Source of the DNA: Leptolyngbya subtilissima AS-A7
GTDB lineage: Bacteria; Cyanobacteriota; Cyanobacteriia; Phormidesmidales; Phormidesmidaceae
Direction: 5' to 3'
Length of the DNA: 64,000 nt
Assembly: GCF_039962255.1 (NCBI RefSeq)
Contig: NZ_JAMPKY010000009.1
Span: 248,001-312,000 of the forward strand
Part shown: positions 1-64,000 of the stretch, in pieces
Layout: each line of letters opens with the position of its first letter
How positions within the stretch are numbered: position 1 is the first letter of the stretch
The notes under the pieces: generated by a model
The model's database searches: none
What the model saw: only the letters and a program-made list of their open reading frames with translations
Told to the model about the DNA's origin: nothing
Position numbers and translations under genes: made by a program

Positions 1-261
1 GCCAAAACCGAAGTAATTCCGGCTGAGAGCGCCTACGGCCCCCACCAGCCCGAGATGGTGATGGTCGTTGAGCGCCACCACATTCCTGCCGAGATTCCCC
101 TCGATGTGGGGCAACAGCTGCAGCTTCAGGGGCCTGAGGGCCAGATGGTGCCGGTGATGGTGACTGACCTATCTGAGGCCGATGTTACCCTCGACGCCAA
201 CCATCCCCTAGCGGGAGAAACTCTGATTTTTGACATCGAGCTGGTGGCGATTCAGGGTTGA
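1..261 (+). CDS. SlyD-like FKBP-type peptidyl-prolyl isomerase, C-terminal part
   Basis: The frame is open from the first base and ends at 261, so only the C-terminal 86 residues are present. The first residues include AYGPHQPEMV, which matches the AYG-x-x-x-PE segment of SlyD-type FKBP isomerases. The rest (PAEIPLDVGQQL, then LDANHPLAGETLIFDIEL) matches the insert-in-flap region and the NHPLAG-L-F-x-V C-terminal strand of that family. These proteins act as cytoplasmic prolyl isomerases and chaperones. The histidine-rich metal-binding tail of enterobacterial SlyD is absent. A hairpin terminator follows, so the gene probably ends its transcript before sodB. Confidence 0.85.
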   Translation, partial: AKTEVIPAESAYGPHQPEMVMVVERHHIPAEIPLDVGQQLQLQGPEGQMVPVMVTDLSEADVTLDANHPLAGETLIFDIELVAIQG

Positions 262-311
262 GCTAAAGAAAAATTTCTGCCCTGAGGCCGAGTCGAAAGG
301 CTCGGCTACCG

Positions 312-343
312 CTATCCCCCTCCACCCTAGGGGGATAGTTTTT
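312..343 (+). terminator. Intrinsic terminator after the SlyD-like gene
   Basis: A perfect 10-bp stem (CTATCCCCCT at 312-321, AGGGGGATAG at 329-338) with a 7-nt loop is followed by TTTTT. It lies 50 bases after the stop codon and 50 bases before sodB, so it separates the two transcripts. Confidence 0.85.
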
Positions 344-393
344 ATCAAAGGGGCGATTTATCATGCCACTGGCCTTTAAGCAAGGAGCCCCCC

Positions 394-993
394 ATGGCCT
401 ACGAATTGCCCCCTCTCCCCTACGCCTACGATGCCCTAGAGCCCTACGTCTCTAAGAGCACCCTCGAATTTCACCACGATAAGCACCACGCGGCCTACGT
501 CAGTAAGTACAACGATGCGGTCAAAGGCACTGACCACGACAGCAAGCCGATCGAGGATGTGATCAAGGCGATCGCCGGCGACAGTTCTCAGCAGGGGTTG
601 TTCAACAACGGTGCCCAGGCCTGGAACCACACCTTCTACTGGAACTCCATGAAGCCCGGTGGCGGCGGCACTCCCGCTGGGGAGCTGGCCAGCAAAATTG
701 TCTCTGACTTTGGCAGCTTTGATAAGTTTGTCGAAGAATTTAAGAATGCTGGGGCCACCCAGTTTGGTAGCGGCTGGGCCTGGCTGGTGCTCGACAACGG
801 CACCCTCAAGGTGACCAAAACCCTCAACGCCGACAACCCCCTCACCGCTGGGCAAGTGCCCCTGCTCACCATGGACGTGTGGGAACATGCCTACTACCTC
901 GACTACCAAAACAAGCGCCCCGACTACATCGATAGCTTCTTAAAGAACGTGGTCAACTGGGATTTTGCCACCAGCAACCTAGCCGCCGCCTAG
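394..993 (+). CDS. sodB: Iron superoxide dismutase
   Basis: The 199-residue product is full length for the Fe/Mn-SOD family and converts superoxide to hydrogen peroxide and oxygen. Visible are the N-terminal helical hairpin with the first metal-ligand region (FHHDKHHAAYVSKYN, about residues 26-40), the AQAWNHTFYW segment characteristic of the Fe form (about 74-83) and DVWEHAYYLDYQN, which carries the last Asp and His metal ligands (about 161-173). No signal peptide is present, so the enzyme is cytosolic. An AAGGAG Shine-Dalgarno lies about 6 bases before the ATG. Terminators on both sides suggest a single-gene transcript. Confidence 0.97.
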   Translation: MAYELPPLPYAYDALEPYVSKSTLEFHHDKHHAAYVSKYNDAVKGTDHDSKPIEDVIKAIAGDSSQQGLFNNGAQAWNHTFYWNSMKPGGGGTPAGELASKIVSDFGSFDKFVEEFKNAGATQFGSGWAWLVLDNGTLKVTKTLNADNPLTAGQVPLLTMDVWEHAYYLDYQNKRPDYIDSFLKNVVNWDFATSNLAAA

Positions 994-1031
994 ACGGGGG
1001 CAACACCACAGTCGTGCTCCGCGACTCATGG

Positions 1032-1059
1032 GAGGTGGGTTACGGCCCGCCTCTTTTTT
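1032..1059 (+). terminator. Intrinsic terminator after sodB
   Basis: An 8-bp stem (GAGGTGGG at 1032-1039, CCCGCCTC at 1046-1053, one T-G wobble) is followed directly by six T residues. It lies 39 bases beyond the sodB stop. Confidence 0.88.
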
Positions 1060-1094
1060 GTTCAAGGTATCAGGCCGAAGGTCTCAGGTCGGCT

Positions 1095-1129
1095 CCTTGA
1101 ACCTTAAACCCTGAACCCTACACCCTCCC
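1095..1129 (+). repeat. Degenerate heptamer tandem repeat (STRR-like)
   Basis: Five consecutive 7-base units can be read as CCTTGAA, CCTTAAA, CCCTGAA, CCCTACA and CCCTCCC. Short tandemly repeated heptamers are a known class of cyanobacterial intergenic repeat. The block ends four bases before the ATG of the following small gene, so it occupies that gene's ribosome-binding region, and no Shine-Dalgarno is visible there. Confidence 0.55.
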
Positions 1130-1133
1130 CACT

Positions 1134-1376
1134 ATGCTGTTCGCCGATCCAGACTTTCCCCACGTGGTGCTGTCCTTTGACTATCGGGGCTTTCGCCTAG
1201 AGCTTGACCAAAGCATTGAGGATGGCGTGCCGCTCTATGCGGTATGGGCCACCTACGACATGGGTTGTGCGGTGGCGGTGCCAGGGGTAGTCAGCCGCTC
1301 TGAGGCCATTTATAAGGCCAGACAGTGGGTCGATCGGCGGCTTAGCTCACCGGGTAGGGGCGGTAGTGGGCGGTAG
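1134..1376 (+). CDS. Conserved-looking small protein of unknown function
   Basis: An 80-residue frame with normal soluble-protein composition: an alternating beta-rich first half (HVVLSFDYRGFRLELDQS, GVPLYAVWATYDMG) and a helical C-terminus (SRSEAIYKARQWVDRRL). No signal peptide or membrane segment is present and I do not recognise the family. Its 3' end overlaps the convergent GGDEF-EAL gene by 35 bases, so the last dozen residues (a Gly/Ser/Arg-rich tail) are encoded opposite that gene's C-terminus. Codon composition resembles its neighbours. The lack of a Shine-Dalgarno leaves the start uncertain. Confidence 0.55.
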   Translation: MLFADPDFPHVVLSFDYRGFRLELDQSIEDGVPLYAVWATYDMGCAVAVPGVVSRSEAIYKARQWVDRRLSSPGRGGSGR

Positions 1377-4300
1377 ACTGGGTCAGCCAAGTCTCCAGGT
1401 CAGCAGCGGCCTGGGGTTTGCCAAACCAGTAACCCTGGCCGTAGTCGCAGCCCAATCGCTTGAGGGTACTGACCTGCTGGGAAGTTTCAATACCTTCGGC
1501 GATCGCCCGAAAGCCTAGCTGTCGCCCCAGATTTATGATGGTATGCACAATGGTTTCGTGGCTCGGGCTGCTGTTCATCTGGCCGACGAAGGAGCGATCG
1601 ATCTTCAGACTACTGATCGGAAAGCGGTACAGGTAGCTCAAGGAAGAATAGCCAGTACCAAAGTCGTCAATGCTGAGGGCAATGCCCCGCTGCCGCAGCC
1701 CGTTGAGCACGCGAATAGTGTCGTCGATATTGTCGATCAGCATGCTTTCGGTAATCTCCAGCACCAGGCTGTGCGGCAAAAGCCCCGTTTTGCTCAGAAT
1801 TTCATCGACCCGGCTGAGCAAGCCTGTACTGTGCAGCTGCAGCGCCGACAGATTGACGCTGACCGTAAGTGCCTTGGCTTGGTAGTAGGTGCTTTGCCAG
1901 GTGGCCATCTGTCGGCAGGCTAGCTCTAGCAGCCAGTAGCTTAAGGGCGCAATCAGGCCGGTTTCCTCGGCGACTGGAATGAATTCTCCCGGCATGATCA
2001 GACCCCGCTGGGGATGTTGCCACCGCACCAAAGCCTCAAACCCGGTTACAGCCGCTGTTTGCAGATCGACAATGGGCTGGTAGTAAAGCACAAATTCTTC
2101 GGGGTGGTGGAGTAGGGCTCGGCGCAGCTCGGTTTCAAAGGTGAGGCGGGCGATCGCGCGATCGTGCATGCCGCTGTCAAAGGTCTGGTAGCCGTCGCGG
2201 CCCCCGGCTTTAGCCCGATACATGGCCGTGTCGGCATCGCGAATTAGCTCTAGGGCGCTTTGATAGCGGGCATCACCCATCACCAGCCCCAGGCTAACGG
2301 TGGCAAACATCTGGTGACTGCTGAGCTGAAAGGGCTGGCGCAGCGTCTCTAACAGCTGCTCTGCCGTGGCCTGGGCCCTCTCAAAATGGCCAATGTCTTC
2401 CAGCAGCACAATAAACTCGTCGCCCCCTAGGCGCACCGCCAGATCGGTTGGCCCCAGCGCCGTTTTGAGGCGGCTGGCCACCTCCATCAGCAGCTCGTCA
2501 CCGATCAAGTGACCCAAGCTATCGTTGACCACCTTAAAGTGGTCGATGTCTAAAAACAGCAGGGCAAAACGGTATTGACTCTGCTGGTGGGCCCGCTTCA
2601 AGGCTATTTCTAAACGCTCTTGTAGCTGCTTGCGGTTGGGCAAGCCGGTGAGGCCGTCGTGGCAGGCGTCGTGCTGGAGCTGACGGCGCAGTCTCACCTG
2701 GTCAGTGACATCGCGGGAGGCCGTCTGGAGCTGCACCACCACACCGGTAGAATCGACAATAGAGCGTGTAAAGGTCTCTAGCCAGACGTAGTGGCCTTGA
2801 AGATGGCGCATTCGATACACCACGGGGGCGGGGTTTGAGACCCGCCTTAGGGGCGAGGTTTGCAAGTGCATTTGGTAATTCACCAGGTCGTCAGAGTGCA
2901 CTAGGCTGCTGGGCTGTAGCCCGATCAGAGCCTCGGGGCTATAGCCCAGCAGCCACTTTACCGACGGACTGACGTAGAGGTAGGTGCCATCGACCCAATG
3001 CAAACAGATCAGATCGCTCATGTTTTCAGCCATCAGGCGAAACAGCGCCGCCTGCTGCTGAATTTCGGCATTGGCCTGCTCGACCTGGGCCTTGGAGCGT
3101 TGCAGCTCACCAAAGGATGACTCCAGCCGCGCCGCCATGCGGTTGAAGGCCACGGCCAGTCCCTCTAGCTCGTGCAGACCGGTGCGGCCAATGGTCTGGT
3201 TCAGATCGCCCTCAGCGATCGCCTGGGATGCTGAACTGAAGGCTTTTAGGGGGCGGGTAATCCAGCGGGTAGTGTAGAGGCCCGAAGCGATCGCCCCAGC
3301 CAGCGCCAGGGTGCAAAGGGCAATGGTGTTGCGGCGGCTGATCTCGATCGCCTCCATAAAGTCGCTCTCAGGCATAATCACCACGATCAGCCAGTCAAGG
3401 CCATAATCATCGCTGAGGGGAACCACCTGCATGAACTGCCGCTCGCGATCGAGCCAAAACTCGGTCTGCTGGGGTTGAATGGTTTGCCAATCTCCCCCCG
3501 ACTGGTTGAGCAGCAGCCGAGCGCTGGCGCGAATGCGAGGGTCTGGGCTGATAACTGAGTAGACCCGCTGGGGCCGACCGTCTACTATTTTGTAAGACTT
3601 AGCATCGTTAGAGGTGGCGATCAGCAGACCCGATCGCTCCATAATGAAGGCCTGACCGTGCTCACTGATCGAGATTTCTTGTAGAAACTGGCTGATGTGG
3701 GTGAGAAAGAAGTTGTTGCCCAGTACCCCAATCAGTTTGCCGTCGTTGCCGTACACGGGGCGAGACGTTGAAATCGCCAGCACCGGGTAGGCGTGGTAAG
3801 GAAAAATTTCTCCCCAGGCCGGGCCCTGGGCTTGCACAGCCGCCCGATACCAGGGTCGAGTCTGGGTATTCCAGTTAGGGGTAGACGAGACGACACGAGT
3901 GGAGCGGGCTGTCGCTGTCTCAACCTCTACAAACTCAATATGATTGTCAAGGGAGGGGCCAGCCTGCATCCGCTGGTGGGCTTGCTGGCCCAGGTTGGTG
4001 TGCCCCACAAACTCGCCGTTGGCGTTGCCAAACATGAGCGAATCGATGTGGGGAAAGGTGCGAGACTGCTGCATAAAGTGACGAAACAGGGCCTCTGAGT
4101 CGGCGGGGTCAACCTGGCCGAGGGCAATGGCGTCATAGGTGAGCTGGTTCACCAGGTGGGAGGTGGCCAGCATCGTCTCCATCTCATGCTGAATGTGGTG
4201 GGAAACCATAGAGCGCAGCTCAGTGGCTACCTCGTTCACCGCCCGCTGCCCCTCGTGCAGGGATAGCCATCCTGTCAACCCCACCGCCACCGATACTTGC

Positions 4301-4386
4301 ACCACAAAGGGCACAACGATTAGCAGCCGCAGCGGTATACGGCTAAATGCCCCTCGATTTGGCAATCCGATAAAACGACGCCCCAT
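1342..4386 (-). CDS. Membrane dCache-HAMP-PAS-GGDEF-EAL cyclic-di-GMP enzyme
   Basis: A transmembrane helix (about residues 15-38) is followed by a large periplasmic dCache-type sensor (about 40-345), a second helix (about 351-373), HAMP (RWITRPLKAFSSASQAIAEGDL), a PAS domain (about 455-570), GGDEF and EAL. The GGDEF motif is intact (RLGGDEFIVLLEDI, near residue 653). The EAL domain keeps EALVRW (near 783) and DDFGTGYSSLSYL, so both synthesis and hydrolysis of cyclic-di-GMP are possible. The position that would form the RxxD inhibitory site five residues before GGDEF reads GPTD, so product feedback at that site is unlikely. The longest frame starts at a weak TTG at 4434; I chose the ATG at 4386 just before the first helix. 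Likely role: extracellular-signal control of motility or exopolysaccharide. Confidence 0.93.
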   Translation of the reverse strand: MGRRFIGLPNRGAFSRIPLRLLIVVPFVVQVSVAVGLTGWLSLHEGQRAVNEVATELRSMVSHHIQHEMETMLATSHLVNQLTYDAIALGQVDPADSEALFRHFMQQSRTFPHIDSLMFGNANGEFVGHTNLGQQAHQRMQAGPSLDNHIEFVEVETATARSTRVVSSTPNWNTQTRPWYRAAVQAQGPAWGEIFPYHAYPVLAISTSRPVYGNDGKLIGVLGNNFFLTHISQFLQEISISEHGQAFIMERSGLLIATSNDAKSYKIVDGRPQRVYSVISPDPRIRASARLLLNQSGGDWQTIQPQQTEFWLDRERQFMQVVPLSDDYGLDWLIVVIMPESDFMEAIEISRRNTIALCTLALAGAIASGLYTTRWITRPLKAFSSASQAIAEGDLNQTIGRTGLHELEGLAVAFNRMAARLESSFGELQRSKAQVEQANAEIQQQAALFRLMAENMSDLICLHWVDGTYLYVSPSVKWLLGYSPEALIGLQPSSLVHSDDLVNYQMHLQTSPLRRVSNPAPVVYRMRHLQGHYVWLETFTRSIVDSTGVVVQLQTASRDVTDQVRLRRQLQHDACHDGLTGLPNRKQLQERLEIALKRAHQQSQYRFALLFLDIDHFKVVNDSLGHLIGDELLMEVASRLKTALGPTDLAVRLGGDEFIVLLEDIGHFERAQATAEQLLETLRQPFQLSSHQMFATVSLGLVMGDARYQSALELIRDADTAMYRAKAGGRDGYQTFDSGMHDRAIARLTFETELRRALLHHPEEFVLYYQPIVDLQTAAVTGFEALVRWQHPQRGLIMPGEFIPVAEETGLIAPLSYWLLELACRQMATWQSTYYQAKALTVSVNLSALQLHSTGLLSRVDEILSKTGLLPHSLVLEITESMLIDNIDDTIRVLNGLRQRGIALSIDDFGTGYSSLSYLYRFPISSLKIDRSFVGQMNSSPSHETIVHTIINLGRQLGFRAIAEGIETSQQVSTLKRLGCDYGQGYWFGKPQAAADLETWLTQSTAHYRPYPVS

Positions 4387-4489
4387 GTAGCCTGTGTTAC
4401 CAACAGTCCTATTAGTATTCCTGTCGGGGGGCAAAACTAAGCGATCAACATCACATATTTATGAACGGGTGAGGCTGAAGGTCGATGTG

Positions 4490-5668
4490 CTAACCCAAAC
4501 GCCTTGCTACGAACGCTTCTAGCCGATCCATACCTTCCAAAATGGTCTCCATGTCGGTGGCGTAGGAAAGGCGAATGGTGCCTTCAGCACCGAAGGCAAT
4601 CCCTGGAATGGCCGCTACGTATTTTTCGTCGAGTAGTGCGGTGCAAAAATCGAGGGAGGAAACACCGAGGGCACTGATGTCGATACAGAGGTAGAAAGCC
4701 CCCTCGGGCTCACCGCAGTTCAAGCCATTGATGGTTCGACACCGTTCAATAATGGCTTGCCGTCGCTCGGCAAAAGCGCGGCCCATAGTGGCAATGCAGT
4801 CTTGGGGGCCTTCGAGGGCGGCGATCGCCCCGTACTGAGCAAAGGTGCACACGTTCGACGTACTGTGGCTCTGTATAGTAGCTACCGCCTTGATCAGCTC
4901 CGCTGACCCAGCTAGGTAGCCCACCCGCCAGCCGGTCATTGAATAGGCTTTGGCGAACCCGTTGCTAATAATAGTGTGCTCAAAGGCCTCGGGCGACACA
5001 GCCCCAATGCTAAGGTGAGTCGCCCCGTCGTAGAGAATTTTTTCGTAGATTTCGTCTGACACCACCCAGATGTCGGCCTCGACCACTACCGCCGCCAGAG
5101 CCGCAATTTCAGCGGGGGAGTAGACCATCCCCGTGGGGTTAGAGGGGGAGTTAAGAATAAACAGCTTGGTCTGTGGAGTAATTGCCTGGCGCAGCTGCTC
5201 GGGGGTAATGCGGTAGTTTTGTTCAGCGGTAGTGGGCACAATGACCGGCGTGCCCCCAGCTAGCTTCACCATCTCAGGGTAGCTCAGCCAGTAGGGGGCC
5301 GGAATAATCACCTCGTCGCCGGGTTCGATCAGGGCCATCATCAGGCCAGAGAGCGAATGCTTGCCGCCGTTGGTGACGATGACGTTCTCGGGGCCGTAGC
5401 AGAGGCCGTTGTCCTGCTGAAGTTTTTGGGCGATCGCCTGGCGCAGGGCTGGTTCGCCCGCTGCTGGACCGTAGCGAGTTTTGCCCGCATCGAGGGCAGC
5501 CTTGGCCGCCGCCTTGATGTGGTCGGGGGTATCAAAATCGGGTTCGCCAGCGCTAAAGCTGCACACCGGCAGGCCTTCGGCCTTCATTGCTTTGGCCCGG
5601 GCCGCAATGGCCAGAGTCATCGACGGAGTGACGCAGGTTACACGGTTTGCCAGGGCTAATCGGGGCAC
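4490..5668 (-). CDS. Aspartate aminotransferase, PLP class I
   Basis: This is a fold-type I PLP aminotransferase of the bacterial AspAT subgroup. Visible are [16 protein letters not shown], a pyrimidine-phosphate loop ([11 protein letters not shown]), [26 protein letters not shown], and the PLP lysine segment [20 protein letters not shown] (Lys at AKAYSMTG). It transfers the amino group between aspartate and 2-oxoglutarate, and related enzymes also handle prephenate. The GTG start at 5668 is preferred over the upstream ATG at 5689 because GGAGG lies exactly 7 bases ahead of it and the protein then has the family length (393 residues). A 17-bp palindrome lies 67 bases upstream. Confidence 0.92.
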
Positions 5669-5734
5669 GGCCAGACCTCCAACGAACATTGGCTATCGGC
5701 TTCCCCGGAACGATGGTTCGTTGGGCCTCTAACC

Positions 5735-5751
5735 GGAATGTATTACATTCC
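5735..5751. promoter_or_regulatory. Perfect 17-bp palindrome, operator candidate
   Basis: GGAATGTATTACATTCC is an 8-bp perfect inverted repeat around one central base. It lies 67-83 bases upstream of the aminotransferase start, a usual distance for an operator. It does not fit the NtcA (GTA-N8-TAC) or cyanobacterial LexA consensus, so the binding protein is unknown. Confidence 0.4.
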
Positions 5752-6040
5752 CCATAGATTAGATCGTTTGGTCGGTTCTGACCATTGCAACCCGGGTTTT
5801 TTCTGCCGTTGCGATCGCCCTTCATGGTGGGATGTTGACCGCCGCTGCTGCTTCCTGCCCTAGAAATAGGCTGCGGTTACACCTTTTATTGCCTGCCTAA
5901 GAGCTTTTGGGGCTTATCTCGGAGCCTCAAACCCTCCGATAGAATCAACGTGGACTGGACGACAGACTGCTTAGAACAGAACAAGATTGTGCTGGGGATT
6001 ACTAAATTTTAGAAATCCGCAGATTTACGCATAAAGATTT

Positions 6041-6071
6041 TCCTGACTAAGGAGGGATGGGTTTGTAACTA
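6041..6071 (+). promoter_or_regulatory. DIF1-like promoter candidate upstream of patX
   Basis: TCCTGA at 6041-6046 differs by one base from the DIF1 element TCCGGA and is followed 19 bases later by TAACTA at 6066-6071 as a possible -10. It starts 61 bases before the patX ATG. Published work on patX (Elhai and Khudyakov 2018) reports a DIF1 motif within 69 bases upstream of all instances of the gene, so the position fits. The one mismatch and the weak -10 keep confidence low. Confidence 0.4.
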
Positions 6072-6101
6072 GGACTAGAAGCGCTAACAAGGCCACGTCC
6101 T

Positions 6102-6419
6102 ATGCACTCTTCCTCCCTCTGTTCTCTGATGACTCATCTGGCCTGCGCCGCTAGCCTGGGCCTGGTTATTGCTACTGCCGCGCCCATGGGCCTGGCTACC
6201 GGGCTCGGAGCTAGTTCCGAAACTACCCTGCGCACAGCAGTGCGGGCTGAGGACGATCGCGGCAGCGGTCGGCTCAGCCGAGTACCTGCGATCGCAAGCT
6301 GGCTCAGCTTTCGGGGCAGTGGTCGGGTTGATCCCACCCCTCCTCAGCCTTCCTTCGGCAGTGAGCACCCCGTTGCCTATCGCGGCAGTGGCAGAATTAC
6401 CAAGACTCGCACTACCTAG
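6102..6419 (+). CDS. patX: PatX-like RGSGR peptide precursor with three pentapeptide copies
   Basis: A 105-residue protein with a hydrophobic N-terminal stretch (about residues 9-35, LACAASLGLVIATAAPMGLA, with small residues suited to signal cleavage). Three exact RGSGR pentapeptides follow, at residues 53-57, 71-75 and 94-98. RGSGR is the HetR-binding pentapeptide of the heterocyst inhibitor PatS. PatX is the wider family defined by a hydrophobic N-terminus plus RGSGR and found together with HetR in filamentous cyanobacteria. Spacers between copies are Pro/Ser-rich, as expected of a processed precursor. Inference: the peptide is exported or processed and modulates HetR, encoded 347 bases downstream on the same strand. 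A second ATG at codon 10 is an alternative start. The reverse-strand frame over this region is a shadow. Confidence 0.88.
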   Translation: MHSSSLCSLMTHLACAASLGLVIATAAPMGLATGLGASSETTLRTAVRAEDDRGSGRLSRVPAIASWLSFRGSGRVDPTPPQPSFGSEHPVAYRGSGRITKTRTT

Positions 6420-6502
6420 TTTTCCTTAGCTTCTACCGATCTAGGGGTGGCTAGGTGGTGCACTAGGTTCATACTGCTCTGCTTCACAGACTAGATGAAT
6501 TT

Positions 6503-6532
6503 AACCTGCAATAAAGGTCAATTTTGCAGGTT
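6503..6532 (+). terminator. 9-bp inverted repeat after patX (weak terminator or operator)
   Basis: AACCTGCAA at 6503-6511 pairs perfectly with TTGCAGGTT at 6524-6532 across a 12-nt loop, followed by TTGAG. It lies 84 bases after the patX stop. The stem is modest and the T-tract short, so it could end patX transcription or be a protein-binding site upstream of hetR. Confidence 0.4.
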
Positions 6533-6575
6533 TTGAGTCACACTTAAACGTAATCAGGTGTAACTTTTATGGCTG

Positions 6576-6588
6576 ACGGCTGAGCCGT
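6576..6588. promoter_or_regulatory. 13-bp palindrome upstream of hetR
   Basis: ACGGCT-G-AGCCGT is a perfect 6-bp inverted repeat around one base, about 180 bases before the hetR start. HetR is a dimer that binds inverted repeats and autoregulates in Anabaena, so this is a candidate site. It does not obviously match the published hetP-promoter site. Confidence 0.25.
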
Positions 6589-6751
6589 TGACCCTCGTCA
6601 AAGCTTTAAATAATCAAACTATTTATATCGCCTTTTCCGTGGTGCATCTTCTTGCAGAGCCTTTAGATTAAGCTGTATTTGCTATTTCTGACAATTTTCA
6701 GCGGTTTTGCCCCCTTAGCAGCGTGGGTCGCGATACCGCCTGTTGTTCTGA

Positions 6752-7705
<954 letters not shown>

Positions 7706-7736
7706 TTTGCTCAGCGATCGCAGGGTCTTTAACCAT

Positions 7737-7769
7737 GAAGCGACCTAGTCTTTGAGGCTAGGTCGCTTC
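7737..7769. terminator. Bidirectional hairpin between hetR and the coiled-coil gene
   Basis: A perfect 12-bp stem (GAAGCGACCTAG at 7737-7748, CTAGGTCGCTTC at 7758-7769) with a 9-nt loop lies between the two convergent stop codons. T-tracts are poor on both sides (GTGTTT on the plus strand). Confidence 0.65.
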
Positions 7770-7786
7770 GTGTTTAAGGCATGGGG

Positions 7787-9193
7787 TCATACCGAGCGTC
7801 GTCGTACCGCGCGGCCAAAGCTAGGTAGCTCGACGGCAGCAATGGAGGTGATCTTTTTCTGCGATCGCAGTGGATGGACTAGGGGCGACGGTGAAGCTTT
7901 GGGGGCGGACACTGGATAGCTGTAGCTAGGCTGGGCAGGAGCCGCTGGCTGGCTAGGGCCGGGTGCAGGTGCTGTGGGCTGCTGAGTTCGCACCGGTTCT
8001 GCGGGTAGAGCGGTGGCAGAGGGGTTAGGCATTGGGGTGGGCTGCGATGCCGCAGCGACGGGCTCTCCCCAAGGCGATGGCTCTGTAAATAGAGATGCTG
8101 CCTCTAAAGCGGTAGTTGTTGCGGGTTGGTCAATCGTCTCCAGCCAGGGATCGAGGGCGGCAGGTGCGGGTTTGGGGTTAGCCAAGGGCGGTGGGTCCGC
8201 AGAAACTGTCGGTAAGGGCTCAGGGGCGATCGCCACGCTCGGCTCAGGCGATGGCAAGAAATCGGGCTGGACTGCTGCCGGAGCCGGTACTGAGCTCGGT
8301 CCGGCGCTGCGCAGTCCCCGCAGTAGGTGGGTCAGGCTAGGATTATCCGTGACGCTGCCCTGACCGGCTGACCAAGGCTGGATCTGCTGCGATCGCGGCA
8401 TGGCAACAGGCTGGCTCACGTCCTCAAGGACGGTGGGGCTCAGCAGCTGCCCCTGCATCACAGTCGAGCTGGGGACGGCCGAGCCGGCGGCCGGAGTCAT
8501 ATTCAAACACTTCTCCAGCGCCGCTTTGAACTGGAGGGTGTAGCGCTGCTGACGATGCAGGCGCGCCTTGAGATCGCGGCAGGTTTCTTCAGCCTGGTGC
8601 AGGGCGGTATTTTTTTCACCGAAGCGCTGCTGCAGGAGGGTGCACTCTCGCTCGAGCTGGGCGACCCGCTGCTGGTTTGACTCCAGCTCGGCCTGGAGGG
8701 TTTCGTTGTGAATCGTAGTGCGGCGCAGACCATCGTTGGCAACGTCAAGCTCGCTGAGGAGCTGAGCAATCTGCTGCTGCACCGGGCCGGGGGTAGCTCC
8801 TAAAGGAAGACTGCCCGGTATAGTTTGGGTGCGCTCGATCTCAGCCTGAAGGGCCACCTGCGATCGCTCTAGAGCTTCCTCGAGCTCAGTGACGCGCAGC
8901 AGGAGGGCATCGTTGCACTGGTTGAGATCTTGAATCAGCTGCACCAGATCTTCTGGGGCAGGCTCGGCGGGTGGTGTGGCCTCTACTAGGCTCTCTTCCG
9001 CAGTTGGCGAAGACAAACCATAGACCTCAGCCAGCTCAACGGCATGGTCTAAGGGCAGCTGACCAGGAAAGGTGACTGCCTCCCACTCGTTGCCAGCCGG
9101 GGGGAAAGGCTGGTCTAGAGCTTCCTCGGAGTTGTACCGCGAAGGGTTACCCTGGGGCTCTGGGGAAGCGCTTGAAGCCGTAGTGTCAGTCAT
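7787..9193 (-). CDS. Coiled-coil protein with proline/alanine-rich C-terminus, function unknown
   Basis: About 468 residues. The N-terminal 80 residues are acidic and disordered. About residues 80-235 form a long heptad-rich coiled coil (LIQDLNQCNDALLLRVTELEEAL, then VAQLERECTLLQQRF and further leucine heptads). The rest is low-complexity Pro/Ala/Ser sequence ending in a short basic segment (ELPSFGRAVRRRSV). There is no signal peptide or membrane helix. I do not recognise the family. The composition suggests a scaffold or filament-associated protein. It converges on hetR across a hairpin. The ATG at 9193 is preferred to the TTG at 9238. Confidence 0.75.
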   Translation of the reverse strand: MTDTTASSASPEPQGNPSRYNSEEALDQPFPPAGNEWEAVTFPGQLPLDHAVELAEVYGLSSPTAEESLVEATPPAEPAPEDLVQLIQDLNQCNDALLLRVTELEEALERSQVALQAEIERTQTIPGSLPLGATPGPVQQQIAQLLSELDVANDGLRRTTIHNETLQAELESNQQRVAQLERECTLLQQRFGEKNTALHQAEETCRDLKARLHRQQRYTLQFKAALEKCLNMTPAAGSAVPSSTVMQGQLLSPTVLEDVSQPVAMPRSQQIQPWSAGQGSVTDNPSLTHLLRGLRSAGPSSVPAPAAVQPDFLPSPEPSVAIAPEPLPTVSADPPPLANPKPAPAALDPWLETIDQPATTTALEAASLFTEPSPWGEPVAAASQPTPMPNPSATALPAEPVRTQQPTAPAPGPSQPAAPAQPSYSYPVSAPKASPSPLVHPLRSQKKITSIAAVELPSFGRAVRRRSV

Positions 9194-9469
9194 AAGGTTG
9201 CCTGATCCTGGTCGCGTAGTCTCACATTGAACACTCAACCACTAAGGGGGCTGTTGACCCCTAAGAGTAGCTAATTTTGCCAGTTTATTCACTTTTTTAT
9301 TGACTCTTCAATTACAACATGTCTTTTTATGACTTCAGTTTATCCTTTACCTACGCTTTTTCTTTTATCCCTAGAGTTAGAGCCGGGTAAAAATGCTGCT
9401 TTGCTTGCTCTGAATGCACCGCCAAGGCTGTATTCCCTCTGCTAGCGTCGCCCCTTTGAGCAACTACTA

Positions 9470-10408
9470 ATGCCGGCCTCTGTGTCTCCATCCCTCGCCC
9501 TGGCTACCCTCAGCTATGGCCCCGACTTCTGCCGTTGCCAACTGTTAGTCGACAGTGTTGGTCAGCTCAGTCAGATCTCAATGCGCCACTACGTCATTGT
9601 CGATCAGCGGGACTATCCAATGTTTAAGTCGTTGGCCAACGCCAGCACTGAAATTTTAACGGTTGAGTCGCTACTGCCTGCCTGGATTCGTCGCTTTCCC
9701 CTAGTCAGCCGCGCCTGGCTCAGCTTCAAAACTCCGCCGATTCGCAACTGGGTTTTGCAGCAGTTGGTCAAGCTGGCCTTTGCCCAACGCGTCCCTGAGG
9801 CCGTCACGGTTTTTGTTGACTCTGATGTGGTGTTTGTGCGCCCCTTTGATCTGACAAACTTTGCCCAGCCCGACCAAACGCGGCTGTTTCGAGTGCCCGA
9901 GTTCTATAGCCCTGACTTCGAACCGCTGTACGAGGCAGCCTATCGGCTGCTGGGGCTAGAGGGTTATCGCTACGGAGTCACCCGCCCCAACTACATTGGC
10001 AATTTGATTAGCTGGCGGCAGAGTAACGTGGTTGCCCTGTGCGATCGCCTAGAGCAAGTGGGAGGTCGCCCCTGGCTAGAGACCTTGGCCCGAGCGAAAA
10101 CTCTGTCGGAATACATTCTCTACGGGGTGTTTGTCGATCAGGTGTTGGGCGATGCGGCTGGTCACGTCTACGACTGGTCTCCCCTGTGTCACGAATACTG
10201 GCGACCCTGCCCGCTAGATGACCAGCAGCTAACCGAGTTTTTTGCTGCTATGCAGCCCCAGCACATTGCCGTGATGATTTCAGCGAAGGCGCAAATTGCT
10301 CCCGATCGCTACCGCCACTACCTTCAGCGCTACAGCACTGAGCCTGCTACGCCTTGTCCTGGTAAGCCAAATTTGCTCTCCAATCCCGCGCTGGATTTCC
10401 CCGTTTGA
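9470..10408 (+). CDS. DUF6492-like glycosyltransferase-related protein
   Basis: The 312-residue protein has a nucleotide-sugar-transferase-like N-terminus (LATLSYGPDFCRCQLLVDSV, then a HYVIVDQRDYPMF strand). A VTVFVDSDVVFVRP segment around residues 117-130 carries a DSD motif of the DxD type that binds a metal-nucleotide sugar in GT-A folds. This layout matches the DUF6492 family. No membrane segments are visible. The acceptor and sugar are unknown; a role in surface glycan synthesis is inference from the fold and from nearby nucleotide-sugar genes. Confidence 0.65.
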   Translation: MPASVSPSLALATLSYGPDFCRCQLLVDSVGQLSQISMRHYVIVDQRDYPMFKSLANASTEILTVESLLPAWIRRFPLVSRAWLSFKTPPIRNWVLQQLVKLAFAQRVPEAVTVFVDSDVVFVRPFDLTNFAQPDQTRLFRVPEFYSPDFEPLYEAAYRLLGLEGYRYGVTRPNYIGNLISWRQSNVVALCDRLEQVGGRPWLETLARAKTLSEYILYGVFVDQVLGDAAGHVYDWSPLCHEYWRPCPLDDQQLTEFFAAMQPQHIAVMISAKAQIAPDRYRHYLQRYSTEPATPCPGKPNLLSNPALDFPV

Positions 10409-10595
10409 CCCCCCGCTCAAGATTGGGCCAAAGTTTCCGGGAACTCTGCCCCCGCCCTTGATAGACATAGAGATAGAGGCGAAACATTGCCCTCTACTGC
10501 CGCGATCGCCCTCAGCCTCACCGCACAAATTGTCTACTATAAAGTGCGGGGGTGAATGGGCAACACTGTCGTTTTGGGGTTCCATACCGTAAATA

Positions 10596-12374
10596 ATGAT
10601 CAGATCAGGGTTTCGCACTGCACTTTTGGTAGCCGTCGCTGGCATCGCCATAGCCGCCACCGTCACTAGCCGATCTACCGACCTGGCCACCGCTCCGCCC
10701 GCTGCAATCGAGGCGGATAACTCGGACGCCACCACGCCAGCTCGCGACCCAGAAACACTGCGCCTGCTCTACAGTCGCTCGGTGGTTACCCTCAACCCTC
10801 ACTTGGCTAGTGGCTACCAAGACTTTGAGGCGGCCCGCATCGTCTACGAACCCCTAGCCAGCTATAACGAGGCGGGCGAGCTGGTGCCCTTTCTAGCCGA
10901 CGAAATTCCGACTGCAGAGAACGGGGGCATAGCCGCCGATGGCACCTCTGTCACCTGGACGCTGCGCCCCGATATCACCTGGGCCGACGGCGAACCCTTC
11001 ACCGCCGCCGATGTGGTGTTTACCTTCGAATTTATTCGCAATCCCGTGGTGGCGGCAGCAACCGCTCAATATTATGACGGTGTGAAAAGCGTTGAGGCGA
11101 TCGACGACTACACCGTAAAAATTACCTTTGCCACTCCCACCCCTGCTTGGTCAGTTCCTTTCACCGGTCAAACCGGGCTGATTTTGCCTCGCCACATCTT
11201 TGAAGAATTTAACGGCCCCACCGCCCGAGATGCGCTGGCCAACCTCCAGCCCGTGGGCACTGGCCCTTACCAGGTCGTCGGGTTTGAGTCGGGCACCGTG
11301 GTGTACGAGCCCAATCCCAGCTACTGGGGCGGACGGCCTGCCTTCAAGCGAATAGAGCTGGCAGGTGGTCTAGCTCCCTACGCCGCAGCGCGCGAGGTAT
11401 TGCAGGCTGGCACCGCCGACTTTGCCCACAACCTCCAGGTTGAAGCGGAGGCCCTCAGCGAGCTAGAAACCGACGCCAGTGGCCATGTCACTCACCTGTT
11501 TGGCTCCCAGGTGGAGCGGATTATGCTGAATTTCTCCAATCCCTTTGCCCGCACTGAAGACGGGGAGCGCTCTAGCCCAGAGATTCCGCACCCCTATTTC
11601 AGCGATGTGCGAGTGCGCCAGGCGATTAATCTAGCTGTAGATCGCAACACCATTGCCAAAGAGCTTTATGGTGCCTCTGGCAAACCAACCGCTCAACTGC
11701 TGGTGGCCCCCGCCAACTACCAAGCGCCAGACATCAGTTATAGCTACAATCTGGCGCAGGCTAAAGCGCTGCTCGATGAGGCGGGCTGGGTTGACAGCAA
11801 CGGTGATGGTCTGCGTGAAAAAGATGGCGTTTCCCTAGAGGTGCTGTTTCAGGCGGCGGTCAATCCGGTGCGCCAAAAGACCCAATCCATTGTCAGCGAC
11901 AGTCTGCAAGAGCTGGGTGTAGATGTGCAGATTGCGCGAGTGCGCATGGACGAATTTTTCTCAGGCAACCCGGAGGACACCGGCAGCCTCAACCATTTCT
12001 ATGCCGATATGCAGGTGTACTCCATCGGCAATGAAAGCCCTGACCCTAGTATTTACATGGGCTGGTGGACCTGCGACAAAATTGCTTCCCAGGCCAACCA
12101 ATGGCAGGAGCCCAACAACGCCCGCTACTGTAACCCGGAGTACGATCGCCTCTGGGAGGAAGCCCGTAAAGAGCTCGACCCCGCGCGCCGCGCTGCACTG
12201 TTTCAGCAAATGAACGAGCTGCTGGCCCAGGATGTCGCTGTTATTCCGGTGGTGCACCGAGCGATGACCAATGCAGTCAGCGATCGCCTCACCGGAGTCG
12301 AATTTACTCCCTGGGATGCCAGTACCTGGGCGATCAAAGACTGGAGCCCTAAGCCCCCTCAGTCGGAGCAATAG
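10596..12374 (+). CDS. Peptide/oligopeptide ABC transporter substrate-binding protein (family 5)
   Basis: A 592-residue protein with an N-terminal membrane segment or signal anchor (FRTALLVAVAGIAIAATV) and no lipobox cysteine. The SBP family 5 body follows, with LRLLYSRSVVTLNPHLASGYQDFEAARIVYEPLASYN, TWTLRPDITWADGEPFTAADVVFTFEF, VGTGPYQVVGFE and FSDVRVRQAINLAVDRNTIAKELYG. Such proteins capture peptides or related solutes in the periplasm and deliver them to an ABC permease. No permease or ATPase gene is adjacent, so it would work with a transporter encoded elsewhere. Confidence 0.93.
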   Translation: MIRSGFRTALLVAVAGIAIAATVTSRSTDLATAPPAAIEADNSDATTPARDPETLRLLYSRSVVTLNPHLASGYQDFEAARIVYEPLASYNEAGELVPFLADEIPTAENGGIAADGTSVTWTLRPDITWADGEPFTAADVVFTFEFIRNPVVAAATAQYYDGVKSVEAIDDYTVKITFATPTPAWSVPFTGQTGLILPRHIFEEFNGPTARDALANLQPVGTGPYQVVGFESGTVVYEPNPSYWGGRPAFKRIELAGGLAPYAAAREVLQAGTADFAHNLQVEAEALSELETDASGHVTHLFGSQVERIMLNFSNPFARTEDGERSSPEIPHPYFSDVRVRQAINLAVDRNTIAKELYGASGKPTAQLLVAPANYQAPDISYSYNLAQAKALLDEAGWVDSNGDGLREKDGVSLEVLFQAAVNPVRQKTQSIVSDSLQELGVDVQIARVRMDEFFSGNPEDTGSLNHFYADMQVYSIGNESPDPSIYMGWWTCDKIASQANQWQEPNNARYCNPEYDRLWEEARKELDPARRAALFQQMNELLAQDVAVIPVVHRAMTNAVSDRLTGVEFTPWDASTWAIKDWSPKPPQSEQ

Positions 12375-12592
12375 TAGGGCAGGCGCGATCGCTGACATAG
12401 GTTTCTAAGCTTCTATTACGTAGCCATTGGCTAATGATTGCGATCGCAGTTATTAGTCATACCTTTGGTCATTAGGTTGCAAAATTAGGAGGGACTTGAA
12501 GCCAGCAAAGCTCAAGGTTTTATAGCGAATATGTGGTTTTCTTGCCGGGTCAAGGCAGAATGGTTAACTGTAACAAGCGACCGACCCTTCCT

Positions 12593-13375
12593 ATGACCTC
12601 TGAACCCGCTGTCACCAGCTCCACGGTGTCTCCTCTGGCTGCGATCGCCCTTAAGGTAGCCGGTGCCATCGCCATTCTGTCAGCCCTGCTCGACTTTTTA
12701 ATTCTGCTGATTCCGCCCAATCTCACCAATGTGCAGTGGCAGTTGGCCACCACCACTCAGCTCGTCGATCGCGGTATCGTCCCCCTAATAGGCATGGCCC
12801 TGCTACTGACTGGGTTTTGGCTCGACAGTTCTGTGGGCAAGGGAGGGCAGCGCAAAAATCTGACCACCGATCTGCGGTTTTGGGTCTGTGCTTTGGCTAG
12901 CGTGCTGGGTTTGGTCTACTTGTTGCTCATACTACTGCACCTTAACGCCGTGCGCCTTTCTAGTCAGGCGGCCCTAGCCCAAGTCAGCACCGAAGCTAGC
13001 GAAGCCGCAACCCAGCTGCAACAACGGCTGTCTACCGAACTCAGCCAGCAACAGACCCAGCTAGGGGCGCTATTCGAAAACGACGACCTTTTATCCCAAG
13101 CGATCCAAAGCGGCCAGCTTCCCGCCGATATTGAGCAGTACCGCGACGATCCAGAGGGGCTCACCCAGTTCTTGCAGCAGCGCGCCGACCAAGCCCAGCA
13201 GCAAATTGAAACCGAAATCGGCACTCGCCGGGCGGAAGCCGAGCAGCGCGTAAGGGTTGAGGCCTGGCGCTCTGGCATTCGCGTCTCAGTGATTAGCCTG
13301 CTCTTGGCCGCTGGTTACTCGATCATTGGCTGGCTAGGGCTACGACGGCTGCTATCACTGACACGGTCAGCCTAG
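12593..13375 (+). CDS. HpsJ-like membrane protein
   Basis: About 260 residues. It has an N-terminal hydrophobic pair of segments (IALKVAGAIAILSALLDFLILLIPP and DRGIVPLIGMALLLTGFWL), a third helix (WVCALASVLGLVYLLLILLHL), a central glutamine-rich coiled coil (about residues 140-225) and a C-terminal helix (VSVISLLLAAGYSIIGWLGL). This arrangement, with the LVDRGIVPLIGMALLLTG signature, resembles the HpsJ family linked to hormogonium polysaccharide export in filamentous cyanobacteria. The ATG at 12593 gives the usual start; the longer frame begins at GTG 12533. Its last four bases overlap the convergent SWIM gene. Confidence 0.7.
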   Translation: MTSEPAVTSSTVSPLAAIALKVAGAIAILSALLDFLILLIPPNLTNVQWQLATTTQLVDRGIVPLIGMALLLTGFWLDSSVGKGGQRKNLTTDLRFWVCALASVLGLVYLLLILLHLNAVRLSSQAALAQVSTEASEAATQLQQRLSTELSQQQTQLGALFENDDLLSQAIQSGQLPADIEQYRDDPEGLTQFLQQRADQAQQQIETEIGTRRAEAEQRVRVEAWRSGIRVSVISLLLAAGYSIIGWLGLRRLLSLTRSA

Positions 13376-14211
13376 CCTAGGGCTTGCATCATCGCCTGCT
13401 GGGCTACGGTCTGATAAATTTCCTTGAGGTGACCCATCACTGCAGGCGCATCCTCAGGAGGGAGTGGTATTTTACCCAACACATCTAGAACCGTTGTTTC
13501 GGCAGGGGTAATCACCACCAGTTCCGAGTCCAGGGGTTCTGCATAGGCCCAAAAATGCTGAAGATCAACTTGACTGGTGACTTTCCCCGATTCCTGCTGA
13601 ATGTCCGACTCCGTATCTGTGGTCAGGATTTCGGTGGAGGTCGCGGTACTCTGCCGTCGTTGCCGTAGCGCGTCTAAAATACTGTCACGACTGCGACCCC
13701 GCAGTTGAAACAGCACAAACGGATCCTCGCGAAAAAAATCTCCTAGCTGGTAGTACACCGCTGCAATGTGCTTGCAGGGGTTTTTAGGATCAGGGCAACT
13801 GCATTTAGAATGCACCTCTGACAGGTTGAATGGGTAAAGGCTGAGGCCATTGGCGGTAAAAACAGCCTCAATTTCAGCCGGCATTTCCCCCGCCAGCAGC
13901 TGAGCAGAATAAATGGCTTGCTCCGAAAGCGAATCAATGACGTAGTTCCAATCTTCGTCACTAAACGCGTCGAGCCAGATCGAAAGCTTGTAAGGTTCTT
14001 CAGCTGTGCCCTGCACCAAGGCCGTGACCTTGGACCCCTTGTACTCTAGGCTGAGAATGTGGCCTTCTCGGGCGTAGATGCGTCCCCGCTCTAGGCGCTT
14101 TTTGAAGCGGTAGGTGTTCAACAGCTCTACCCATCGCTGCACCCACCAAGCTTCATCTTCTAGGGCATAGGCACTTGAGGCGGACGCGTAGGCAGTCATA
14201 ACAGGCAGCAT
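13372..14211 (-). CDS. SWIM zinc-finger protein
   Basis: The 279-residue protein carries a SWIM zinc-binding motif, CSCPDPKNPCKHIAAVYYQLG (CxC-x7-CxH type, about residues 137-157), followed by FREDPFVLFQLRGRSRDSIL. This is the layout of the SWIM protein usually encoded near SNF2-family helicases in bacteria. No helicase is present here. SWIM domains bind DNA or protein; the precise role is unknown. No signal peptide or membrane segment is visible. Confidence 0.85.
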   Translation of the reverse strand: MLPVMTAYASASSAYALEDEAWWVQRWVELLNTYRFKKRLERGRIYAREGHILSLEYKGSKVTALVQGTAEEPYKLSIWLDAFSDEDWNYVIDSLSEQAIYSAQLLAGEMPAEIEAVFTANGLSLYPFNLSEVHSKCSCPDPKNPCKHIAAVYYQLGDFFREDPFVLFQLRGRSRDSILDALRQRRQSTATSTEILTTDTESDIQQESGKVTSQVDLQHFWAYAEPLDSELVVITPAETTVLDVLGKIPLPPEDAPAVMGHLKEIYQTVAQQAMMQALG

Positions 14212-14380
14212 AATGAGCTATCTGTTCATTTTAAGGCCAGTCGAGCTAGCCTCGCAGACTCGATCTAATAACCTATTGCAAGTGAGCAGCTCCAGGGAAC
14301 GTTCCGCTGCTGGAGACCCAAAACTTTAGGTTTTGAGCCCCAAGGCTGATTAGATTTATGGAGCGGTTGCCATCGCTAGA

Positions 14381-14423
14381 GTCATGCCCATCGCGCCAGA
14401 GACATTGGCGCGATGGGCATGAC
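14381..14423. terminator. 18-bp perfect hairpin after ugd
   Basis: Bases 14381-14398 and 14406-14423 are perfect inverted repeats (core GCCCATCGCGCC) around a 7-nt loop, just downstream of the ugd stop on the minus strand. No T-tract follows in either direction, so it may stabilise the 3' end or stop transcription without a classical U-run. Confidence 0.55.
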
Positions 14424-14432
14424 AACTAGGCG

Positions 14433-15821
14433 TTAGCGACCAATACCCAAGTACTGGAAGCCAGCCCGCACCATGGCTTCGCGATCGAGGAAGTTGCGGC
14501 CATCAATGATGATGGGGCTGTTCATCCGCTGACCCATAGCGGCGTAGTCGAGCTCTTTAAACTGTTGCCAGTCGGTGACTAAGACCAGGGCATCGCAGTG
14601 GTCGGCCAAGAGCGTGGCGTCAGTCTCAACGATGACGCCTGTCAGCCCGTGGCGCAGCCCACTTTGGGAAACAATGGGGTCATAGGCTTTAACTTTGGCT
14701 CCTAGGCGATTGAGCTGCTCAATCAAAATCAACGCTGGTGCGTCGCGCATGTCGTCGGTGTCAGGTTTAAACGTGAGCCCCAGCAGGCCGACGGTTTTTC
14801 CCTTGAGAATCTTAAGCACCTGCTGAAGTTTTTCGAGGGTAATTTGACGCTGGCGGTCGTTAACCTCCACGGCGGCTTTGAGTAGCTGTGCCTCGTAGCC
14901 GTAGTCGTCGGCGGTGTGAATCAGGGCTGATACGTCTTTAGGAAAGCACGACCCGCCCCAGCCAATGCCAGCCTGCAAAAACTTTTTGCCGATGCGAGAA
15001 TCCAGACCAATGCCCTGAGCCACCTGAGTCACGTCGGCCCCCACGCGATCGCAGATATTGGCGACTTCATTAATAAAGCTAATTTTGGTGGCCAAAAAAG
15101 CGTTAGAAGCATACTTGACCATTTCGGCCGAACTGATATCAGTGACCAGTACAGGCACTGGGTCGGCATTAGTATCTTCGGCAAAGCGCCGTTCTATGAT
15201 TGGTGTGTAGAGTTCTTTCATCATGGCGATCGCCCGAGGGCTGTTGCTGCCCAGCACGATGCGATCGGGGTTAAAGGTGTCGTATACTGCTGAGCCTTCG
15301 CGCAAAAACTCTGGGTTGCTAACGACATCGAAGTCGGCAGCAACCTCAGGGTGGGTTGTCTCAGGAATACCCCCAGCGGGCACGGGTACCAGCTGGCGCT
15401 CAGCCACGCCATCCAACACAATCATGCGCACCCAGTCACCGGAACCAATGGGTACCGTAGATTTATTCACAATCACCTTGTAACCGCCGTTTAGGTGAGT
15501 GCCAATGCCCCGAGCTACCGCCTCCACATAGCGGGTATCACTTTCACCCGTAGGCAGTGCTGGGGTGCCCACTGCAATGAATAGGATGTCGCCGTGCTCA
15601 ACGCCACCTTTGAGATCAGTGGAAAACTGGAGATGCCCTGCCGCCATTGACGACTGCATAATCTCAGCCAGCCCAGGCTCAAAAATGGGCGACTGCCCCG
15701 ACTGCATGAGCTTAACCTTTTCCTCGTTGACGTCAATACACACTACATCGTGGCCAACGTTGGCTAGGCACACACCAGTAACCAGGCCTACATAACCAGT
15801 ACCAATCACACATACCCGCAT
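14433..15821 (-). CDS. ugd: UDP-glucose 6-dehydrogenase
   Basis: A 462-residue NAD-dependent enzyme oxidising UDP-glucose to UDP-glucuronate. Visible are the N-terminal Rossmann motif (VIGTGYVGLVTGVCLANVGH, residues 4-23), VGTPALPTGESD, NKSTVPIGSG, SNPEFLREGSAVYD, the catalytic cysteine in GIGWGGSCFPKDVSAL (about residue 292), and the C-terminal nucleotide-binding domain with GLTFKPDTDDMRDAPAL. It is followed upstream on the same strand by UDP-glucuronate decarboxylase, 124 bases apart. The two together make UDP-xylose for extracellular polysaccharide. Confidence 0.97.
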   Translation of the reverse strand: MRVCVIGTGYVGLVTGVCLANVGHDVVCIDVNEEKVKLMQSGQSPIFEPGLAEIMQSSMAAGHLQFSTDLKGGVEHGDILFIAVGTPALPTGESDTRYVEAVARGIGTHLNGGYKVIVNKSTVPIGSGDWVRMIVLDGVAERQLVPVPAGGIPETTHPEVAADFDVVSNPEFLREGSAVYDTFNPDRIVLGSNSPRAIAMMKELYTPIIERRFAEDTNADPVPVLVTDISSAEMVKYASNAFLATKISFINEVANICDRVGADVTQVAQGIGLDSRIGKKFLQAGIGWGGSCFPKDVSALIHTADDYGYEAQLLKAAVEVNDRQRQITLEKLQQVLKILKGKTVGLLGLTFKPDTDDMRDAPALILIEQLNRLGAKVKAYDPIVSQSGLRHGLTGVIVETDATLLADHCDALVLVTDWQQFKELDYAAMGQRMNSPIIIDGRNFLDREAMVRAGFQYLGIGR

Positions 15822-15945
15822 AGAAAATAGTCCTTACTTTATGAACAATCGATAATCGTTGAACTGTGGGCTCAACGCTCTTGACTTTGACAAACCTGAG
15901 GCCATAGCCCAGCTATGGCCTCCTAGCTATGGCCACCTGTAAAGG

Positions 15946-16923
15946 CTAGCTAGTCACAGAGTGCAGTGTCGGTGATACAGCCGCAGTTGTTCCTGATGGG
16001 CTCTGACGACTGCGAAAATCGTCGATGGTGAGCTTGAGACCTTCCTGTAGAGGCACCGTAGGATTCCAGTCGAGGAACGTTTGAGCCCGAGTGATATCCG
16101 GCTTGCGGCGTTGGGGATCATCCTGGGGCAAGGGTTTATGAATCAAGTCAGCGTCTGGGTTCACCATAGCCTGGATGGTTTGAGCTAGCTGTAAAATGGT
16201 GTACTCATCGGGGTTGCCTAAGTTGACTGGACCAATGTAATCGCCATTCATCAGTCGCATCAAGCCGTTCACCAAATCAGACACGTAGCAAAAGCTTCGC
16301 GTTTGAGAACCGCTACCATACACAGTCAGCGGAATACCCTGTAGGGCCTGGACAACGAAATTGCTGACTACACGACCATCGTTTTCAAGCATGCGAGGCC
16401 CATAGGTATTGAAAATTCGGGCCACTCGGATATCGACGTTGTTTTGACGGTGGTAGTCAAAGGCTAAAGTTTCAGCGACGCGCTTGCCCTCGTCGTAGCA
16501 GCTGCGAATGCCAATTGGGTTGACGTTGCCCCGGTAGTCTTCGGTTTGGGGATGCACTTCAGGGTCGCCATACACCTCAGAGGTTGAGGCCAGCAGAAAG
16601 CGAGCTTTAACTCGCTTAGCTAAGCCCAACATATTTAGGGTGCCCATGACGTTAGTTTTGATGGTTTTGACCGGGTTGTACTGGTAATGCACCGGAGAGG
16701 CAGGGCAGGCCAGATGATAAATTTGGTCAACCTCAAGCCGAATTGGCTCAGTTACGTCGTGGCGAATAACCTCGAAGTAGGGGTGATCGAGCCAATGCAG
16801 CAGATTGTGCCGGTGACCTGTATAAAAATTATCTAAACAAATTACCTCGTGCCCCTCAGTCATTAAACGGTCAATTAAGTGGGAGCCAATAAACCCAGCT
16901 CCGCCAGTTACGAGAATTCTCAT
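15946..16923 (-). CDS. UDP-glucuronate decarboxylase (UDP-xylose synthase type SDR)
   Basis: A 326-residue extended SDR starting [20 protein letters not shown]. It carries [16 protein letters not shown], the [27 protein letters not shown] segment diagnostic of UXS enzymes, Tyr-x3-Lys (YDEGK), and [10 protein letters not shown]. It oxidises and decarboxylates UDP-glucuronate to UDP-xylose. The longest frame begins at a TTG six bases upstream; the ATG at 16923 is the family start. It is probably transcribed first in a two-gene unit with ugd. The extra C-terminal Ser/Thr-rich tail is unremarkable. Confidence 0.93.
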
Positions 16924-17124
16924 GGGCAATCAACCAGAGAGAGATTTATAAACTAGGGGGTGTAGCTTGCACCTAACCTTACTTTCCCCAGGGTAAAGTA
17001 TCCGGATATCAAAACCCCATCACTTCAATTTTGATTGGTTTGCTAATGCTTTATGAAGTTTTTCACTTTAAATGGCTGTGTTAAAGACAGCCTGAGCAGG
17101 TTGTGTGTTTACTTGAACAACTCT

Positions 17125-17556
17125 ATGCCAGGTGACGTCCTTTGCTATTTGTTCGTTTATGGCACCCTCAAACCTGGGGAGAGAGCGTTTGCCAACCTCT
17201 GTGAACCTTTTGCGATCGCAGCCCGACCAGCACAGACGATTGGACGACTCTACCATTTACCCCTAGGCTACCCAGCTATGACCACAGAACCTGGTTGGGT
17301 AAAAGGGTTTTTGCTGACGTTCTCCAGCGCAGATGCTCTAACGGCTATAGATGCTTTTGAAGAATATTACCCCGATCGCCCCCAGAGCAGTGAGTACCAG
17401 CGGAGCTTACAAACGGTTTATGACCTGAACCAGCACTCCTTAGAGATAGCTTGGGTCTACACCATGAGCCTAGAGCAGGTAAATAGTTCTGGAGGTCTCT
17501 GGTTACCCCATGGCTATTGGACAGAGGCTATGGACTTTATAAACTTGCCAAAATAA
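17125..17556 (+). CDS. Gamma-glutamylcyclotransferase-fold protein
   Basis: From the ATG at 17125 the product is 143 residues and begins MPGDVLCYLFVYGTLKPGER. The YGTLKPG loop binds the gamma-glutamyl group in the GGCT/AIG2 family. A glutamate in DAFEEYYPD is placed like the catalytic acid. The family includes gamma-glutamylamine cyclotransferases and glutathione-degrading enzymes; the substrate here is not determined. The upstream 24 codons of the longer frame look non-coding. Confidence 0.85.
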   Translation: MPGDVLCYLFVYGTLKPGERAFANLCEPFAIAARPAQTIGRLYHLPLGYPAMTTEPGWVKGFLLTFSSADALTAIDAFEEYYPDRPQSSEYQRSLQTVYDLNQHSLEIAWVYTMSLEQVNSSGGLWLPHGYWTEAMDFINLPK

Positions 17557-17583
17557 AAAAGGCTCTGCCATGTTGGCAGAGCC
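17555..17583 (-). terminator. Strong terminator for the porin gene
   Basis: A perfect 10-bp stem (GGCTCTGCCA at 17561-17570, TGGCAGAGCC at 17574-17583) has a 3-nt loop. Six A residues on the plus strand at 17555-17560 give a U-run for minus-strand transcripts. It terminates the porin gene and may also stop the convergent cyclotransferase transcript. Confidence 0.9.
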
Positions 17584-17628
17584 TTAGAGCTAGTTAGACT
17601 AGCTAAGTTGTGACTAAGTTATAAAAAC

Positions 17629-19116
17629 TTAGAAACGGAAGGTGGCGCGAATAGCACCCCAGAGACCGATTTCGTCATCAGCAGCGAGGGTATTGATGTC
17701 GCCATAGATAACAGCGGGGGTGATGGTCAAGAACTGGTTGAAGGGAATTTCGTAGTAACCTTCAACAATAGTGGGGTTGTTGGTAGAACCCAACAGCTGG
17801 GGCAATTGGCCACCGTAGACACCTAGCTGAGCACCCTCAGCCAGGAAGTTGTTGATGCCAAGACCAGCAGTCCAGCTAAAGTCGTTGCCACCGTTGTAGG
17901 TGGTATAAGCACCGTGACCAGCTACGAAGAACCTGCCGAAGTCAAGGTTCAACAGACCAGCATAGGTGTCAGTAGCACCCGGAACACCATTGAATCTGTC
18001 AGACCGGTCGCTGTGGATGTAGGCAATACCAGCATCCAGGAAGCCATCGGTCAGGAAGCTGAGCTGGCCAATGTAGCTCTGGCTATTAGCAGCAAAGATA
18101 CCGACGGAGGGAGTAAAACCACCCTCGCCACTGGTGTAACCTGCATCGAACACAATGCTGTCGGTGAGAGCAAAGCTCAGACCAACACCAGCGCCAGCGG
18201 TAGTGCTACCACCAGCGTCGTAGAACTGAGGCCCACCAGCATCAGCAACGGAAGGGCCGTCGAAGGGCACGATGGTGCTGGTTACCCAGTCATCGCCCTG
18301 AAGGCCACGAGCAGAAGCAGTCACGGTAAGGCGGCTGCCAACCGGGAACTGGTAGTAGAAGTCATCAATCTGCACGTTGTAGTCAGTATTGCTAGGATTA
18401 CCGGCGTCACTGCTGCTAGAGTTAGCGAGGCCACCTAGGAGCCCTGCGCTGTTAGGGTCGCCGCTGATTGCATTACCTCTGGCACCCTGCAAGCGAATAC
18501 GCAAACGGTCGTTGCCAGTAAAGCTGGAGTCAAAGTTCAAGCGGGCACGGGCAGCAACGCTGGTGCTCGCCTCACCGGTGACGATGTCAATCGGGGTAAC
18601 CAGGTGGAAGTCAGCCTGACCAACCAGCTTGGTGGTGGTAGAGAACTGCTGAGCGCGCAGGGTAGCGGTTTCAGCTTCTAGGGCATCGACGCGGCCGCGC
18701 AGGGTAGCCAGTTCAGCCTGGAACTCTTCTTGCAGACGACGGATGGTAGCGAGGTCGTCAGGGTCGATGCCGGACTGGGCGATCAGGGTAGCGATCACGT
18801 CCAAGCAGGAGTTGAGACCAGCAGCGAACTCAAAGCGAGTCAGGCTGCGCTGACCGCGGAAGGTGCGGTCGGGGTAGCCCTGAATACAACCGTAGTTTTC
18901 AACTAGGCTTTGTAGTGCCTGGAAGGCCCAGTCGGAGGGCAGCACGTCGGTGAGCTCTGAGACGCTGGTGATTTGAGCCAGTTGAATAGAGTCTTGGTCG
19001 AAGTCGCTGACCAGGGGGGTAGCGGCTTCAGCTGCGATCGCGGAGCCAGAGACGGCCACAGCTGCACCTAGGGCAGCGGGCACAGCCAGCAAAGATTGCC
19101 AAAATAACTTAGCCAT
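17629..19116 (-). CDS. SLH-OprB outer-membrane porin, copy 1
   Basis: A 495-residue protein with a signal peptide (about residues 1-29, cleavage near AIAAEA). An S-layer-homology domain anchors it to peptidoglycan-linked polymer (about 53-110, LTDVLPSDWAFQALQSLVENYGCIQGYPDRTFRGQ). A short coiled coil (about 122-160) and an OprB/SLH-porin beta-barrel ending in aromatic RATFRF follow. This is the standard cyanobacterial porin, allowing ion and small-solute passage. The first 155 codons are nearly base-for-base identical to the neighbouring paralogue, while the barrel differs. The Shine-Dalgarno region carries GGTGTGAGGAG, a Yfr1-complementary site. Confidence 0.93.
   Translation of the reverse strand: MAKLFWQSLLAVPAALGAAVAVSGSAIAAEAATPLVSDFDQDSIQLAQITSVSELTDVLPSDWAFQALQSLVENYGCIQGYPDRTFRGQRSLTRFEFAAGLNSCLDVIATLIAQSGIDPDDLATIRRLQEEFQAELATLRGRVDALEAETATLRAQQFSTTTKLVGQADFHLVTPIDIVTGEASTSVAARARLNFDSSFTGNDRLRIRLQGARGNAISGDPNSAGLLGGLANSSSSDAGNPSNTDYNVQIDDFYYQFPVGSRLTVTASARGLQGDDWVTSTIVPFDGPSVADAGGPQFYDAGGSTTAGAGVGLSFALTDSIVFDAGYTSGEGGFTPSVGIFAANSQSYIGQLSFLTDGFLDAGIAYIHSDRSDRFNGVPGATDTYAGLLNLDFGRFFVAGHGAYTTYNGGNDFSWTAGLGINNFLAEGAQLGVYGGQLPQLLGSTNNPTIVEGYYEIPFNQFLTITPAVIYGDINTLAADDEIGLWGAIRATFRF
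18626..19091. repeat. Near-identical 465-bp segment shared with 20488-20953
   Basis: The 5' halves of the two porin genes match over about 465 bases with only five mismatches that I can find, nearly all silent. The flanking barrel-coding sequences are clearly diverged. The sharp boundary near the end of the coiled-coil segment suggests recent gene conversion between tandem paralogues. Confidence 0.85.
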
Positions 19117-19124
19117 TCGATTTT

Positions 19125-19135
19125 CTCCTCACACC
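19125..19135 (-). promoter_or_regulatory. Yfr1-complementary site in the porin 1 ribosome-binding region
   Basis: The minus strand reads GGTGTGAGGAG, ending 8 bases before the ATG and including the Shine-Dalgarno. It is the exact reverse complement of CTCCTCACACC, the conserved single-stranded core of the cyanobacterial sRNA Yfr1, which is known to repress porin mRNAs in Prochlorococcus. Pairing would block translation initiation. Confidence 0.65.
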
Positions 19136-19524
19136 TTAATCAAGGCTTATTGTGTACCTACCAGCAGGTTTGGCAAAAGCCGCACCCAATGAACGAAGTT
19201 CAGACCTGACCCAATAATAGGGGACAGTAACTCAACCTTATGTACATCCAAGACCGATAGTAGCAGATCTGCTCATCGGCGGCTAGATAAGATTTGACCT
19301 AATGACTAAGTAGTCACAAAATCACCTCATCTAGTGCTTAGACAAGCACCTTAGGCATAAGGTTCCCCAAAATTATCTGAGTTAGCAGGAGTAAGGAAAT
19401 TTTTTGGAATGGCGTATTAGACGACTGTTGATTCCGATTTCTGAAGCTGATGGATAAGCTCTGGCGACCGGAGACTCTGACCAGTGATCAACCAACTCAG
19501 AGTCCCCAGTAAGAGGGATAACCC
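19136..19524 (-). other. Intergenic region between tandem porin genes
   Basis: About 390 bases with no gene: the long leader and promoter region of porin 1 and the 3' end of porin 2. Apart from the Yfr1-complementary site at its edge, I see no strong hairpin or repeat. It contains no intrinsic terminator with a U-run for porin 2, so read-through is possible. Confidence 0.6.
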
Positions 19525-20976
19525 CTAGAACTCGAAGGTGGCGCGCAGGACACCCCAGAAACCAGTTTCATCAGTATCACTACCCAGATTGGTGTCCCCA
19601 TAGATGACTGCAGGAGTAATGGTTAGGAACTCGTTAAAGGGCACCTGGTAGTAACCTTCGATTAGTAGAGGGTTGTTGGTGGTATCAGCTACCTGAGGTA
19701 GCTGACCACCGTAAATGCCCAGTTGAGACCCTTCAACCCCAAAGTCGTTGATGCCAAGACCAGCGGTCCAGCTGAAGTCGTTGCCGCCGTTGAAGGTTTG
19801 ATATGCACCATGGCCAGCGATAAAGAATCCACCAAAGTCAAGGTTCAACAGAGCAGCGTAGGTGTCAGTACCGCCGGGTAGACCACCTTGGAAGTTGGTG
19901 GATTGGTCGTTGTGCAGGTAGGCAATACCAGCATCCAGGAAACCATCGCTCAGAAAGCTCAGCTGAGCAATGTAGCTCTGGTCGGCAGCAGCAAAGATAC
20001 CAACATTAGGATTGAAGGCACCAGGACCACCAGCGGTGTAACCTGCATCTAGCACGATGCTGTCAGTCAGGGCGATGCTGATACCAGCACCGGCACCGTT
20101 AGAGCTACTGCCGCCGCTGCTATAGAAAGCTGGTTCTCCATATTGGGCGACGGAGGGGCCATCAAAAGGAACGATGGTGTCGGTGACCCAGTCATCGCCC
20201 TGAAGGCCGCGAGCAGAGGCAGTTAGAGTGATGCGGCTACCAACGGGGAATCGATAGTAGAAGTCGTCAATGGTTACGTTGTAGTCGTTGCCCCGAGCGT
20301 TGGCCAAGCCACCGAGCACATCTGGGGCAATGGCGTTACCCTCACCAGCCTGCAGGCGAATACGCAAGCGATCGTCACCAGTGAAGCTGGAGTCGAAGTT
20401 TAATCGAGCGCGATTGGCAACGCTAGTGTTTGCTTCATCGGTAATGCTGTCAATCGGGGTTACCAGGTGGAAGTCAACTTGCCCTCGCAGCTTGGTGGTG
20501 GTAGAGAACTGCTGAGCGCGCAGGGTAGCGGTTTCAGCTTCTAGGGCATCGACGCGGCCACGCAGGGTAGCCAGTTCAGCCTGGAACTCTTCTTGCAGAC
20601 GACGGATGGTAGCGAGGTCGTCAGGGTCGATGCCGGACTGGGCGATCAGGGTAGCGATCACGTCCAAGCAGGAGTTGAGACCAGCAGCGAACTCAAAGCG
20701 AGTCAGGCTGCGCTGACCGCGGAAGGTGCGGTCGGGGTAGCCCTGAATACAACCGTAGTTTTCAACCAGACTTTGTAGCGCTTGGAAGGCCCAGTCGGAG
20801 GGCAGCACGTCGGTGAGCTCTGAGACGCTGGTGATTTGAGCCAGTTGAATAGAGTCTTGGTCGAAGTCGCTGACCAGGGGGGTAGCGGCTTCAGCTGCGA
20901 TCGCGGAGCCAGAGACGGCCACAGCTGCACCTAGGGCAGCGGGCACAGCCAGCAAAGGCCAAAATAGCTTAGACAT
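19525..20976 (-). CDS. SLH-OprB outer-membrane porin, copy 2
   Basis: A 483-residue paralogue of the downstream porin with the same order: signal peptide, SLH domain, coiled coil, OprB-type barrel ending in aromatic RATFEF. The SLH half is identical in protein sequence from about residue 8 to 163. The barrel differs by substitutions and by short gaps in loops (for example a shorter loop after the GEGN segment), which could change pore selectivity. It keeps the same GTGTGAGGAG leader motif. Tandem expansion of porins with variable barrels is common in cyanobacteria. Confidence 0.93.
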   Translation of the reverse strand: MSKLFWPLLAVPAALGAAVAVSGSAIAAEAATPLVSDFDQDSIQLAQITSVSELTDVLPSDWAFQALQSLVENYGCIQGYPDRTFRGQRSLTRFEFAAGLNSCLDVIATLIAQSGIDPDDLATIRRLQEEFQAELATLRGRVDALEAETATLRAQQFSTTTKLRGQVDFHLVTPIDSITDEANTSVANRARLNFDSSFTGDDRLRIRLQAGEGNAIAPDVLGGLANARGNDYNVTIDDFYYRFPVGSRITLTASARGLQGDDWVTDTIVPFDGPSVAQYGEPAFYSSGGSSSNGAGAGISIALTDSIVLDAGYTAGGPGAFNPNVGIFAAADQSYIAQLSFLSDGFLDAGIAYLHNDQSTNFQGGLPGGTDTYAALLNLDFGGFFIAGHGAYQTFNGGNDFSWTAGLGINDFGVEGSQLGIYGGQLPQVADTTNNPLLIEGYYQVPFNEFLTITPAVIYGDTNLGSDTDETGFWGVLRATFEF

Positions 20977-20984
20977 GTAATTTT

Positions 20985-20995
20985 CTCCTCACACC
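20985..20995 (-). promoter_or_regulatory. Yfr1-complementary site in the porin 2 ribosome-binding region
   Basis: The same GGTGTGAGGAG as in porin 1 lies 8 bases before the ATG. The leader directly around the site is conserved between the two genes while sequence further upstream is not, suggesting the motif itself is maintained. Confidence 0.65.
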
Positions 20996-21191
20996 GTTCT
21001 AAAAAGCGAAGCGTGTACCAGTAGCGAAAGCTGCAGCACAGTTTCGTATAGGAGGTTGTCGTAGATCAACATCCTCAGGGTGCAAGACGAGTTAAGTGTG
21101 AGTGAGAGTTTGGGAAGAGCTTAATTAGCCTCATTAACGTCAAGTGAAGAAATCATGGCTCTTCGACTGTGACGTTTAAGGTTAAGTTGGT

Positions 21192-21473
21192 TTAACTCAA
21201 AGCAGAGATAGTTTCTGCCATAGCAAAGTCTTTTTCGGTTAGACCTCCTGTGTCGTGGGTGGAGAGGCTAACGACGACCCGGTTGTAGGAGATTTGCAGG
21301 TCGGGGTGGTGACCGGCGGCTTCGGCAGGCTCGACTAGCTGGTTGACAAAGTCGACGGCAGCGACGAAATCTTTGAAGGTGCGGGTAAAAGTGATGGTCT
21401 TGCCGACCAACGTCCAGTCAGAAAGCTGGCTTAGTTTAGCTTGAATGTCGCGATCGCTGAGGAGAGTGGCCAT
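21192..21473 (-). CDS. Pterin-4a-carbinolamine dehydratase
   Basis: A 93-residue protein matching the PCD/DCoH family: WTLVGKTITFTRTFKDFVAAVDFVNQLVEPAEAAGHHPDLQISYNRVVVSLSTHDTGGLTEKDFAMA. The GHHPD and THDTGGLT motifs carry the active-site histidines. It dehydrates 4a-hydroxytetrahydrobiopterin to recycle pterin cofactor. The length is typical, and the ATG at 21473 is preceded by a modest purine stretch. Confidence 0.93.
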   Translation of the reverse strand: MATLLSDRDIQAKLSQLSDWTLVGKTITFTRTFKDFVAAVDFVNQLVEPAEAAGHHPDLQISYNRVVVSLSTHDTGGLTEKDFAMAETISALS

Positions 21474-21596
21474 GGCGGTAGGGAGATGAGCTATCCCATC
21501 ATCCTAGGACGGTAGTGGTGCGATCGCATTCAGCGAAGGGATGCTGAGTCTGCCGATCGCGTGTTGCCTTTAAAGCGTTGCCCCTTTAAAAGCTAT

Positions 21597-21638
21597 CCGC
21601 CCCTGCCAGGGGAAGAAAGTCTTCCTAAGCAGGGGCGG
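21597..21638 (-). terminator. Hairpin, possible terminator of a minus-strand small transcript
   Basis: CCGCCCCTGC at 21597-21606 pairs perfectly with GCAGGGGCGG at 21629-21638. The loop itself contains a smaller GGAAGA/TCTTCC hairpin. On the minus strand it is followed after five bases by TTTT, so termination is plausible but not strong. Confidence 0.45.
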
Positions 21639-21734
21639 TCTAGTTGGATCTTAGGTTGAACCTGACTGCCGGGAGGAACCCTATTCAGCCAGCTTCGAGA
21701 GCTTAGCTAGTTGCCAAAGCAACCAACACTGAAG

Positions 21735-21806
21735 CTAGAGTACAGCCCCGGCGCACAGCCGGCTGATCTCAACCTGAAGACCCACACGTTTACTACTTTC
21801 TTGCAT
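21735..21806 (-). CDS. Candidate 23-residue small protein
   Basis: The frame encodes MQESSKRVGLQVEISRLCAG followed by AVL and a TAG stop. It is notable only because AGGAGGTGAT (minus strand of 21811-21820), a complete anti-Shine-Dalgarno complement, lies 8 bases before the ATG. A second in-frame ATG two codons upstream overlaps that site. No similarity is recognised. It could be a leader peptide, a short regulator or a chance frame. An overlapping +1 frame ends in a Cys/Ser/Gly-rich stretch but has no good start. Confidence 0.3.
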   Translation of the reverse strand: MQESSKRVGLQVEISRLCAGAVL

Positions 21807-21975
21807 GGGCATCACCTCCTGGAATCCTAACGGTAAAATCTGTAGAGTTGCTGCCGTAACAGCGGCATTACTCGTAAGTTAGCACAATAATTTCTGGCTG
21901 TGGCAGAAATTGCGAGCTTTGTCGAGGTCTAAGCCGATCGCGCTGGCCCTCAATGCCCTTCCAGAGCCATAACCT

Positions 21976-22854
21976 ATGTCCCCAAACCCTCTTCCGATTC
22001 CTGATATCACCGTAGATCAGTACCTACAAGCCTGGTTGCAAGAAGATGTTGGCCGCGGTGACTGGACTACCGCTGGGTTGGGGTCTTTTGCCCAGCGGCC
22101 TGGGCAGGCCGTTTGGGTCACCCGTGCTCCCGGCGTCATTGCTGGGCTTCCCTTTGCTCGCCGCCTCTTTCAGCAGCTGGATGCCGACGCCAGCTTTGAG
22201 CCCTTGGTAAATGATGGCGACCCTTGCACTAAAGACACCACCGTTGCCAAAATCAGCGGCCCTCTGGCGGTGCTGCTCACGGGCGAACGGGTGGCCTTAA
22301 ACCTGGTGATGCGCCTGAGCGGCATTGCCACCGCTACCCATCAGTACGTGGAGCAGTTAGCTGATAGTCCTACCCAATTGGTCGATACCCGCAAGACTAC
22401 CCCTGGTCTACGGCAGTTTGAAAAGTACGCCAGCCGAGTTGGTGGGGCCATTAACCACCGCATGGGGCTAGACGACGCGGTGATGATTAAAGACAACCAT
22501 ATCGCTGCTGCTGGAGGCATTCGAGCGGCCGTGGCTCAGATTCGAACGGCAATTCCTTACCCCATGACGGTGGAGGTAGAAACGAGCAATCTGGATCAGG
22601 TTGATGAAGCGATCGCCTGTCCTGTAGACATCATCATGCTCGACAATATGTCTCCAGAGCTGATGAAGACGGCTGTTGAGCGCATTCGCCAGCAAAAGCC
22701 AACGGTCAAGATCGAGGCGTCTGGCAACGTGACGCTAGAGACGTTGGGGGCGATCGCGGCGACAGGGGTAGATTTTATTTCCAGCAGTGCCCCCGTTACT
22801 CGGGCTCCGTGGCTAGATATTAGTATGCAAGTGACGAGTTCTGAAGCGCTTTAA
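21976..22854 (+). CDS. nadC: Nicotinate-nucleotide pyrophosphorylase (carboxylating)
   Basis: A 292-residue quinolinate phosphoribosyltransferase converting quinolinate and PRPP to nicotinate mononucleotide in de novo NAD synthesis. Family motifs seen: EDVGRGDWTTAGL, TGERVALNLVMRLSGIATAT, VDTRKTTPGLRQFEKYASRVGGAINHRMGLDDAVMIKDNHIAAAGG, VEVETSNLDQVDEAI, MLDNMSPELM and IEASGNVTLE. It is full length. The next gene starts 13 bases after the stop, suggesting one transcript. Confidence 0.97.
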   Translation: MSPNPLPIPDITVDQYLQAWLQEDVGRGDWTTAGLGSFAQRPGQAVWVTRAPGVIAGLPFARRLFQQLDADASFEPLVNDGDPCTKDTTVAKISGPLAVLLTGERVALNLVMRLSGIATATHQYVEQLADSPTQLVDTRKTTPGLRQFEKYASRVGGAINHRMGLDDAVMIKDNHIAAAGGIRAAVAQIRTAIPYPMTVEVETSNLDQVDEAIACPVDIIMLDNMSPELMKTAVERIRQQKPTVKIEASGNVTLETLGAIAATGVDFISSSAPVTRAPWLDISMQVTSSEAL

Positions 22855-22867
22855 CCCAAGGTAACCC

Positions 22868-23194
22868 ATGATCTTAACTACCGGTCCTAACGTTGACGGT
22901 CGCCAAGTAGTTGAATACTGCGGGTTGGTCAATGGCGAGGCTATTTTGGGAGCCAATATTTTTAAGGATTTTTTTGCGGGCATTCGCGATGTGGTGGGCG
23001 GGCGATCGGGTGTCTACGAAAAGTCTCTGCGCCAGGCCCGCAACACCGCCATCAAAGAAATGACGCAGGCGGCCCAAGAACTAGGCGCCGACGCCATTAT
23101 TGCCGTAGACATCGACTATGAATCGCTCGAAATCAACAACGGCGGCAACATGCTGATGGTGGCGGCCAGTGGTACAGCGGTGCGACTGGGATGA
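22868..23194 (+). CDS. YbjQ-family (DUF74) putative heavy-metal-binding protein
   Basis: A 108-residue protein of the YbjQ family: [85 protein letters not shown]. The family forms pentameric rings and is annotated as metal-binding, without a proven role. It sits 13 bases after nadC, probably co-transcribed. Confidence 0.93.
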
Positions 23195-23281
23195 GGCGTT
23201 CTTGGCCTAAGCACCCAGCCCCTAGCCTTGATCTAGGCCAAATTCAAGGATTTATTTTAGGAACCAGGTGCCTGGATTCAG

Positions 23282-23647
23282 TTATGGAAGAGCGTGGTCT
23301 TTCATGTCAGCTAGGGAAACATGCTCGATGGCAGCGGCATGAGTGGCATCGAGGATCACCGGGGGCGCTACCCCGGCTTCTAGGGCTTCTTGCCAGCGAG
23401 GGGCGCAAAGACACCAGCGATCGCCCGGCTTGAGCCCCGGAAATTGGAAATCGGGCATCGGTGTCGAGAGATCGTTGCCCTGGGCTTTGGTGAAGGCCAA
23501 AAACTCAGGGGTCATCTGGGCACACACCACGTGAACTCCCATATCGCCTGCGCCGGTATTGCAGCAGCCATCACGATAAAAGCCGGTCATGGGCGAGGTG
23601 CAGCAGGGGGCGAGGGGAGTCCCCAAGACGTTGGTGGCGGTGGTCAT
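23282..23647 (-). CDS. DUF2237 family protein
   Basis: A 121-residue protein with the conserved DUF2237 pattern: NVLGTPLAPCCTSPMTGFYRDGCCNTGAGDMGVHVVCAQMTPEFLAFTKAQGNDLSTPMPDFQFPGLKPGDRWCLCAPRWQEAL. The several conserved cysteines (PCC, GCC, WCLC) suggest metal or redox chemistry, but the function is unknown. It converges with the YbjQ gene. Confidence 0.9.
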   Translation of the reverse strand: MTTATNVLGTPLAPCCTSPMTGFYRDGCCNTGAGDMGVHVVCAQMTPEFLAFTKAQGNDLSTPMPDFQFPGLKPGDRWCLCAPRWQEALEAGVAPPVILDATHAAAIEHVSLADMKDHALP

Positions 23648-23734
23648 GGGAGTTTTAACCTAAAGAGCCGGTAGGCAAGTCGCCGTTCGCTTTTAATCTA
23701 CCGCAAGACCTCATAACCCGCCTTGACGAAGCTT

Positions 23735-23764
23735 AAAAAAAAGAGATGCCGCTAGCGACATCTC
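23735..23764 (-). terminator. Terminator for the DUF1232 gene
   Basis: A hairpin with GAGATG at 23743-23748 and CATCTC at 23759-23764, continued by two inner pairs past one mismatch, precedes an eight-base U-run for minus-strand transcripts (A run at 23735-23742). Confidence 0.82.
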
Positions 23765-23816
23765 CGGGAGATAGGTTTGAGGGTAAAGAGTCTGGCAGGG
23801 ACTGACCTGCCTCGGC

Positions 23817-24092
23817 CTACGCATCAATGGTGGTAATGGGTTCATCGGCTGTGCTAGTGCCGGACTGCTTACGCTTGTTGAGGTGCTCCAGCGCAATTTG
23901 AGTCAATTCGGTGACGAGCAGGGTGGCCAACAAACCGTCATCGACCCAGCCAATAATTGGCAAGAAGTCAGGGGCAATATCAATGGGAGAAACCAAGTAA
24001 ATTATGGTTCCCACAACCAAGAGCCAGCGGTATTTGGTATTGCGTAGAGTTGCTTTATACCAGTTGTAAAATGAGCCGATCGCATTGTTCAT
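23817..24092 (-). CDS. YkvA-family (DUF1232) small membrane protein
   Basis: About 91 residues from the ATG at 24092. An AGGTGA stretch lies 8 bases upstream, which is why I prefer it to the GTG at 24104. The core is the DUF1232 pattern YRWLLVVGTIIYLVSPIDIAPDFLPIIGWVDDGLLATLLVTELTQIALEHL, with two hydrophobic segments around the SPIDIAPDFLP-x-G-x-xDD turn. The function of the family is unknown. Confidence 0.9.
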   Translation of the reverse strand: MNNAIGSFYNWYKATLRNTKYRWLLVVGTIIYLVSPIDIAPDFLPIIGWVDDGLLATLLVTELTQIALEHLNKRKQSGTSTADEPITTIDA

Positions 24093-24261
24093 TGAGCCAT
24101 TCACCTGAACGTGACTATTTCATGGTGTCAAAAAAACAGGCGATCACCTAGTGTAGAAAACTGATCTAAAACGGTGGAGAACCGGCCCCCAGAATTGATT
24201 GGCTCTGGGTGAAGCAACCTCTGGATGCCCAGAGCCAGAGTGCTAGACTACGGGAGCAACA

Positions 24262-25326
24262 ATGACAGAAATGCGCGGTTCTATGACCGTAGAGACGAGA
24301 CCGACGGACCAAGCCGGAGTGGCGACCATTGAGGTGCTCCTTAGCATTGCACCCATGATGGATCGCACCGATCGCCATTATCGCTACTTTATGCGGCAGA
24401 TCACTCGGCACACCCTGCTCTATACCGAGATGGTGACGGCCCAGGCAATTTTGCACGGCGATCGCGACCATTTGCTGGGTTTTACCCCCAGTGAGTCGCC
24501 GCTGGTGCTGCAGGTGGGAGGTGACGATCCGCAGATGCTGGCAGTCTCGGCCCGCGCTGCCGCTGACTTTGGCTATGATGCCATCAATTTGAACGTGGGC
24601 TGCCCGAGCGATCGCGTCCGCAGCGGCAACTTTGGAGCCTGCCTGATGGCCCAGCCTGGGCGGGTCGCCGAGGGCGTTGCGGCCATGATGGCGGCCAGTC
24701 CGCTGCCGGTCAGCGTCAAGCACCGGATTGGGATCGATGATCGCGATCGCTATGAGGACATGGCCACTTTCGTGGATACCGTGGCTCAGACCGGCTGCCG
24801 CCACTTTACTGTTCACGCCCGCAAGGCCTGGCTGCAGGGGCTTAGCCCCAAAGATAACCGCACCGTGCCGCCCCTACGCTACGGCGACGTGCACCGCCTC
24901 AAACGCGACTTTCCCCACCTGTGGATTGAGATCAATGGTGGCTTGACCCGACTTGAGCAGGTGACAGAACAGCTTGCCCAGGTCGATGGGGTCATGGTTG
25001 GCCGAGCTGCCTACGACAATCCTTACCTCTTTAGCCAGATTGATCAGAGCTTTTTTGCTGCCCGCCAGGATCCCCTCAGCCGCCACCAGGTGGCCGAAGC
25101 GATGCTGCCCTACATTGACCACTGGGTGCGCCAGGGGCTGAAGCTCAACAAAATTACTCGCCACATGCTGATGCTGTTTGCAGGGCAGCCCGGCAGCCGC
25201 TTGTGGAAGCAAACACTAACCGAGGAGTCGTCAAAGCCTGGGGCCGGGGTTGAGGTTGTCCGGCAGGCTTTGACGGCGGTGCAGCGACAGAGCGAAATTC
25301 AGGCTCAGCTAGGGAGTCTTGTTTAG
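24262..25326 (+). CDS. dusA: tRNA-dihydrouridine(20/20a) synthase
   Basis: A 354-residue flavoenzyme that reduces uridine in the D-loop of tRNA. DusA-type features: SIAPMMDRTDRHYRYFMRQIT, LYTEMVTAQAILHGDRDHLLGF, INLNVGCPSDRVRSGNFGACLMAQP (catalytic Cys in GAC), VKHRIGIDD, FTVHARKAWLQGLSPKDNR and the C-terminal helical tRNA-binding domain. A GGGAGC stretch precedes the ATG. The 3' end overlaps the convergent propeller gene by 18 bases. Confidence 0.96.
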   Translation: MTEMRGSMTVETRPTDQAGVATIEVLLSIAPMMDRTDRHYRYFMRQITRHTLLYTEMVTAQAILHGDRDHLLGFTPSESPLVLQVGGDDPQMLAVSARAAADFGYDAINLNVGCPSDRVRSGNFGACLMAQPGRVAEGVAAMMAASPLPVSVKHRIGIDDRDRYEDMATFVDTVAQTGCRHFTVHARKAWLQGLSPKDNRTVPPLRYGDVHRLKRDFPHLWIEINGGLTRLEQVTEQLAQVDGVMVGRAAYDNPYLFSQIDQSFFAARQDPLSRHQVAEAMLPYIDHWVRQGLKLNKITRHMLMLFAGQPGSRLWKQTLTEESSKPGAGVEVVRQALTAVQRQSEIQAQLGSLV

Positions 25327-26520
25327 GCCTTGGGTGTTGGTCTCGATCGGGGTTGGCACCCAGGCGAAGGGATAAACGTATTCGTCAATGGCGGTTAGGG
25401 GAGACAGTGCTGTGCCATCGGGCTGAACGCGGTGCAGCACCTGGGTACCTAGTGAGTCGTCCGGCGGGGTGGCCGTAAAGGCGATCCACTCGCCATCAGG
25501 GGACCACTGGCTGTCGAGGATATTCTGCAGAGGCTGATTGGTCAAAGCCGTAAATTCTTGGCTGACGAGATCCATGCGAAATAGGGTTTGCCGACCGGCT
25601 TGAGCTCCTGAGGCGAAGGCGAGCTGCTGACCGTTAGGAGCCCAGCTGAGGGCGTCGTAAAAACCAGGCCGGGTGAGAGATTGGGTCTCCCCAGTGTTGA
25701 CGTTGACTAGAGCAATGATTTCTTGGTTGCTGAGGGGTGGGTTGTGGGGCCGATAGTAGGCGATATAGCGACCGTCAGGTGACCACAGCACAATGCTGCG
25801 GTAAATCTGGAAGTTGGCTTCGGGCGTCAGCACGCGGCGATCGCCCCCGTCAGCCCTCACGACATTGAGCCGCTGGAAAGGATAGTTACCCTCATAGAAG
25901 GCCAGCTGGGTGCCATCGGGGGACCAAGCCAAAGGGCTCCCAGCAGCACCGTAGATGCCAGGGGTTTGGGTAATGCGGCGAGGGCGACTGCCGTCCAGCC
26001 CGGCTACGAAGATATGCTGGCCGGTCACATAGGCGATCTGGCTGCCATCGGGCGCCACAAAAACGTCTGACTCTGGACTGTCGGGCAAGGAATTAAAGGC
26101 TGTCACCTCTCCAGTAGGGCGACTAAGGAACAGTTCTAATTCAGCGGGGGCACCGGCGGTGGGGGCGGGGCAGCGCTGCTTAATGACTAAGGTTTCGCCA
26201 TCGAGCTGCCAGACCAGATCGATTGTGGGCGGCCGTTGACAATCGCTAGAAAACACCAGCTTGGGGGAGCCCGCACCCGGTTCAACTCGATAGACTTCGC
26301 CGTAGTTTTGAACAATGGCTAGCCGCTCTCCGCTGCGAGACCAGGCTAGGGTATTGAAGGGGCGATCGCCCTCGGGCAGCAGGGCTTCGCGATCGCCGCT
26401 GTCGGGCTCCAGACGAAACAGCCCACTGGGGGTCGCAAAAGATAGATCTGCCGCTGGCGCTGCTGTGATGGCAAACGCCACAATTGCGGTGGTGAATACG
26501 GCCACAGAAGGTTGAATCAC
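25309..26520 (-). CDS. TolB-like beta-propeller protein, exported
   Basis: A 403-residue protein with an N-terminal signal segment (VAVFTTAIVAFAITAAPAADL) and repeated WD40-like PD40 units of the form W-S-P-D-G-x-x-I/L-A-F: LAWSRSGERLAIV, LAWSPDGTQLAFYEG, VLWSPDGRYIAYYR, LSWAPNGQQLAFAS, SQWSPDGEWIAFTA. This is the propeller fold of TolB and related periplasmic proteins. No Tol-Pal partner genes are adjacent, so a direct TolB role is not supported. The start is GTG at 26520, with AAGGA about 9 bases before it. Confidence 0.87.
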   Translation of the reverse strand: MIQPSVAVFTTAIVAFAITAAPAADLSFATPSGLFRLEPDSGDREALLPEGDRPFNTLAWSRSGERLAIVQNYGEVYRVEPGAGSPKLVFSSDCQRPPTIDLVWQLDGETLVIKQRCPAPTAGAPAELELFLSRPTGEVTAFNSLPDSPESDVFVAPDGSQIAYVTGQHIFVAGLDGSRPRRITQTPGIYGAAGSPLAWSPDGTQLAFYEGNYPFQRLNVVRADGGDRRVLTPEANFQIYRSIVLWSPDGRYIAYYRPHNPPLSNQEIIALVNVNTGETQSLTRPGFYDALSWAPNGQQLAFASGAQAGRQTLFRMDLVSQEFTALTNQPLQNILDSQWSPDGEWIAFTATPPDDSLGTQVLHRVQPDGTALSPLTAIDEYVYPFAWVPTPIETNTQGLNKTP

Positions 26521-26726
26521 GGTTTCACATCCTTAAGCGTTCCCTTCGTCATCATAGCTATGGGCCGGGGGCTTGGAACCAGATTTTAGAATCGCACCGG
26601 GCAACCGCCCTGATCATCGGTTAGTTTCTAAGATGCCAGAAGCGTTAATTGTTGGGTTGTCGGCCCTGCCGCCATCGAGCAAGATGGACGGGTGCTGACT
26701 CCGGTGCTGTATTTATTCGTCAGCTC

Positions 26727-27590
26727 ATGAACGTCATCAGCCTATTTTTCATCTTTTTAATTCTCTCCTCCCTTCAACCTGCCATTCAGCGGCGGCTCGT
26801 CCAGTCACGTCGGATCAACGCCATTCGCAATCTAGAGCAGCAGCGCGGCAGCCGGGTGATTTTGTTGATTCATCGCCAGGAGTCGATCAGCCTGCTGGGC
26901 ATTCCCATCTCGCGGTTTATCAATATCGAAGACTCAGAGCAGATTTTGCGGGCCATTCGCCTCACCCCCGCCAACGTGCCCATTGACTTGATTTTGCACA
27001 CTCCTGGGGGGCTGGTGCTGGCCACCGAGCAAATTGCCCGAGCGTTGCTGCGCCACGGGGCTAAGGTAACGGTGTTTATTCCCCACTACGCCATGAGTGG
27101 CGGCACGATGCTGGCAATGGCCGCCGACGAAATTGTGATGGATGAAAATGCGGTGCTGGGGCCGGTGGATCCTCAGTTGGGCAACGTAGCAGCCGCCAGC
27201 ATTCTCACGGTGCTAGAGGCAAAACCACCCGAGAAAATGGATGATCAGACTCTCATAACGGCCGATCTAGCCCGCAAGGCAATTAGCCAGGTACAGCGAT
27301 TTGTGCGAGCTCTGCTGGAAGACTCAAACCCTCGACAGAAAGTTGACCCGGCCAACATTGACAAAATTATCGATCGCCTCACCACTGGCCAGGTCACCCA
27401 CGACTACCCAATTGCGGTAGAGGAGGCGACCGACATGGGTCTACCCGTGACCGTAGGCTTGCCTTTGGAGATCTACAGCCTGATGGACCTCTATCCTCAG
27501 CCGATGATGGGCCGCCCGACGGTGCAGTACATTCCGCTGCCGTACCAGAGTCTGCCGCCGCTGCCAACCGGGCAAGGGCGAGCCCAGTAG
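26727..27590 (+). CDS. Membrane-anchored ClpP/SppA-fold serine protease (SDH family)
   Basis: From the ATG at 26727 the product has 287 residues and begins with one transmembrane helix (NVISLFFIFLILSSLQPAI). The crotonase/ClpP fold follows: RGSRVILLIHRQESISLLGIPISRFI, then DLILHTPGGLVLATEQIA, FIPHYAMSGGTMLAMAADEIVMDENAVLGPVDPQLG with the Ser of MSGGT in nucleophile position, and the His in GQVTHDYPI. This matches the SDH-family Clp-fold proteinases, thought to cleave membrane proteins. The upstream 26 codons of the longer frame look non-coding. Confidence 0.85.
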   Translation: MNVISLFFIFLILSSLQPAIQRRLVQSRRINAIRNLEQQRGSRVILLIHRQESISLLGIPISRFINIEDSEQILRAIRLTPANVPIDLILHTPGGLVLATEQIARALLRHGAKVTVFIPHYAMSGGTMLAMAADEIVMDENAVLGPVDPQLGNVAAASILTVLEAKPPEKMDDQTLITADLARKAISQVQRFVRALLEDSNPRQKVDPANIDKIIDRLTTGQVTHDYPIAVEEATDMGLPVTVGLPLEIYSLMDLYPQPMMGRPTVQYIPLPYQSLPPLPTGQGRAQ

Positions 27591-27614
27591 GCAGTAGTTG
27601 AGTGGGTACGAGAC

Positions 27615-28694
27615 TTATCTACTGAAGTAATCGACAATGGCTTTGGCGATCTGATGGTTGCCGTCTTTGCCGATAGATTTGGTAGTGCGGGGTGGGTCGA
27701 GGGGCTGGGTTAAAAATGCCCAGTCGCCGTCGAAAAATTCGGCGGGGGTGAGGACTCGGTGCCAGCTGTAGTCTTGCAGGCCGTTGACGAGCACGGGACC
27801 TTCCGCAAAGTCTTCCCGAGTGATAGTGATAACGGGCAGATCGAGGCGGCAGGCCTCGGAGAAGGTGCTGAACCCGGGCTTGGAGACTATGCGGCTGCAT
27901 AGGGGCATGACATCCACTGGGCGGTAGCCCTGCCTGGGCACTTTAAACAGATTGGGCAGGGCGGGAACGTCTTGCTCAAAGGTGAGAAACTGCCAGCCGG
28001 GAAACTGGGTGAGGCGCTCGTAGGGAATGGCCTGGAGGCTTAACCCGCCGAAGGTCAGTAGAACCGTGCGTTCTTTGAGATGAGACAGGTTCCACTGTGC
28101 CCTCAATGCTTCAGCTTCATAGCGCGGGGTGCCTCCGGTTAGCCCGACGTCTTCTATGAGGGGGAAGGCAGCCATCGGCTCGTGGAAGGGCAGGCGGAAG
28201 AGGCGATCGCACTCGCCAAAACATTCCCCAATCCAGCGGGCGATCGGCTCAAACTCTGAGCCAAAGCCGCGGTAGATGAAATCCCAGCCAAAGTTGCTGA
28301 CCATCCAGCAGGGGATGTCAGCGGCGTGGGCGATCGCCGTAGCCAGCGGTGGAATATCAGCCAGCACCAGACTCACCCCGCGCTGCTTGAGGTAGGTGGC
28401 CGCAGAGGCCACGGTTTCTTGTTGATGAGCCTGAATGTCTTCAAGCCTAGCCAGCGTGGCCGGCAAATCCATGGTGAGGCTATCGGGCTGAATCACACCG
28501 ATATCAAAGGCCACCGGACGATACTCATAGTCCATCGGCAGGTATTCGTTGAGCAGCCATTGGGGAGCGGTAGTGGCCAGCACCAAATCTACCTCGGGCT
28601 GTAGCGCTTTGACCGCAGCGGCAACCGAGGCGGCCCGGGTGGCATGGCCAAAGCCGTGGTTAGTAATTGCCACGTAGAGCACAGGGCGGGGCAT
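27615..28694 (-). CDS. GT-B fold glycosyltransferase-like protein
   Basis: About 359 residues, starting MPRPVLYVAITNHGFGHATRAASVAAAV, a MurG/GT1-like N-terminal loop with the GxGHxxR pattern. The C-terminal half has VLLTFGGLSLQAIPYERL and IVSKPGFSTFSEACRLDLPVI, the donor-binding loop of UDP-sugar transferases. Similar proteins form the N-terminal domain of arabinokinase-like proteins. The substrate is unknown. The ATG at 28694 is preferred over the TTG two codons earlier. Confidence 0.75.
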   Translation of the reverse strand: MPRPVLYVAITNHGFGHATRAASVAAAVKALQPEVDLVLATTAPQWLLNEYLPMDYEYRPVAFDIGVIQPDSLTMDLPATLARLEDIQAHQQETVASAATYLKQRGVSLVLADIPPLATAIAHAADIPCWMVSNFGWDFIYRGFGSEFEPIARWIGECFGECDRLFRLPFHEPMAAFPLIEDVGLTGGTPRYEAEALRAQWNLSHLKERTVLLTFGGLSLQAIPYERLTQFPGWQFLTFEQDVPALPNLFKVPRQGYRPVDVMPLCSRIVSKPGFSTFSEACRLDLPVITITREDFAEGPVLVNGLQDYSWHRVLTPAEFFDGDWAFLTQPLDPPRTTKSIGKDGNHQIAKAIVDYFSR

Positions 28695-28713
28695 AGACAA
28701 TTTCTCTCCAACT

Positions 28714-28740
28714 AAAAAGGCTCGTCCCTAGGGACGAGCC
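28714..28740 (-). terminator. Terminator after ftsH
   Basis: A self-complementary stem at 28719-28740 (GGCTCGTCCCT and AGGGACGAGCC) is followed on the minus strand by five U residues. It separates ftsH from the downstream glycosyltransferase gene. Confidence 0.88.
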
Positions 28741-28764
28741 TTAATCATCTCAACAGCTTAGACC

Positions 28765-30651
28765 CTAGAGCTGGGGCACAAACTGCTGTTTGTCGGGCAC
28801 CACCGTGTACTCAGAAACAATCTGACGCAGCTCGTCGCCGTCGATAGTTTCGCGCTCGACCAGCAGATCGACGAGGCGATCGATCAAGGCGCGGTGGTCT
28901 TGCATAATGCGCTTGGCGTTGGCGTAGCAGTGGTCGACGATAGTGCGCACCTGGCCGTCAATGCGAGACGACACTTCCTCAGAATATTCTGAGCGAGAGA
29001 GCCAGTCGCGACCGAGGAACACCTCACCCTGAGAGCTTTCGAGGGATAGCGGCCCCAGATCGGACATGCCAAATCGAGTGACCATTTGCCGAGCCATATT
29101 GCTCACCTGCTGGAGGTCGTTGCCGGCTCCAGTGGTGACTTCGGCATCGCCAAAGATTACATCTTCAGCGGCGCGACCGCCCAGTGCCCCAGTGATTCGA
29201 GCCAAAATCTGAGCGCGCGAGATCAGCATCTGCTCTTCACTGGGGGTAAACCAGGTGAGACCCTGGGCCTGGCCGCGAGGAATCAGGGTGACTTTTTGAA
29301 CCGGGTCGTGGTCTTTAACCAGGGTGCCGACGATCGCATGGCCAATCTCGTGGTAAGCAATCAGTCGCTTGCTCTTGCTGTCGACTAGGGGGGTGCCCTC
29401 CATACCGGCGATGACACGGTCCACGGCATCATCTACCTCGGCCATGGTCATGCCCTCTTTGCGACGGCGAGCGGTGAGGATGGCGGCCTCGTTGAGCAGG
29501 TTGGCCAGATCAGCCCCGGTAAAGCCAGGGGTGCGACGGGCGATCGTCTCTAGAGAAATGTCTTCAGCCAACTTCTTGTTGCGGGCGTGGACTTCGAGAA
29601 TTTCAATGCGGCCTTTGATGTCGGGCGGATCGACCATCACCTGACGGTCAAAGCGACCGGGGCGCAGCAGCGCTGAGTCGAGCACGTCTGCCCGGTTGGT
29701 GGCAGCGATAATGATGATGCCGGTATTGCCCTCGAAACCATCCATCTCGGTGAGCAGCTGGTTAAGGGTCTGCTCGCGCTCGTCGTTGCCGCCGCCGATG
29801 CCAGCACCCCGCTGCCGACCAACGGCGTCAATCTCATCGATAAAGATGATACAAGGGGCGTTTTCTTTAGCCTTTTTGAACAGGTCGCGCACGCGGGAAG
29901 CGCCTACGCCGACGAACATTTCGACAAACTCGGAACCGGAGATGCTGAAGAAGGGTACGCCCGCTTCGCCTGCGATCGCCTTGGCCAGCAGAGTTTTACC
30001 GGTACCGGGAGGGCCCACCAGCAGCACACCCTTAGGAATGCGCGCCCCAATGGCGGTGAAGCGCTCGGGCTTCTTTAAGAAGGTAACGACTTCTTCCAGC
30101 TCTTCCTTGGCTTCGTCAATACCGGCCACATCATCAAACATGACGCCGGTCTTGGCTTCCATCATGAAGCGAGCTTTTGACTTGCCAAAGCTCATCGCCT
30201 GGCCCGGGCCACCCATGGCCCCGTTAGAGCGGCGGAACAAAAAGAACAAACCGCCAATTAACAGCAGCGGAAACAGCAGGTTGCCCAGGGCACCCACCAG
30301 AGCGCCATCGTTGCGTGGGGGGTGAGAGTCGAGGCTGATGTTGGCGGTGCGCAGACGGCTCACCAGGTCGGGGGAATTGCCCGGCAGATCAACCCGCCAG
30401 CGCATGACGCGGTTGTCTAGGTCGGGGTCAACGGCTTCGATAATGGCCGTTCTGCCGCCGTCATAGAGATCTACTGCTGTCACCCGCCCGGCATCGAGAT
30501 AGTCGAGAAAGCGACCATAGGTGAGGCGGGTGTTGGCCGCGTTGCGACCCATATCGGCCGGAGCCGACGAAAATGCTCCTTGCCACAAGAAAAACCCTAT
30601 TACCAGCAGGGGCAGGGTCCACAGTAAGGCTACTCGCCACGAAAATTTCAT
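28765..30651 (-). CDS. ftsH: ATP-dependent zinc metalloprotease FtsH
   Basis: A 628-residue membrane protease that degrades damaged membrane proteins, in cyanobacteria including photosystem II D1. Two N-terminal transmembrane segments (about residues 5-23 and 115-136) flank a lumenal or periplasmic domain. The AAA module has Walker A GPPGTGKT (about 213), Walker [12 protein letters not shown] and the second region of homology [21 protein letters not shown]. The metalloprotease has HEIGH (about 434) and the third ligand in the [15 protein letters not shown] region. Length and start are typical. Cyanobacteria carry several paralogues; which one this is cannot be read from motifs alone. Confidence 0.97.
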
Positions 30652-30968
30652 ACCTATGGCCTCTATTGACTAACGTGCACAGTGTTAACGAATGTTCAGT
30701 TAACGGATGGTGACCGAGTTTGGCCCTACGTCTATCATGCCTGGAAACAGGGTGTTGCCGGGGGCGGAATCTCGAGTCGGGAAAAGAAATATGAGATAAA
30801 TCTTTACTTAATGTAACGTAAGCCACGGGACTCGGGCAAATCCCCAATCAAATTGATTGTCCCCGGAGCAACTAACCTTGAGGTGCGTAGCGTTGGCCAG
30901 GCTTCTCCTCTATTGTTACTTTAACTGTTATCGGGTTGAGAAATGTTTAGCGGCCGAGGAGCCCTGCG
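30652..30968. other. Divergent promoter region between ftsH and the MFS gene
   Basis: About 317 bases between divergent starts, with AT-rich stretches around 30785-30830 suited to promoters. No clear consensus pair, hairpin or gene is visible. The 226-codon frame that begins here is an out-of-frame shadow of the MFS gene. Confidence 0.6.
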
Positions 30969-32171
30969 ATGAAACCCCGTCATCCCGAGACGTTGGGGGT
31001 AAAAGCTACCCTGCTGCTAGTCAGCACCCTAACGGTCATGGCGGGGGCCACGATCGCTCCCTCGCTGCCGGCGATGCGATCGCACTTTGCTGCGGTGCCC
31101 AATGCCGACTATTGGGTGAGGCTGGTGCTGACGGTGCCAGCGCTGTTTATTGCTCTCGGTGCCCCCGTTGCGGGCATCATCATCGATCGCTTTGGGCGCA
31201 AGCGCTTACTGTCGCTGTCGGTGTTCGCCTACGGTTTGGCGGGCAGTTCGGGCTTTTTTCTCAACGAAATCGGGGGGATTTTGCTGGGGCGGCTGGTGCT
31301 GGGCCTAAGCGTGGCGGGCATTATGACCACCGCGACTACTCTGGTGGCCGACTATTACCTTGGTGTGGCACGGGCGCGGTTTTTGGGCTTGCAGGCGGCG
31401 TTTATGGGGTTGGGTGGGGTACTATTTCTCACCCTGGGAGGCTACCTGGCGGATGTGAACTGGCGGCTGCCGTTTTTGATCTATCTCTCGGCTTGGCTGA
31501 TGCTGCCGCTGGTGCTGCTGGTGCTGCCGGAGCCTAGGCGGGCCAGCCGAGCCGAGGTGCTGGCGCTAGAAGCGGCTAACCCAGAGCCGATTCCCTGGGC
31601 ATTGTTGGTAGTGACGTTCGCAATCGCCCTGCTCACCCAGATTGTGTTCTACATGATTCCGGTGCAGATTCCGTTTTATCTTCAGCAGTTGAGCAACGCC
31701 AATGCCTCTCAGAGTGGGCTGGCGATCGCCCTCGCGACTTTGGCGGCGGCTAGCAGTTCCCTTAGCTATCAGACGATCAAGGCGCGATTTTCGTTTACGG
31801 CGCTCTACGCCATGGCATTTGGGCTGATGGGGTTAGGCTACCTTGTGATTAGTCGGGCTCCTAGCTATGGAGTGGTGCTGGTGGGGCTGGCGATCGCCGG
31901 TCTCGGTCTGGGGCTCTTCACCCCCAATATGACGGTCGGCTTGACCTCACTCACTCCCGCTGCTCTGCGGGGGCGGATTTTGGGTGGCTTGACGACTAGC
32001 TTCTTTCTGGGCCAGTTTGTGTCGCCGCTAGTGAGCCAGCCTCTGAGCCAGCGAATTGGTCTGGCGGCCACCTATGGTTTGGCCGGGCTGCTCATGCTGA
32101 CGTTGGGGGCCATTACCTTAGGCGTAATGGTCCGCTGGTGGTGGTTAGGCCAGCGCGATCGCTCCCTGTAG
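30969..32171 (+). CDS. Major facilitator superfamily transporter
   Basis: A 400-residue protein with about 12 hydrophobic segments. The MFS motif between helices 2 and 3 is visible as [21 protein letters not shown] (residues about 70-90). Other recognisable parts are the [25 protein letters not shown] helix and the second-half [25 protein letters not shown]. The pattern resembles drug or sugar efflux members, but the substrate is unknown. Its last 27 bases overlap the convergent gltX gene. Confidence 0.92.
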
Positions 32172-33584
32172 ACGGGGCACATCAAACCCGCGCTGGCGCA
32201 GAATTAGCCAAGATTCCATCAGGTCTGGTCCCTGAAGGGCACCCATGAGCGCGGCCCGCATCGATTTCATCACCAGCCCTTTCTTCACGCCCTGAGCCTT
32301 GGTGACCTCATCAACCAAGGCTTTGAGATCGTCGATAGTGGCTGGAGATTTTTCGGTGAGCCCCGTCAGAATGCCCTTCAGCACAGCCGGTACGCCGTCG
32401 AGCTGTACCTGGGCTTTGGCGTCGTCGGCGAACTCCACGGTTTCGGTGAAGAAAAAGCGGCTTTGCTCCACAACGTCTGTTAGGCGGGTGAGGCTAGGGC
32501 CGAGGAGCGTTACCAAGGGCAACAGCCAGCCGCGATCGGCCTCCGCATCAATGGCATAGGCGTCCTGCAGGTAGGGCAGCGTTAGCTCTAGCAGAGGAGC
32601 GGGCTCCATCGCGTGGAGGTACTGGCTGTTGAGCCAGTCGAGCTTATCCCAGTCGAATTTGGCTCCGGCCTTGTTGACGCGATCGAAGCTGAACTGCTTA
32701 GCAGCTTCGGCCAGGGTGAATTGTTCGGCGGCGTCGGGGGCAGACCAACCTAGGAGGGTCATGTAGTTGACCAGGGCCGGAGCCACAAAACCCATTTTTT
32801 GGAAATCAGAAATGGAGGTGACGCCGTCGCGCTTGGAGAGCTTCTGCCCTGTCTGGTTGAGAATGAGCGGTGCGTGGGCAAAGGCAGGCACGGCGGCTTC
32901 GAGGGCTTCGTAGAGCAGAATTTGCTTGGCGGTGTTGGCGATGTGGTCTTCGCCGCGAATGACGTGGGTGATAGCCATATCGATGTCATCGACGACTACG
33001 GCCAGGTTGTAGAGGGGCTGACCAATGGTGGTGGCGGAGGAGGCGCGGGCGACCACCATGTCGCCGCCTAGGTCGCTGGCCTGCCAAGTGACGGGGCCGC
33101 GCACCATATCGTTCCAGGTGATGGTGCGGCTGTCGTCAATTTTGAAGCGAATCACTGCTGGGCGGCCCTCGGCCTCAAAGGCGGCCTGCTGGTCGGGGGT
33201 GAGGTCGCGATGGCGGTTGTCGTAGCGGGGGGCATGGCCCCTTGCTTTTTGAGTTTCGCGCATAGCGTCGAGCTCGTCGGGGGTGTCGTAGGCGCGGTAG
33301 GCGAGACCCTTGTCGAGCAGGGTTTGAATGGACTGGCGGTAGAGGTCGAGACGCTGGGACTGGAAGAAGGGGCCTTCGTCCCACTCCATGCCGAGCCACT
33401 TTAGGCCGGAGAGAATGTTGTCGGTGAATTCTGATTTTGATCGCTCTTCGTCGGTGTCTTCGATGCGAAGAATGAACTGGCCGCCTTCGTGGCGGGCAAA
33501 CAGCCAGTTGAACACTGCGGTGCGGGCGGTGCCAATGTGCAGAGTTCCCGTGGGGCTGGGGGCAAGGCGAACGCGGACGGTCAT
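32145..33584 (-). CDS. gltX: Glutamyl-tRNA synthetase
   Basis: A 479-residue class Ib aminoacyl-tRNA synthetase. It starts [30 protein letters not shown] with the HIGH-type motif HIGT. It has the [11 protein letters not shown] segment and KLSKRDG (about residue 248) as the KMSKS motif. The C-terminal helical anticodon-binding domain is complete. In cyanobacteria the enzyme charges tRNA-Glu and commonly also tRNA-Gln, the latter corrected by GatCAB, and Glu-tRNA feeds tetrapyrrole synthesis. Confidence 0.97.
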
Positions 33585-34002
33585 GGGGTTTCCTGCACTC
33601 TCGACAAACGTTTCTGGACAGTCTCCTATTTTAGGGGGTGGGGCGATCGCATTGAGGATGGGATCCTAAATTTCGATGACGGATGAGGCAATGCGTAGGG
33701 TGCATTCGCGCAGCAATGCACCACCTCGGTTTTTTTGTAAGAGCAGCGCACAATTCTGGGTGAAAGCCAGATTGACCACTGGGGCCAATTCGCTGGCCCC
33801 AGACCCCCGTCGAGAAGGACGTTCCGTCGTCCTTCACCTCACGGAAAGGATTGGCTGATCATCGGTTTAAACCTTTGTTCTGCTAATGGGCTTTTGGGCA
33901 ACATTCAATCCTAGGTTTCTCAGCCCCTAGCTGCTTTTTGTCGTCATTCTCCCCAGTCTCCTCATCTCCCTTATCTTCCTCATCTCCCCCATCTTTCTTC
34001 AC
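33585..34002. other. Intergenic region with paired hairpins and a pyrimidine-rich repeat
   Basis: About 418 bases between gltX and the amidase gene, without a credible gene. Two hairpins sit close together: GGGGCCA/TGGCCCC at 33781-33800 and GAAGGACG/CGTCCTTC at 33814-33835. From about 33948 to 34002 the plus strand is an imperfect CT-rich repeat of units such as CTCCTCAT, CTTCCTCAT and CTCCCCCAT, reaching into the end of the amidase gene. The first half shows nothing distinct. Confidence 0.6.
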
Positions 34003-35778
34003 CTACTCACTTCCTGCCCCCGACTGCTGCACCCACAGTTCCACCCCCTCGGCTAGGGTTTCTGCTAGTCGCGCTTGCTCCTGAGGATCCACAATCCACT
34101 CAAATTCGTTGGGGTTGATCATGAAGCCCAGTTCTAGCAGCACTGAAGGGGCGGTGTGGGGGCGGGTGAGGGCGAGGTTGTTCCAGAAGACGCCGTAGGA
34201 GGGGCGATCGAGCTCGGTGACGAGGTAGTCGTGGAGGAACTGGGCCAGGCTATGGGCCTGGGTGTGAAACCAGAAGGCACCGATGCCGGCGGTGTTTTGG
34301 GCGTCGCCGCTGTCGGGTAGGGCGTTGTAGTGAATGCTGAGGGCTAGGGTGGGTTCGACTTGGGCGATCTGGGCGGGGCGCTCGTTGACGCCAACGGTGC
34401 TGTCGGCGGTGCGGGTCATGATCACCTGCGCCCCTCGGGCTTCTAGGGCGGCTTGTAGGAGGAGCGATACCTCCAGGTTGACGTCTTTTTCGGGGGTGCC
34501 GTTGGGGCCGCGTGAGCCGGGTTCGTCGCCGCCGTGGCCGGGGTCCACCAAAATCGTGGTGCCTGCCAGGGGGCGAGAGGCTTGAAGGGTGGGGGGCTGC
34601 TTGAGGGATAGCACGAGGGTAGTGCCTTCATAGCGCAGCTTGTAACCCCACTGCTGGTCGGTTTTGAGATTGATCCGGTACTCTACCTGGTCGGGCAGTA
34701 CGGGGTTCCAGTCTAGGCGTTCCACTAGCCCGTCGTCGGTGACGTAAATGGTGTCGGTTTGGGGCACGGTGTTGTGCAGGGTGAGGGTGAAGGTGTCGGT
34801 CCCTTGCTCAACGCTGACGGGTACGGGGACTTGCAGGGGGAAGTAGATTTCTGTCCAGCCTGGCACCTGGCGGGAGGTGACGCCGCGGATGAGCGATCGC
34901 ACCACCGACCCCCCAACCACCGGCTGAGTCTCAGCGGCGCGAATCCAGCCGCCGTAGTCGAGGCGCAGCCAGTCGCCCTCGCGGCTCGTGACTCGGGCAC
35001 GGGTGCCCTGGGGCAGGGGAGTGAGGCGGGAGTAGTCGGTGCTGGGGCCAGTGCGGGCTACGCCTGCGGCAGCGGTAACTTCGACGACCTCGATCGCACT
35101 GGGATTCAAAATACTCACAGAACCGGGGGCGGCATCCGTCACTACGGATGCACCCTGGGCAAGGCGGTAGACGGGCTGTCCCAGATCGCCCGGTTCTTCA
35201 GCCATGAAGCAGCTTTCGTAGCGGCTGAAGCCAGTGGTGGCAATGGGGCTGGCCTGGTCGGTGAGGACGGCTGAGTTAGGGGGTAGGTCGGTGCGATCGC
35301 CCTGGGGCAGCAGGGTATAGATCTGCCCTGCCAGGGCTGCCGTCACTGTGGCATTGGCAGGAGCCACGGCCCCTAGGCACACCCAATCCCCCGGCTGGCG
35401 AGCAATATCTGCCCCCGGCAGCAGCGAGCCTTCGGCAAAGCCCAAGGCTTCTGGCAGCACTGGCCCGTTGGCCACCCGCGTAACCGTAATTGATAAGGTT
35501 TGGTCACCCTGGGTGAGGGTGAAGGTGTTGGGGCCAGGAGTCAGGGGCCGCGAGGGGGCAAAGTGTCCCGAGGCACTGCGTCCCTCAATGGGTTCGCCAT
35601 TCAGCAGCACGGGCTGGTCGGCGGCCCCAGTGCCAATGAAAAAGATCTGCTCTGCCGTGGTCTGGTGGCCATCGGGAGGATAGACCACTTGGAGGGCGGT
35701 CTGGGCCTGAGCCAGGGTGGTCATGCTCACTGTGCTGAGACCGGCTAGCGCGGCTGCGCCCCAAACCCACTGCGCCAT
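34003..35778 (-). CDS. N-acetylmuramoyl-L-alanine amidase, AmiC type
   Basis: A 591-residue exported enzyme that cleaves the amide bond between muramic acid and the stem peptide, used in cell separation and, in filamentous cyanobacteria, septal nanopore formation. It has a signal peptide (about 1-27), an SH3b-like domain (about 230-285, ARTGPSTDYSRLTPLPQGTRARV), a beta-rich domain (about 290-395) and a C-terminal Amidase_3 domain from about 400. The zinc and catalytic residues are in ILVDPGHGGDE, EKDVNLE, LSIHYNALP and LLELGFMINP. It lies next to the LCP gene, on the same strand. Confidence 0.94.
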   Translation of the reverse strand: MAQWVWGAAALAGLSTVSMTTLAQAQTALQVVYPPDGHQTTAEQIFFIGTGAADQPVLLNGEPIEGRSASGHFAPSRPLTPGPNTFTLTQGDQTLSITVTRVANGPVLPEALGFAEGSLLPGADIARQPGDWVCLGAVAPANATVTAALAGQIYTLLPQGDRTDLPPNSAVLTDQASPIATTGFSRYESCFMAEEPGDLGQPVYRLAQGASVVTDAAPGSVSILNPSAIEVVEVTAAAGVARTGPSTDYSRLTPLPQGTRARVTSREGDWLRLDYGGWIRAAETQPVVGGSVVRSLIRGVTSRQVPGWTEIYFPLQVPVPVSVEQGTDTFTLTLHNTVPQTDTIYVTDDGLVERLDWNPVLPDQVEYRINLKTDQQWGYKLRYEGTTLVLSLKQPPTLQASRPLAGTTILVDPGHGGDEPGSRGPNGTPEKDVNLEVSLLLQAALEARGAQVIMTRTADSTVGVNERPAQIAQVEPTLALSIHYNALPDSGDAQNTAGIGAFWFHTQAHSLAQFLHDYLVTELDRPSYGVFWNNLALTRPHTAPSVLLELGFMINPNEFEWIVDPQEQARLAETLAEGVELWVQQSGAGSE

Positions 35779-35848
35779 AGGTGTTCATCCGATGCGATCG
35801 CTACCCCGCCAGTCTACGTCCTAGGGGTATGGTCGCGATCGCGTGATT

Positions 35849-37252
35849 TTAAAGCGACTCACCCAGACCCTGGTTCCAGTCTTGACCCAGCTGAATGGTG
35901 ATATCGGAGTTGAGCGCTCCGGTGCTTTCGACCCGCACTTCGCCAATTCCCAAAAAGCGGTGCACCATTTCAGCGGTTGCGCCATCGCCCCGCTGGGCCA
36001 CAATGCGGCTAATGGGCAGAGGGGCGTTTAGGGTCTGGTCGATAAAGATGTTGGAATAACCGCTTTCACGCAGCGCTCGGGTCAGAGCTTGCACCGCCAC
36101 TGGGTCGTTGGTGCTGTCTTGAATGGCAACGCGGACTCGGCTAGGGTCGCTGGTGGTGGCCACCCGCTGGGTACCAAAACCGAAGTATTGGTCAACCATG
36201 CCGTCGATGTCGTTATAGCTAGGAATCCAATAGCTCGCCGCAAATTCCTGGGGGCTGCTAAAGTTGCCTGGCAGCATCAGCATTTGCACGTTAGAGCGGT
36301 TGATCTGTGCCCCATAGCCCACCAGGGCCAACAGCTCTTCTACGGACAGGTTGGTGTCGACGTTCTCCTGAATCACCGACAAAATTTTAGGTAGCCGGGC
36401 AATGGTCGCCGGATTGAGCGCCTGCTCAGCTAGGGCCCGCATAAACATCTGCTGGCGCTGAATTCGGCCAATATCGCCCTGGGAGTCGTAGCGAAAGCGC
36501 AGGAACTGGAGCGCCTGATTGCCGTTGAGCTTTTGTTCGCCTGCCTTGAGATTGATGTAGAGGTGCTGGCTATCGTCCTGGTACTTCATATCGGCGGGCA
36601 CGTTAACCGTGACTCCGCCTAGGGCGTCGATCAGTTTTTCGACCCCCTGTACGTTGATGCGCACGTAGCGATCGACGGCCACACCACCCAGTAAATCGCT
36701 GACTGACTCGGCGGCTAGAGCGGGGCCGCCATCGCGGTTGGCCTCGTTGAGCTTAGTTAGCCGGCCGCGCACATAGGTGCGGGTGTCGCGGGGAAGGGAA
36801 AGAACCACCATTTGCTCGGTTTGGGGATTAAACCGCAGCAGCAGCATCGAGTCTGAAAGGCCGTCAAAGGAGTTGACTAGGGCGTGGTAGCCCACATCTT
36901 CCAGTTCGGGGGGCACGCTTTCGACGTCTGTCGTCAGCACCTTGACGCCCAGCACCAGAATATTCACCGGCCGAGTCAGGCGAGGCAGCCGCAGATTACC
37001 GCTCGACGCGATCGCGGCATCCTGGCTAAACACTCCAGATTCTTCGGCGCTTAGATCTTGCTGCATGAGCGGTGCCGCCGACAGCGAGACCGCCAGCATC
37101 GCCCCGGCCACTCCAGAAATACCCGCCACCGAGGCCAGGGCAATGCCCACGCCGAGCATGCGCGGCATGCGTCGTCGCTGTTGAGTTGGCATTTTTTGTG
37201 GATGCCCCTGGGGTGAACGAGCGTTGAGATGTTGGGGATGACGTTGGGACAC
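35849..37252 (-). CDS. LytR-CpsA-Psr (LCP) family cell-wall ligase
   Basis: A 467-residue protein with a membrane helix (about 32-58), an LCP domain (about 115-285) and a C-terminal LytR_C domain (about 365-460). The LCP domain shows DSMLLLRFNPQTEQMVVLSLPRDTRTYV, KLNEANRDGGPALAAESVSDLLGGVAVDRYVRIN and FLRFRYDSQGDIGRIQRQQMFMRAL, with the arginines and aspartate that bind polyprenyl pyrophosphate. LCP enzymes attach glycopolymers to peptidoglycan. The start is GTG with GAGG at good distance; an ATG at 37192 is an alternative. The gene lies 70 bases upstream of the amidase gene and probably shares its transcript. Confidence 0.93.
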   Translation of the reverse strand: MSQRHPQHLNARSPQGHPQKMPTQQRRRMPRMLGVGIALASVAGISGVAGAMLAVSLSAAPLMQQDLSAEESGVFSQDAAIASSGNLRLPRLTRPVNILVLGVKVLTTDVESVPPELEDVGYHALVNSFDGLSDSMLLLRFNPQTEQMVVLSLPRDTRTYVRGRLTKLNEANRDGGPALAAESVSDLLGGVAVDRYVRINVQGVEKLIDALGGVTVNVPADMKYQDDSQHLYINLKAGEQKLNGNQALQFLRFRYDSQGDIGRIQRQQMFMRALAEQALNPATIARLPKILSVIQENVDTNLSVEELLALVGYGAQINRSNVQMLMLPGNFSSPQEFAASYWIPSYNDIDGMVDQYFGFGTQRVATTSDPSRVRVAIQDSTNDPVAVQALTRALRESGYSNIFIDQTLNAPLPISRIVAQRGDGATAEMVHRFLGIGEVRVESTGALNSDITIQLGQDWNQGLGESL

Positions 37253-37498
37253 CAGGGACCTCGGGGCAATAAAAATGAGCGGGGTAGGAGACTACAGCCC
37301 CGTAGGGGGATGACTCTGCCAAATTTTTAGCTGCATGTTAACAGCAATTTAGTCAGCCGACCCACGTAATATGGCACGGACCCAGCAAATTGGGTTAATT
37401 TTTCGTCCGGCCATGGAACAGCCCTGGGGACGAGGTCTAGCGCTTTCTCCCAATCCAGAATTTGTGCTAGCAGGGAGGCTGAGTTGACACCCGTAATC

Positions 37499-37858
37499 CT
37501 AAGGCAGCCGCTTGCTCCACTGGCTAAACCCCGGCAGGTTGACCGATTTGCCCTGCAATAGACGCACCATTAAGACGAGATTAGTCAAGGTATAACCGGT
37601 CGTCACTAGGGTGTTGGTAATCAGTAGCCGCAGCGACAGCCCTGGTGCTAGATGGCTCCCGGCACTGAGCACCCCGTAGGTAATGACCCAGGTGAAGGCC
37701 AAGGTAACCACCAGCCGACTGACCGCTAGCTCTTGGCGGCTGCCCTGCTTTTGCCACAGGCTATAAAGAGCAGGCACGACCCCGAAAATAGGCACCAGGT
37801 AGAGGCTCAACTTTAAGCGCTCGAGGGTCTCCCCTGAGGCGGGACTGACTTTTTTCAT
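37499..37858 (-). CDS. Small membrane protein of unknown function
   Basis: A 119-residue protein with a short hydrophilic N-terminus and four hydrophobic stretches (LYLVPIFGVVPALYSLW, VSRLVVTLAFTWVITYGVL, LRLLITNTLVTTGYTLTNLVLMV and flanks). No conserved motif is recognised. It lies 246 bases upstream of the LCP gene on the same strand. A role is not assignable. Confidence 0.75.
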   Translation of the reverse strand: MKKVSPASGETLERLKLSLYLVPIFGVVPALYSLWQKQGSRQELAVSRLVVTLAFTWVITYGVLSAGSHLAPGLSLRLLITNTLVTTGYTLTNLVLMVRLLQGKSVNLPGFSQWSKRLP

Positions 37859-38009
37859 AGGTACTGAGCCCTGGACAGAAGGGAGAAGTTGTTGCAGGGT
37901 CTGTCCAGATTATGCCCCACGTGATCAGCACACGCGTACCTGCCTGATGAGAAAGCGCGACTCAGCATGGCCTATCGCGATCGCTGGGCTTTTCCCAGCC
38001 ACTATTCTC

Positions 38010-38996
38010 CTAAATTGCCTGACCAATAAATGTCCGGTGCCGTGGGCTATTGAACGTCACGGTAGGCTGCTCAAACCCCGCCGCCTCGAAAGCCGCCACC
38101 ATGTCCAGGCTGAAGTACTCGTCTAAATAGGGCTCAGTGCTTTTGAGTAGGGTGAAGACAAAGGGCGGCAGTTTTTGAATTGCCTCAGAACGAGGGTTCA
38201 TATCCATAATCGCCAGGTGGCCACCGGGGCACAGCAACCGCCGCGCCTCTTGCAGAATGGCCTTCGCTGCCGATTGCGGTAGCTCGTGAAAGACCAGGCA
38301 GATCGAAACCAGGTCATAGGAGGCAGCGGGTAGTCCGGTTGCTTCGCCGGCCGCATGGTGCCAGGCGATCGGAGTTGCAGTCGAGGAAATCTCTCCAGTT
38401 GCCTGCCGTTCTTGCTGCCGATACTGGGCCACGGCGAGAAAGTAAGGCGATAAATCTACTCCAGTTAGGTGAGCTTGGGGAAAGGTGGTCTGAAACGCTT
38501 CGGTGCTCATGCCCACCCCGCAGCCAACATCCACAATGGTCTCCGGGGCCTGGGGCAGTTGGGCAACGAGGACATTGTGGTAGCTCTGGCGAAGGCGATC
38601 GTCGCCAGCAGCTCCGGCCTCGGGCCAGATCTTGGCGTGCACCGCCTGGGCCGCCACTTCGACTTCCATCGCCGGTCGCCAGCCCAAATTGCCCTCGTCG
38701 TAGGCGTGAAAGCTGGTGGTGTAATAGTCGGGATAGATGAGGTAAGGATTTTGCACCGCTTCTAAATCGGTCTGCCAAAGGGGCGACAGCTCCTCGGTCT
38801 CAGCTGTGGGTAGCCCAGCTCCTGTACGACGGCTCTGCAAGGCCTGAACTCGTTCCCGCCAGGGCACGCCGATGGTTTCGGCCCGCGTCACCATCATATG
38901 GCGGGCGCGCCCCTTGGCAAAATTCCACAGGGGCTTAATGGCGAGCACCTGATTCACCACGCTGGAAAGCAGGTTGGGAGCAGAGGTAGCAGTCAT
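38010..38996 (-). CDS. Class I SAM-dependent methyltransferase
   Basis: A 328-residue protein with a SAM-binding motif I VDVGCGVGMSTEAFQ (about 157-171), an acidic residue after the next strand (LTGVDLSPYFLAVAQ) and YDLVSICLVFHELPQSAAKAILQEARRLLCPGGHLAIMDMNPRS as motifs post II and III. This is a UbiE/COQ5-like small-molecule methyltransferase. About 120 N-terminal residues precede the domain. The substrate is unknown. Confidence 0.9.
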   Translation of the reverse strand: MTATSAPNLLSSVVNQVLAIKPLWNFAKGRARHMMVTRAETIGVPWRERVQALQSRRTGAGLPTAETEELSPLWQTDLEAVQNPYLIYPDYYTTSFHAYDEGNLGWRPAMEVEVAAQAVHAKIWPEAGAAGDDRLRQSYHNVLVAQLPQAPETIVDVGCGVGMSTEAFQTTFPQAHLTGVDLSPYFLAVAQYRQQERQATGEISSTATPIAWHHAAGEATGLPAASYDLVSICLVFHELPQSAAKAILQEARRLLCPGGHLAIMDMNPRSEAIQKLPPFVFTLLKSTEPYLDEYFSLDMVAAFEAAGFEQPTVTFNSPRHRTFIGQAI

Positions 38997-39068
38997 AGCG
39001 GCCGCAGTGTTAGAACAGCCCCTATTTTAAGAGGTGAGGGGTAGCTGAATCCACAGGATATAGCACAG

Positions 39069-40328
39069 CTAGAATCCAGCTTTCAGCAGAGCATCCCAGA
39101 TTTGGTGGGCCATCTCCAACTTGGTGCAGGGAGGAATAGGAAGCTTGTCGCCCGCTTGAGTGAGCAGGACGGCCTGGTTGCGATCGCCCCCAAATCCACT
39201 TCCCGCCACATCAATAGGGTTCGCCACGATCGCATCTAACCCCTTGCGCTGCAGCTTATCTAACGCTGGGGGAGTGATGTCGCCGGTCTGAGCGGCAAAG
39301 CCAATTAGCCGCTGGTGGGGCGATCGCTTTTGGGATAAATCGGCCACAATGTCGGGCACCTGGGCCAGGGGTAGGGATTGGGGCAGATCTGCTTTAGCCA
39401 ACTTAGTGGACGCCTGGGTCGCTGGTTTCACATCGGCCACCGCCGCCGCCATCACAATCCAATCGGCCTGGGGTAGGTTAGTTAGCATCGCCCGATGCAT
39501 CTCCTCAGCCGTGGTAATGCTCACGGTTTGAATGCCGCCCAGGCGGGCTTTGAGGGATTCCTCCATCGGCCCATGAACGAGGGTGACTGTAGCGCCCCGG
39601 TGACTTGCAGTTTGGGCCAAGGCTACCCCCATTTTACCGCTGGCGGGGTTGCCAATAAAGCGCACAGAATCCAAAAACTCGCGGGTGCTGCCGGTGCTGA
39701 TCAGCAGGTGCTTCCCTACCAGGTCGCGCTGCCCGCCGCTGTGCAGCAGCGAGTGAATGGGGGTGAGAATGTCCTCCGGCTCGGCCATGCGCCCGGTGCC
39801 GATGCGATCGCAGGCCAGCACCCCACTACCTGGATCAATGCTGTGATAGCGCGGATCCTGAAGTAGCTGGTGCCAGTTGCGCTGCACCGCCTGCTGCTGC
39901 CACATGTCGGTATTCATCGCTGGGGCCAACAGCACTGGGCAGGTCGAGGCCAGTACGGTATTGGTCAGCAAATTATCGGCCAGACCGTGGGCCAGCTTGC
40001 CCAGCGTGTTAGCGCTCAGGGGGGCAATCACCAACAGCTCAGCCCATTCGCCCAGCTCAATGTGCAGCGGCCGTCCCTGGGTCGCCTGCCAAAAATTCTC
40101 GTCTGTATAGGCAGGGTGCCGGGCCAGGGTGGCCACCGTCAGGGGTGGAATGAAGGCCTGCCCCTGCTGGGTCAGCACAACACGCACCGCTAGGCCTGCC
40201 TTGGCCAGCGACGAAATCACCGAGCAAATCTTATAGGCTGCAATGCCGCCGCTAATGCCTATCAGCACTCGACGGGGAGCGTCCACGGCTGTAGAACTAC
40301 TTGCCATCCCAAACCCGACGCCAGTCAT
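39069..40328 (-). CDS. coaBC: Bifunctional phosphopantothenoylcysteine decarboxylase / phosphopantothenate-cysteine ligase
   Basis: A 419-residue coenzyme A biosynthesis enzyme. The N-terminal CoaC flavoprotein half ([67 protein letters not shown]) decarboxylates phosphopantothenoylcysteine. The C-terminal CoaB half ([38 protein letters not shown]) ligates cysteine to phosphopantothenate. Length is typical. Confidence 0.97.
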
Positions 40329-40347
40329 CTCGATTTTAAGAACGACA

Positions 40348-40385
40348 CTTCTGCCGGGGCAAACAACCGTTTGCCCCGGCAGAAG
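40348..40385 (-). terminator. 17-bp perfect hairpin after the small 70-residue gene
   Basis: Bases 40348-40364 pair perfectly with 40369-40385 (core CTGCCGGGGCAAAC) around a 4-nt loop. It lies just downstream of the 40421-40633 gene and upstream of coaBC. There is no U-run, but the stem is strong enough to act as a transcript end. Confidence 0.65.
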
Positions 40386-40420
40386 CGGGGGTATCTAGAC
40401 AGGATTTAGCCGCCAACGGT

Positions 40421-40633
40421 CTACGACTCGTCGTAGGCTTCGAGGTCGAGCAAATAGACGTAGGATTCAACTAACTCGGGTCGCTGAAAGGCGATCGCCC
40501 GGAGTAGGTGCCAGTCTTGCAGTCCCTCAAAGGCATTCTCGTAGGCATCGGTCTCTAGGCGAGTAGCCAGCTCAGCCACCGTGTCCGGTGTCATATCTGA
40601 GACGGTTTGCGGTGAAACGTGTAGGCTCAGCAT
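40421..40633 (-). CDS. Small cyanobacterial protein, probably DUF2555
   Basis: A 70-residue, acidic, helix-rich protein: SDMTPDTVAELATRLETDAYENAFEGLQDWHLLRAIAFQRPELVESYVYLLDLEAYDES. The size and the ELA-x-RLE-x-DxYxxAFEGL-xDWHLLRA pattern resemble the cyanobacteria-specific DUF2555 family. I am not certain of the family name. No membrane segment. A strong hairpin follows. Confidence 0.75.
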   Translation of the reverse strand: MLSLHVSPQTVSDMTPDTVAELATRLETDAYENAFEGLQDWHLLRAIAFQRPELVESYVYLLDLEAYDES

Positions 40634-40720
40634 AGTCTTTTCCCCCTTGGTGACGTTTGCCTCAGAGCCGCACGGGTGCAGCCAGGGTCAATTCACTCTC
40701 CCTTTAGGATAAAGGTTTGG

Positions 40721-41389
40721 TCAGGGATTCCCGCTGGCCTGCCGCAAATCTTCGCAAAACCCGGCAATTAGCCCCATTACCTGAGGTGGAATTTCATGCC
40801 CCATGGCCATTTCCTGCCAGGTCACGGGTTGGCCAATGGCGGTGAGGGCGTCGTTGGCCTGCTGGGCCTTGCCGATCGGCACCACCGCATCAAAGGTACC
40901 GTGCACCATCATCACTGGGCGGGGGCTCACCGGAGCCTGGGCAGGGCTGTGCAGGTAGCCGCTGAGAATGATCTGCCCGGCTAGAGTCAGCTGTGACCCC
41001 ACGTCTAGCGCCATCGCCCCCCCTTGGGAAAACCCAGCCAAGATAGTGCGCTCTAGGGGAATTTTGGTGGTTTGAGGCAGCATTGACATCCAGAGCTTGA
41101 GCCGCTCTCGACTGGTCTGGAGGTCAGTCTGGGTCTCAAAATCGTAGGGGCGGCGAAAATCATAGCTGTTGGGAAAGTTGTACCACATGCGGCCCCCCGG
41201 AGCCTGAGGATGGGGCCAGGGCGCATCGGGAAAGACCATTGAGAAGTTGGCTATTTCTAAATAGGGGGCTAATCCGATTAGATCGGCGGCGTTGGCCCCC
41301 CAGCCGTGGAGAGCCACTAGGCACCAATCAGCGGTGCCATCGGTGGGGCCATAGGTCAGGGCCTGAAGCGGTTGTTCGGTGGGCAGCAT
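40721..41389 (-). CDS. Carboxylesterase/phospholipase-like alpha/beta hydrolase
   Basis: A 222-residue serine hydrolase of the acyl-protein-thioesterase/esterase group: CLVALHGWGANAADLIGLAPYL (oxyanion region), ILAGFSQGGAMALDVG (nucleophile Ser in GFSQGG), VHGTFDAVVPIGKAQ (Asp) and MGHEIPPQ (His). No signal peptide, so cytosolic. It probably hydrolyses small esters or acyl-proteins. It starts 14 bases after the stop of trhO upstream, so the two are probably co-transcribed. Confidence 0.93.
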   Translation of the reverse strand: MLPTEQPLQALTYGPTDGTADWCLVALHGWGANAADLIGLAPYLEIANFSMVFPDAPWPHPQAPGGRMWYNFPNSYDFRRPYDFETQTDLQTSRERLKLWMSMLPQTTKIPLERTILAGFSQGGAMALDVGSQLTLAGQIILSGYLHSPAQAPVSPRPVMMVHGTFDAVVPIGKAQQANDALTAIGQPVTWQEMAMGHEIPPQVMGLIAGFCEDLRQASGNP

Positions 41390-41403
41390 AGATTTCCTTA
41401 AAG

Positions 41404-42273
41404 CTAGCGATCGCGTTGACGAGCCTCTAGCCGAGCCCGTTTGGCGGGGGTAAGAGCAGCATAGCAGTGGGGGCAGCTGATGCCCGCTTCATAGTGAGGT
41501 GAGGCTTTCTCGGCCTCGCCCACCGGGTGGCCACAGCCCAGGCAGAGCTCGTATTCGCTGGGTTGCAGGCAGTGATTAACGGCCACCCGTTCGTCAAACA
41601 CAAAGCAGTCGCCCTGCCACAAACTGTCAGCCGTCGGTACTGTTTTGAGGTAGTTCAGAATGCCGCCCTGGAGGTGGTAAACCTGCTCAAAGCCCTGCTC
41701 TAGCAGGTAGGCAGTGGCTTTTTCGCAGCGAATGCCGCCCGTGCAAAACATTGCCACTTTTTTATGCTGAGCGGGGTCGAGGTGGTTGTCTACATAATTC
41801 GGCAATTCCCTAAAAGAGTGGGTTTGGGGATTCACCGCGCCCTTAAAGGTGCCCAGCTCGACCTCGAAGTTGTTGCGAGCATCGATCAGCATCACCTCAG
41901 GATCGGCAATGAGCTGGTTCCAATCTTGAGGCTCGACGTAGGTGCCGACCTTCTGCTGAGCAGGGTTGACTTCGGGATGTCCTAAGGTGACGATTTCCCG
42001 CTTGAGCTTCACCTTCATGCGCTCGAAGGGGGGCGCAGCGGTGATGGATTCTTGGTGGGAGAAGGGGCCAATTTCGGGATGGTTGTGCAGCCAGGCCAAC
42101 AGGGTATCAACGCTCTGGCGATCGCCCGCTACGGTAGCGTTCAGCCCTTCTGAAGCCAGCAAAATTGTACCCCGCAGCCCCCAGCTCTGACACAGTTCTA
42201 AAAGCTCCCGGCGCAGCGCTGCTGGTTCACTCAGGGTGACAAATTTGTAGAAGGTGGCGATCGCCCAATCCAT
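41404..42273 (-). CDS. trhO: tRNA uridine(34) hydroxylase TrhO (rhodanese family)
   Basis: A 289-residue protein of the YceA/TrhO family. It has an N-terminal ferredoxin-like domain (ATFYKFVTLSEPAALRRELLELCQSWGLRGTILLASEGLNATVAG) and a central rhodanese domain (DQLIADPEVMLIDARNNFEVELGTFKGAVNPQT) with the active-site cysteine in MFCTGGIRCEKATAYLLEQGF. The C-terminal region has CLGCG and CPHC cysteine pairs. The family hydroxylates U34 of certain tRNAs. It is followed after 14 bases by the esterase gene. Confidence 0.93.
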   Translation of the reverse strand: MDWAIATFYKFVTLSEPAALRRELLELCQSWGLRGTILLASEGLNATVAGDRQSVDTLLAWLHNHPEIGPFSHQESITAAPPFERMKVKLKREIVTLGHPEVNPAQQKVGTYVEPQDWNQLIADPEVMLIDARNNFEVELGTFKGAVNPQTHSFRELPNYVDNHLDPAQHKKVAMFCTGGIRCEKATAYLLEQGFEQVYHLQGGILNYLKTVPTADSLWQGDCFVFDERVAVNHCLQPSEYELCLGCGHPVGEAEKASPHYEAGISCPHCYAALTPAKRARLEARQRDR

Positions 42274-42299
42274 GGTCTGACAGAGCTACAAAGTTTCAA

Positions 42300-43220
42300 T
42301 TATAAGCGGTGAGCCTGGTACACCTCGACGGCGGCTCTATGCAGCAGCGAGTGGCGAAAGATCAGATCCTCCATCGATTGGCCGTAGCCGCCGCCGATGA
42401 CGCAGGCGATGGGATAGCCCGCCTTCACACAGCTGTCGAGTACGAAGCGATCGCGCTGATAAAGGCCGGTGTTGGTCAGCGCCAGCTTGCCCAGCAGGTC
42501 GTCTTTGTGCGGGTCGGCCCCGGCATCGTAAAACACGAGGTCAGGCTTCACCTGAGCCAGCAAATCTGGAACATATCGCGCCAGGCAGTTTAGGTAGGCA
42601 TCATCCTCCATGCCCAAGGCCAAGGGCACATCCAAATCGCTGCTCTGTTTGCGGGCTGGAAAGTTCTCCTGGCAGTGCATGGAAAAAGTAAAAACGCTGG
42701 AGTCGTCGCGGAAGATCCAGGCGGTGCCGTCACCCTGGTGCACGTCTAAGTCGAGGATCAGCACGCGATTGACGCGGCCCTGCGCTTGCAGCACTCGAGT
42801 GGCGATCGCCAGATCATTAAAGATGCAAAATCCCGATCCGTAGTCGGGAAAGGCGTGGTGGGTTCCCCCTGCCGTATTGCAGGCCAGCCCATGCTCCAAA
42901 GCCAGCTTGGCAGTGAGAATGGTGCCCCCCACCGCCGTGCAGGTGCGCTTAACTAGGGCGGCGCTCCAGGGCAACCCGATGCGCCGTTGGGCCTTAGCAT
43001 CTAGCGTGCCCTGGCGGTAAGCGTTGACATAGGCAGCCTGGTGCACAAGCTCCAGCCAGGCCTGAGGCGGTTCGCCGGGCTGGTAAATCTGGTCTGGGGT
43101 GATCACACCATCGTGCAGCAGGCGATCGCGCAGTAGCCGAAACTTGGGCATCGGAAAGCGATGCCCGTCGGGCAGGGGGGCGACGTAGTCGGAGTGATAG
43201 ATAACCGGAAGCTGACTCAA
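42300..43220 (-). CDS. Histone-deacetylase-superfamily amidohydrolase
   Basis: A 306-residue zinc-dependent deacetylase-fold enzyme. Visible are the HH pair (NTAGGTHHAFPDYGSGFCIFNDLAIA), the zinc aspartate and histidine in ILDLDVHQGDGTAWIF, YDAGADPHKDDLLGKLALTN and the glycine loop VIGGGYG. Bacterial members act on acetylpolyamines, acetoin-related or acyl-lysine substrates; the one here is unknown. The frame starts at TTG at 43220; no better start keeps the conserved YHSDYVAPLPDGHRFPM segment. Confidence 0.92.
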   Translation of the reverse strand: MSQLPVIYHSDYVAPLPDGHRFPMPKFRLLRDRLLHDGVITPDQIYQPGEPPQAWLELVHQAAYVNAYRQGTLDAKAQRRIGLPWSAALVKRTCTAVGGTILTAKLALEHGLACNTAGGTHHAFPDYGSGFCIFNDLAIATRVLQAQGRVNRVLILDLDVHQGDGTAWIFRDDSSVFTFSMHCQENFPARKQSSDLDVPLALGMEDDAYLNCLARYVPDLLAQVKPDLVFYDAGADPHKDDLLGKLALTNTGLYQRDRFVLDSCVKAGYPIACVIGGGYGQSMEDLIFRHSLLHRAAVEVYQAHRL

Positions 43221-43240
43221 AGCCCCAAGGTAAACAATGC

Positions 43241-44047
43241 CTACATCAAGGACGACAGCGATCGCCGCTGCCGCATATCCAGCGCGTGAGCCACGCTTCC
43301 CTCAGACCAGTCGAGGGGCAGGTCTGCCTCAGGGGGCACCACGGCCGGAGTGGCGGCTGGCCCAGGCGCACCGCTAGAAGCCGAGACCTGGGGCGATTCC
43401 CCTCGGGGGAGGTCGCGCCAACGCCCTGGCTGAGGCACCGCTCTAAACTGCGGCACAGTGCCAGCCCTAGGCCGCGCTGGTACCGGTGTTGGGTGCGGCT
43501 CAACCATAGGGGTTTCCACTAGTCTGACCCCAGGGGCTACGACTCCATCGCGCTGAGGCGAGTAGGGAGCTAAACGCCTAGGATGGGGTGGCTGCATCGG
43601 CGCAGGCGCTTTAGCGACTGGGCGCGGACGGGGCTTTTTGCGCTTGGTAGCTCGAGATGAGACCTTGATCTGCTGGGTGAGCACAAAGGAGCCGAAGGCA
43701 CATAACCCCACCAGACTCAGCAGACCCCAAAGGGCCACTCCAGAGCGGGGCGAAGCTTCCTGCTCTGGTGCAATCTCTGGGGCAGAGGCGGCATCGTCGG
43801 CTGGAAGTGGCAAAACCGTTAGGGGTGCTTCAGAAACGGCATCTTCTATGGGTTCGTTGAACATGAGGCCGTGGTAGGCGATCGCAGACACGCATACCAG
43901 GGTTAACCAGAGCCCTCCCAGCAAAAACAAGGGGCGGTAGGTTAGCAACCTGGCCCAAAACAGCCCCGACGTGATGGCAGGGTCGCGGTCTTCAGAGAAA
44001 GGTTGGGGAGCACGGGGCGAGGGCTGTCCAGAAAAATGCTGTGCCAT
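43241..44047 (-). CDS. Membrane protein with proline-rich C-terminus, unknown function
   Basis: A 268-residue protein. The N-terminal 30 residues are hydrophilic, then comes a hydrophobic helix (PLFLLGGLWLTLVCVSAIAYHGL), an acidic linker, a second helix (VALWGLLSLVGLCAFGSFVL) and a basic stretch (ATKRKKPRPRPVAK). A Pro/Arg-rich disordered tail of about 130 residues follows. No family is recognised. It lies 20 bases upstream of the deacetylase gene and may be co-transcribed with it. Confidence 0.75.
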   Translation of the reverse strand: MAQHFSGQPSPRAPQPFSEDRDPAITSGLFWARLLTYRPLFLLGGLWLTLVCVSAIAYHGLMFNEPIEDAVSEAPLTVLPLPADDAASAPEIAPEQEASPRSGVALWGLLSLVGLCAFGSFVLTQQIKVSSRATKRKKPRPRPVAKAPAPMQPPHPRRLAPYSPQRDGVVAPGVRLVETPMVEPHPTPVPARPRAGTVPQFRAVPQPGRWRDLPRGESPQVSASSGAPGPAATPAVVPPEADLPLDWSEGSVAHALDMRQRRSLSSLM

Positions 44048-44195
44048 AGGTTACCTGGTGGCCATCGGTGCACAAACCTCAGTGTTGCTGTACACCCTTA
44101 AGGCCAATTGTAGGCGCTCTTGCCAGTGGGCGCTAGGGTTTGGGCGGGCTTGGCGTCATGCTAACCCCCCAAGCCTGCCCAAACCAGGCAGTTTC

Positions 44196-45140
44196 TTAGC
44201 GCAACACCATGGCGGGCACGTAGTCTTGGGGGTCCTGGGCAACCCAACCTGCGGTGGAATTAAGCCGCACTTCAAAGAATAGGAACGCGTCGTTGCCCTC
44301 TGAGGTAGCGATCGCTCCCAGACGATCGCCCTGGCGCACCGTTTGCCCAGCTCGTACATTCAGCGCTGCCAGGTTGGCGTAGCGAGTTTGCAGCCCCTGG
44401 GCGTGGTTGACGACCACCAGATTGCCGTAGGTGGCGTCAGTGCCGGCAAAGGCTACGGTGCCTGCCCCCACCGCCAGCGCTGGAGTGCTGGCTGAGCTAG
44501 CCAGGGCGACCCCAGTGTTAAATACCAGCTTGCCCTGGGCTGGGTCAGGCTGCCAGCCGTAGTTGACAATCACCTGCGATCGCTGGGGTAGGGGATATCC
44601 TTGAAGCGGTGTGGCCGGAGCAGCGGTGGCCGCTGTGGTCGCCACGCCTGGAAACCAGTTCACCCCAGGCAGAAAAATGGTGGTCGGTACCGTGCTCACG
44701 CAGCCATTGACCTCAAACAGCACATCGGGCCGACTGTTGTAGGTCTGGGAAACCTGCTGCCAGGTTCTACCTGGGGGGACGCTGACCCGAATGCCGTTGA
44801 AGGGCGGAATGATCAGCTCTTGCCCCGGGCTGACGGCACCCCCTTGAACGGCAGGGTTGAGCCCCATGATAGTGGCTGGTAACAGACTATAGCGCTGGGC
44901 AATGGCGGCCAGCGTTTCGCCTTGGGCTACGCGGTGACGGGTCAAGCGCGACAGGGCAGGTTGAGAGCAAGCGGCTGGGCCGGTTTGGGCGATCGCGCCT
45001 GGCGTGGCCAGCGCCCCCAGCGGTAGGGTGACGGCCAGACCAAGCAGCCAAACTAAGCCTTTGTGTCCCAATCGCTGGGTAGGACTAGTAGCGCCCAACC
45101 GACGGGTGGCCCAATGCTGAAGCGAATCGTAAAACATCAT
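44196..45140 (-). CDS. LysM-M23 protein with degenerate peptidase domain
   Basis: A 314-residue exported protein with a signal segment (LVWLLGLAVTLPLGALATPGAIAQ), a LysM domain (HRVAQGETLAAIAQRYSLLPATIMGLNPAVQGGAVSPGQELIIPP, about residues 68-112) and a second LysM-like stretch. A C-terminal LytM/M23 domain follows. The M23 metal ligands appear lost: the HxGxD site reads NTGVALA, YAHL reads YANL, and the HLHFEVR site reads FLFFEVR. It is therefore probably a catalytically dead M23 protein, like the EnvC/NlpD type that activates amidases. An AmiC-type amidase gene lies about 10 kb away. Confidence 0.88.
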   Translation of the reverse strand: MMFYDSLQHWATRRLGATSPTQRLGHKGLVWLLGLAVTLPLGALATPGAIAQTGPAACSQPALSRLTRHRVAQGETLAAIAQRYSLLPATIMGLNPAVQGGAVSPGQELIIPPFNGIRVSVPPGRTWQQVSQTYNSRPDVLFEVNGCVSTVPTTIFLPGVNWFPGVATTAATAAPATPLQGYPLPQRSQVIVNYGWQPDPAQGKLVFNTGVALASSASTPALAVGAGTVAFAGTDATYGNLVVVNHAQGLQTRYANLAALNVRAGQTVRQGDRLGAIATSEGNDAFLFFEVRLNSTAGWVAQDPQDYVPAMVLR

Positions 45141-45446
45141 GGAAACTTAGCGACCTAGCCGATTTTGATTGTGGCTCCCCTGGCGAACCCAACAATCTCT
45201 CAGGAGTACAGCTCTATAATAGGCAGGACAACCCCAATTGCTCAGGGGGGCATACCTGGGTTTTCTAGCCCCAGACGGCCCCGTCCGGAAATTATTTGCT
45301 CCGCAAAATATTCGGTAGAGTAGAGCCAGATCAGTCAAATTATCGGCAGCGCTAAGTGGCTTCGGGTTTGCTCGCAGTCGCGATCGCAAAGCCAATCCGG
45401 CGCAGTAGGTAAGGCACACCAGGCACAGTAGCAGAGGGCACTCAGC
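45141..45446. other. Divergent promoter region upstream of the HtrA-type gene
   Basis: About 306 bases. It contains the palindromic hexamer TCCGGA at 45284-45289 and an inverted repeat ATTTGC/GCAAAAT just after it, possibly promoter elements for the protease gene. No gene is credible; the minus-strand frame here has shadow composition. Confidence 0.55.
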
Positions 45447-46700
45447 ATGGACTCGTTACCAAAGCAGTTTTCTCAGCAGCTCGCGTTGGTGGCAGTAGCT
45501 CTGGCCGTAGGAGGTGGTGCAGGTTGGGCTGGTCATTATTACGTTAGCCAAGCGAGTTCAGCCCCAGCAGAGGATGCCGCTGCTGAACCTCCTCCAGCGG
45601 TCAAGACTTCATTGACTACCGTAGCTCAGGCTACTCCCAACCCCTTGACCATCGACCCGATGGGAGAAAACCAAAACTTTATTGCTCTAGCGGTAGAGCA
45701 GGTTGGGCCAGCGGTGGTGCGCATTGATGCCGAGCGCACCGTGCCCGAAATTTCCCCCGATGCCTTCAACAATCCCTTCTTTCGGCGCTTCTTTGACGAG
45801 CAAGAAATGCCCCCCTCTGAGCTGCCCGATCGCCTAGAGCAAGGGACTGGGTCGGGGTTCATTCTCACCGCCAATGGCCAGATTTTGACCAATGCCCATG
45901 TAGTTGAGGGGGCCAAAACAGTGCAGGTTACCCTCCGCGATGGGCGTGACTTTGAGGGGAAAGTGGTTGGAGTCGACTCGGTAACCGACGTAGCGGTAGT
46001 CAAAATCGAAGCCGCCGACTTGCCCACCGTGCAGATTGGTAGCACCCAAGACTTGGCTCCAGGGCAGTGGGCGATCGCCATTGGCAACCCCCTCGGTCTT
46101 GACAACACCGTCACCGCTGGTATCATCAGCGCCCTAGGGCGCAGCAGCAACCAAGTGGGCATTCCCGACAAACGGGTACAGTTTATCCAGACCGATGCTG
46201 CTATTAACCCCGGCAATTCCGGTGGCCCCCTCCTCAACGACCGGGGCGAGGTGATTGGTATGAACACCGCCATTCGCGCCAACGCTCAAGGTTTGGGGTT
46301 TGCCATTCCCATTGAAACCGCCAAGCGCATCGCCGATCAGCTCTTTGCTAACGGTGAAGTGCTGCACCCATTCCTCGGCATTCAAATGGTCGAACTCTCC
46401 GCCGAGATGGTCGATCGCCTCAACGAGGAAGAGCAGCTAAATCTTAAAATCGACAACGATGACGAGCCCGGCGTTCTCATTGTTGGGGTGCTGCCCGACA
46501 GTCCAGCCCAAGCCGCAGGTTTGAAGATCGGGGATGTGATCCGCGCGATTGAGGGCGACCCTGTCGATAGCCCGCCCGATGTGCAGGCTCGGGTAGAAGC
46601 TACTAAACTCGGCGGTACCCTCAAGCTTGATATTCACCGCGATGGCCGTGACCAAACCATCGACGTCAAACCCGCTGCCATGCCCGCTGACCTGCGTTAG
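45447..46700 (+). CDS. HtrA/DegP-type serine protease (HhoA/HhoB/HtrA group)
   Basis: A 417-residue exported protease-chaperone with an N-terminal signal or anchor segment (QLALVAVALAVGGGAGWAGHYYV). The trypsin-like domain has the catalytic triad in ILTNAHVVEGA (His), SVTDVAVVKIEA (Asp) and INPGNSGGPLLNDRGEVIGMN (Ser). One PDZ domain follows (about 310-410, PGVLIVGVLPDSPAQAAGLKIGDVIRAIEGDPV). It removes misfolded proteins in the periplasm or envelope. Which of the three cyanobacterial paralogues it is cannot be settled by eye. Confidence 0.95.
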   Translation: MDSLPKQFSQQLALVAVALAVGGGAGWAGHYYVSQASSAPAEDAAAEPPPAVKTSLTTVAQATPNPLTIDPMGENQNFIALAVEQVGPAVVRIDAERTVPEISPDAFNNPFFRRFFDEQEMPPSELPDRLEQGTGSGFILTANGQILTNAHVVEGAKTVQVTLRDGRDFEGKVVGVDSVTDVAVVKIEAADLPTVQIGSTQDLAPGQWAIAIGNPLGLDNTVTAGIISALGRSSNQVGIPDKRVQFIQTDAAINPGNSGGPLLNDRGEVIGMNTAIRANAQGLGFAIPIETAKRIADQLFANGEVLHPFLGIQMVELSAEMVDRLNEEEQLNLKIDNDDEPGVLIVGVLPDSPAQAAGLKIGDVIRAIEGDPVDSPPDVQARVEATKLGGTLKLDIHRDGRDQTIDVKPAAMPADLR

Positions 46701-46731
46701 TCGGTGAAAGAGTTTTGAATGCTCAGCTTTA

Positions 46732-46768
46732 AGTTTTGAGTCAATGGCTGAAGGTTAAGCTCAAAACT
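46732..46768. terminator. Inverted repeat between the protease and larB genes
   Basis: AGTTTTGAG at 46732-46740 pairs with CTCAAAACT at 46760-46768 over a 19-nt loop, between the two convergent genes. The ACTCAAAACTC sequence is repeated next to it. Weak as a terminator. Confidence 0.35.
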
Positions 46769-46792
46769 CAAAACTCTCCGCTCATCCAACCC

Positions 46793-47581
46793 CTACCCAT
46801 CCACTCCCTTATTCCCCAGCCGCACTCCGGTGCGCAAAATCTGGCCGGCCAGCACCGCGCTGCCAAAGCCATTGTCGATGTTGACAACACCAATGCCCGC
46901 TGCGCATGAGTTGAGCATGGTGAGCAGGGCCGAGAGGCCGTTAAAGCTGGCTCCGTAGCCAATGCTGGTGGGTACCGCGATGATGGGGCAATCGGCTAGG
47001 CCCGCGACTACGCTAGGGAGCGCGCCCTCCATGCCCGCTACGACAATTAGCACATCCATGTCACGAATCAGGTGGCGGTGGTGCAACAAGCGGTGTAGCC
47101 CGGCTACTCCGACATCCCACAGGCGCTTGACCGTAAACCCGCTCAGTTCGGCGGTAATGGCAGCCTCTTCGGCTACAGGTAGGTCGGCGGTGCCTGCCGT
47201 CAGCACGCCAATGGTGCCAGGGTGCTGAGCTGCCCAGTCTGCGGGCACTAGGGCGCAAATGCGGGCCATGTCGTAGTACCGCGCCGCCGGAATTTGCTGC
47301 TGCACCTGGGCGTAAACCTCGGGCTCAATGCGAGTGGCCATGACCACCGGATTATGCTGATGCAGGCTGTGCATGATCTGCACAATCTGGTGGGGAGTTT
47401 TGCCTGGCCCCCAGATAACTTCTGGAAAGCCGGTGCGCAGTGTGCGGTGGTGATCGGCTTTAGCAAAGTCATCGACCGGCTCAAAGTCGAGATATTTGAG
47501 CCGGTCAAAGGCAGCATCGGGGCTAAGCTGCCCCTGGGAAACGGCGTTGAGTAGACTGCGCAGAGCGTCGGGCTGGGTCAC
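46793..47581 (-). CDS. larB: LarB, pyridinium-3,5-biscarboxylic acid mononucleotide synthase
   Basis: A 262-residue protein with the AIR-carboxylase-like (PurE) fold of LarB. It has the N-terminal helical segment (LRSLLNAVSQGQLSPDAAFDRLKYLDFEPVDDFAKADHHRTLRTGFPEVIWGPGKTPHQIVQIM) and the C-terminal VIVVAGMEGALPSVVAGLADCPIIAVPTSIGYGASFNGLSALLTMLNSCAAGIGVVNIDNGFG. LarB carboxylates and hydrolyses nicotinate adenine dinucleotide in nickel-pincer cofactor synthesis. LarC and LarE genes are not in the window. GTG start. Confidence 0.93.
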   Translation of the reverse strand: MTQPDALRSLLNAVSQGQLSPDAAFDRLKYLDFEPVDDFAKADHHRTLRTGFPEVIWGPGKTPHQIVQIMHSLHQHNPVVMATRIEPEVYAQVQQQIPAARYYDMARICALVPADWAAQHPGTIGVLTAGTADLPVAEEAAITAELSGFTVKRLWDVGVAGLHRLLHHRHLIRDMDVLIVVAGMEGALPSVVAGLADCPIIAVPTSIGYGASFNGLSALLTMLNSCAAGIGVVNIDNGFGSAVLAGQILRTGVRLGNKGVDG

Positions 47582-47710
47582 GGAGGGAGTAGAGACAGGT
47601 AAATGGGCAAAGGTCAGAAGACTCTGGAAAGATTAGCCTAGACCATGCTGTAAAAAAAGGGGAATCAGAAATGTCACAGGGTTGTCATACCTCAGCTACC
47701 TCGGTGACAT

Positions 47711-47789
47711 ATCGGGCTCCTACATTGTTTATTAATCGTTCACTCCTCAACACCCCAAGCGCCGGAGCTAGTAGCTCCGGCGCTTTTTT
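47711..47789 (+). ncRNA. yfr1: Yfr1-like small regulatory RNA
   Basis: The plus strand has an unpaired CACTCCTCAACACCCC at 47741-47756, directly followed by a perfect 13-bp terminator hairpin and a T-run. Yfr1, present in most cyanobacteria, is defined by the single-stranded motif ACTCCTCACAC followed by a terminator stem. Here the motif has one extra A (CTCCTCA-A-CACC). No plus-strand gene lies upstream to explain the terminator. The 5' end is uncertain: TTATTAAT near 47729-47736 could be a -10, giving a very short RNA, or transcription may begin further upstream. The usual 5' hairpin is not clear. The core complements the leaders of both porin genes in this window. Confidence 0.6.
47758..47789 (+). 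terminator. Strong intrinsic terminator of the Yfr1-like RNA
   Basis: A perfect 13-bp stem (AGCGCCGGAGCTA at 47758-47770, TAGCTCCGGCGCT at 47772-47784) is followed by five T residues on the plus strand. It has no T-run on the minus strand, so it acts on plus-strand transcripts only. Confidence 0.9.
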
Positions 47790-47926
47790 GCTTTGTGGCA
47801 TCCGGAAAGCTAGGGGGCAACCTGTATTAACTGATCAGGCCGTGAAACAATCCTTTGCCACCCGTGCCGGTGGCGGGGCACCCTTAAGCGGGGCGGCAGC
47901 TGTACTTAACCCTAGTTTTAATTCCT

Positions 47927-48289
47927 ATGAAACGGCATCTATACGCGATCGCCCTCACCGGCCTCGGCTTGGCCGCTCTAATTCAACCCGCCAATGCTCG
48001 CCCTGAAATTGCCAGCGGCGACCAGCTGCTCGACACCGATGTGGCGGGCTGTCTGACGCGGGCCGACCAGTTGATTAACAACCTGGGGGTCGAATCTGAC
48101 CAGGGCGGCATCGATCGCACTGGCTACTTCGAGGATGGCTCCTTTCGGGTGCTCTGCTATGGGGCGGGAGACACCAACAGCCTGGCGATCGTATTTGCCA
48201 CCCATGACCAGTCGGCGGAGGTGGCCGCTAACTTTATTCAAATGATGCTGACCGAACTGTCCCAGGGCGAATCGCTATCGCAGCAATAA
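47927..48289 (+). CDS. Small exported protein of unknown function
   Basis: A 120-residue protein with a signal peptide (MKRHLYAIALTGLGLAALIQPANA, cleavage near residue 24) and a mature part with two cysteines (AGCLTRADQLI and RVLCYGAG) that could form a disulphide. No family is recognised. The gene follows the Yfr1-like terminator and is itself closed by a strong hairpin, so it is a single-gene unit. Confidence 0.78.
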   Translation: MKRHLYAIALTGLGLAALIQPANARPEIASGDQLLDTDVAGCLTRADQLINNLGVESDQGGIDRTGYFEDGSFRVLCYGAGDTNSLAIVFATHDQSAEVAANFIQMMLTELSQGESLSQQ

Positions 48290-48301
48290 TCCACAGAAGC
48301 C

Positions 48302-48347
48302 AAAAATAGCCGGCAGCTGCGCAGAGGCGGAGCTGCCGGCTATTTTT
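48302..48347. terminator. Bidirectional terminator between the exported-protein gene and the kinase gene
   Basis: A 17-bp perfect stem (48302-48318 and 48331-48347, core AGCCGGCAGCT) with A-run on the left and T-run on the right. It lies 12 bases after the plus-strand stop and 71 bases beyond the end of the minus-strand kinase gene. Confidence 0.9.
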
Positions 48348-48418
48348 AGGGCGATCACTCATGCGGCGACGATTAGAGATTTCGAGGAGGGCAAACTGCC
48401 CTTTGCCGCCATTTTCTC

Positions 48419-49360
48419 CTACTCGGGGACTCTGGCGGCCTTGAGCATGTGGTAAGTAATGAGCAGCTGGGTCAGCGCTAGGGGATAGCTTTGCAGGGTT
48501 TCGCCCGTGGTGCCTACCACCTTGCCAATGTCGGTGTTGCCCTCAATGCTGCAAAACTTGCCCAGGTAGGGAACTTCGCTGCATAGGGTGCGCTCTAGCT
48601 CTTGCACGGGCTTTTCAGTGGCGTGGCCGTCGATTTCGAGCACGTCTACCGGTTTGCCCATGTCGCGATCGAGGCCCATGCGCACCGCATCACTTAGAGA
48701 ACCACCGTTTTTGTCCTCTAGCAGGTGGGTAAAGTCGGGGTGGGGAATGGTGGGTCGCATTACCAAACGTACGTTGAGCAGAAGTTCGTCACCGCTGCTG
48801 TTGCCATCTGGGGGGTAAAAGCTAACCACTACATCGGCCCACTGCCGCTGGGGACGAATGAACGCTTCGGAGTCCTCTTCCCGGGCTTTGATCTGTTCAA
48901 CTACTTCTTCGGGGGTATAGCCGCGCTTGCGGGTGTCGCGCTTGATCTTCCAATTGGCGCGCAGGTCTTCGGGAGGAGCGAGATAGACTTTGACATCGTA
49001 GGCGTCGCGGCAGGCGCGGGTCGAGTAGCCCAGCAGCCCTTCGGCGATTACAAAGCGCTTGGGCTCAATATATTCGGGAGCGTCAAACTCGCCAGTGGTG
49101 TGGTTGTAAATGGGCTTGAGGATAGGTTGCCCAGTGCGCAGCAGGCCCAGGTGCTGCTGAATGATATCGATGTAGTTGCAGTCGGGGTGCAGGGCTGAAA
49201 TGCCCATTTCTTTGCGCTGTTTGCGATCGTAGCGGTGGTAGTCGTCCGTGCAGATGATGGTAACGTCGTCTTCACCTAAAATCTGCGCAATACCCCGCGA
49301 CAGAGTGGTCTTACCCGCTGCGCTGTCACCCACAATGCCGAGGATTATCGGACGACTCAT
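48419..49360 (-). CDS. Phosphoribulokinase/uridine-kinase family protein (PRK-like paralogue)
   Basis: A 313-residue kinase. It starts MSRPIILGIVGDSAAGKTTLSR, has IICTDDYHRYDRKQRKEMGISALHPDCNYIDII and KPIYNHTTGEFDAPEYIEPKRFVIAEGLL. These are PRK-family motifs: P-loop, catalytic-base Asp and YNH substrate segment. It differs from the Calvin-cycle enzyme: the P-loop reads GDSAAGKT rather than GDSGCGKS, so the first redox-regulated cysteine is absent, and the C-terminal cysteine pair of the canonical enzyme is also missing. It may be a second PRK-type kinase of unknown substrate rather than cbbP. GGAG precedes the ATG by 7 bases. Confidence 0.85.
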   Translation of the reverse strand: MSRPIILGIVGDSAAGKTTLSRGIAQILGEDDVTIICTDDYHRYDRKQRKEMGISALHPDCNYIDIIQQHLGLLRTGQPILKPIYNHTTGEFDAPEYIEPKRFVIAEGLLGYSTRACRDAYDVKVYLAPPEDLRANWKIKRDTRKRGYTPEEVVEQIKAREEDSEAFIRPQRQWADVVVSFYPPDGNSSGDELLLNVRLVMRPTIPHPDFTHLLEDKNGGSLSDAVRMGLDRDMGKPVDVLEIDGHATEKPVQELERTLCSEVPYLGKFCSIEGNTDIGKVVGTTGETLQSYPLALTQLLITYHMLKAARVPE

Positions 49361-49590
49361 AGATTTCTCCAGGGTTTTGCAACCAATAGTTAGTTACCCC
49401 ATTGTAGGAACCAGCGGGATCATCACCAAATATTTATTGCTCTGTGTAATGGCCTTGGAACAATTGTGCGATCGCCCCTCCGGCAACTCATAGCCCAACC
49501 AAGCTTTCAATCGTCTGGAATCTGTTCAGAATAGAATGGTGCCTCTGGCCGCCTTTGGGGGCCACTATTTAGCTCTGCGAGCCTAAACCC

Positions 49591-52230
<2,640 letters not shown>

Positions 52231-52399
52231 TGGCCAGGGTTAATACAACAGAAAGTCGATGTCCTGCTTGTGAGGTTCTTCGCGGCTATTGAGGATCAGC
52301 TACTAGAGGTATGCGTTCGAGTAGCCCGCCATTGCGACCGCCCAGTTTGGATAAAATGCAGGGCATACTGACCCTAACTCGTAGTTCTCTGTAGTCAGC

Positions 52400-53032
52400 A
52401 TGGCGATTAAACCTATTCAGTACGAAACGCTGCTCTCGGTCTGTACCGACCACGAGGGGGCCTTGGAGTTGCTCAAGCACCATCGGCCTTACCTCGAGGC
52501 TGTGCCCAGCATGCGACGGCCTGATGAGAGTGTCATTACGCTGCCGCTGCCGAACGTGCGCGTCCGTGACGGGGTGCACCTCAATCCCCACAGCCAGAGC
52601 ATTGCACCTGGATCCGTAGTGACGCTGCCCTGCGATGTCGCCCTGCTGATGTGCGATCCCGAGTGGAAGATTAAAACTGGGGTTGAAATTTTTGTCTACA
52701 TTCACCGCCCCCAAGAAGACTTTTCAGACTTGCTGATGCGGTGGCGGCACACACAGATTTTGGTCGATCGCGGCTACGAGTGGCTGCTGCCCCAGCGCTA
52801 TGAGCACCTGCTTAGCGACGGCACCGATAAGACCCTTCCCCTGTTTGTGGTGTTTCCTGAAACGCCGGGGCACATTCTTCAAGGCCTGCGGGGAGCCGGT
52901 TTGCCTACCGTGCTGCTCTCCTCTGACGCTGAGGCTGATCTGGTTGGGGAAGATCCCAGCACCCTCGACATTGGCGATATTCCCGAGCTAAATGACATCG
53001 ACACCAGCGCCCTAGAATCCCCCGATGAGTAA
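52400..53032 (+). CDS. Conserved protein of unknown function coupled to the glycosyltransferase gene
   Basis: A 210-residue protein with no signal peptide or membrane segment: YETLLSVCTDHEGALELLKHHRPYLEAVPSMRRPDESVITLPLPNVRVRDG, then a beta-rich centre and an acidic, disordered C-terminal tail (LDIGDIPELNDIDTSALESPDE). I do not recognise the family. Its stop overlaps the start of the following glycosyltransferase gene by 8 bases, so translational coupling is likely. Confidence 0.75.
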   Translation: MAIKPIQYETLLSVCTDHEGALELLKHHRPYLEAVPSMRRPDESVITLPLPNVRVRDGVHLNPHSQSIAPGSVVTLPCDVALLMCDPEWKIKTGVEIFVYIHRPQEDFSDLLMRWRHTQILVDRGYEWLLPQRYEHLLSDGTDKTLPLFVVFPETPGHILQGLRGAGLPTVLLSSDAEADLVGEDPSTLDIGDIPELNDIDTSALESPDE

Positions 53033-54605
53033 GCGCTGGGCTTTCTTTCAGTCTCCGGTGTGGGCTTGGGGACGCTGGTTTTTGCTGGGGTTTTTGGCCC
53101 TGCGGGTGGTGTTTTGGCTGACAGCCTTCCCTAACCCCGACGAAGCTTACTACTGGTTGTGGGGGCAACGACCGAGCTTTTCGTACTACGACCACCCGCC
53201 CTTTCACGCTTGGGTGCAGGGGGTGTTTGCCGCAGGGCTAGGGCGCTCTGCGGTTGTTCTGCGCCTGCCTAACCTAGTCAGCAGCGGGGTGTTAGGATTC
53301 ACGGTCTACCACATCTGTCGCTACCTCTATGGCGACCAAGCCAGAGATCGCACTTGGCTGGTCATCCTGCTGGGGCTGTCGTCGCCCTTGTTTTTTTGGT
53401 ACTTAGGGCTGGCCTGGCACGACCACTGGCTGGTGACTTTCGCGGTGGTTAGCAGCTTTCTATTTGTCCGCTACGTGGATAGCGTGGTTGAGAAACCCAG
53501 CCAAGGCAGCGGGCGGGATCTCTACGGTGCCGCTATTTTTCTTGGCCTGGCCGGGCTGTGTAAGTACAACGCGGTGTTTGTGGGGCTGGGGTTTGTAGCG
53601 ATGATTTTGGCGGATAGGCGACGCTGGTCGGTGCTGCGCGATCGCCGTCTCTACCTGGCTCTGGGCCTACTCTTGCTGGTGCTCTCGCCGATTTTGCTGT
53701 GGAATGTTCAGCACGACTTCTTTTCGTTTCGGTTTTACCGCGATCGCACTACCGGAAGTGGCTTTAACCTCAACCTGCTTCAGCCCGTGGTGTTTTTGGC
53801 CCTATGTGGGCTCATCCTCGGCCCCATTCAGTCCTGGAGCGTTATTCGGCTGCTCCGGCGACGGGGGCAGACGGCAACAGTTCGGGAATCCTGCTATCTA
53901 GCCCTGGCGCTGTGGATCTTTGGCCTCTCTACGGCCGCCTTTGCAGCCCTCTCTGCCGTCTCCGTTGCCCTGTTTTATTGGAATATCTTGGCTTACCCGC
54001 TGCTGTTCCCGCTGCTCAGCGATCAGTTTTATCGACCCCAGTGGTCAAAGCCAGCGCGGGCGGGGCAGCTGGCGATCGCCCAAGTCTTGGGCCTGTTCGC
54101 CGCCGCGGCTCTAGTTGCCTACTATACCGTGATCCCCCTCGGCACGTTCTTTGGTTCAGTGGATCCTGACGGTGCTGCGCTCTTTGGCTGGCCCCAGATT
54201 GCCCAAGCCGTAGCGACTCAAGCCGACGATCTCGACGATCCTCTGTTGCTCACCACCGACTACCGCTCGGCCTCGGCCCTGGCCTACGCTCTCAACGACC
54301 CTAGCGTACTAGCGATCTCAGGCCGCCTCGATCAGTTTGACTTTTGGTACGATGCCCCCGATCTTGAGGGGCGCGACGCTGTGCTGCTGGGCGAAACCTG
54401 GCACCCCATTTGCCCCACTCACCTAGCCATGTTCGATCGCGTCGATCCGCCAGAAACCTTAGAAGTGCGCCGATTTGGTCAGGTGCTGCAAACCTACAAA
54501 GTAGTGCGGGGCTACGGCTTTAGAGCCGGGCCAGTAGGCTATCCGCTGAGCCCAGACTACCCCTTGGCCTTCACCGGCAATGGCGAGCAGTGCCTGCCAG
54601 AATAG
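53025..54605 (+). CDS. GT39/ArnT-like membrane glycosyltransferase
   Basis: A 526-residue multi-pass membrane protein with about 10-12 hydrophobic segments. The N-terminal loop NPDEAYYWLWGQRPSFSYYDHPPFHAWVQGVFA carries the acidic residue and the PDEAYYW...YYDHPP signature of the PMT/ArnT/GT-C family. These enzymes transfer sugars from polyprenyl-phosphate carriers to proteins or lipid carriers on the outer side of the membrane. The C-terminal soluble domain is about 120 residues. Start codon overlaps the previous gene. Confidence 0.9.
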   Translation: MSKRWAFFQSPVWAWGRWFLLGFLALRVVFWLTAFPNPDEAYYWLWGQRPSFSYYDHPPFHAWVQGVFAAGLGRSAVVLRLPNLVSSGVLGFTVYHICRYLYGDQARDRTWLVILLGLSSPLFFWYLGLAWHDHWLVTFAVVSSFLFVRYVDSVVEKPSQGSGRDLYGAAIFLGLAGLCKYNAVFVGLGFVAMILADRRRWSVLRDRRLYLALGLLLLVLSPILLWNVQHDFFSFRFYRDRTTGSGFNLNLLQPVVFLALCGLILGPIQSWSVIRLLRRRGQTATVRESCYLALALWIFGLSTAAFAALSAVSVALFYWNILAYPLLFPLLSDQFYRPQWSKPARAGQLAIAQVLGLFAAAALVAYYTVIPLGTFFGSVDPDGAALFGWPQIAQAVATQADDLDDPLLLTTDYRSASALAYALNDPSVLAISGRLDQFDFWYDAPDLEGRDAVLLGETWHPICPTHLAMFDRVDPPETLEVRRFGQVLQTYKVVRGYGFRAGPVGYPLSPDYPLAFTGNGEQCLPE

Positions 54606-54701
54606 ACAGAATTCCTCCCCTTAATCTTGATCCCCGCTTCCGTCAAAAACATTTGGACAAATCCCCTGCAACCCTCTCCCTAGGGCGATCGCGGCCTGCG
54701 C

Positions 54702-54732
54702 TTGTCTCAATGCCGCCACAATCCGCTAGAAT
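54702..54732 (+). promoter_or_regulatory. Candidate promoter of the rimP-nusA-infB operon
   Basis: TTGTCT at 54702-54707 and TAGAAT at 54727-54732 with a 19-base spacer resemble sigma-70 elements (TTGACA, TATAAT). It would begin transcription near 54739 and give a leader of about 90 bases before rimP that contains two hairpins. Confidence 0.45.
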
Positions 54733-54785
54733 GGTGAAGCTCAAACCCCCGGGTTTGGGCTCCTTTAGCAGCAATGTTTTGGGAG

Positions 54786-54807
54786 GTGGGTCGAGGCCCA
54801 CTTTTTT
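54786..54807 (+). terminator. Terminator hairpin in the rimP leader, possible attenuator
   Basis: GTGGG at 54786-54790 pairs with CCCAC at 54797-54801 and is followed by six T residues, just 24 bases before the rimP start. A second hairpin (CAAACCC/GGGTTTG, 54742-54757) lies upstream. It could simply end the preceding glycosyltransferase transcript, 180 bases away, or act as an attenuator of the operon as reported for rimP leaders in other bacteria. Confidence 0.6.
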
Positions 54808-54830
54808 ATTGGCATTCTTTCGCGGGTTAA

Positions 54831-55301
54831 ATGGTACATCCCCTTATTCCCCAGGTGCTTGAGCTGGTGGCCCCTGTTGCCCAAGAACTAGGGCTAGAGG
54901 TGGTTGAGGCGGTTTTTCACACCAACCAGTCTCCTCCAGTGCTACGCATCGACGTGCGCAGTCTAGAAAACGAAGACACTGGCCTGGATGACTGCGAAAG
55001 AATGAGCCAGGCCCTCGAAGCTGTACTCGATACCAGCGATATCATTCCCGATGCCTACGTGTTGGAGGTATCAAGTCCAGGCGTCTCTGCTGTCCTCGAA
55101 ACCGATCGCGATTTTGTGGTGTTTAAGGGGTTTATGGTCGAAGTTGCCCTAACTGAGGCGCACAAGGGCAAAAAACAGTGGGTGGGCCAGCTAGTGCGCC
55201 GCGATGATGAGGCCGTGGTGCTCAGCCAAAAAGGAAAATCCTTTTCCCTTCCTCGCAACCTGGTACAGACGGTGGAGTTGAGCGACCAAAGCCCTGACTA
55301 A
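54831..55301 (+). CDS. rimP: Ribosome maturation factor RimP
   Basis: A 156-residue protein needed for maturation of the 30S subunit: LELVAPVAQELGLEVVEAVFHTNQSPPVLRIDVRSLENEDTGLDDCERMSQALEAVLDTSDIIPDAYVLEVSSPGVSAVLETDRDFVVFKG. It has the VSSPG motif typical of the family. It is the first gene of the rimP-nusA-rnpM-infB unit. Confidence 0.95.
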   Translation: MVHPLIPQVLELVAPVAQELGLEVVEAVFHTNQSPPVLRIDVRSLENEDTGLDDCERMSQALEAVLDTSDIIPDAYVLEVSSPGVSAVLETDRDFVVFKGFMVEVALTEAHKGKKQWVGQLVRRDDEAVVLSQKGKSFSLPRNLVQTVELSDQSPD

Positions 55302-55382
55302 GGGTCACACGTGCTGCATTTAGGTTTTGCGATCGTCACAGATTTGTTGCTTAGAAGAATTATTGTCCAGAGGTGAGTGGTT

Positions 55383-56879
55383 ATGTCGTTAGTAAGTCTG
55401 CCCAATCTGCAGGAAATGATTGATGTCATTAGCCGCGAGCGCAACCTGCCCAAGCACGCGGTTGAAAATGCCCTGCGAGAGGCCCTGCTCAAAGGCTACG
55501 AGCGCTACCGCCGCACCCGCGAAATCGACACCCACTTCGACGAAGAATACTTCGATAACTTTGACATTGAGCTAGATGTTGACGACTACGACGACCAAGG
55601 CTTCCGGGTGCTAGCCACCAAAACCATTGTTGACGAAGTCACTAGCCAAGACCACGAAATCGCTCTGTCAGAAGTGCGCGAAGTTGCCCCTGAAGCCCAA
55701 GCCGGTGACACCGTGGTGCTTGATGTCACCCCCGACCAGCGCGACTTTGGTCGTATGGCCGCCATTCAAACCAAGCAGGTGCTGGCCCAAAAGCTGCGCG
55801 ACCAGCAGCGCAAGCTGGTACAAGAGGAATTCCAAGACCTCGAAGGCAGCATTCTCTCGGCGCGGGTGCTGCGGTTTGAGCGCCAGTCGGTGATTATGGC
55901 GGTCGTCAGCGGCGTGGGCCAGCCCGAGGTTGAGGCCGAGCTACTCAAGCGCGATCAACTCCCCAACGACAACTACCGGGCCAACGCCACCTTCCGCGTA
56001 GCCCTCAAAAAAGTCTCCGAAGGTTCTCACCGTGGCCCGCAGCTGCTAGTGTCGCGGGCCGACGCGGCGCTGGTAGTCGAGCTATTTACCAACGAAGTGC
56101 CCGAAATTGAGGACGAAATCGTCCGCATCGTGGCCGTCGCACGGGAGGCTAACCCCCCATCGCGCTCCGTTGGTCCCCGCACCAAGATCGCTGTAGACAC
56201 TCTTGAGCGAGATGTGGATCCTGTGGGTGCCTGCATTGGTGCTCGGGGATCGCGCATTCAGGTGGTGGTCAACGAGCTGCGGGGCGAAAAAATTGACGTC
56301 ATTCGCTGGTCACCTGACCCGGCCACGTATATTTCCAACGCGTTAAGCCCCGCCCGTGTGGACGAGGTGCGCCTGGTCAACCCCGACGATCGCCAGGCTC
56401 ACGTGCTGGTGCCCGAAGACCAGCTCAGTTTGGCGATCGGTAAAGAGGGCCAAAACGTTCGCTTGGCGGCTCGTCTCACCGGTTGGAAGATCGACATCAA
56501 AGACTCGGGCAAGTATGACTATGATGAGGAAGACCGCAAGATTGCCGAAATAGCGGCGGCTCGCGAGGAAGCCGCCCGCGAAGCCGCAGAGCTGGCAGCG
56601 GAGGAAGCTGAGGCAGCAGAATGGAAGGCTAAGGCGGCGGCAGAGCGAGCGGCGGCTGAGGCTAGAGCAGCGGGCCTAGAGGTTGATGAAGCACCCTCTG
56701 AGGAGGATGAACTGGAGACTGCACCCTCCGATGCTGAGTATGACGCTGACTTCCCAGAGTCTGCTGAAGAGCCTACGGCTGAGGCGGCTGAACTAGCCAC
56801 CGACTTTGAAGAAGAGGAGGCTCTAGAGGAAGAATCTCTGGCAGACGAAAACCCAGCGGCGATCGCAGAGGAAGAGTAA
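55383..56879 (+). CDS. nusA: Transcription termination/antitermination factor NusA
   Basis: About 498 residues. An N-terminal domain binds RNA polymerase (about 5-130). It is followed by an S1 domain (about 135-200) and two KH domains (about 230-345, [31 protein letters not shown] and [25 protein letters not shown]). The C-terminus from about residue 365 is a long Glu/Ala-rich acidic tail with no second RNA-polymerase-binding domain, as in other cyanobacteria. The ATG at 55383 fits the usual MSLVSLP start; a GTG lies two codons upstream. Confidence 0.97.
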
Positions 56880-56898
56880 GTTTTGGAGAAAGCTTCCC

Positions 56899-57198
56899 AT
56901 GCAACCCAACTATCGACGCTGTATCAGCTGTCGGCAGGTCGCCCCCAAAGCTGATTTTTGGCGGGTGGTGCGGGTTTATCCCGACCGATCGGTGCGTCTC
57001 GGCGATGGAATGGGGCGATCGGCCTACCTCTGCCCCCAGGCCGACTGCCTGCGCCAGGCTCAGAAAAAAAGTCGGCTGGGGCGGGCTTTAAAAGTTAACG
57101 TACCAGAGGAAGTCTACCAAAGCCTGTGGAGCCGACTAGAGGGCAAAACGGCTAATTCCGTTGCTGGCCAACAATCTCTGCCCGGCCGGCAGGCCTAA
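56899..57198 (+). CDS. rnpM: RnpM/YlxR family RNA-binding protein
   Basis: A 99-residue protein of the YlxR (DUF448) family: NYRRCISCRQVAPKADFWRVVRVYPDRSVRLGDGMGRSAYLCPQADCLRQAQKKSRLGRALKVNVPEEVYQSLWSRL, with CxxC and GRSAYLCP signatures. The family binds RNA and modulates RNase P in Bacillus. It lies 19 bases after nusA and before infB, the usual place. Confidence 0.93.
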   Translation: MQPNYRRCISCRQVAPKADFWRVVRVYPDRSVRLGDGMGRSAYLCPQADCLRQAQKKSRLGRALKVNVPEEVYQSLWSRLEGKTANSVAGQQSLPGRQA

Positions 57199-57511
57199 GT
57201 AGAGAGTGTTAAGGAAAAAATGTGCCGTCAGGAGGCTTAACCAAAAATTTTTGCAACTGAATCGTCTCTATACGCGATCCCTCTGAGATTCTGTTCATTG
57301 GGGAAGCAACTGATTACACTCATAGTATGGGTATCTGACTGGCCCCCCTAGGGCGTCAGTAAACTTGCTTGAGGTCCCATGTCCACCTAGCCTTGGTTTA
57401 CAATGCCATGTTAGGGCTAACGTATTCGTCAGAATGGTTTGATGTCGTTTTGTTGGACGAAGCAGGTTGGTTTATGTAAGTAACAAGCTTGACTAGCGTA
57501 GGGAGATGTGG
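57199..57511 (+). other. Intergenic leader between rnpM and infB
   Basis: About 313 bases with no gene. A TACAAT hexamer at 57399-57404 could be a -10 for an internal infB promoter, and GTTAGGGCTAAC at 57410-57421 forms a 5-bp inverted repeat just after it. No intrinsic terminator is visible, so infB can also be read through from rimP. The GGGAG at 57501-57505 precedes the infB ATG. Confidence 0.5.
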
Positions 57512-60500
57512 ATGAACGGCAAAGTGAGAATTTACGAGTTATCGAAGGAATTGGATTTGGATAACAAAGACATCTTGGCGATCGCAAGTCGCCTCGACAT
57601 TGCCGTGAAGAGTCACAGCAGCACCATCGCAGAGTCAGAAGCTGAGCAAATTCGCTCAGCGGCTCTTCAGTCTCGCGCCAGCGGCGGTGCCAATCGGCCC
57701 AATGCTGCGCCAGATCGCTCTGCCAGTCGGCCTCGACCAGCGGCCCCGGTCAAAAATGGTGCTCGACCCGAACGCAAGCAGCAGATTTTAGAAATTCGTC
57801 GCCATCGGGTTACCCCCAGGGCTGACACTGAGGCAGGCGCTCCCACTCCCAGCGCTGCCTCCCCTAGCACTCCTGCCCCCAGCGCCAGTCGACCAACGCG
57901 TCCTGATAGTCTCTCTCAGCCCCCCAGCCGTCCTGGGGAAGCTCCTAGAGTCGATGAGGTTAAACCTAAGCCGCCAGTATCTCTTAATCGCCCTGGGTCT
58001 AACGCTCCTGCTCCTGCTGAGACTCCTGTCGAAGAGGTTGAGGCGGTTGCGGTCGAGCCCGCTGTAGAGGCCGCTCCACTGCCGGTCAAGCCAAGACCAG
58101 AGCTAGTTGGGCCTGTGTCTCGGGTTCGTACCGAAAGTGACGATCGCCAGGTGATTGTGCCAGAGGGCGCTCGTCCGCCCCGCCCTGTCATTCGCCGCCC
58201 CGAGAGCCGTGGCCCCGAGAGCCGCAGCTCAGAAGGTCGTTCGGCTGACGGCCCTAGCGCACCGCGTCCCACCATTCCTATCCGCGAAATTGATGCGGGC
58301 GAAGATGTTACTCGTCTGAAGCCCAAGCCCAAGCTGCGGCGACCCAACGCTGATGCTGAAACGGCCAGAGCCGAAACGGCCGCTCGCACCGAAACGCCTC
58401 CCGGCAATGATTCCATCTCTGTACTTGGGGTCGGTGGCCTTGACGATCAGCCGCGTCGCCCTTCACCGCCTCGCCATAAGCGCGAAGAGCGCGAAGACGA
58501 GGACGACGATCAAAAGATGCGCGAAAAAGCCAGCAAGGTCGGCAAGACCAAGCGGCGGGGCCAAGGCGTGCTGGGCGAAGACGATGAAGATCTCGACGTG
58601 CTGGTCGATGAGCTTGACGAAGACGAAGAACAGGCCACCGATGCCCAAAATCTGAGCATCTCGCTAGCGCGCCCACCTAAGCCCAAGAGTGCCGGTAGTG
58701 GCAAGCCGTCGTCACCGACGATGAAGAGCCACAAGCCTCAGCATCGCGACAGTAGTAGCGGCGGTGGTCGCTCCCGTCGTGGTCGCCGGGGTGAGTCTCA
58801 GCCCACCCAGGAGCGCCCCGAGTTTATCGTGCTCTCCGAAGGGCTAACCGTCCATGAGCTGGCCGAGCAAATTATGGTGCCCGAGACAGAGCTGATCAAG
58901 TCTCTGTTCTTTAAGGGCATCGCTGCCAACATCAACCAAACCCTTGATATCGAAACCGCCAAGATGGTGGCCGAGGAATTCGAGGTCATGGTTGAAACCA
59001 GCGAAGTGGAGTCAGAGGCCAAAAAGGTCACTGAAATGATCGACGAAGCCGACTTTGAGAGCCTCAAGCGGCGGCCTCCGGTGGTTACCATCATGGGTCA
59101 CGTTGACCACGGTAAAACTACGCTGCTCGACTCCATCCGCAAGACCAAGGTGGCCCAAGGTGAGGCTGGCGGCATCACTCAGCACATCGGTGCTTACCAC
59201 GTCGATGTCGACCACGCGGGTACTTCCCATCAGATTGTGTTCCTAGACACCCCTGGCCACGAGGCGTTTACCGCCATGCGAGCGCGGGGTACCCGAGTGA
59301 CTGACATTGCCATTCTGGTGGTGGCGGCCGATGACGGCGTGCGGCCCCAGACCATTGAGGCCATTAGCCACGCCAAGGCTGCCGAGGTGCCGCTGATTGT
59401 GGCCATCAACAAGGTTGATAAAGAGACTGCCAACCCCGATCGCGTCAAGCAAGAGCTGATGGAGCACGGGCTAGTGCCTGAGGAATGGGGTGGCGACACC
59501 ATTATGGTGCCGGTTAGCGCCCTGTCGGGTGAAAATCTCGACAGCTTGCTGGAGATGATTGTGCTGGTTGCTGAGATCGAAGATCTCCAAGCCAACCCTG
59601 ATCGTCTGGCTCGCGGTACCGTGATTGAGGCAAATCTTGATAAGGCGCGCGGCCCGGTTGCTACCTTACTGATTCAGAACGGTACGCTGCGGGTGGGCGA
59701 CTCCCTGGTGGCTGGCCCAATCTTGGGCAAGGTCAAGGCCATGCTTGACGATCGCCTGAAGCGAGTCAAAGTCGCTGGCCCCTCCTTTGCGGTTGAGGTG
59801 CTGGGTCTCAACGATGTCCCCGCTGCTGGGGACGAATTTGAGGTCTACTCCGACGAGAAAACCGCTAGAGCCGTGGCCGACAAGCGCATGCTTGAGCAGC
59901 GTCAGTCGCGCCTACAGCAGTCGATGGCCTCTCGTCGCGTTACCCTCAACACCATCTCTGCCCAGGTTCAGGAGGGCGATCTCAAGGATCTCAACCTACT
60001 GCTCAAGGCCGACGTGCAGGGCTCTATCGAAGCTATTCTGGCGGCGCTCCAGCAGCTACCGCAGAACGAGGTGCAGATTCGAGTGTTGCTGGCTGCTCCT
60101 GGTGAAATCAGCGAGACTGACGTCGACCTGGCAGCTGCCAGTGGCGCGGTGATTGTTGGCTTCAACACCACCCTGGCTCCTGGGGCGCGGCAGTCTGCCG
60201 ATCGCCTGGGTGTAGACGTGCGCGACTACGAGGTGATTTACAACCTCCTCGACGACATCCAAGGTGCTATGGAAGGTCTACTCGATCCCGAAATGGTCGA
60301 GGAGCCTCTGGGTCAGGTGGAAGTGCGGGCGGTGTTCCCCGTGCGCAAGGGTGCGGTTGCCGGTTGTTACGTGCTTTCGGGCAAGGTCACTCGCAACTGC
60401 AACCTCCGAGTGGTGCGCAGTGGCGAGGTTGTCTACACAGGCAAGCTCGACTCCCTCAAGCGCATGAAAGAAGATGCCAAAGATGTGGCCTCTGGGTTCG

Positions 60501-60601
60501 AGTGCGGCATCGGCATCGACAACTTCAGCGACTGGAAAGAAGGCGACATTATCGATGCCTTCAAGATGGTCACGAAGCGTCGCACCCTGGCGATGGCCTA
60601 G
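57512..60601 (+). CDS. infB: Translation initiation factor IF-2
   Basis: About 1,029 residues. An N-terminal IF2_N segment ([28 protein letters not shown]) is followed by a long Pro/Ala/Glu/Arg-rich disordered region (about 55-420) and a second IF2_N (about 432-485, [19 protein letters not shown]). Then comes the G domain with GHVDHGKT (about 529), DTPGH, NKVD and SALSGEN, and the C-terminal domains that bind initiator tRNA. It is long because of the linker, as usual in cyanobacteria. The ATG at 57512 is chosen over 57506 because GGGAG is 6 bases ahead and [10 protein letters not shown] is the family start. Confidence 0.97.
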
Positions 60602-60607
60602 GCAAGG

Positions 60608-60634
60608 GCAGGGTCCTTCTACGAGGGACCCTGC
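60608..60634 (+). terminator. Hairpin after infB
   Basis: GCAGGGTCC at 60608-60616 and GGACCCTGC at 60626-60634 form a perfect 9-bp stem with a 9-nt loop, seven bases after the infB stop. No T-run follows, so partial read-through into the membrane protein gene is expected. Confidence 0.5.
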
Positions 60635-60663
60635 GAGACGGCAGTGTAGAAACGGAGTTGACA

Positions 60664-61683
60664 ATGGCACCCTGGCGCTGCGATCCGTATCTGTGGGTAC
60701 ACCTAGCCGGATTGGCGACGGTACCGCTGTGGATTGATTTGTGCTTACTTGGGCTGGCGGTGGGTAACCCGGTTCTGCCTGGGCTAGAGCTGGGTGTCAT
60801 TGTTGCGTTAGGCGTGCTGCCGGTGCTGGTGATGCAGTTGCGGCAGCCTTTTTACATCTTTAGTTTGCTAGGGCTGGCGCTGAAGCCGGCTGCATTGCAG
60901 GATGATCAGCGTCGTCTGCTGAGTCAATTTCGGCGGTGGCGAGTGCGTTTGGGAGCACTGCTGGTGCCGGTGCCTCTGGTCTGGGGGTTGCTAAAGCTTT
61001 ATCCTCTAGCATTTCTGGCCCGTGACCTGACGCCCTTCAGCGATTGGGGACGACTAGGAGGTGTGGCGATCGCCGTCCTCAGCTTCTTTATGGCCAACCT
61101 TTTCTTGCAGATACCCATAGCCGTACTTCAGGTGTTGGCTACGCCAGATCGGGTGATGACCAAGGTTGCCCCTTATCCTATTGAGAACGTGGCTGCTGAC
61201 TTCACTTGGATTGGGCTGACGGTCGGCAAGATTTTGCCCGACTTAATCAATCGGCCGAGGCCCGAGTCTGCTACTGCAGCCATGGTGGAAACTTTTGAGC
61301 CTCCTCAGGTTGTGCCTGTTGGGGTCTTAGACGAGCCTGAGGGTGGTGTTGCTGAAGCGATAGTTGAAACCGAAGTTCCTTTAGAGCATGCGCTTGAAGC
61401 AGGTGCAACTGACGACTTAGCGGCTCACATCCGTGCATCAGATTTGTCAGTCTCCTCAGATTTGGCAGCCTCCTCAAAAGCGATCGCAGGCGCTGTTGAC
61501 CCTGAAAATCCCAAAGACTCCGTTGCGGCAGATTCCTTCGTAGATAGTGATGCTACGAGTGGCTACAAGCCTTTGCGCCACCCAGAAGTTGAGGAATCTA
61601 GCGACGACACGGCCCACCTAGACGATGCCGCCTATCCACAGTCCTTGCCTGCGATCGTCGATGTCTACCCCAATTCTCGCTAG
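60664..61683 (+). CDS. Low-complexity tail membrane protein (cyanobacterial)
   Basis: A 339-residue protein. The first about 200 residues have several hydrophobic helices (LWVHLAGLATVPLWIDLCLLGLAVG, LGVIVALGVLPVLVMQL, LGALLVPVPLVWGLLKLYPLAF, VAIAVLSFFMANLFLQIPIAVLQVL) and a conserved NVAADFTWIGLTVGKILPDL stretch. The remainder is a variable acidic/Ser/Ala tail. This matches the protein that follows infB in many cyanobacteria. The role is unknown. The ATG at 60664 is chosen because the upstream part of the frame overlaps infB and lacks protein character. Confidence 0.85.
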   Translation: MAPWRCDPYLWVHLAGLATVPLWIDLCLLGLAVGNPVLPGLELGVIVALGVLPVLVMQLRQPFYIFSLLGLALKPAALQDDQRRLLSQFRRWRVRLGALLVPVPLVWGLLKLYPLAFLARDLTPFSDWGRLGGVAIAVLSFFMANLFLQIPIAVLQVLATPDRVMTKVAPYPIENVAADFTWIGLTVGKILPDLINRPRPESATAAMVETFEPPQVVPVGVLDEPEGGVAEAIVETEVPLEHALEAGATDDLAAHIRASDLSVSSDLAASSKAIAGAVDPENPKDSVAADSFVDSDATSGYKPLRHPEVEESSDDTAHLDDAAYPQSLPAIVDVYPNSR

Positions 61684-61889
61684 GGCTCTAGCGCACCGAC
61701 TATAGATTTTGCCAATTTTTAGTACTGAGTACTGTGGTCCTTGGCACAATCGCCGCTGGGTGATTACGCTATCTTGTAAGTAGTCCTCTAGTGACTAGAG
61801 TTTTTGCTGACTCGCAGACTGAGCGAGTGGCCCTGAGGGGTAGAAAAACCCGAGATCTCGACAGTTATCCGCACTTTTTAGAGGCAGCT

Positions 61890-62090
61890 ATGGCCGTAAC
61901 TCGCTCCGTAAACTCCTTGCAGCTTTCTGAACACGCCCGCATTTGGTTCAGCCTCAAGTCTGCGATCGCCAGCAGCTCCGGTTTCAAAAGCTGGAAGGGT
62001 GAGCTGCCCGCCGCTGAGGCTGAAGCCGCTCCGCTCGATCAGCTGGTGCGTCGCTACCTACGCGAAACCTTAGAAACCCTGGCTTACTAG
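61890..62090 (+). CDS. Small conserved-looking protein, unknown function
   Basis: A 66-residue helical protein: MAVTRSVNSLQLSEHARIWFSLKSAIASSSGFKSWK and a C-terminal amphipathic helix (LDQLVRRYLRETLETLAY). AGAGG lies 5 bases before the ATG at 61890. A longer version starting at GTG 61791 is possible, but its extra residues look non-coding. No family recognised. Confidence 0.6.
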   Translation: MAVTRSVNSLQLSEHARIWFSLKSAIASSSGFKSWKGELPAAEAEAAPLDQLVRRYLRETLETLAY

Positions 62091-62100
62091 ACCCTGCAAG

Positions 62101-63093
62101 CTACTGGACCTTGTAGTACTGCTTATACCAATCCACAAACCGCTGGATACCTACTTCAATGGGGGTACTGGGGGCAAATCCTACGTCGGCCATGAGATCG
62201 CTGACGTCGGCATAGGTGGCGGGCACATCTCCAGGCTGCATGCCGCACAAAACAGTTTGGGCTTTCTTCCCGAGGGCCGATTCGATTACCTGAATAAAGC
62301 GCAGCAGCTCCACTGGCTGGTGGTTGCCAATGTTGTAAATCTTGTAGGGAGCCTGGCTGTCGCTATTGGGGTCTGTGCTAGAGACAGGAATATGTGTCAT
62401 GACCCGCACGACTCCCTCCACTACGTCGTCAATGTAGGTAAAGTCGCGCTTCATCTGGCCCTGGTTAAATACCTGGATAGGGCGATCGCCCAAGATTGCT
62501 TCTACAAACTTGAAGTAGGCCATATCGGGCCGTCCCCAAGGGCCATAGACTGTAAAAAAACGCAGCCCTGTGGTGGGAATTTGATACAGGTTGCTGTAGG
62601 CGTGGGCCATCAGCTCGTTGGCCTTTTTGGTGGCGGCGTAGAGTGACACCGGGTGGTCAACGCGATCGTCCACCGAAAACGGTACCTTGCGATTGGCCCC
62701 ATACACCGAGCTGGATGACGCAAACACCAGGTGCTCAACCCCTATCATGCGGCAGCCCTCCAGCAGGTTGAGAAACCCCGACAGGTTGCTGTCGGAGTAG
62801 GCAAAGGGGTTTTCTAGCGAGTAGCGCACCCCCGCCTGGGCCGCCAGGTGAATGACGTACTGAAACTGGTGGTTGCGAAATAGCGCCAGCATTCCCGCGC
62901 GATCGAACAGATCGAGCTGTTCGAAGGTGAAGCCATCGTGGGGTGCGAGCTGGGCGAGGCGATCGCGCTTCAAACCCACGTCGTAGTAGTCGTTGAGGTT
63001 ATCGATGCCGTAGACCTGCTGGCCGCTGTCTAACAGCCGCCGGGCCACAAACGAGCCCACAAATCCTGCTACTCCAGTAACCAGTACAGCGAT
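62101..63093 (-). CDS. UDP-glucuronate 4-epimerase-like NAD-dependent epimerase
   Basis: An extended SDR: VLVTGVAGFVGSFVARRLLDSGQQVYGIDNLNDYYDVGLKRDRL, FASSSSVYGANRKVPFS, YAATKKANELMAHAYSNLYQIPTTGLRFFTVYGPWGRPDMAYFKF. The NDYYDVxLKxxRL and WGRPDMA segments are typical of UDP-glucuronate 4-epimerases, which convert UDP-glucuronate to UDP-galacturonate. No ATG, GTG or TTG start fits near the Rossmann motif. The only strong Shine-Dalgarno (AGGAGG, minus strand of 63102-63107) lies 8 bases before an ATC codon at 63093, so an ATC start is possible; a TTG at 63129 is the alternative. The 438-codon frame runs further upstream into the divergent pnp gene and is not used. Confidence 0.9.
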   Translation of the reverse strand: MAVLVTGVAGFVGSFVARRLLDSGQQVYGIDNLNDYYDVGLKRDRLAQLAPHDGFTFEQLDLFDRAGMLALFRNHQFQYVIHLAAQAGVRYSLENPFAYSDSNLSGFLNLLEGCRMIGVEHLVFASSSSVYGANRKVPFSVDDRVDHPVSLYAATKKANELMAHAYSNLYQIPTTGLRFFTVYGPWGRPDMAYFKFVEAILGDRPIQVFNQGQMKRDFTYIDDVVEGVVRVMTHIPVSSTDPNSDSQAPYKIYNIGNHQPVELLRFIQVIESALGKKAQTVLCGMQPGDVPATYADVSDLMADVGFAPSTPIEVGIQRFVDWYKQYYKVQ

Positions 63094-63287
63094 GACCGTA
63101 GCCTCCTGGGGCCAGAAATTTTGATCCAAACCAACGCCCGTAGAGTACCCAAGGGGCCTCAGAACCTTAAGTCTTTTGCCTAATTTTGTCTCTGGCGGCC
63201 CATGCAACAAGCCATTGTCGTCATCGGTGCTAGGATCAGGCCAAAGAAACCAAGAAGAATGGTAAGAGAGAAAGGACGTAGTCGTAC

Positions 63288-64000
63288 ATGCAAGAATTTG
63301 AAAAAACAATCTCCTTCGGTGGTCGCGATATTCACCTGAGGGGTGGGTTACTGGCTCCCCAAGCGGGGGGTGCGGTGTTGGTACAGTCGGGTGAGACCGC
63401 GGTTCTGGTGACCGCAACCCGCTCAGCAGGACGTCAAGGCATCGACTTTTTGCCTCTGCTGGTTGATTACGAAGAGCGGCTTTATGCTGCTGGGCGCATC
63501 CCCGGTGGATTTTTGCGGCGGGAGGGCCGTCCCCCTGAGCGGGCTACTTTAATTTGTCGCCTCATCGATCGCCCCATGCGACCCCTGTTTCCCCAGTGGC
63601 TGCGCGACGACATTCAAATTGTCGCCACTACCCTGGCCATGGATGAGCAGGTACCCCCAGATGTACTGGCGGCCACAGGCGCATCGATCGCAGTGCTGCT
63701 GGCCAAAATTCCTTTTTATGGACCGATGGCCGCAGTGCGGGTAGGTCTAGTGGGTGACGACTTTGTCATCAACCCTACCTACAAAGAAGTTGAAACCGGC
63801 GATCTCGACCTAGTGGTGGCGGGCTCCCCTGACGGTGTGATCATGGTCGAGGCTGGTGCCAACCAGCTTCCCGAGGCTGACGTGATTGAGGCCATCGACT
63901 TTGGCTATGAAGTTGTACAAGATCTGATCAAGGCCCAGCTAGAACTGATCAAAGAGCTAGGCATTGAGATCGTTACCGAGCAAGAGCCTGAGACCGACCC
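63288..64000 (+). CDS. pnp: Polyribonucleotide nucleotidyltransferase, N-terminal part
   Basis: The frame starts [44 protein letters not shown] at 63288 and stays open to the end of the window (237 residues). It contains the first RNase PH domain of PNPase: [90 protein letters not shown]. The enzyme is a 3'-5' phosphorolytic exoribonuclease. The gene is truncated by the window edge. Confidence 0.96.

Follow-up and report, generated by a model that had tools for sequence, protein, structure and literature searches.

A PatX-type gene with three RGSGR copies before hetR in Leptolyngbya subtilissima AS-A7, and its multi-copy relatives

The patX-hetR locus

The DNA analysed here, called the window, is a stretch of 64,000 nucleotides from the genome of Leptolyngbya subtilissima AS-A7 (5.66 Mb, 18 contigs). 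Its features around hetR are collected in Table 1. The frame at 6102-6419 is a PatX-type gene, and this identity, already given in the original prediction, fits the three separately constrained motif copies, the position before hetR and the conserved promoter block. Translation confirmed the three RGSGR copies (residues 53-57, 71-75 and 94-98) and the pairs after them (LS, VD and IT, respectively), and hetR does lie downstream on the same strand, with 347 bases from the patX stop codon to the hetR start. Only 33 bases separate the upstream in-frame stop from the patX ATG, without any other start codon in between.

Table 1 Features of the patX-hetR locus (positions in the window)
Feature	Position	Strand	Description and basis
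TCCTGA	6041..6046	+	One base off the DIF1 motif TCCGGA; 61 bases before the patX start codon; probable promoter element
TTTGTAACTAGGACTAGAAGCGCT	6062..6085	+	Latter half of the conserved promoter block, separated from TTTCCTGACT by 13 bases; sequence conservation
patX-type gene	6102..6419	+	Three RGSGR copies, 105 aa; translation, orthologues, selection
Hydrophobic stretch	6138..6182	+	Residues 13-27, possible Sec signal core; hydropathy window
RGSGR copy 1	6258..6272	+	Residues 53-57, context D-RGSGR-L; five codons all vary, residues invariant (16 orthologues), pS 0.317, pN 0
RGSGR copy 2	6312..6326	+	Residues 71-75, context F-RGSGR-V; invariant (16 orthologues), pS 0.386, pN 0
RGSGR copy 3	6381..6395	+	Residues 94-98, context Y-RGSGR-I; invariant (16 orthologues), pS 0.483
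hetR	6767..7705	+	Presumed receptor; NF009718, solved HetR, site check

These three motifs are the only occurrences of RG[ST]GR in the window (69,873 residues in six-frame stop-to-stop stretches of at least 40 aa). At this composition 0.0025 occurrences are expected per 105 aa, and the probability of three or more is about 2.6e-9; when the patX protein was shuffled 200,000 times, one motif appeared in 472 shuffles and two in none. As an opposite-strand control, 158 hetR-upstream regions were searched on the other strand, of which 157 were motif-free and one held one motif. Composition statistics, shuffles and this control together ruled out an origin of the three motifs by chance or artefact.

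The predicted hydrophobic N-terminus was recovered in part: residues 13-27 form the best 15-residue hydropathy window (mean 2.1), but no Lys or Arg stands ahead of this core. A signal peptide at the N-terminus of PatX is plausible from this profile, and the precursor is likely disordered. The Pfam and NCBIfam models gave no match to the protein at E<=1. A scan of viral contigs with this single protein returned 17 pattern matches, none of them a relative, and no phage match was obtained by tblastn.

The downstream frame scores 511.5 bits against NF009718 (cut-off 489) and E 2.6e-148 against PDB 3qod, and by these matches 6767-7705 is a genuine full HetR. By HetR, the genome is closest, among named relatives, to strains that bear the labels Nodosilinea, Leptolyngbya and Phormidium. 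The pair is bordered on the opposite strand by an aminotransferase gene (4490-5689) and by a gene without match above any curated cut-off (7787-9238). A second HetR-like gene of the same genome (contig C7:157570-158451; L112, L233) reaches 353.7 bits, below the curated cut-off; its product carries E254V with unchanged DNA-contact residues, and no RG[ST]GR frame was found in the 1.57 kb upstream of it. Similar second hetR-like copies were found across the family.

The promoter region

All 16 Nodosilinea-type rows carry the whole block, i.e. TTTCCTGACT, 13 bases and TTTGTAACTAGGACTAGAAGCGCT, without a single change, and the composite pattern occurs once in the genome of AS-A7. TCCTGA was found at most 90 bases before the start in all 36 patX upstreams considered (between -58 and -63 in 35 of them, at -42 in the other), a set that includes 12 single-copy upstreams from named loci as well as more distant multi-copy ones, and the strict DIF1 hexamer TCCGGA in none of the 36 within the same distance. 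A looser scan, which reached into the coding part, retrieved TCC[TG]GA in 131 of 132 rows, the exception being G210. Elhai and Khudyakov reportedly described in 2018 a DIF1 motif within 69 nt upstream of patX. In Anabaena, DIF1 (TCCGGA) drives patS, patX and hetR (PMC7377430). TCCTGA in the non-heterocystous-type patX upstreams could be a lineage form of the DIF1 element.

No sigma-70 promoter or intrinsic terminator was detected by scan in 5690-6800, and no Rfam element in 5600-6900. The patX-hetR gap of 16 genomes holds no shared TCC[TG]GA (DIF1-type) or GGGN5CCC site, with one stray match each in L015 and L011. An inverted repeat was spotted by eye at 6503-6532.

Selection on the motif copies

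Selection was assessed on an alignment of 16 Nodosilinea-type orthologues (the window and L002-L016). All 15 motif residues are invariant, and more than one codon is used at each of these 15 positions; the pN of 0.010 obtained for copy 3 is a product of the counted codon paths, the residues themselves not varying. Pooled pN/pS is 0.009 in the motifs and 0.042 in the nine flanking positions, against values of 0.54-0.56 for residues 1-24, for residues 25-50, for the linkers and for the tail. None of the three copies is more relaxed than the others, and each is constrained separately. The expectation of multiple peptides per precursor would fit these separate constraints, together with the two to nine copies present in relatives.

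Copy number among relatives

RGSGR copy number was compared across relatives, as the original prediction had proposed, using 158 rows, each covering about 1.6 kb upstream of hetR (shorter at contig ends), with genomes identified by family and genus codes. Rows outside the family of AS-A7 (f1) were drawn among the matches listed, and families with weak hetR scores are under-sampled. G236 and G071 were placed by PatX profile rather than by hetR. The second-hetR regions L115, L117 and L156 and that of AS-A7 itself (L233), none of which carries an RG[ST]GR motif, were dropped before the count, as was L144 (408 bases, contig edge); family genomes outside the count are G365, G176 and G383, in which hetR gave no match, and G281, whose hetR is truncated by its contig.

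A patX-type frame lies beside hetR in 132 of the 158 rows (those outside f1 being among the matches listed), 'none' standing for no such frame in the roughly 1.6 kb and not for absence of patX from the genome. A profile of the 16 sequences retrieved patX in all 26 genomes examined in the genus, with three copies in 21, four in two, five in one and two in two; one counted three-copy row (L101) is cut by the contig inside the array, and copy numbers from draft genomes may be too low. Within f1 (59 rows), 0, 1, 2, 3, 4, 5, 6 and 9 copies were counted in 3, 4, 6, 27, 12, 4, 1 and 2 rows, respectively, so that 52 of the 59 carry two to nine copies; the six-copy precursor belongs to a genome where hetR was not found. 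Family f15 (40 rows, among the matches listed) comprises 34 single-copy rows, two with none and one row each with two, three, five and eight copies. The remaining 59 rows, from 20 further family codes and again among the matches listed, gave 38 single-copy frames, 21 with none and no multi-copy patX beside hetR. When the profile was run across the class, against 388 genomes (E<=0.01), it added few candidates outside the family; this search missed known arrays, e.g. those of G155 and G347, and so cannot show absence. The three-copy arrangement singled out initially is real but not peculiar to this gene: every one of the 26 genus genomes examined is multi-copy, as are 52 of the 59 family rows. 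Multi-copy patX is a lineage trait.

Gain and loss of repeat units

The longest arrays are near-perfect tandem DNA repeats. Two f1/g9 genomes carry nine units, of which the first seven repeat a 36-base stretch of the DRGSGRITNTQA kind with hardly any change in the DNA; the unit that differs most between the two genomes is unit 6. G183 (f15/g108) has eight units, in which Y or H precedes the motif. Four f15/g54 genomes hold 5, 3, 2 and 1 copies, the single copy (L238) having a decayed RGSDR alongside. Tandem duplication evidently accounts for the gain and loss of units.

An unrooted tree of one gene, HetR, with 65 rows (42 multi-copy) implies at least five changes of copy state; it leaves out L022, L024, L063, L071 and L077, which repeat kept rows, and L021, L029 and L061, which do not. 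The f15 expansion sits inside a well-supported single-copy group of this tree and thus most simply arose separately.

Arrays were also observed away from hetR or at contig ends. G156 (f15/g97) has a single-copy gene at hetR and a second gene elsewhere (L295, C4 from about 66493), which carries RGSGR and RASGR three times each and has a true TCCGGA beginning 83 bases before its start; RASGR may be a variant or a decaying signal. L294 (G059, f11/g24, C252 from about 51935) is a four-copy RGTGR array away from hetR, without DIF1-type motif in the 110 bases upstream. The arrays of L101 and L017 are broken at contig edges and both show 15-residue near-identical repeats (FRGSGRIGTDSDVLA); the two perhaps belong to the same genome. 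Counts of repeat units in draft genomes may be too low.

Flanking residues and receptor residues

Among the 16 orthologues, the two residues ahead of each copy do not vary (DD, SF and AY for copies 1, 2 and 3). Directly behind the copies stand L/F, V/I/L and I; the next position is S/T/R for copy 1, D for copy 2 (15 of the 16 sequences) and T/V/A for copy 3. As to the idea that flanking residues might set specificity, the immediate neighbours are conserved on both sides, but the pairs LS, VD and IT, read as specificity codes, only partly so. That idea had also considered the downstream side only, and the residue before the motif matters through its main-chain amino group (PMC4649674). In the HetR-PatS6 structure that group is what the preceding residue contributes, its side chain being without effect on affinity (PMC4649674).

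In multi-copy genes (rows outside f1 being among the matches listed), I, V or L follows the motif in 184 of 203 copies; the residue before it, among the matches listed, is Y in 78, D in 52, H in 28, F in 24, W in 11, E in 6, N in 3 and I in 1. In the 76 single-copy genes among the matches listed, H stands before the motif in 58, and what follows is R in 27, the protein end in 13 and I/V/L in 24. Because the following residues differ in this way, the release step may differ between multi-copy and single-copy forms.

HetR of the window retains R223, E253, E254, D256, D270 and D278 (Anabaena numbering). In Anabaena HetR, E253, E254, D256, D270 and D278 contact PatS6, R223W loses the response, and E254A weakens the peptide Kd from 12 to 91 nM (PMC4649674). 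The six residues are complete in 103 of 120 aligned HetR sequences, an alignment that includes the Anabaena reference, the HetR of the window and the second HetR of AS-A7, whose site set is incomplete. Position 254 is S in five of five f1/g9 sequences (4-9 PatX copies); seven f15 sequences, with 1-8 copies, have A or T there. Several lineages with single-copy PatX lack E254 as well (L239, L240, L280, L283, L287), and E254 is retained beside 2-5 copies; by these counts its loss is neither sufficient nor necessary for high copy number. In f1/g4, D256N and D278N occur together in three of three HetR examined, and PatX has 1-2 copies in six of six rows. We regard these associations between receptor residues and copy number as leads. 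The f1/g4 loci L259-L261 carry D256N/D278N at peptide-contact sites, and a degenerate RGGGR was seen in L139.

Of the 33 single-copy rows compared, 27 have E254, and 24 of these show H before the motif; none of the six rows lacking E254 does. On the tree this pattern comes down to three supported independent pairs (p 0.25), and the wider set contains Y, N or Q before the motif despite E254, and H within an E254A array. Co-variation of the preceding residue with HetR 254 would thus be a lead.

Comparison with known systems

PatX of Nostoc/Anabaena PCC 7120 is likewise a small protein with RG[ST]GR; its hydrophobic N-terminus and DIF1-type promoter may have counterparts in the hydrophobic stretch and the TCCTGA of the window gene. 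It has one RGTGR in 56 aa where the window PatX has three RGSGR in 105 aa, its promoter has TCCGGA instead of TCCTGA, other residues stand before and after its motif, and the host of the window is, unlike PCC 7120, not known to form heterocysts. PatS and HetN also carry the RGSGR that binds HetR (PMC4649674, PMC7761841). Unlike the window PatX, PatS is a peptide of 13-17 aa with one motif at its end, and HetN resembles an enzyme and contains a single, internal motif. Tandem peptide-hormone precursors such as yeast alpha-factor are secreted and hold a short peptide several times over, separated by spacers. The likeness of the window PatX to them is an analogy only; we claim no homology.

Leptolyngbya sp. 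BL0902 shares the genus code of AS-A7, and its patX (L104; GFS31_32390 by position) encodes three RGSGR directly before the best of its three hetR-like genes; the residues before the motifs are D/I/Y in BL0902 and D/F/Y in the window. Deletion of hetR, of patX and of both in BL0902 altered 993, 428 and 477 genes, respectively, and the authors judged the effects of the patX deletion basically independent of HetR and termed the role of PatX in non-heterocystous filaments a mystery (PMC11298460). The available part of that paper makes no mention of the patX copy number.

PatX itself is known. In the parts of the literature searched, no PatX is described as having more than one RGSGR; Elhai and Khudyakov 2018, outside this search, may describe one, and an earlier mention of the multi-copy form is possible. 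What is added here is the extent of 2-9 copies, the selection on each copy, the TCCTGA promoter form, the recognition that the patX already deleted in BL0902 has three copies, and a probable second origin of multi-copy PatX.

Proposed mode of action and alternatives

We consider it fairly probable that the gene encodes an exported pro-peptide of a multi-copy PatX type, with its own DIF1-like promoter, giving several HetR-inhibiting peptides per molecule. Transcription would proceed from the TCCTGA promoter, whose block is conserved, and the hydrophobic N-terminus would lead the product through Sec to the periplasm, as reported for Nostoc PatX. Proteases would then cut the variable linkers and release several XRGSGR per molecule (DRGSGR, FRGSGR, YRGSGR), each of which would bind the HetR hood cleft, where the contact residues are present, and remove HetR from DNA in the same or neighbouring cells. 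Copy number would act as a dose setting, moved up or down through tandem duplication and loss of the unit. We favour this reading because each motif copy is held (pN/pS 0.009) and its flanks nearly so (0.042) while the rest drifts (0.54-0.56), because the promoter block is conserved and HetR keeps all six PatS6-response residues, because all 26 genus genomes examined and 52 of the 59 family rows have two to nine copies, the long arrays being tandem-repeat DNA, and because PatX of Nostoc is reportedly exported and trimmed by PatP to the HetR inhibitor HRGTGR (PMC12756182).

The strongest counter-argument comes from three-copy BL0902, where the patX deletion acted basically independently of HetR (PMC11298460). 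The exported motif must also return to cytosolic HetR, no basic residue precedes the putative signal core, and I/V/L follows 184 of 203 multi-copy motifs against R or the protein end in 40 of 76 single-copy ones (among the matches listed), so that release may not proceed as in Nostoc. An unlikely alternative built on the BL0902 result is that PatX works mainly outside the HetR circuit in non-heterocystous lineages, e.g. as an exported multivalent RGSGR protein acting at the cell envelope, its linkage to HetR being a matter of descent and not of function. In the same deletions (993, 428 and 477 genes), the double mutant resembled the patX mutant in the two groups where patX opposed hetR (PMC11298460), and the PatX concerned has three copies in the very strain with HetR-independent effects. 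Yet the linkers drift around an unchanged motif, the gene stands before hetR, the HetR contact residues are kept, and f1/g4 combines D256N/D278N (three of three) with copies down to 1-2 (six of six), as if motif and receptor were paired.

The copies could also be different signals for different receivers, the second HetR-like protein (C7, E254V; 353.7 bits, below the curated cut-off) reading hexapeptides differently. The position-specific D, F and Y, invariant in 16 orthologues, would agree with this, as would H before the motif in 24 of 27 single-copy rows with E254 and none of six without; but the latter pattern amounts to three independent pairs (p 0.25) with exceptions both ways in the wider set, and the side chain before the motif is without effect on affinity (PMC4649674), and we consider such a division of signals very unlikely. 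Highly improbable in our judgement is that one working copy is enough and the extra ones are neutral by-products of repeat slippage. Copy number does shift within genera (5, 3, 2 and 1 in f15/g54), RGSDR has decayed beside the single copy of L238, and the long arrays are near-identical DNA repeats, but all three copies are protein-invariant over varying codons with none more relaxed in the 16 orthologues, and at least two copies persist in 26 of 26 genus genomes.

The pro-peptide reading can be extended to polyprotein-style precursors that arose, most simply, in at least two lineages, the number of HetR-binding peptides per molecule (1-9) evolving as a means to set the dose in keeping with the receptor. 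We put this forward tentatively, as possible though doubtful, because the largest arrays beside hetR (eight and nine units) fall in two of those lineages in which HetR has lost E254.

Significance

In related bacteria, RGSGR is known as a five-residue signal that turns HetR off, and the multi-copy form before hetR suggests, as far as sequences can tell, a repeat-packaged peptide signal. BL0902 is a tractable strain with a three-copy patX and existing deletions, already in use. Natural precursors with 1, 2, 3, 4, 5, 8 and 9 copies beside hetR form a ready series for work on dose, release or affinity. If the pro-peptide reading is true, they would give an example from bacteria of a peptide signal encoded as repeats.
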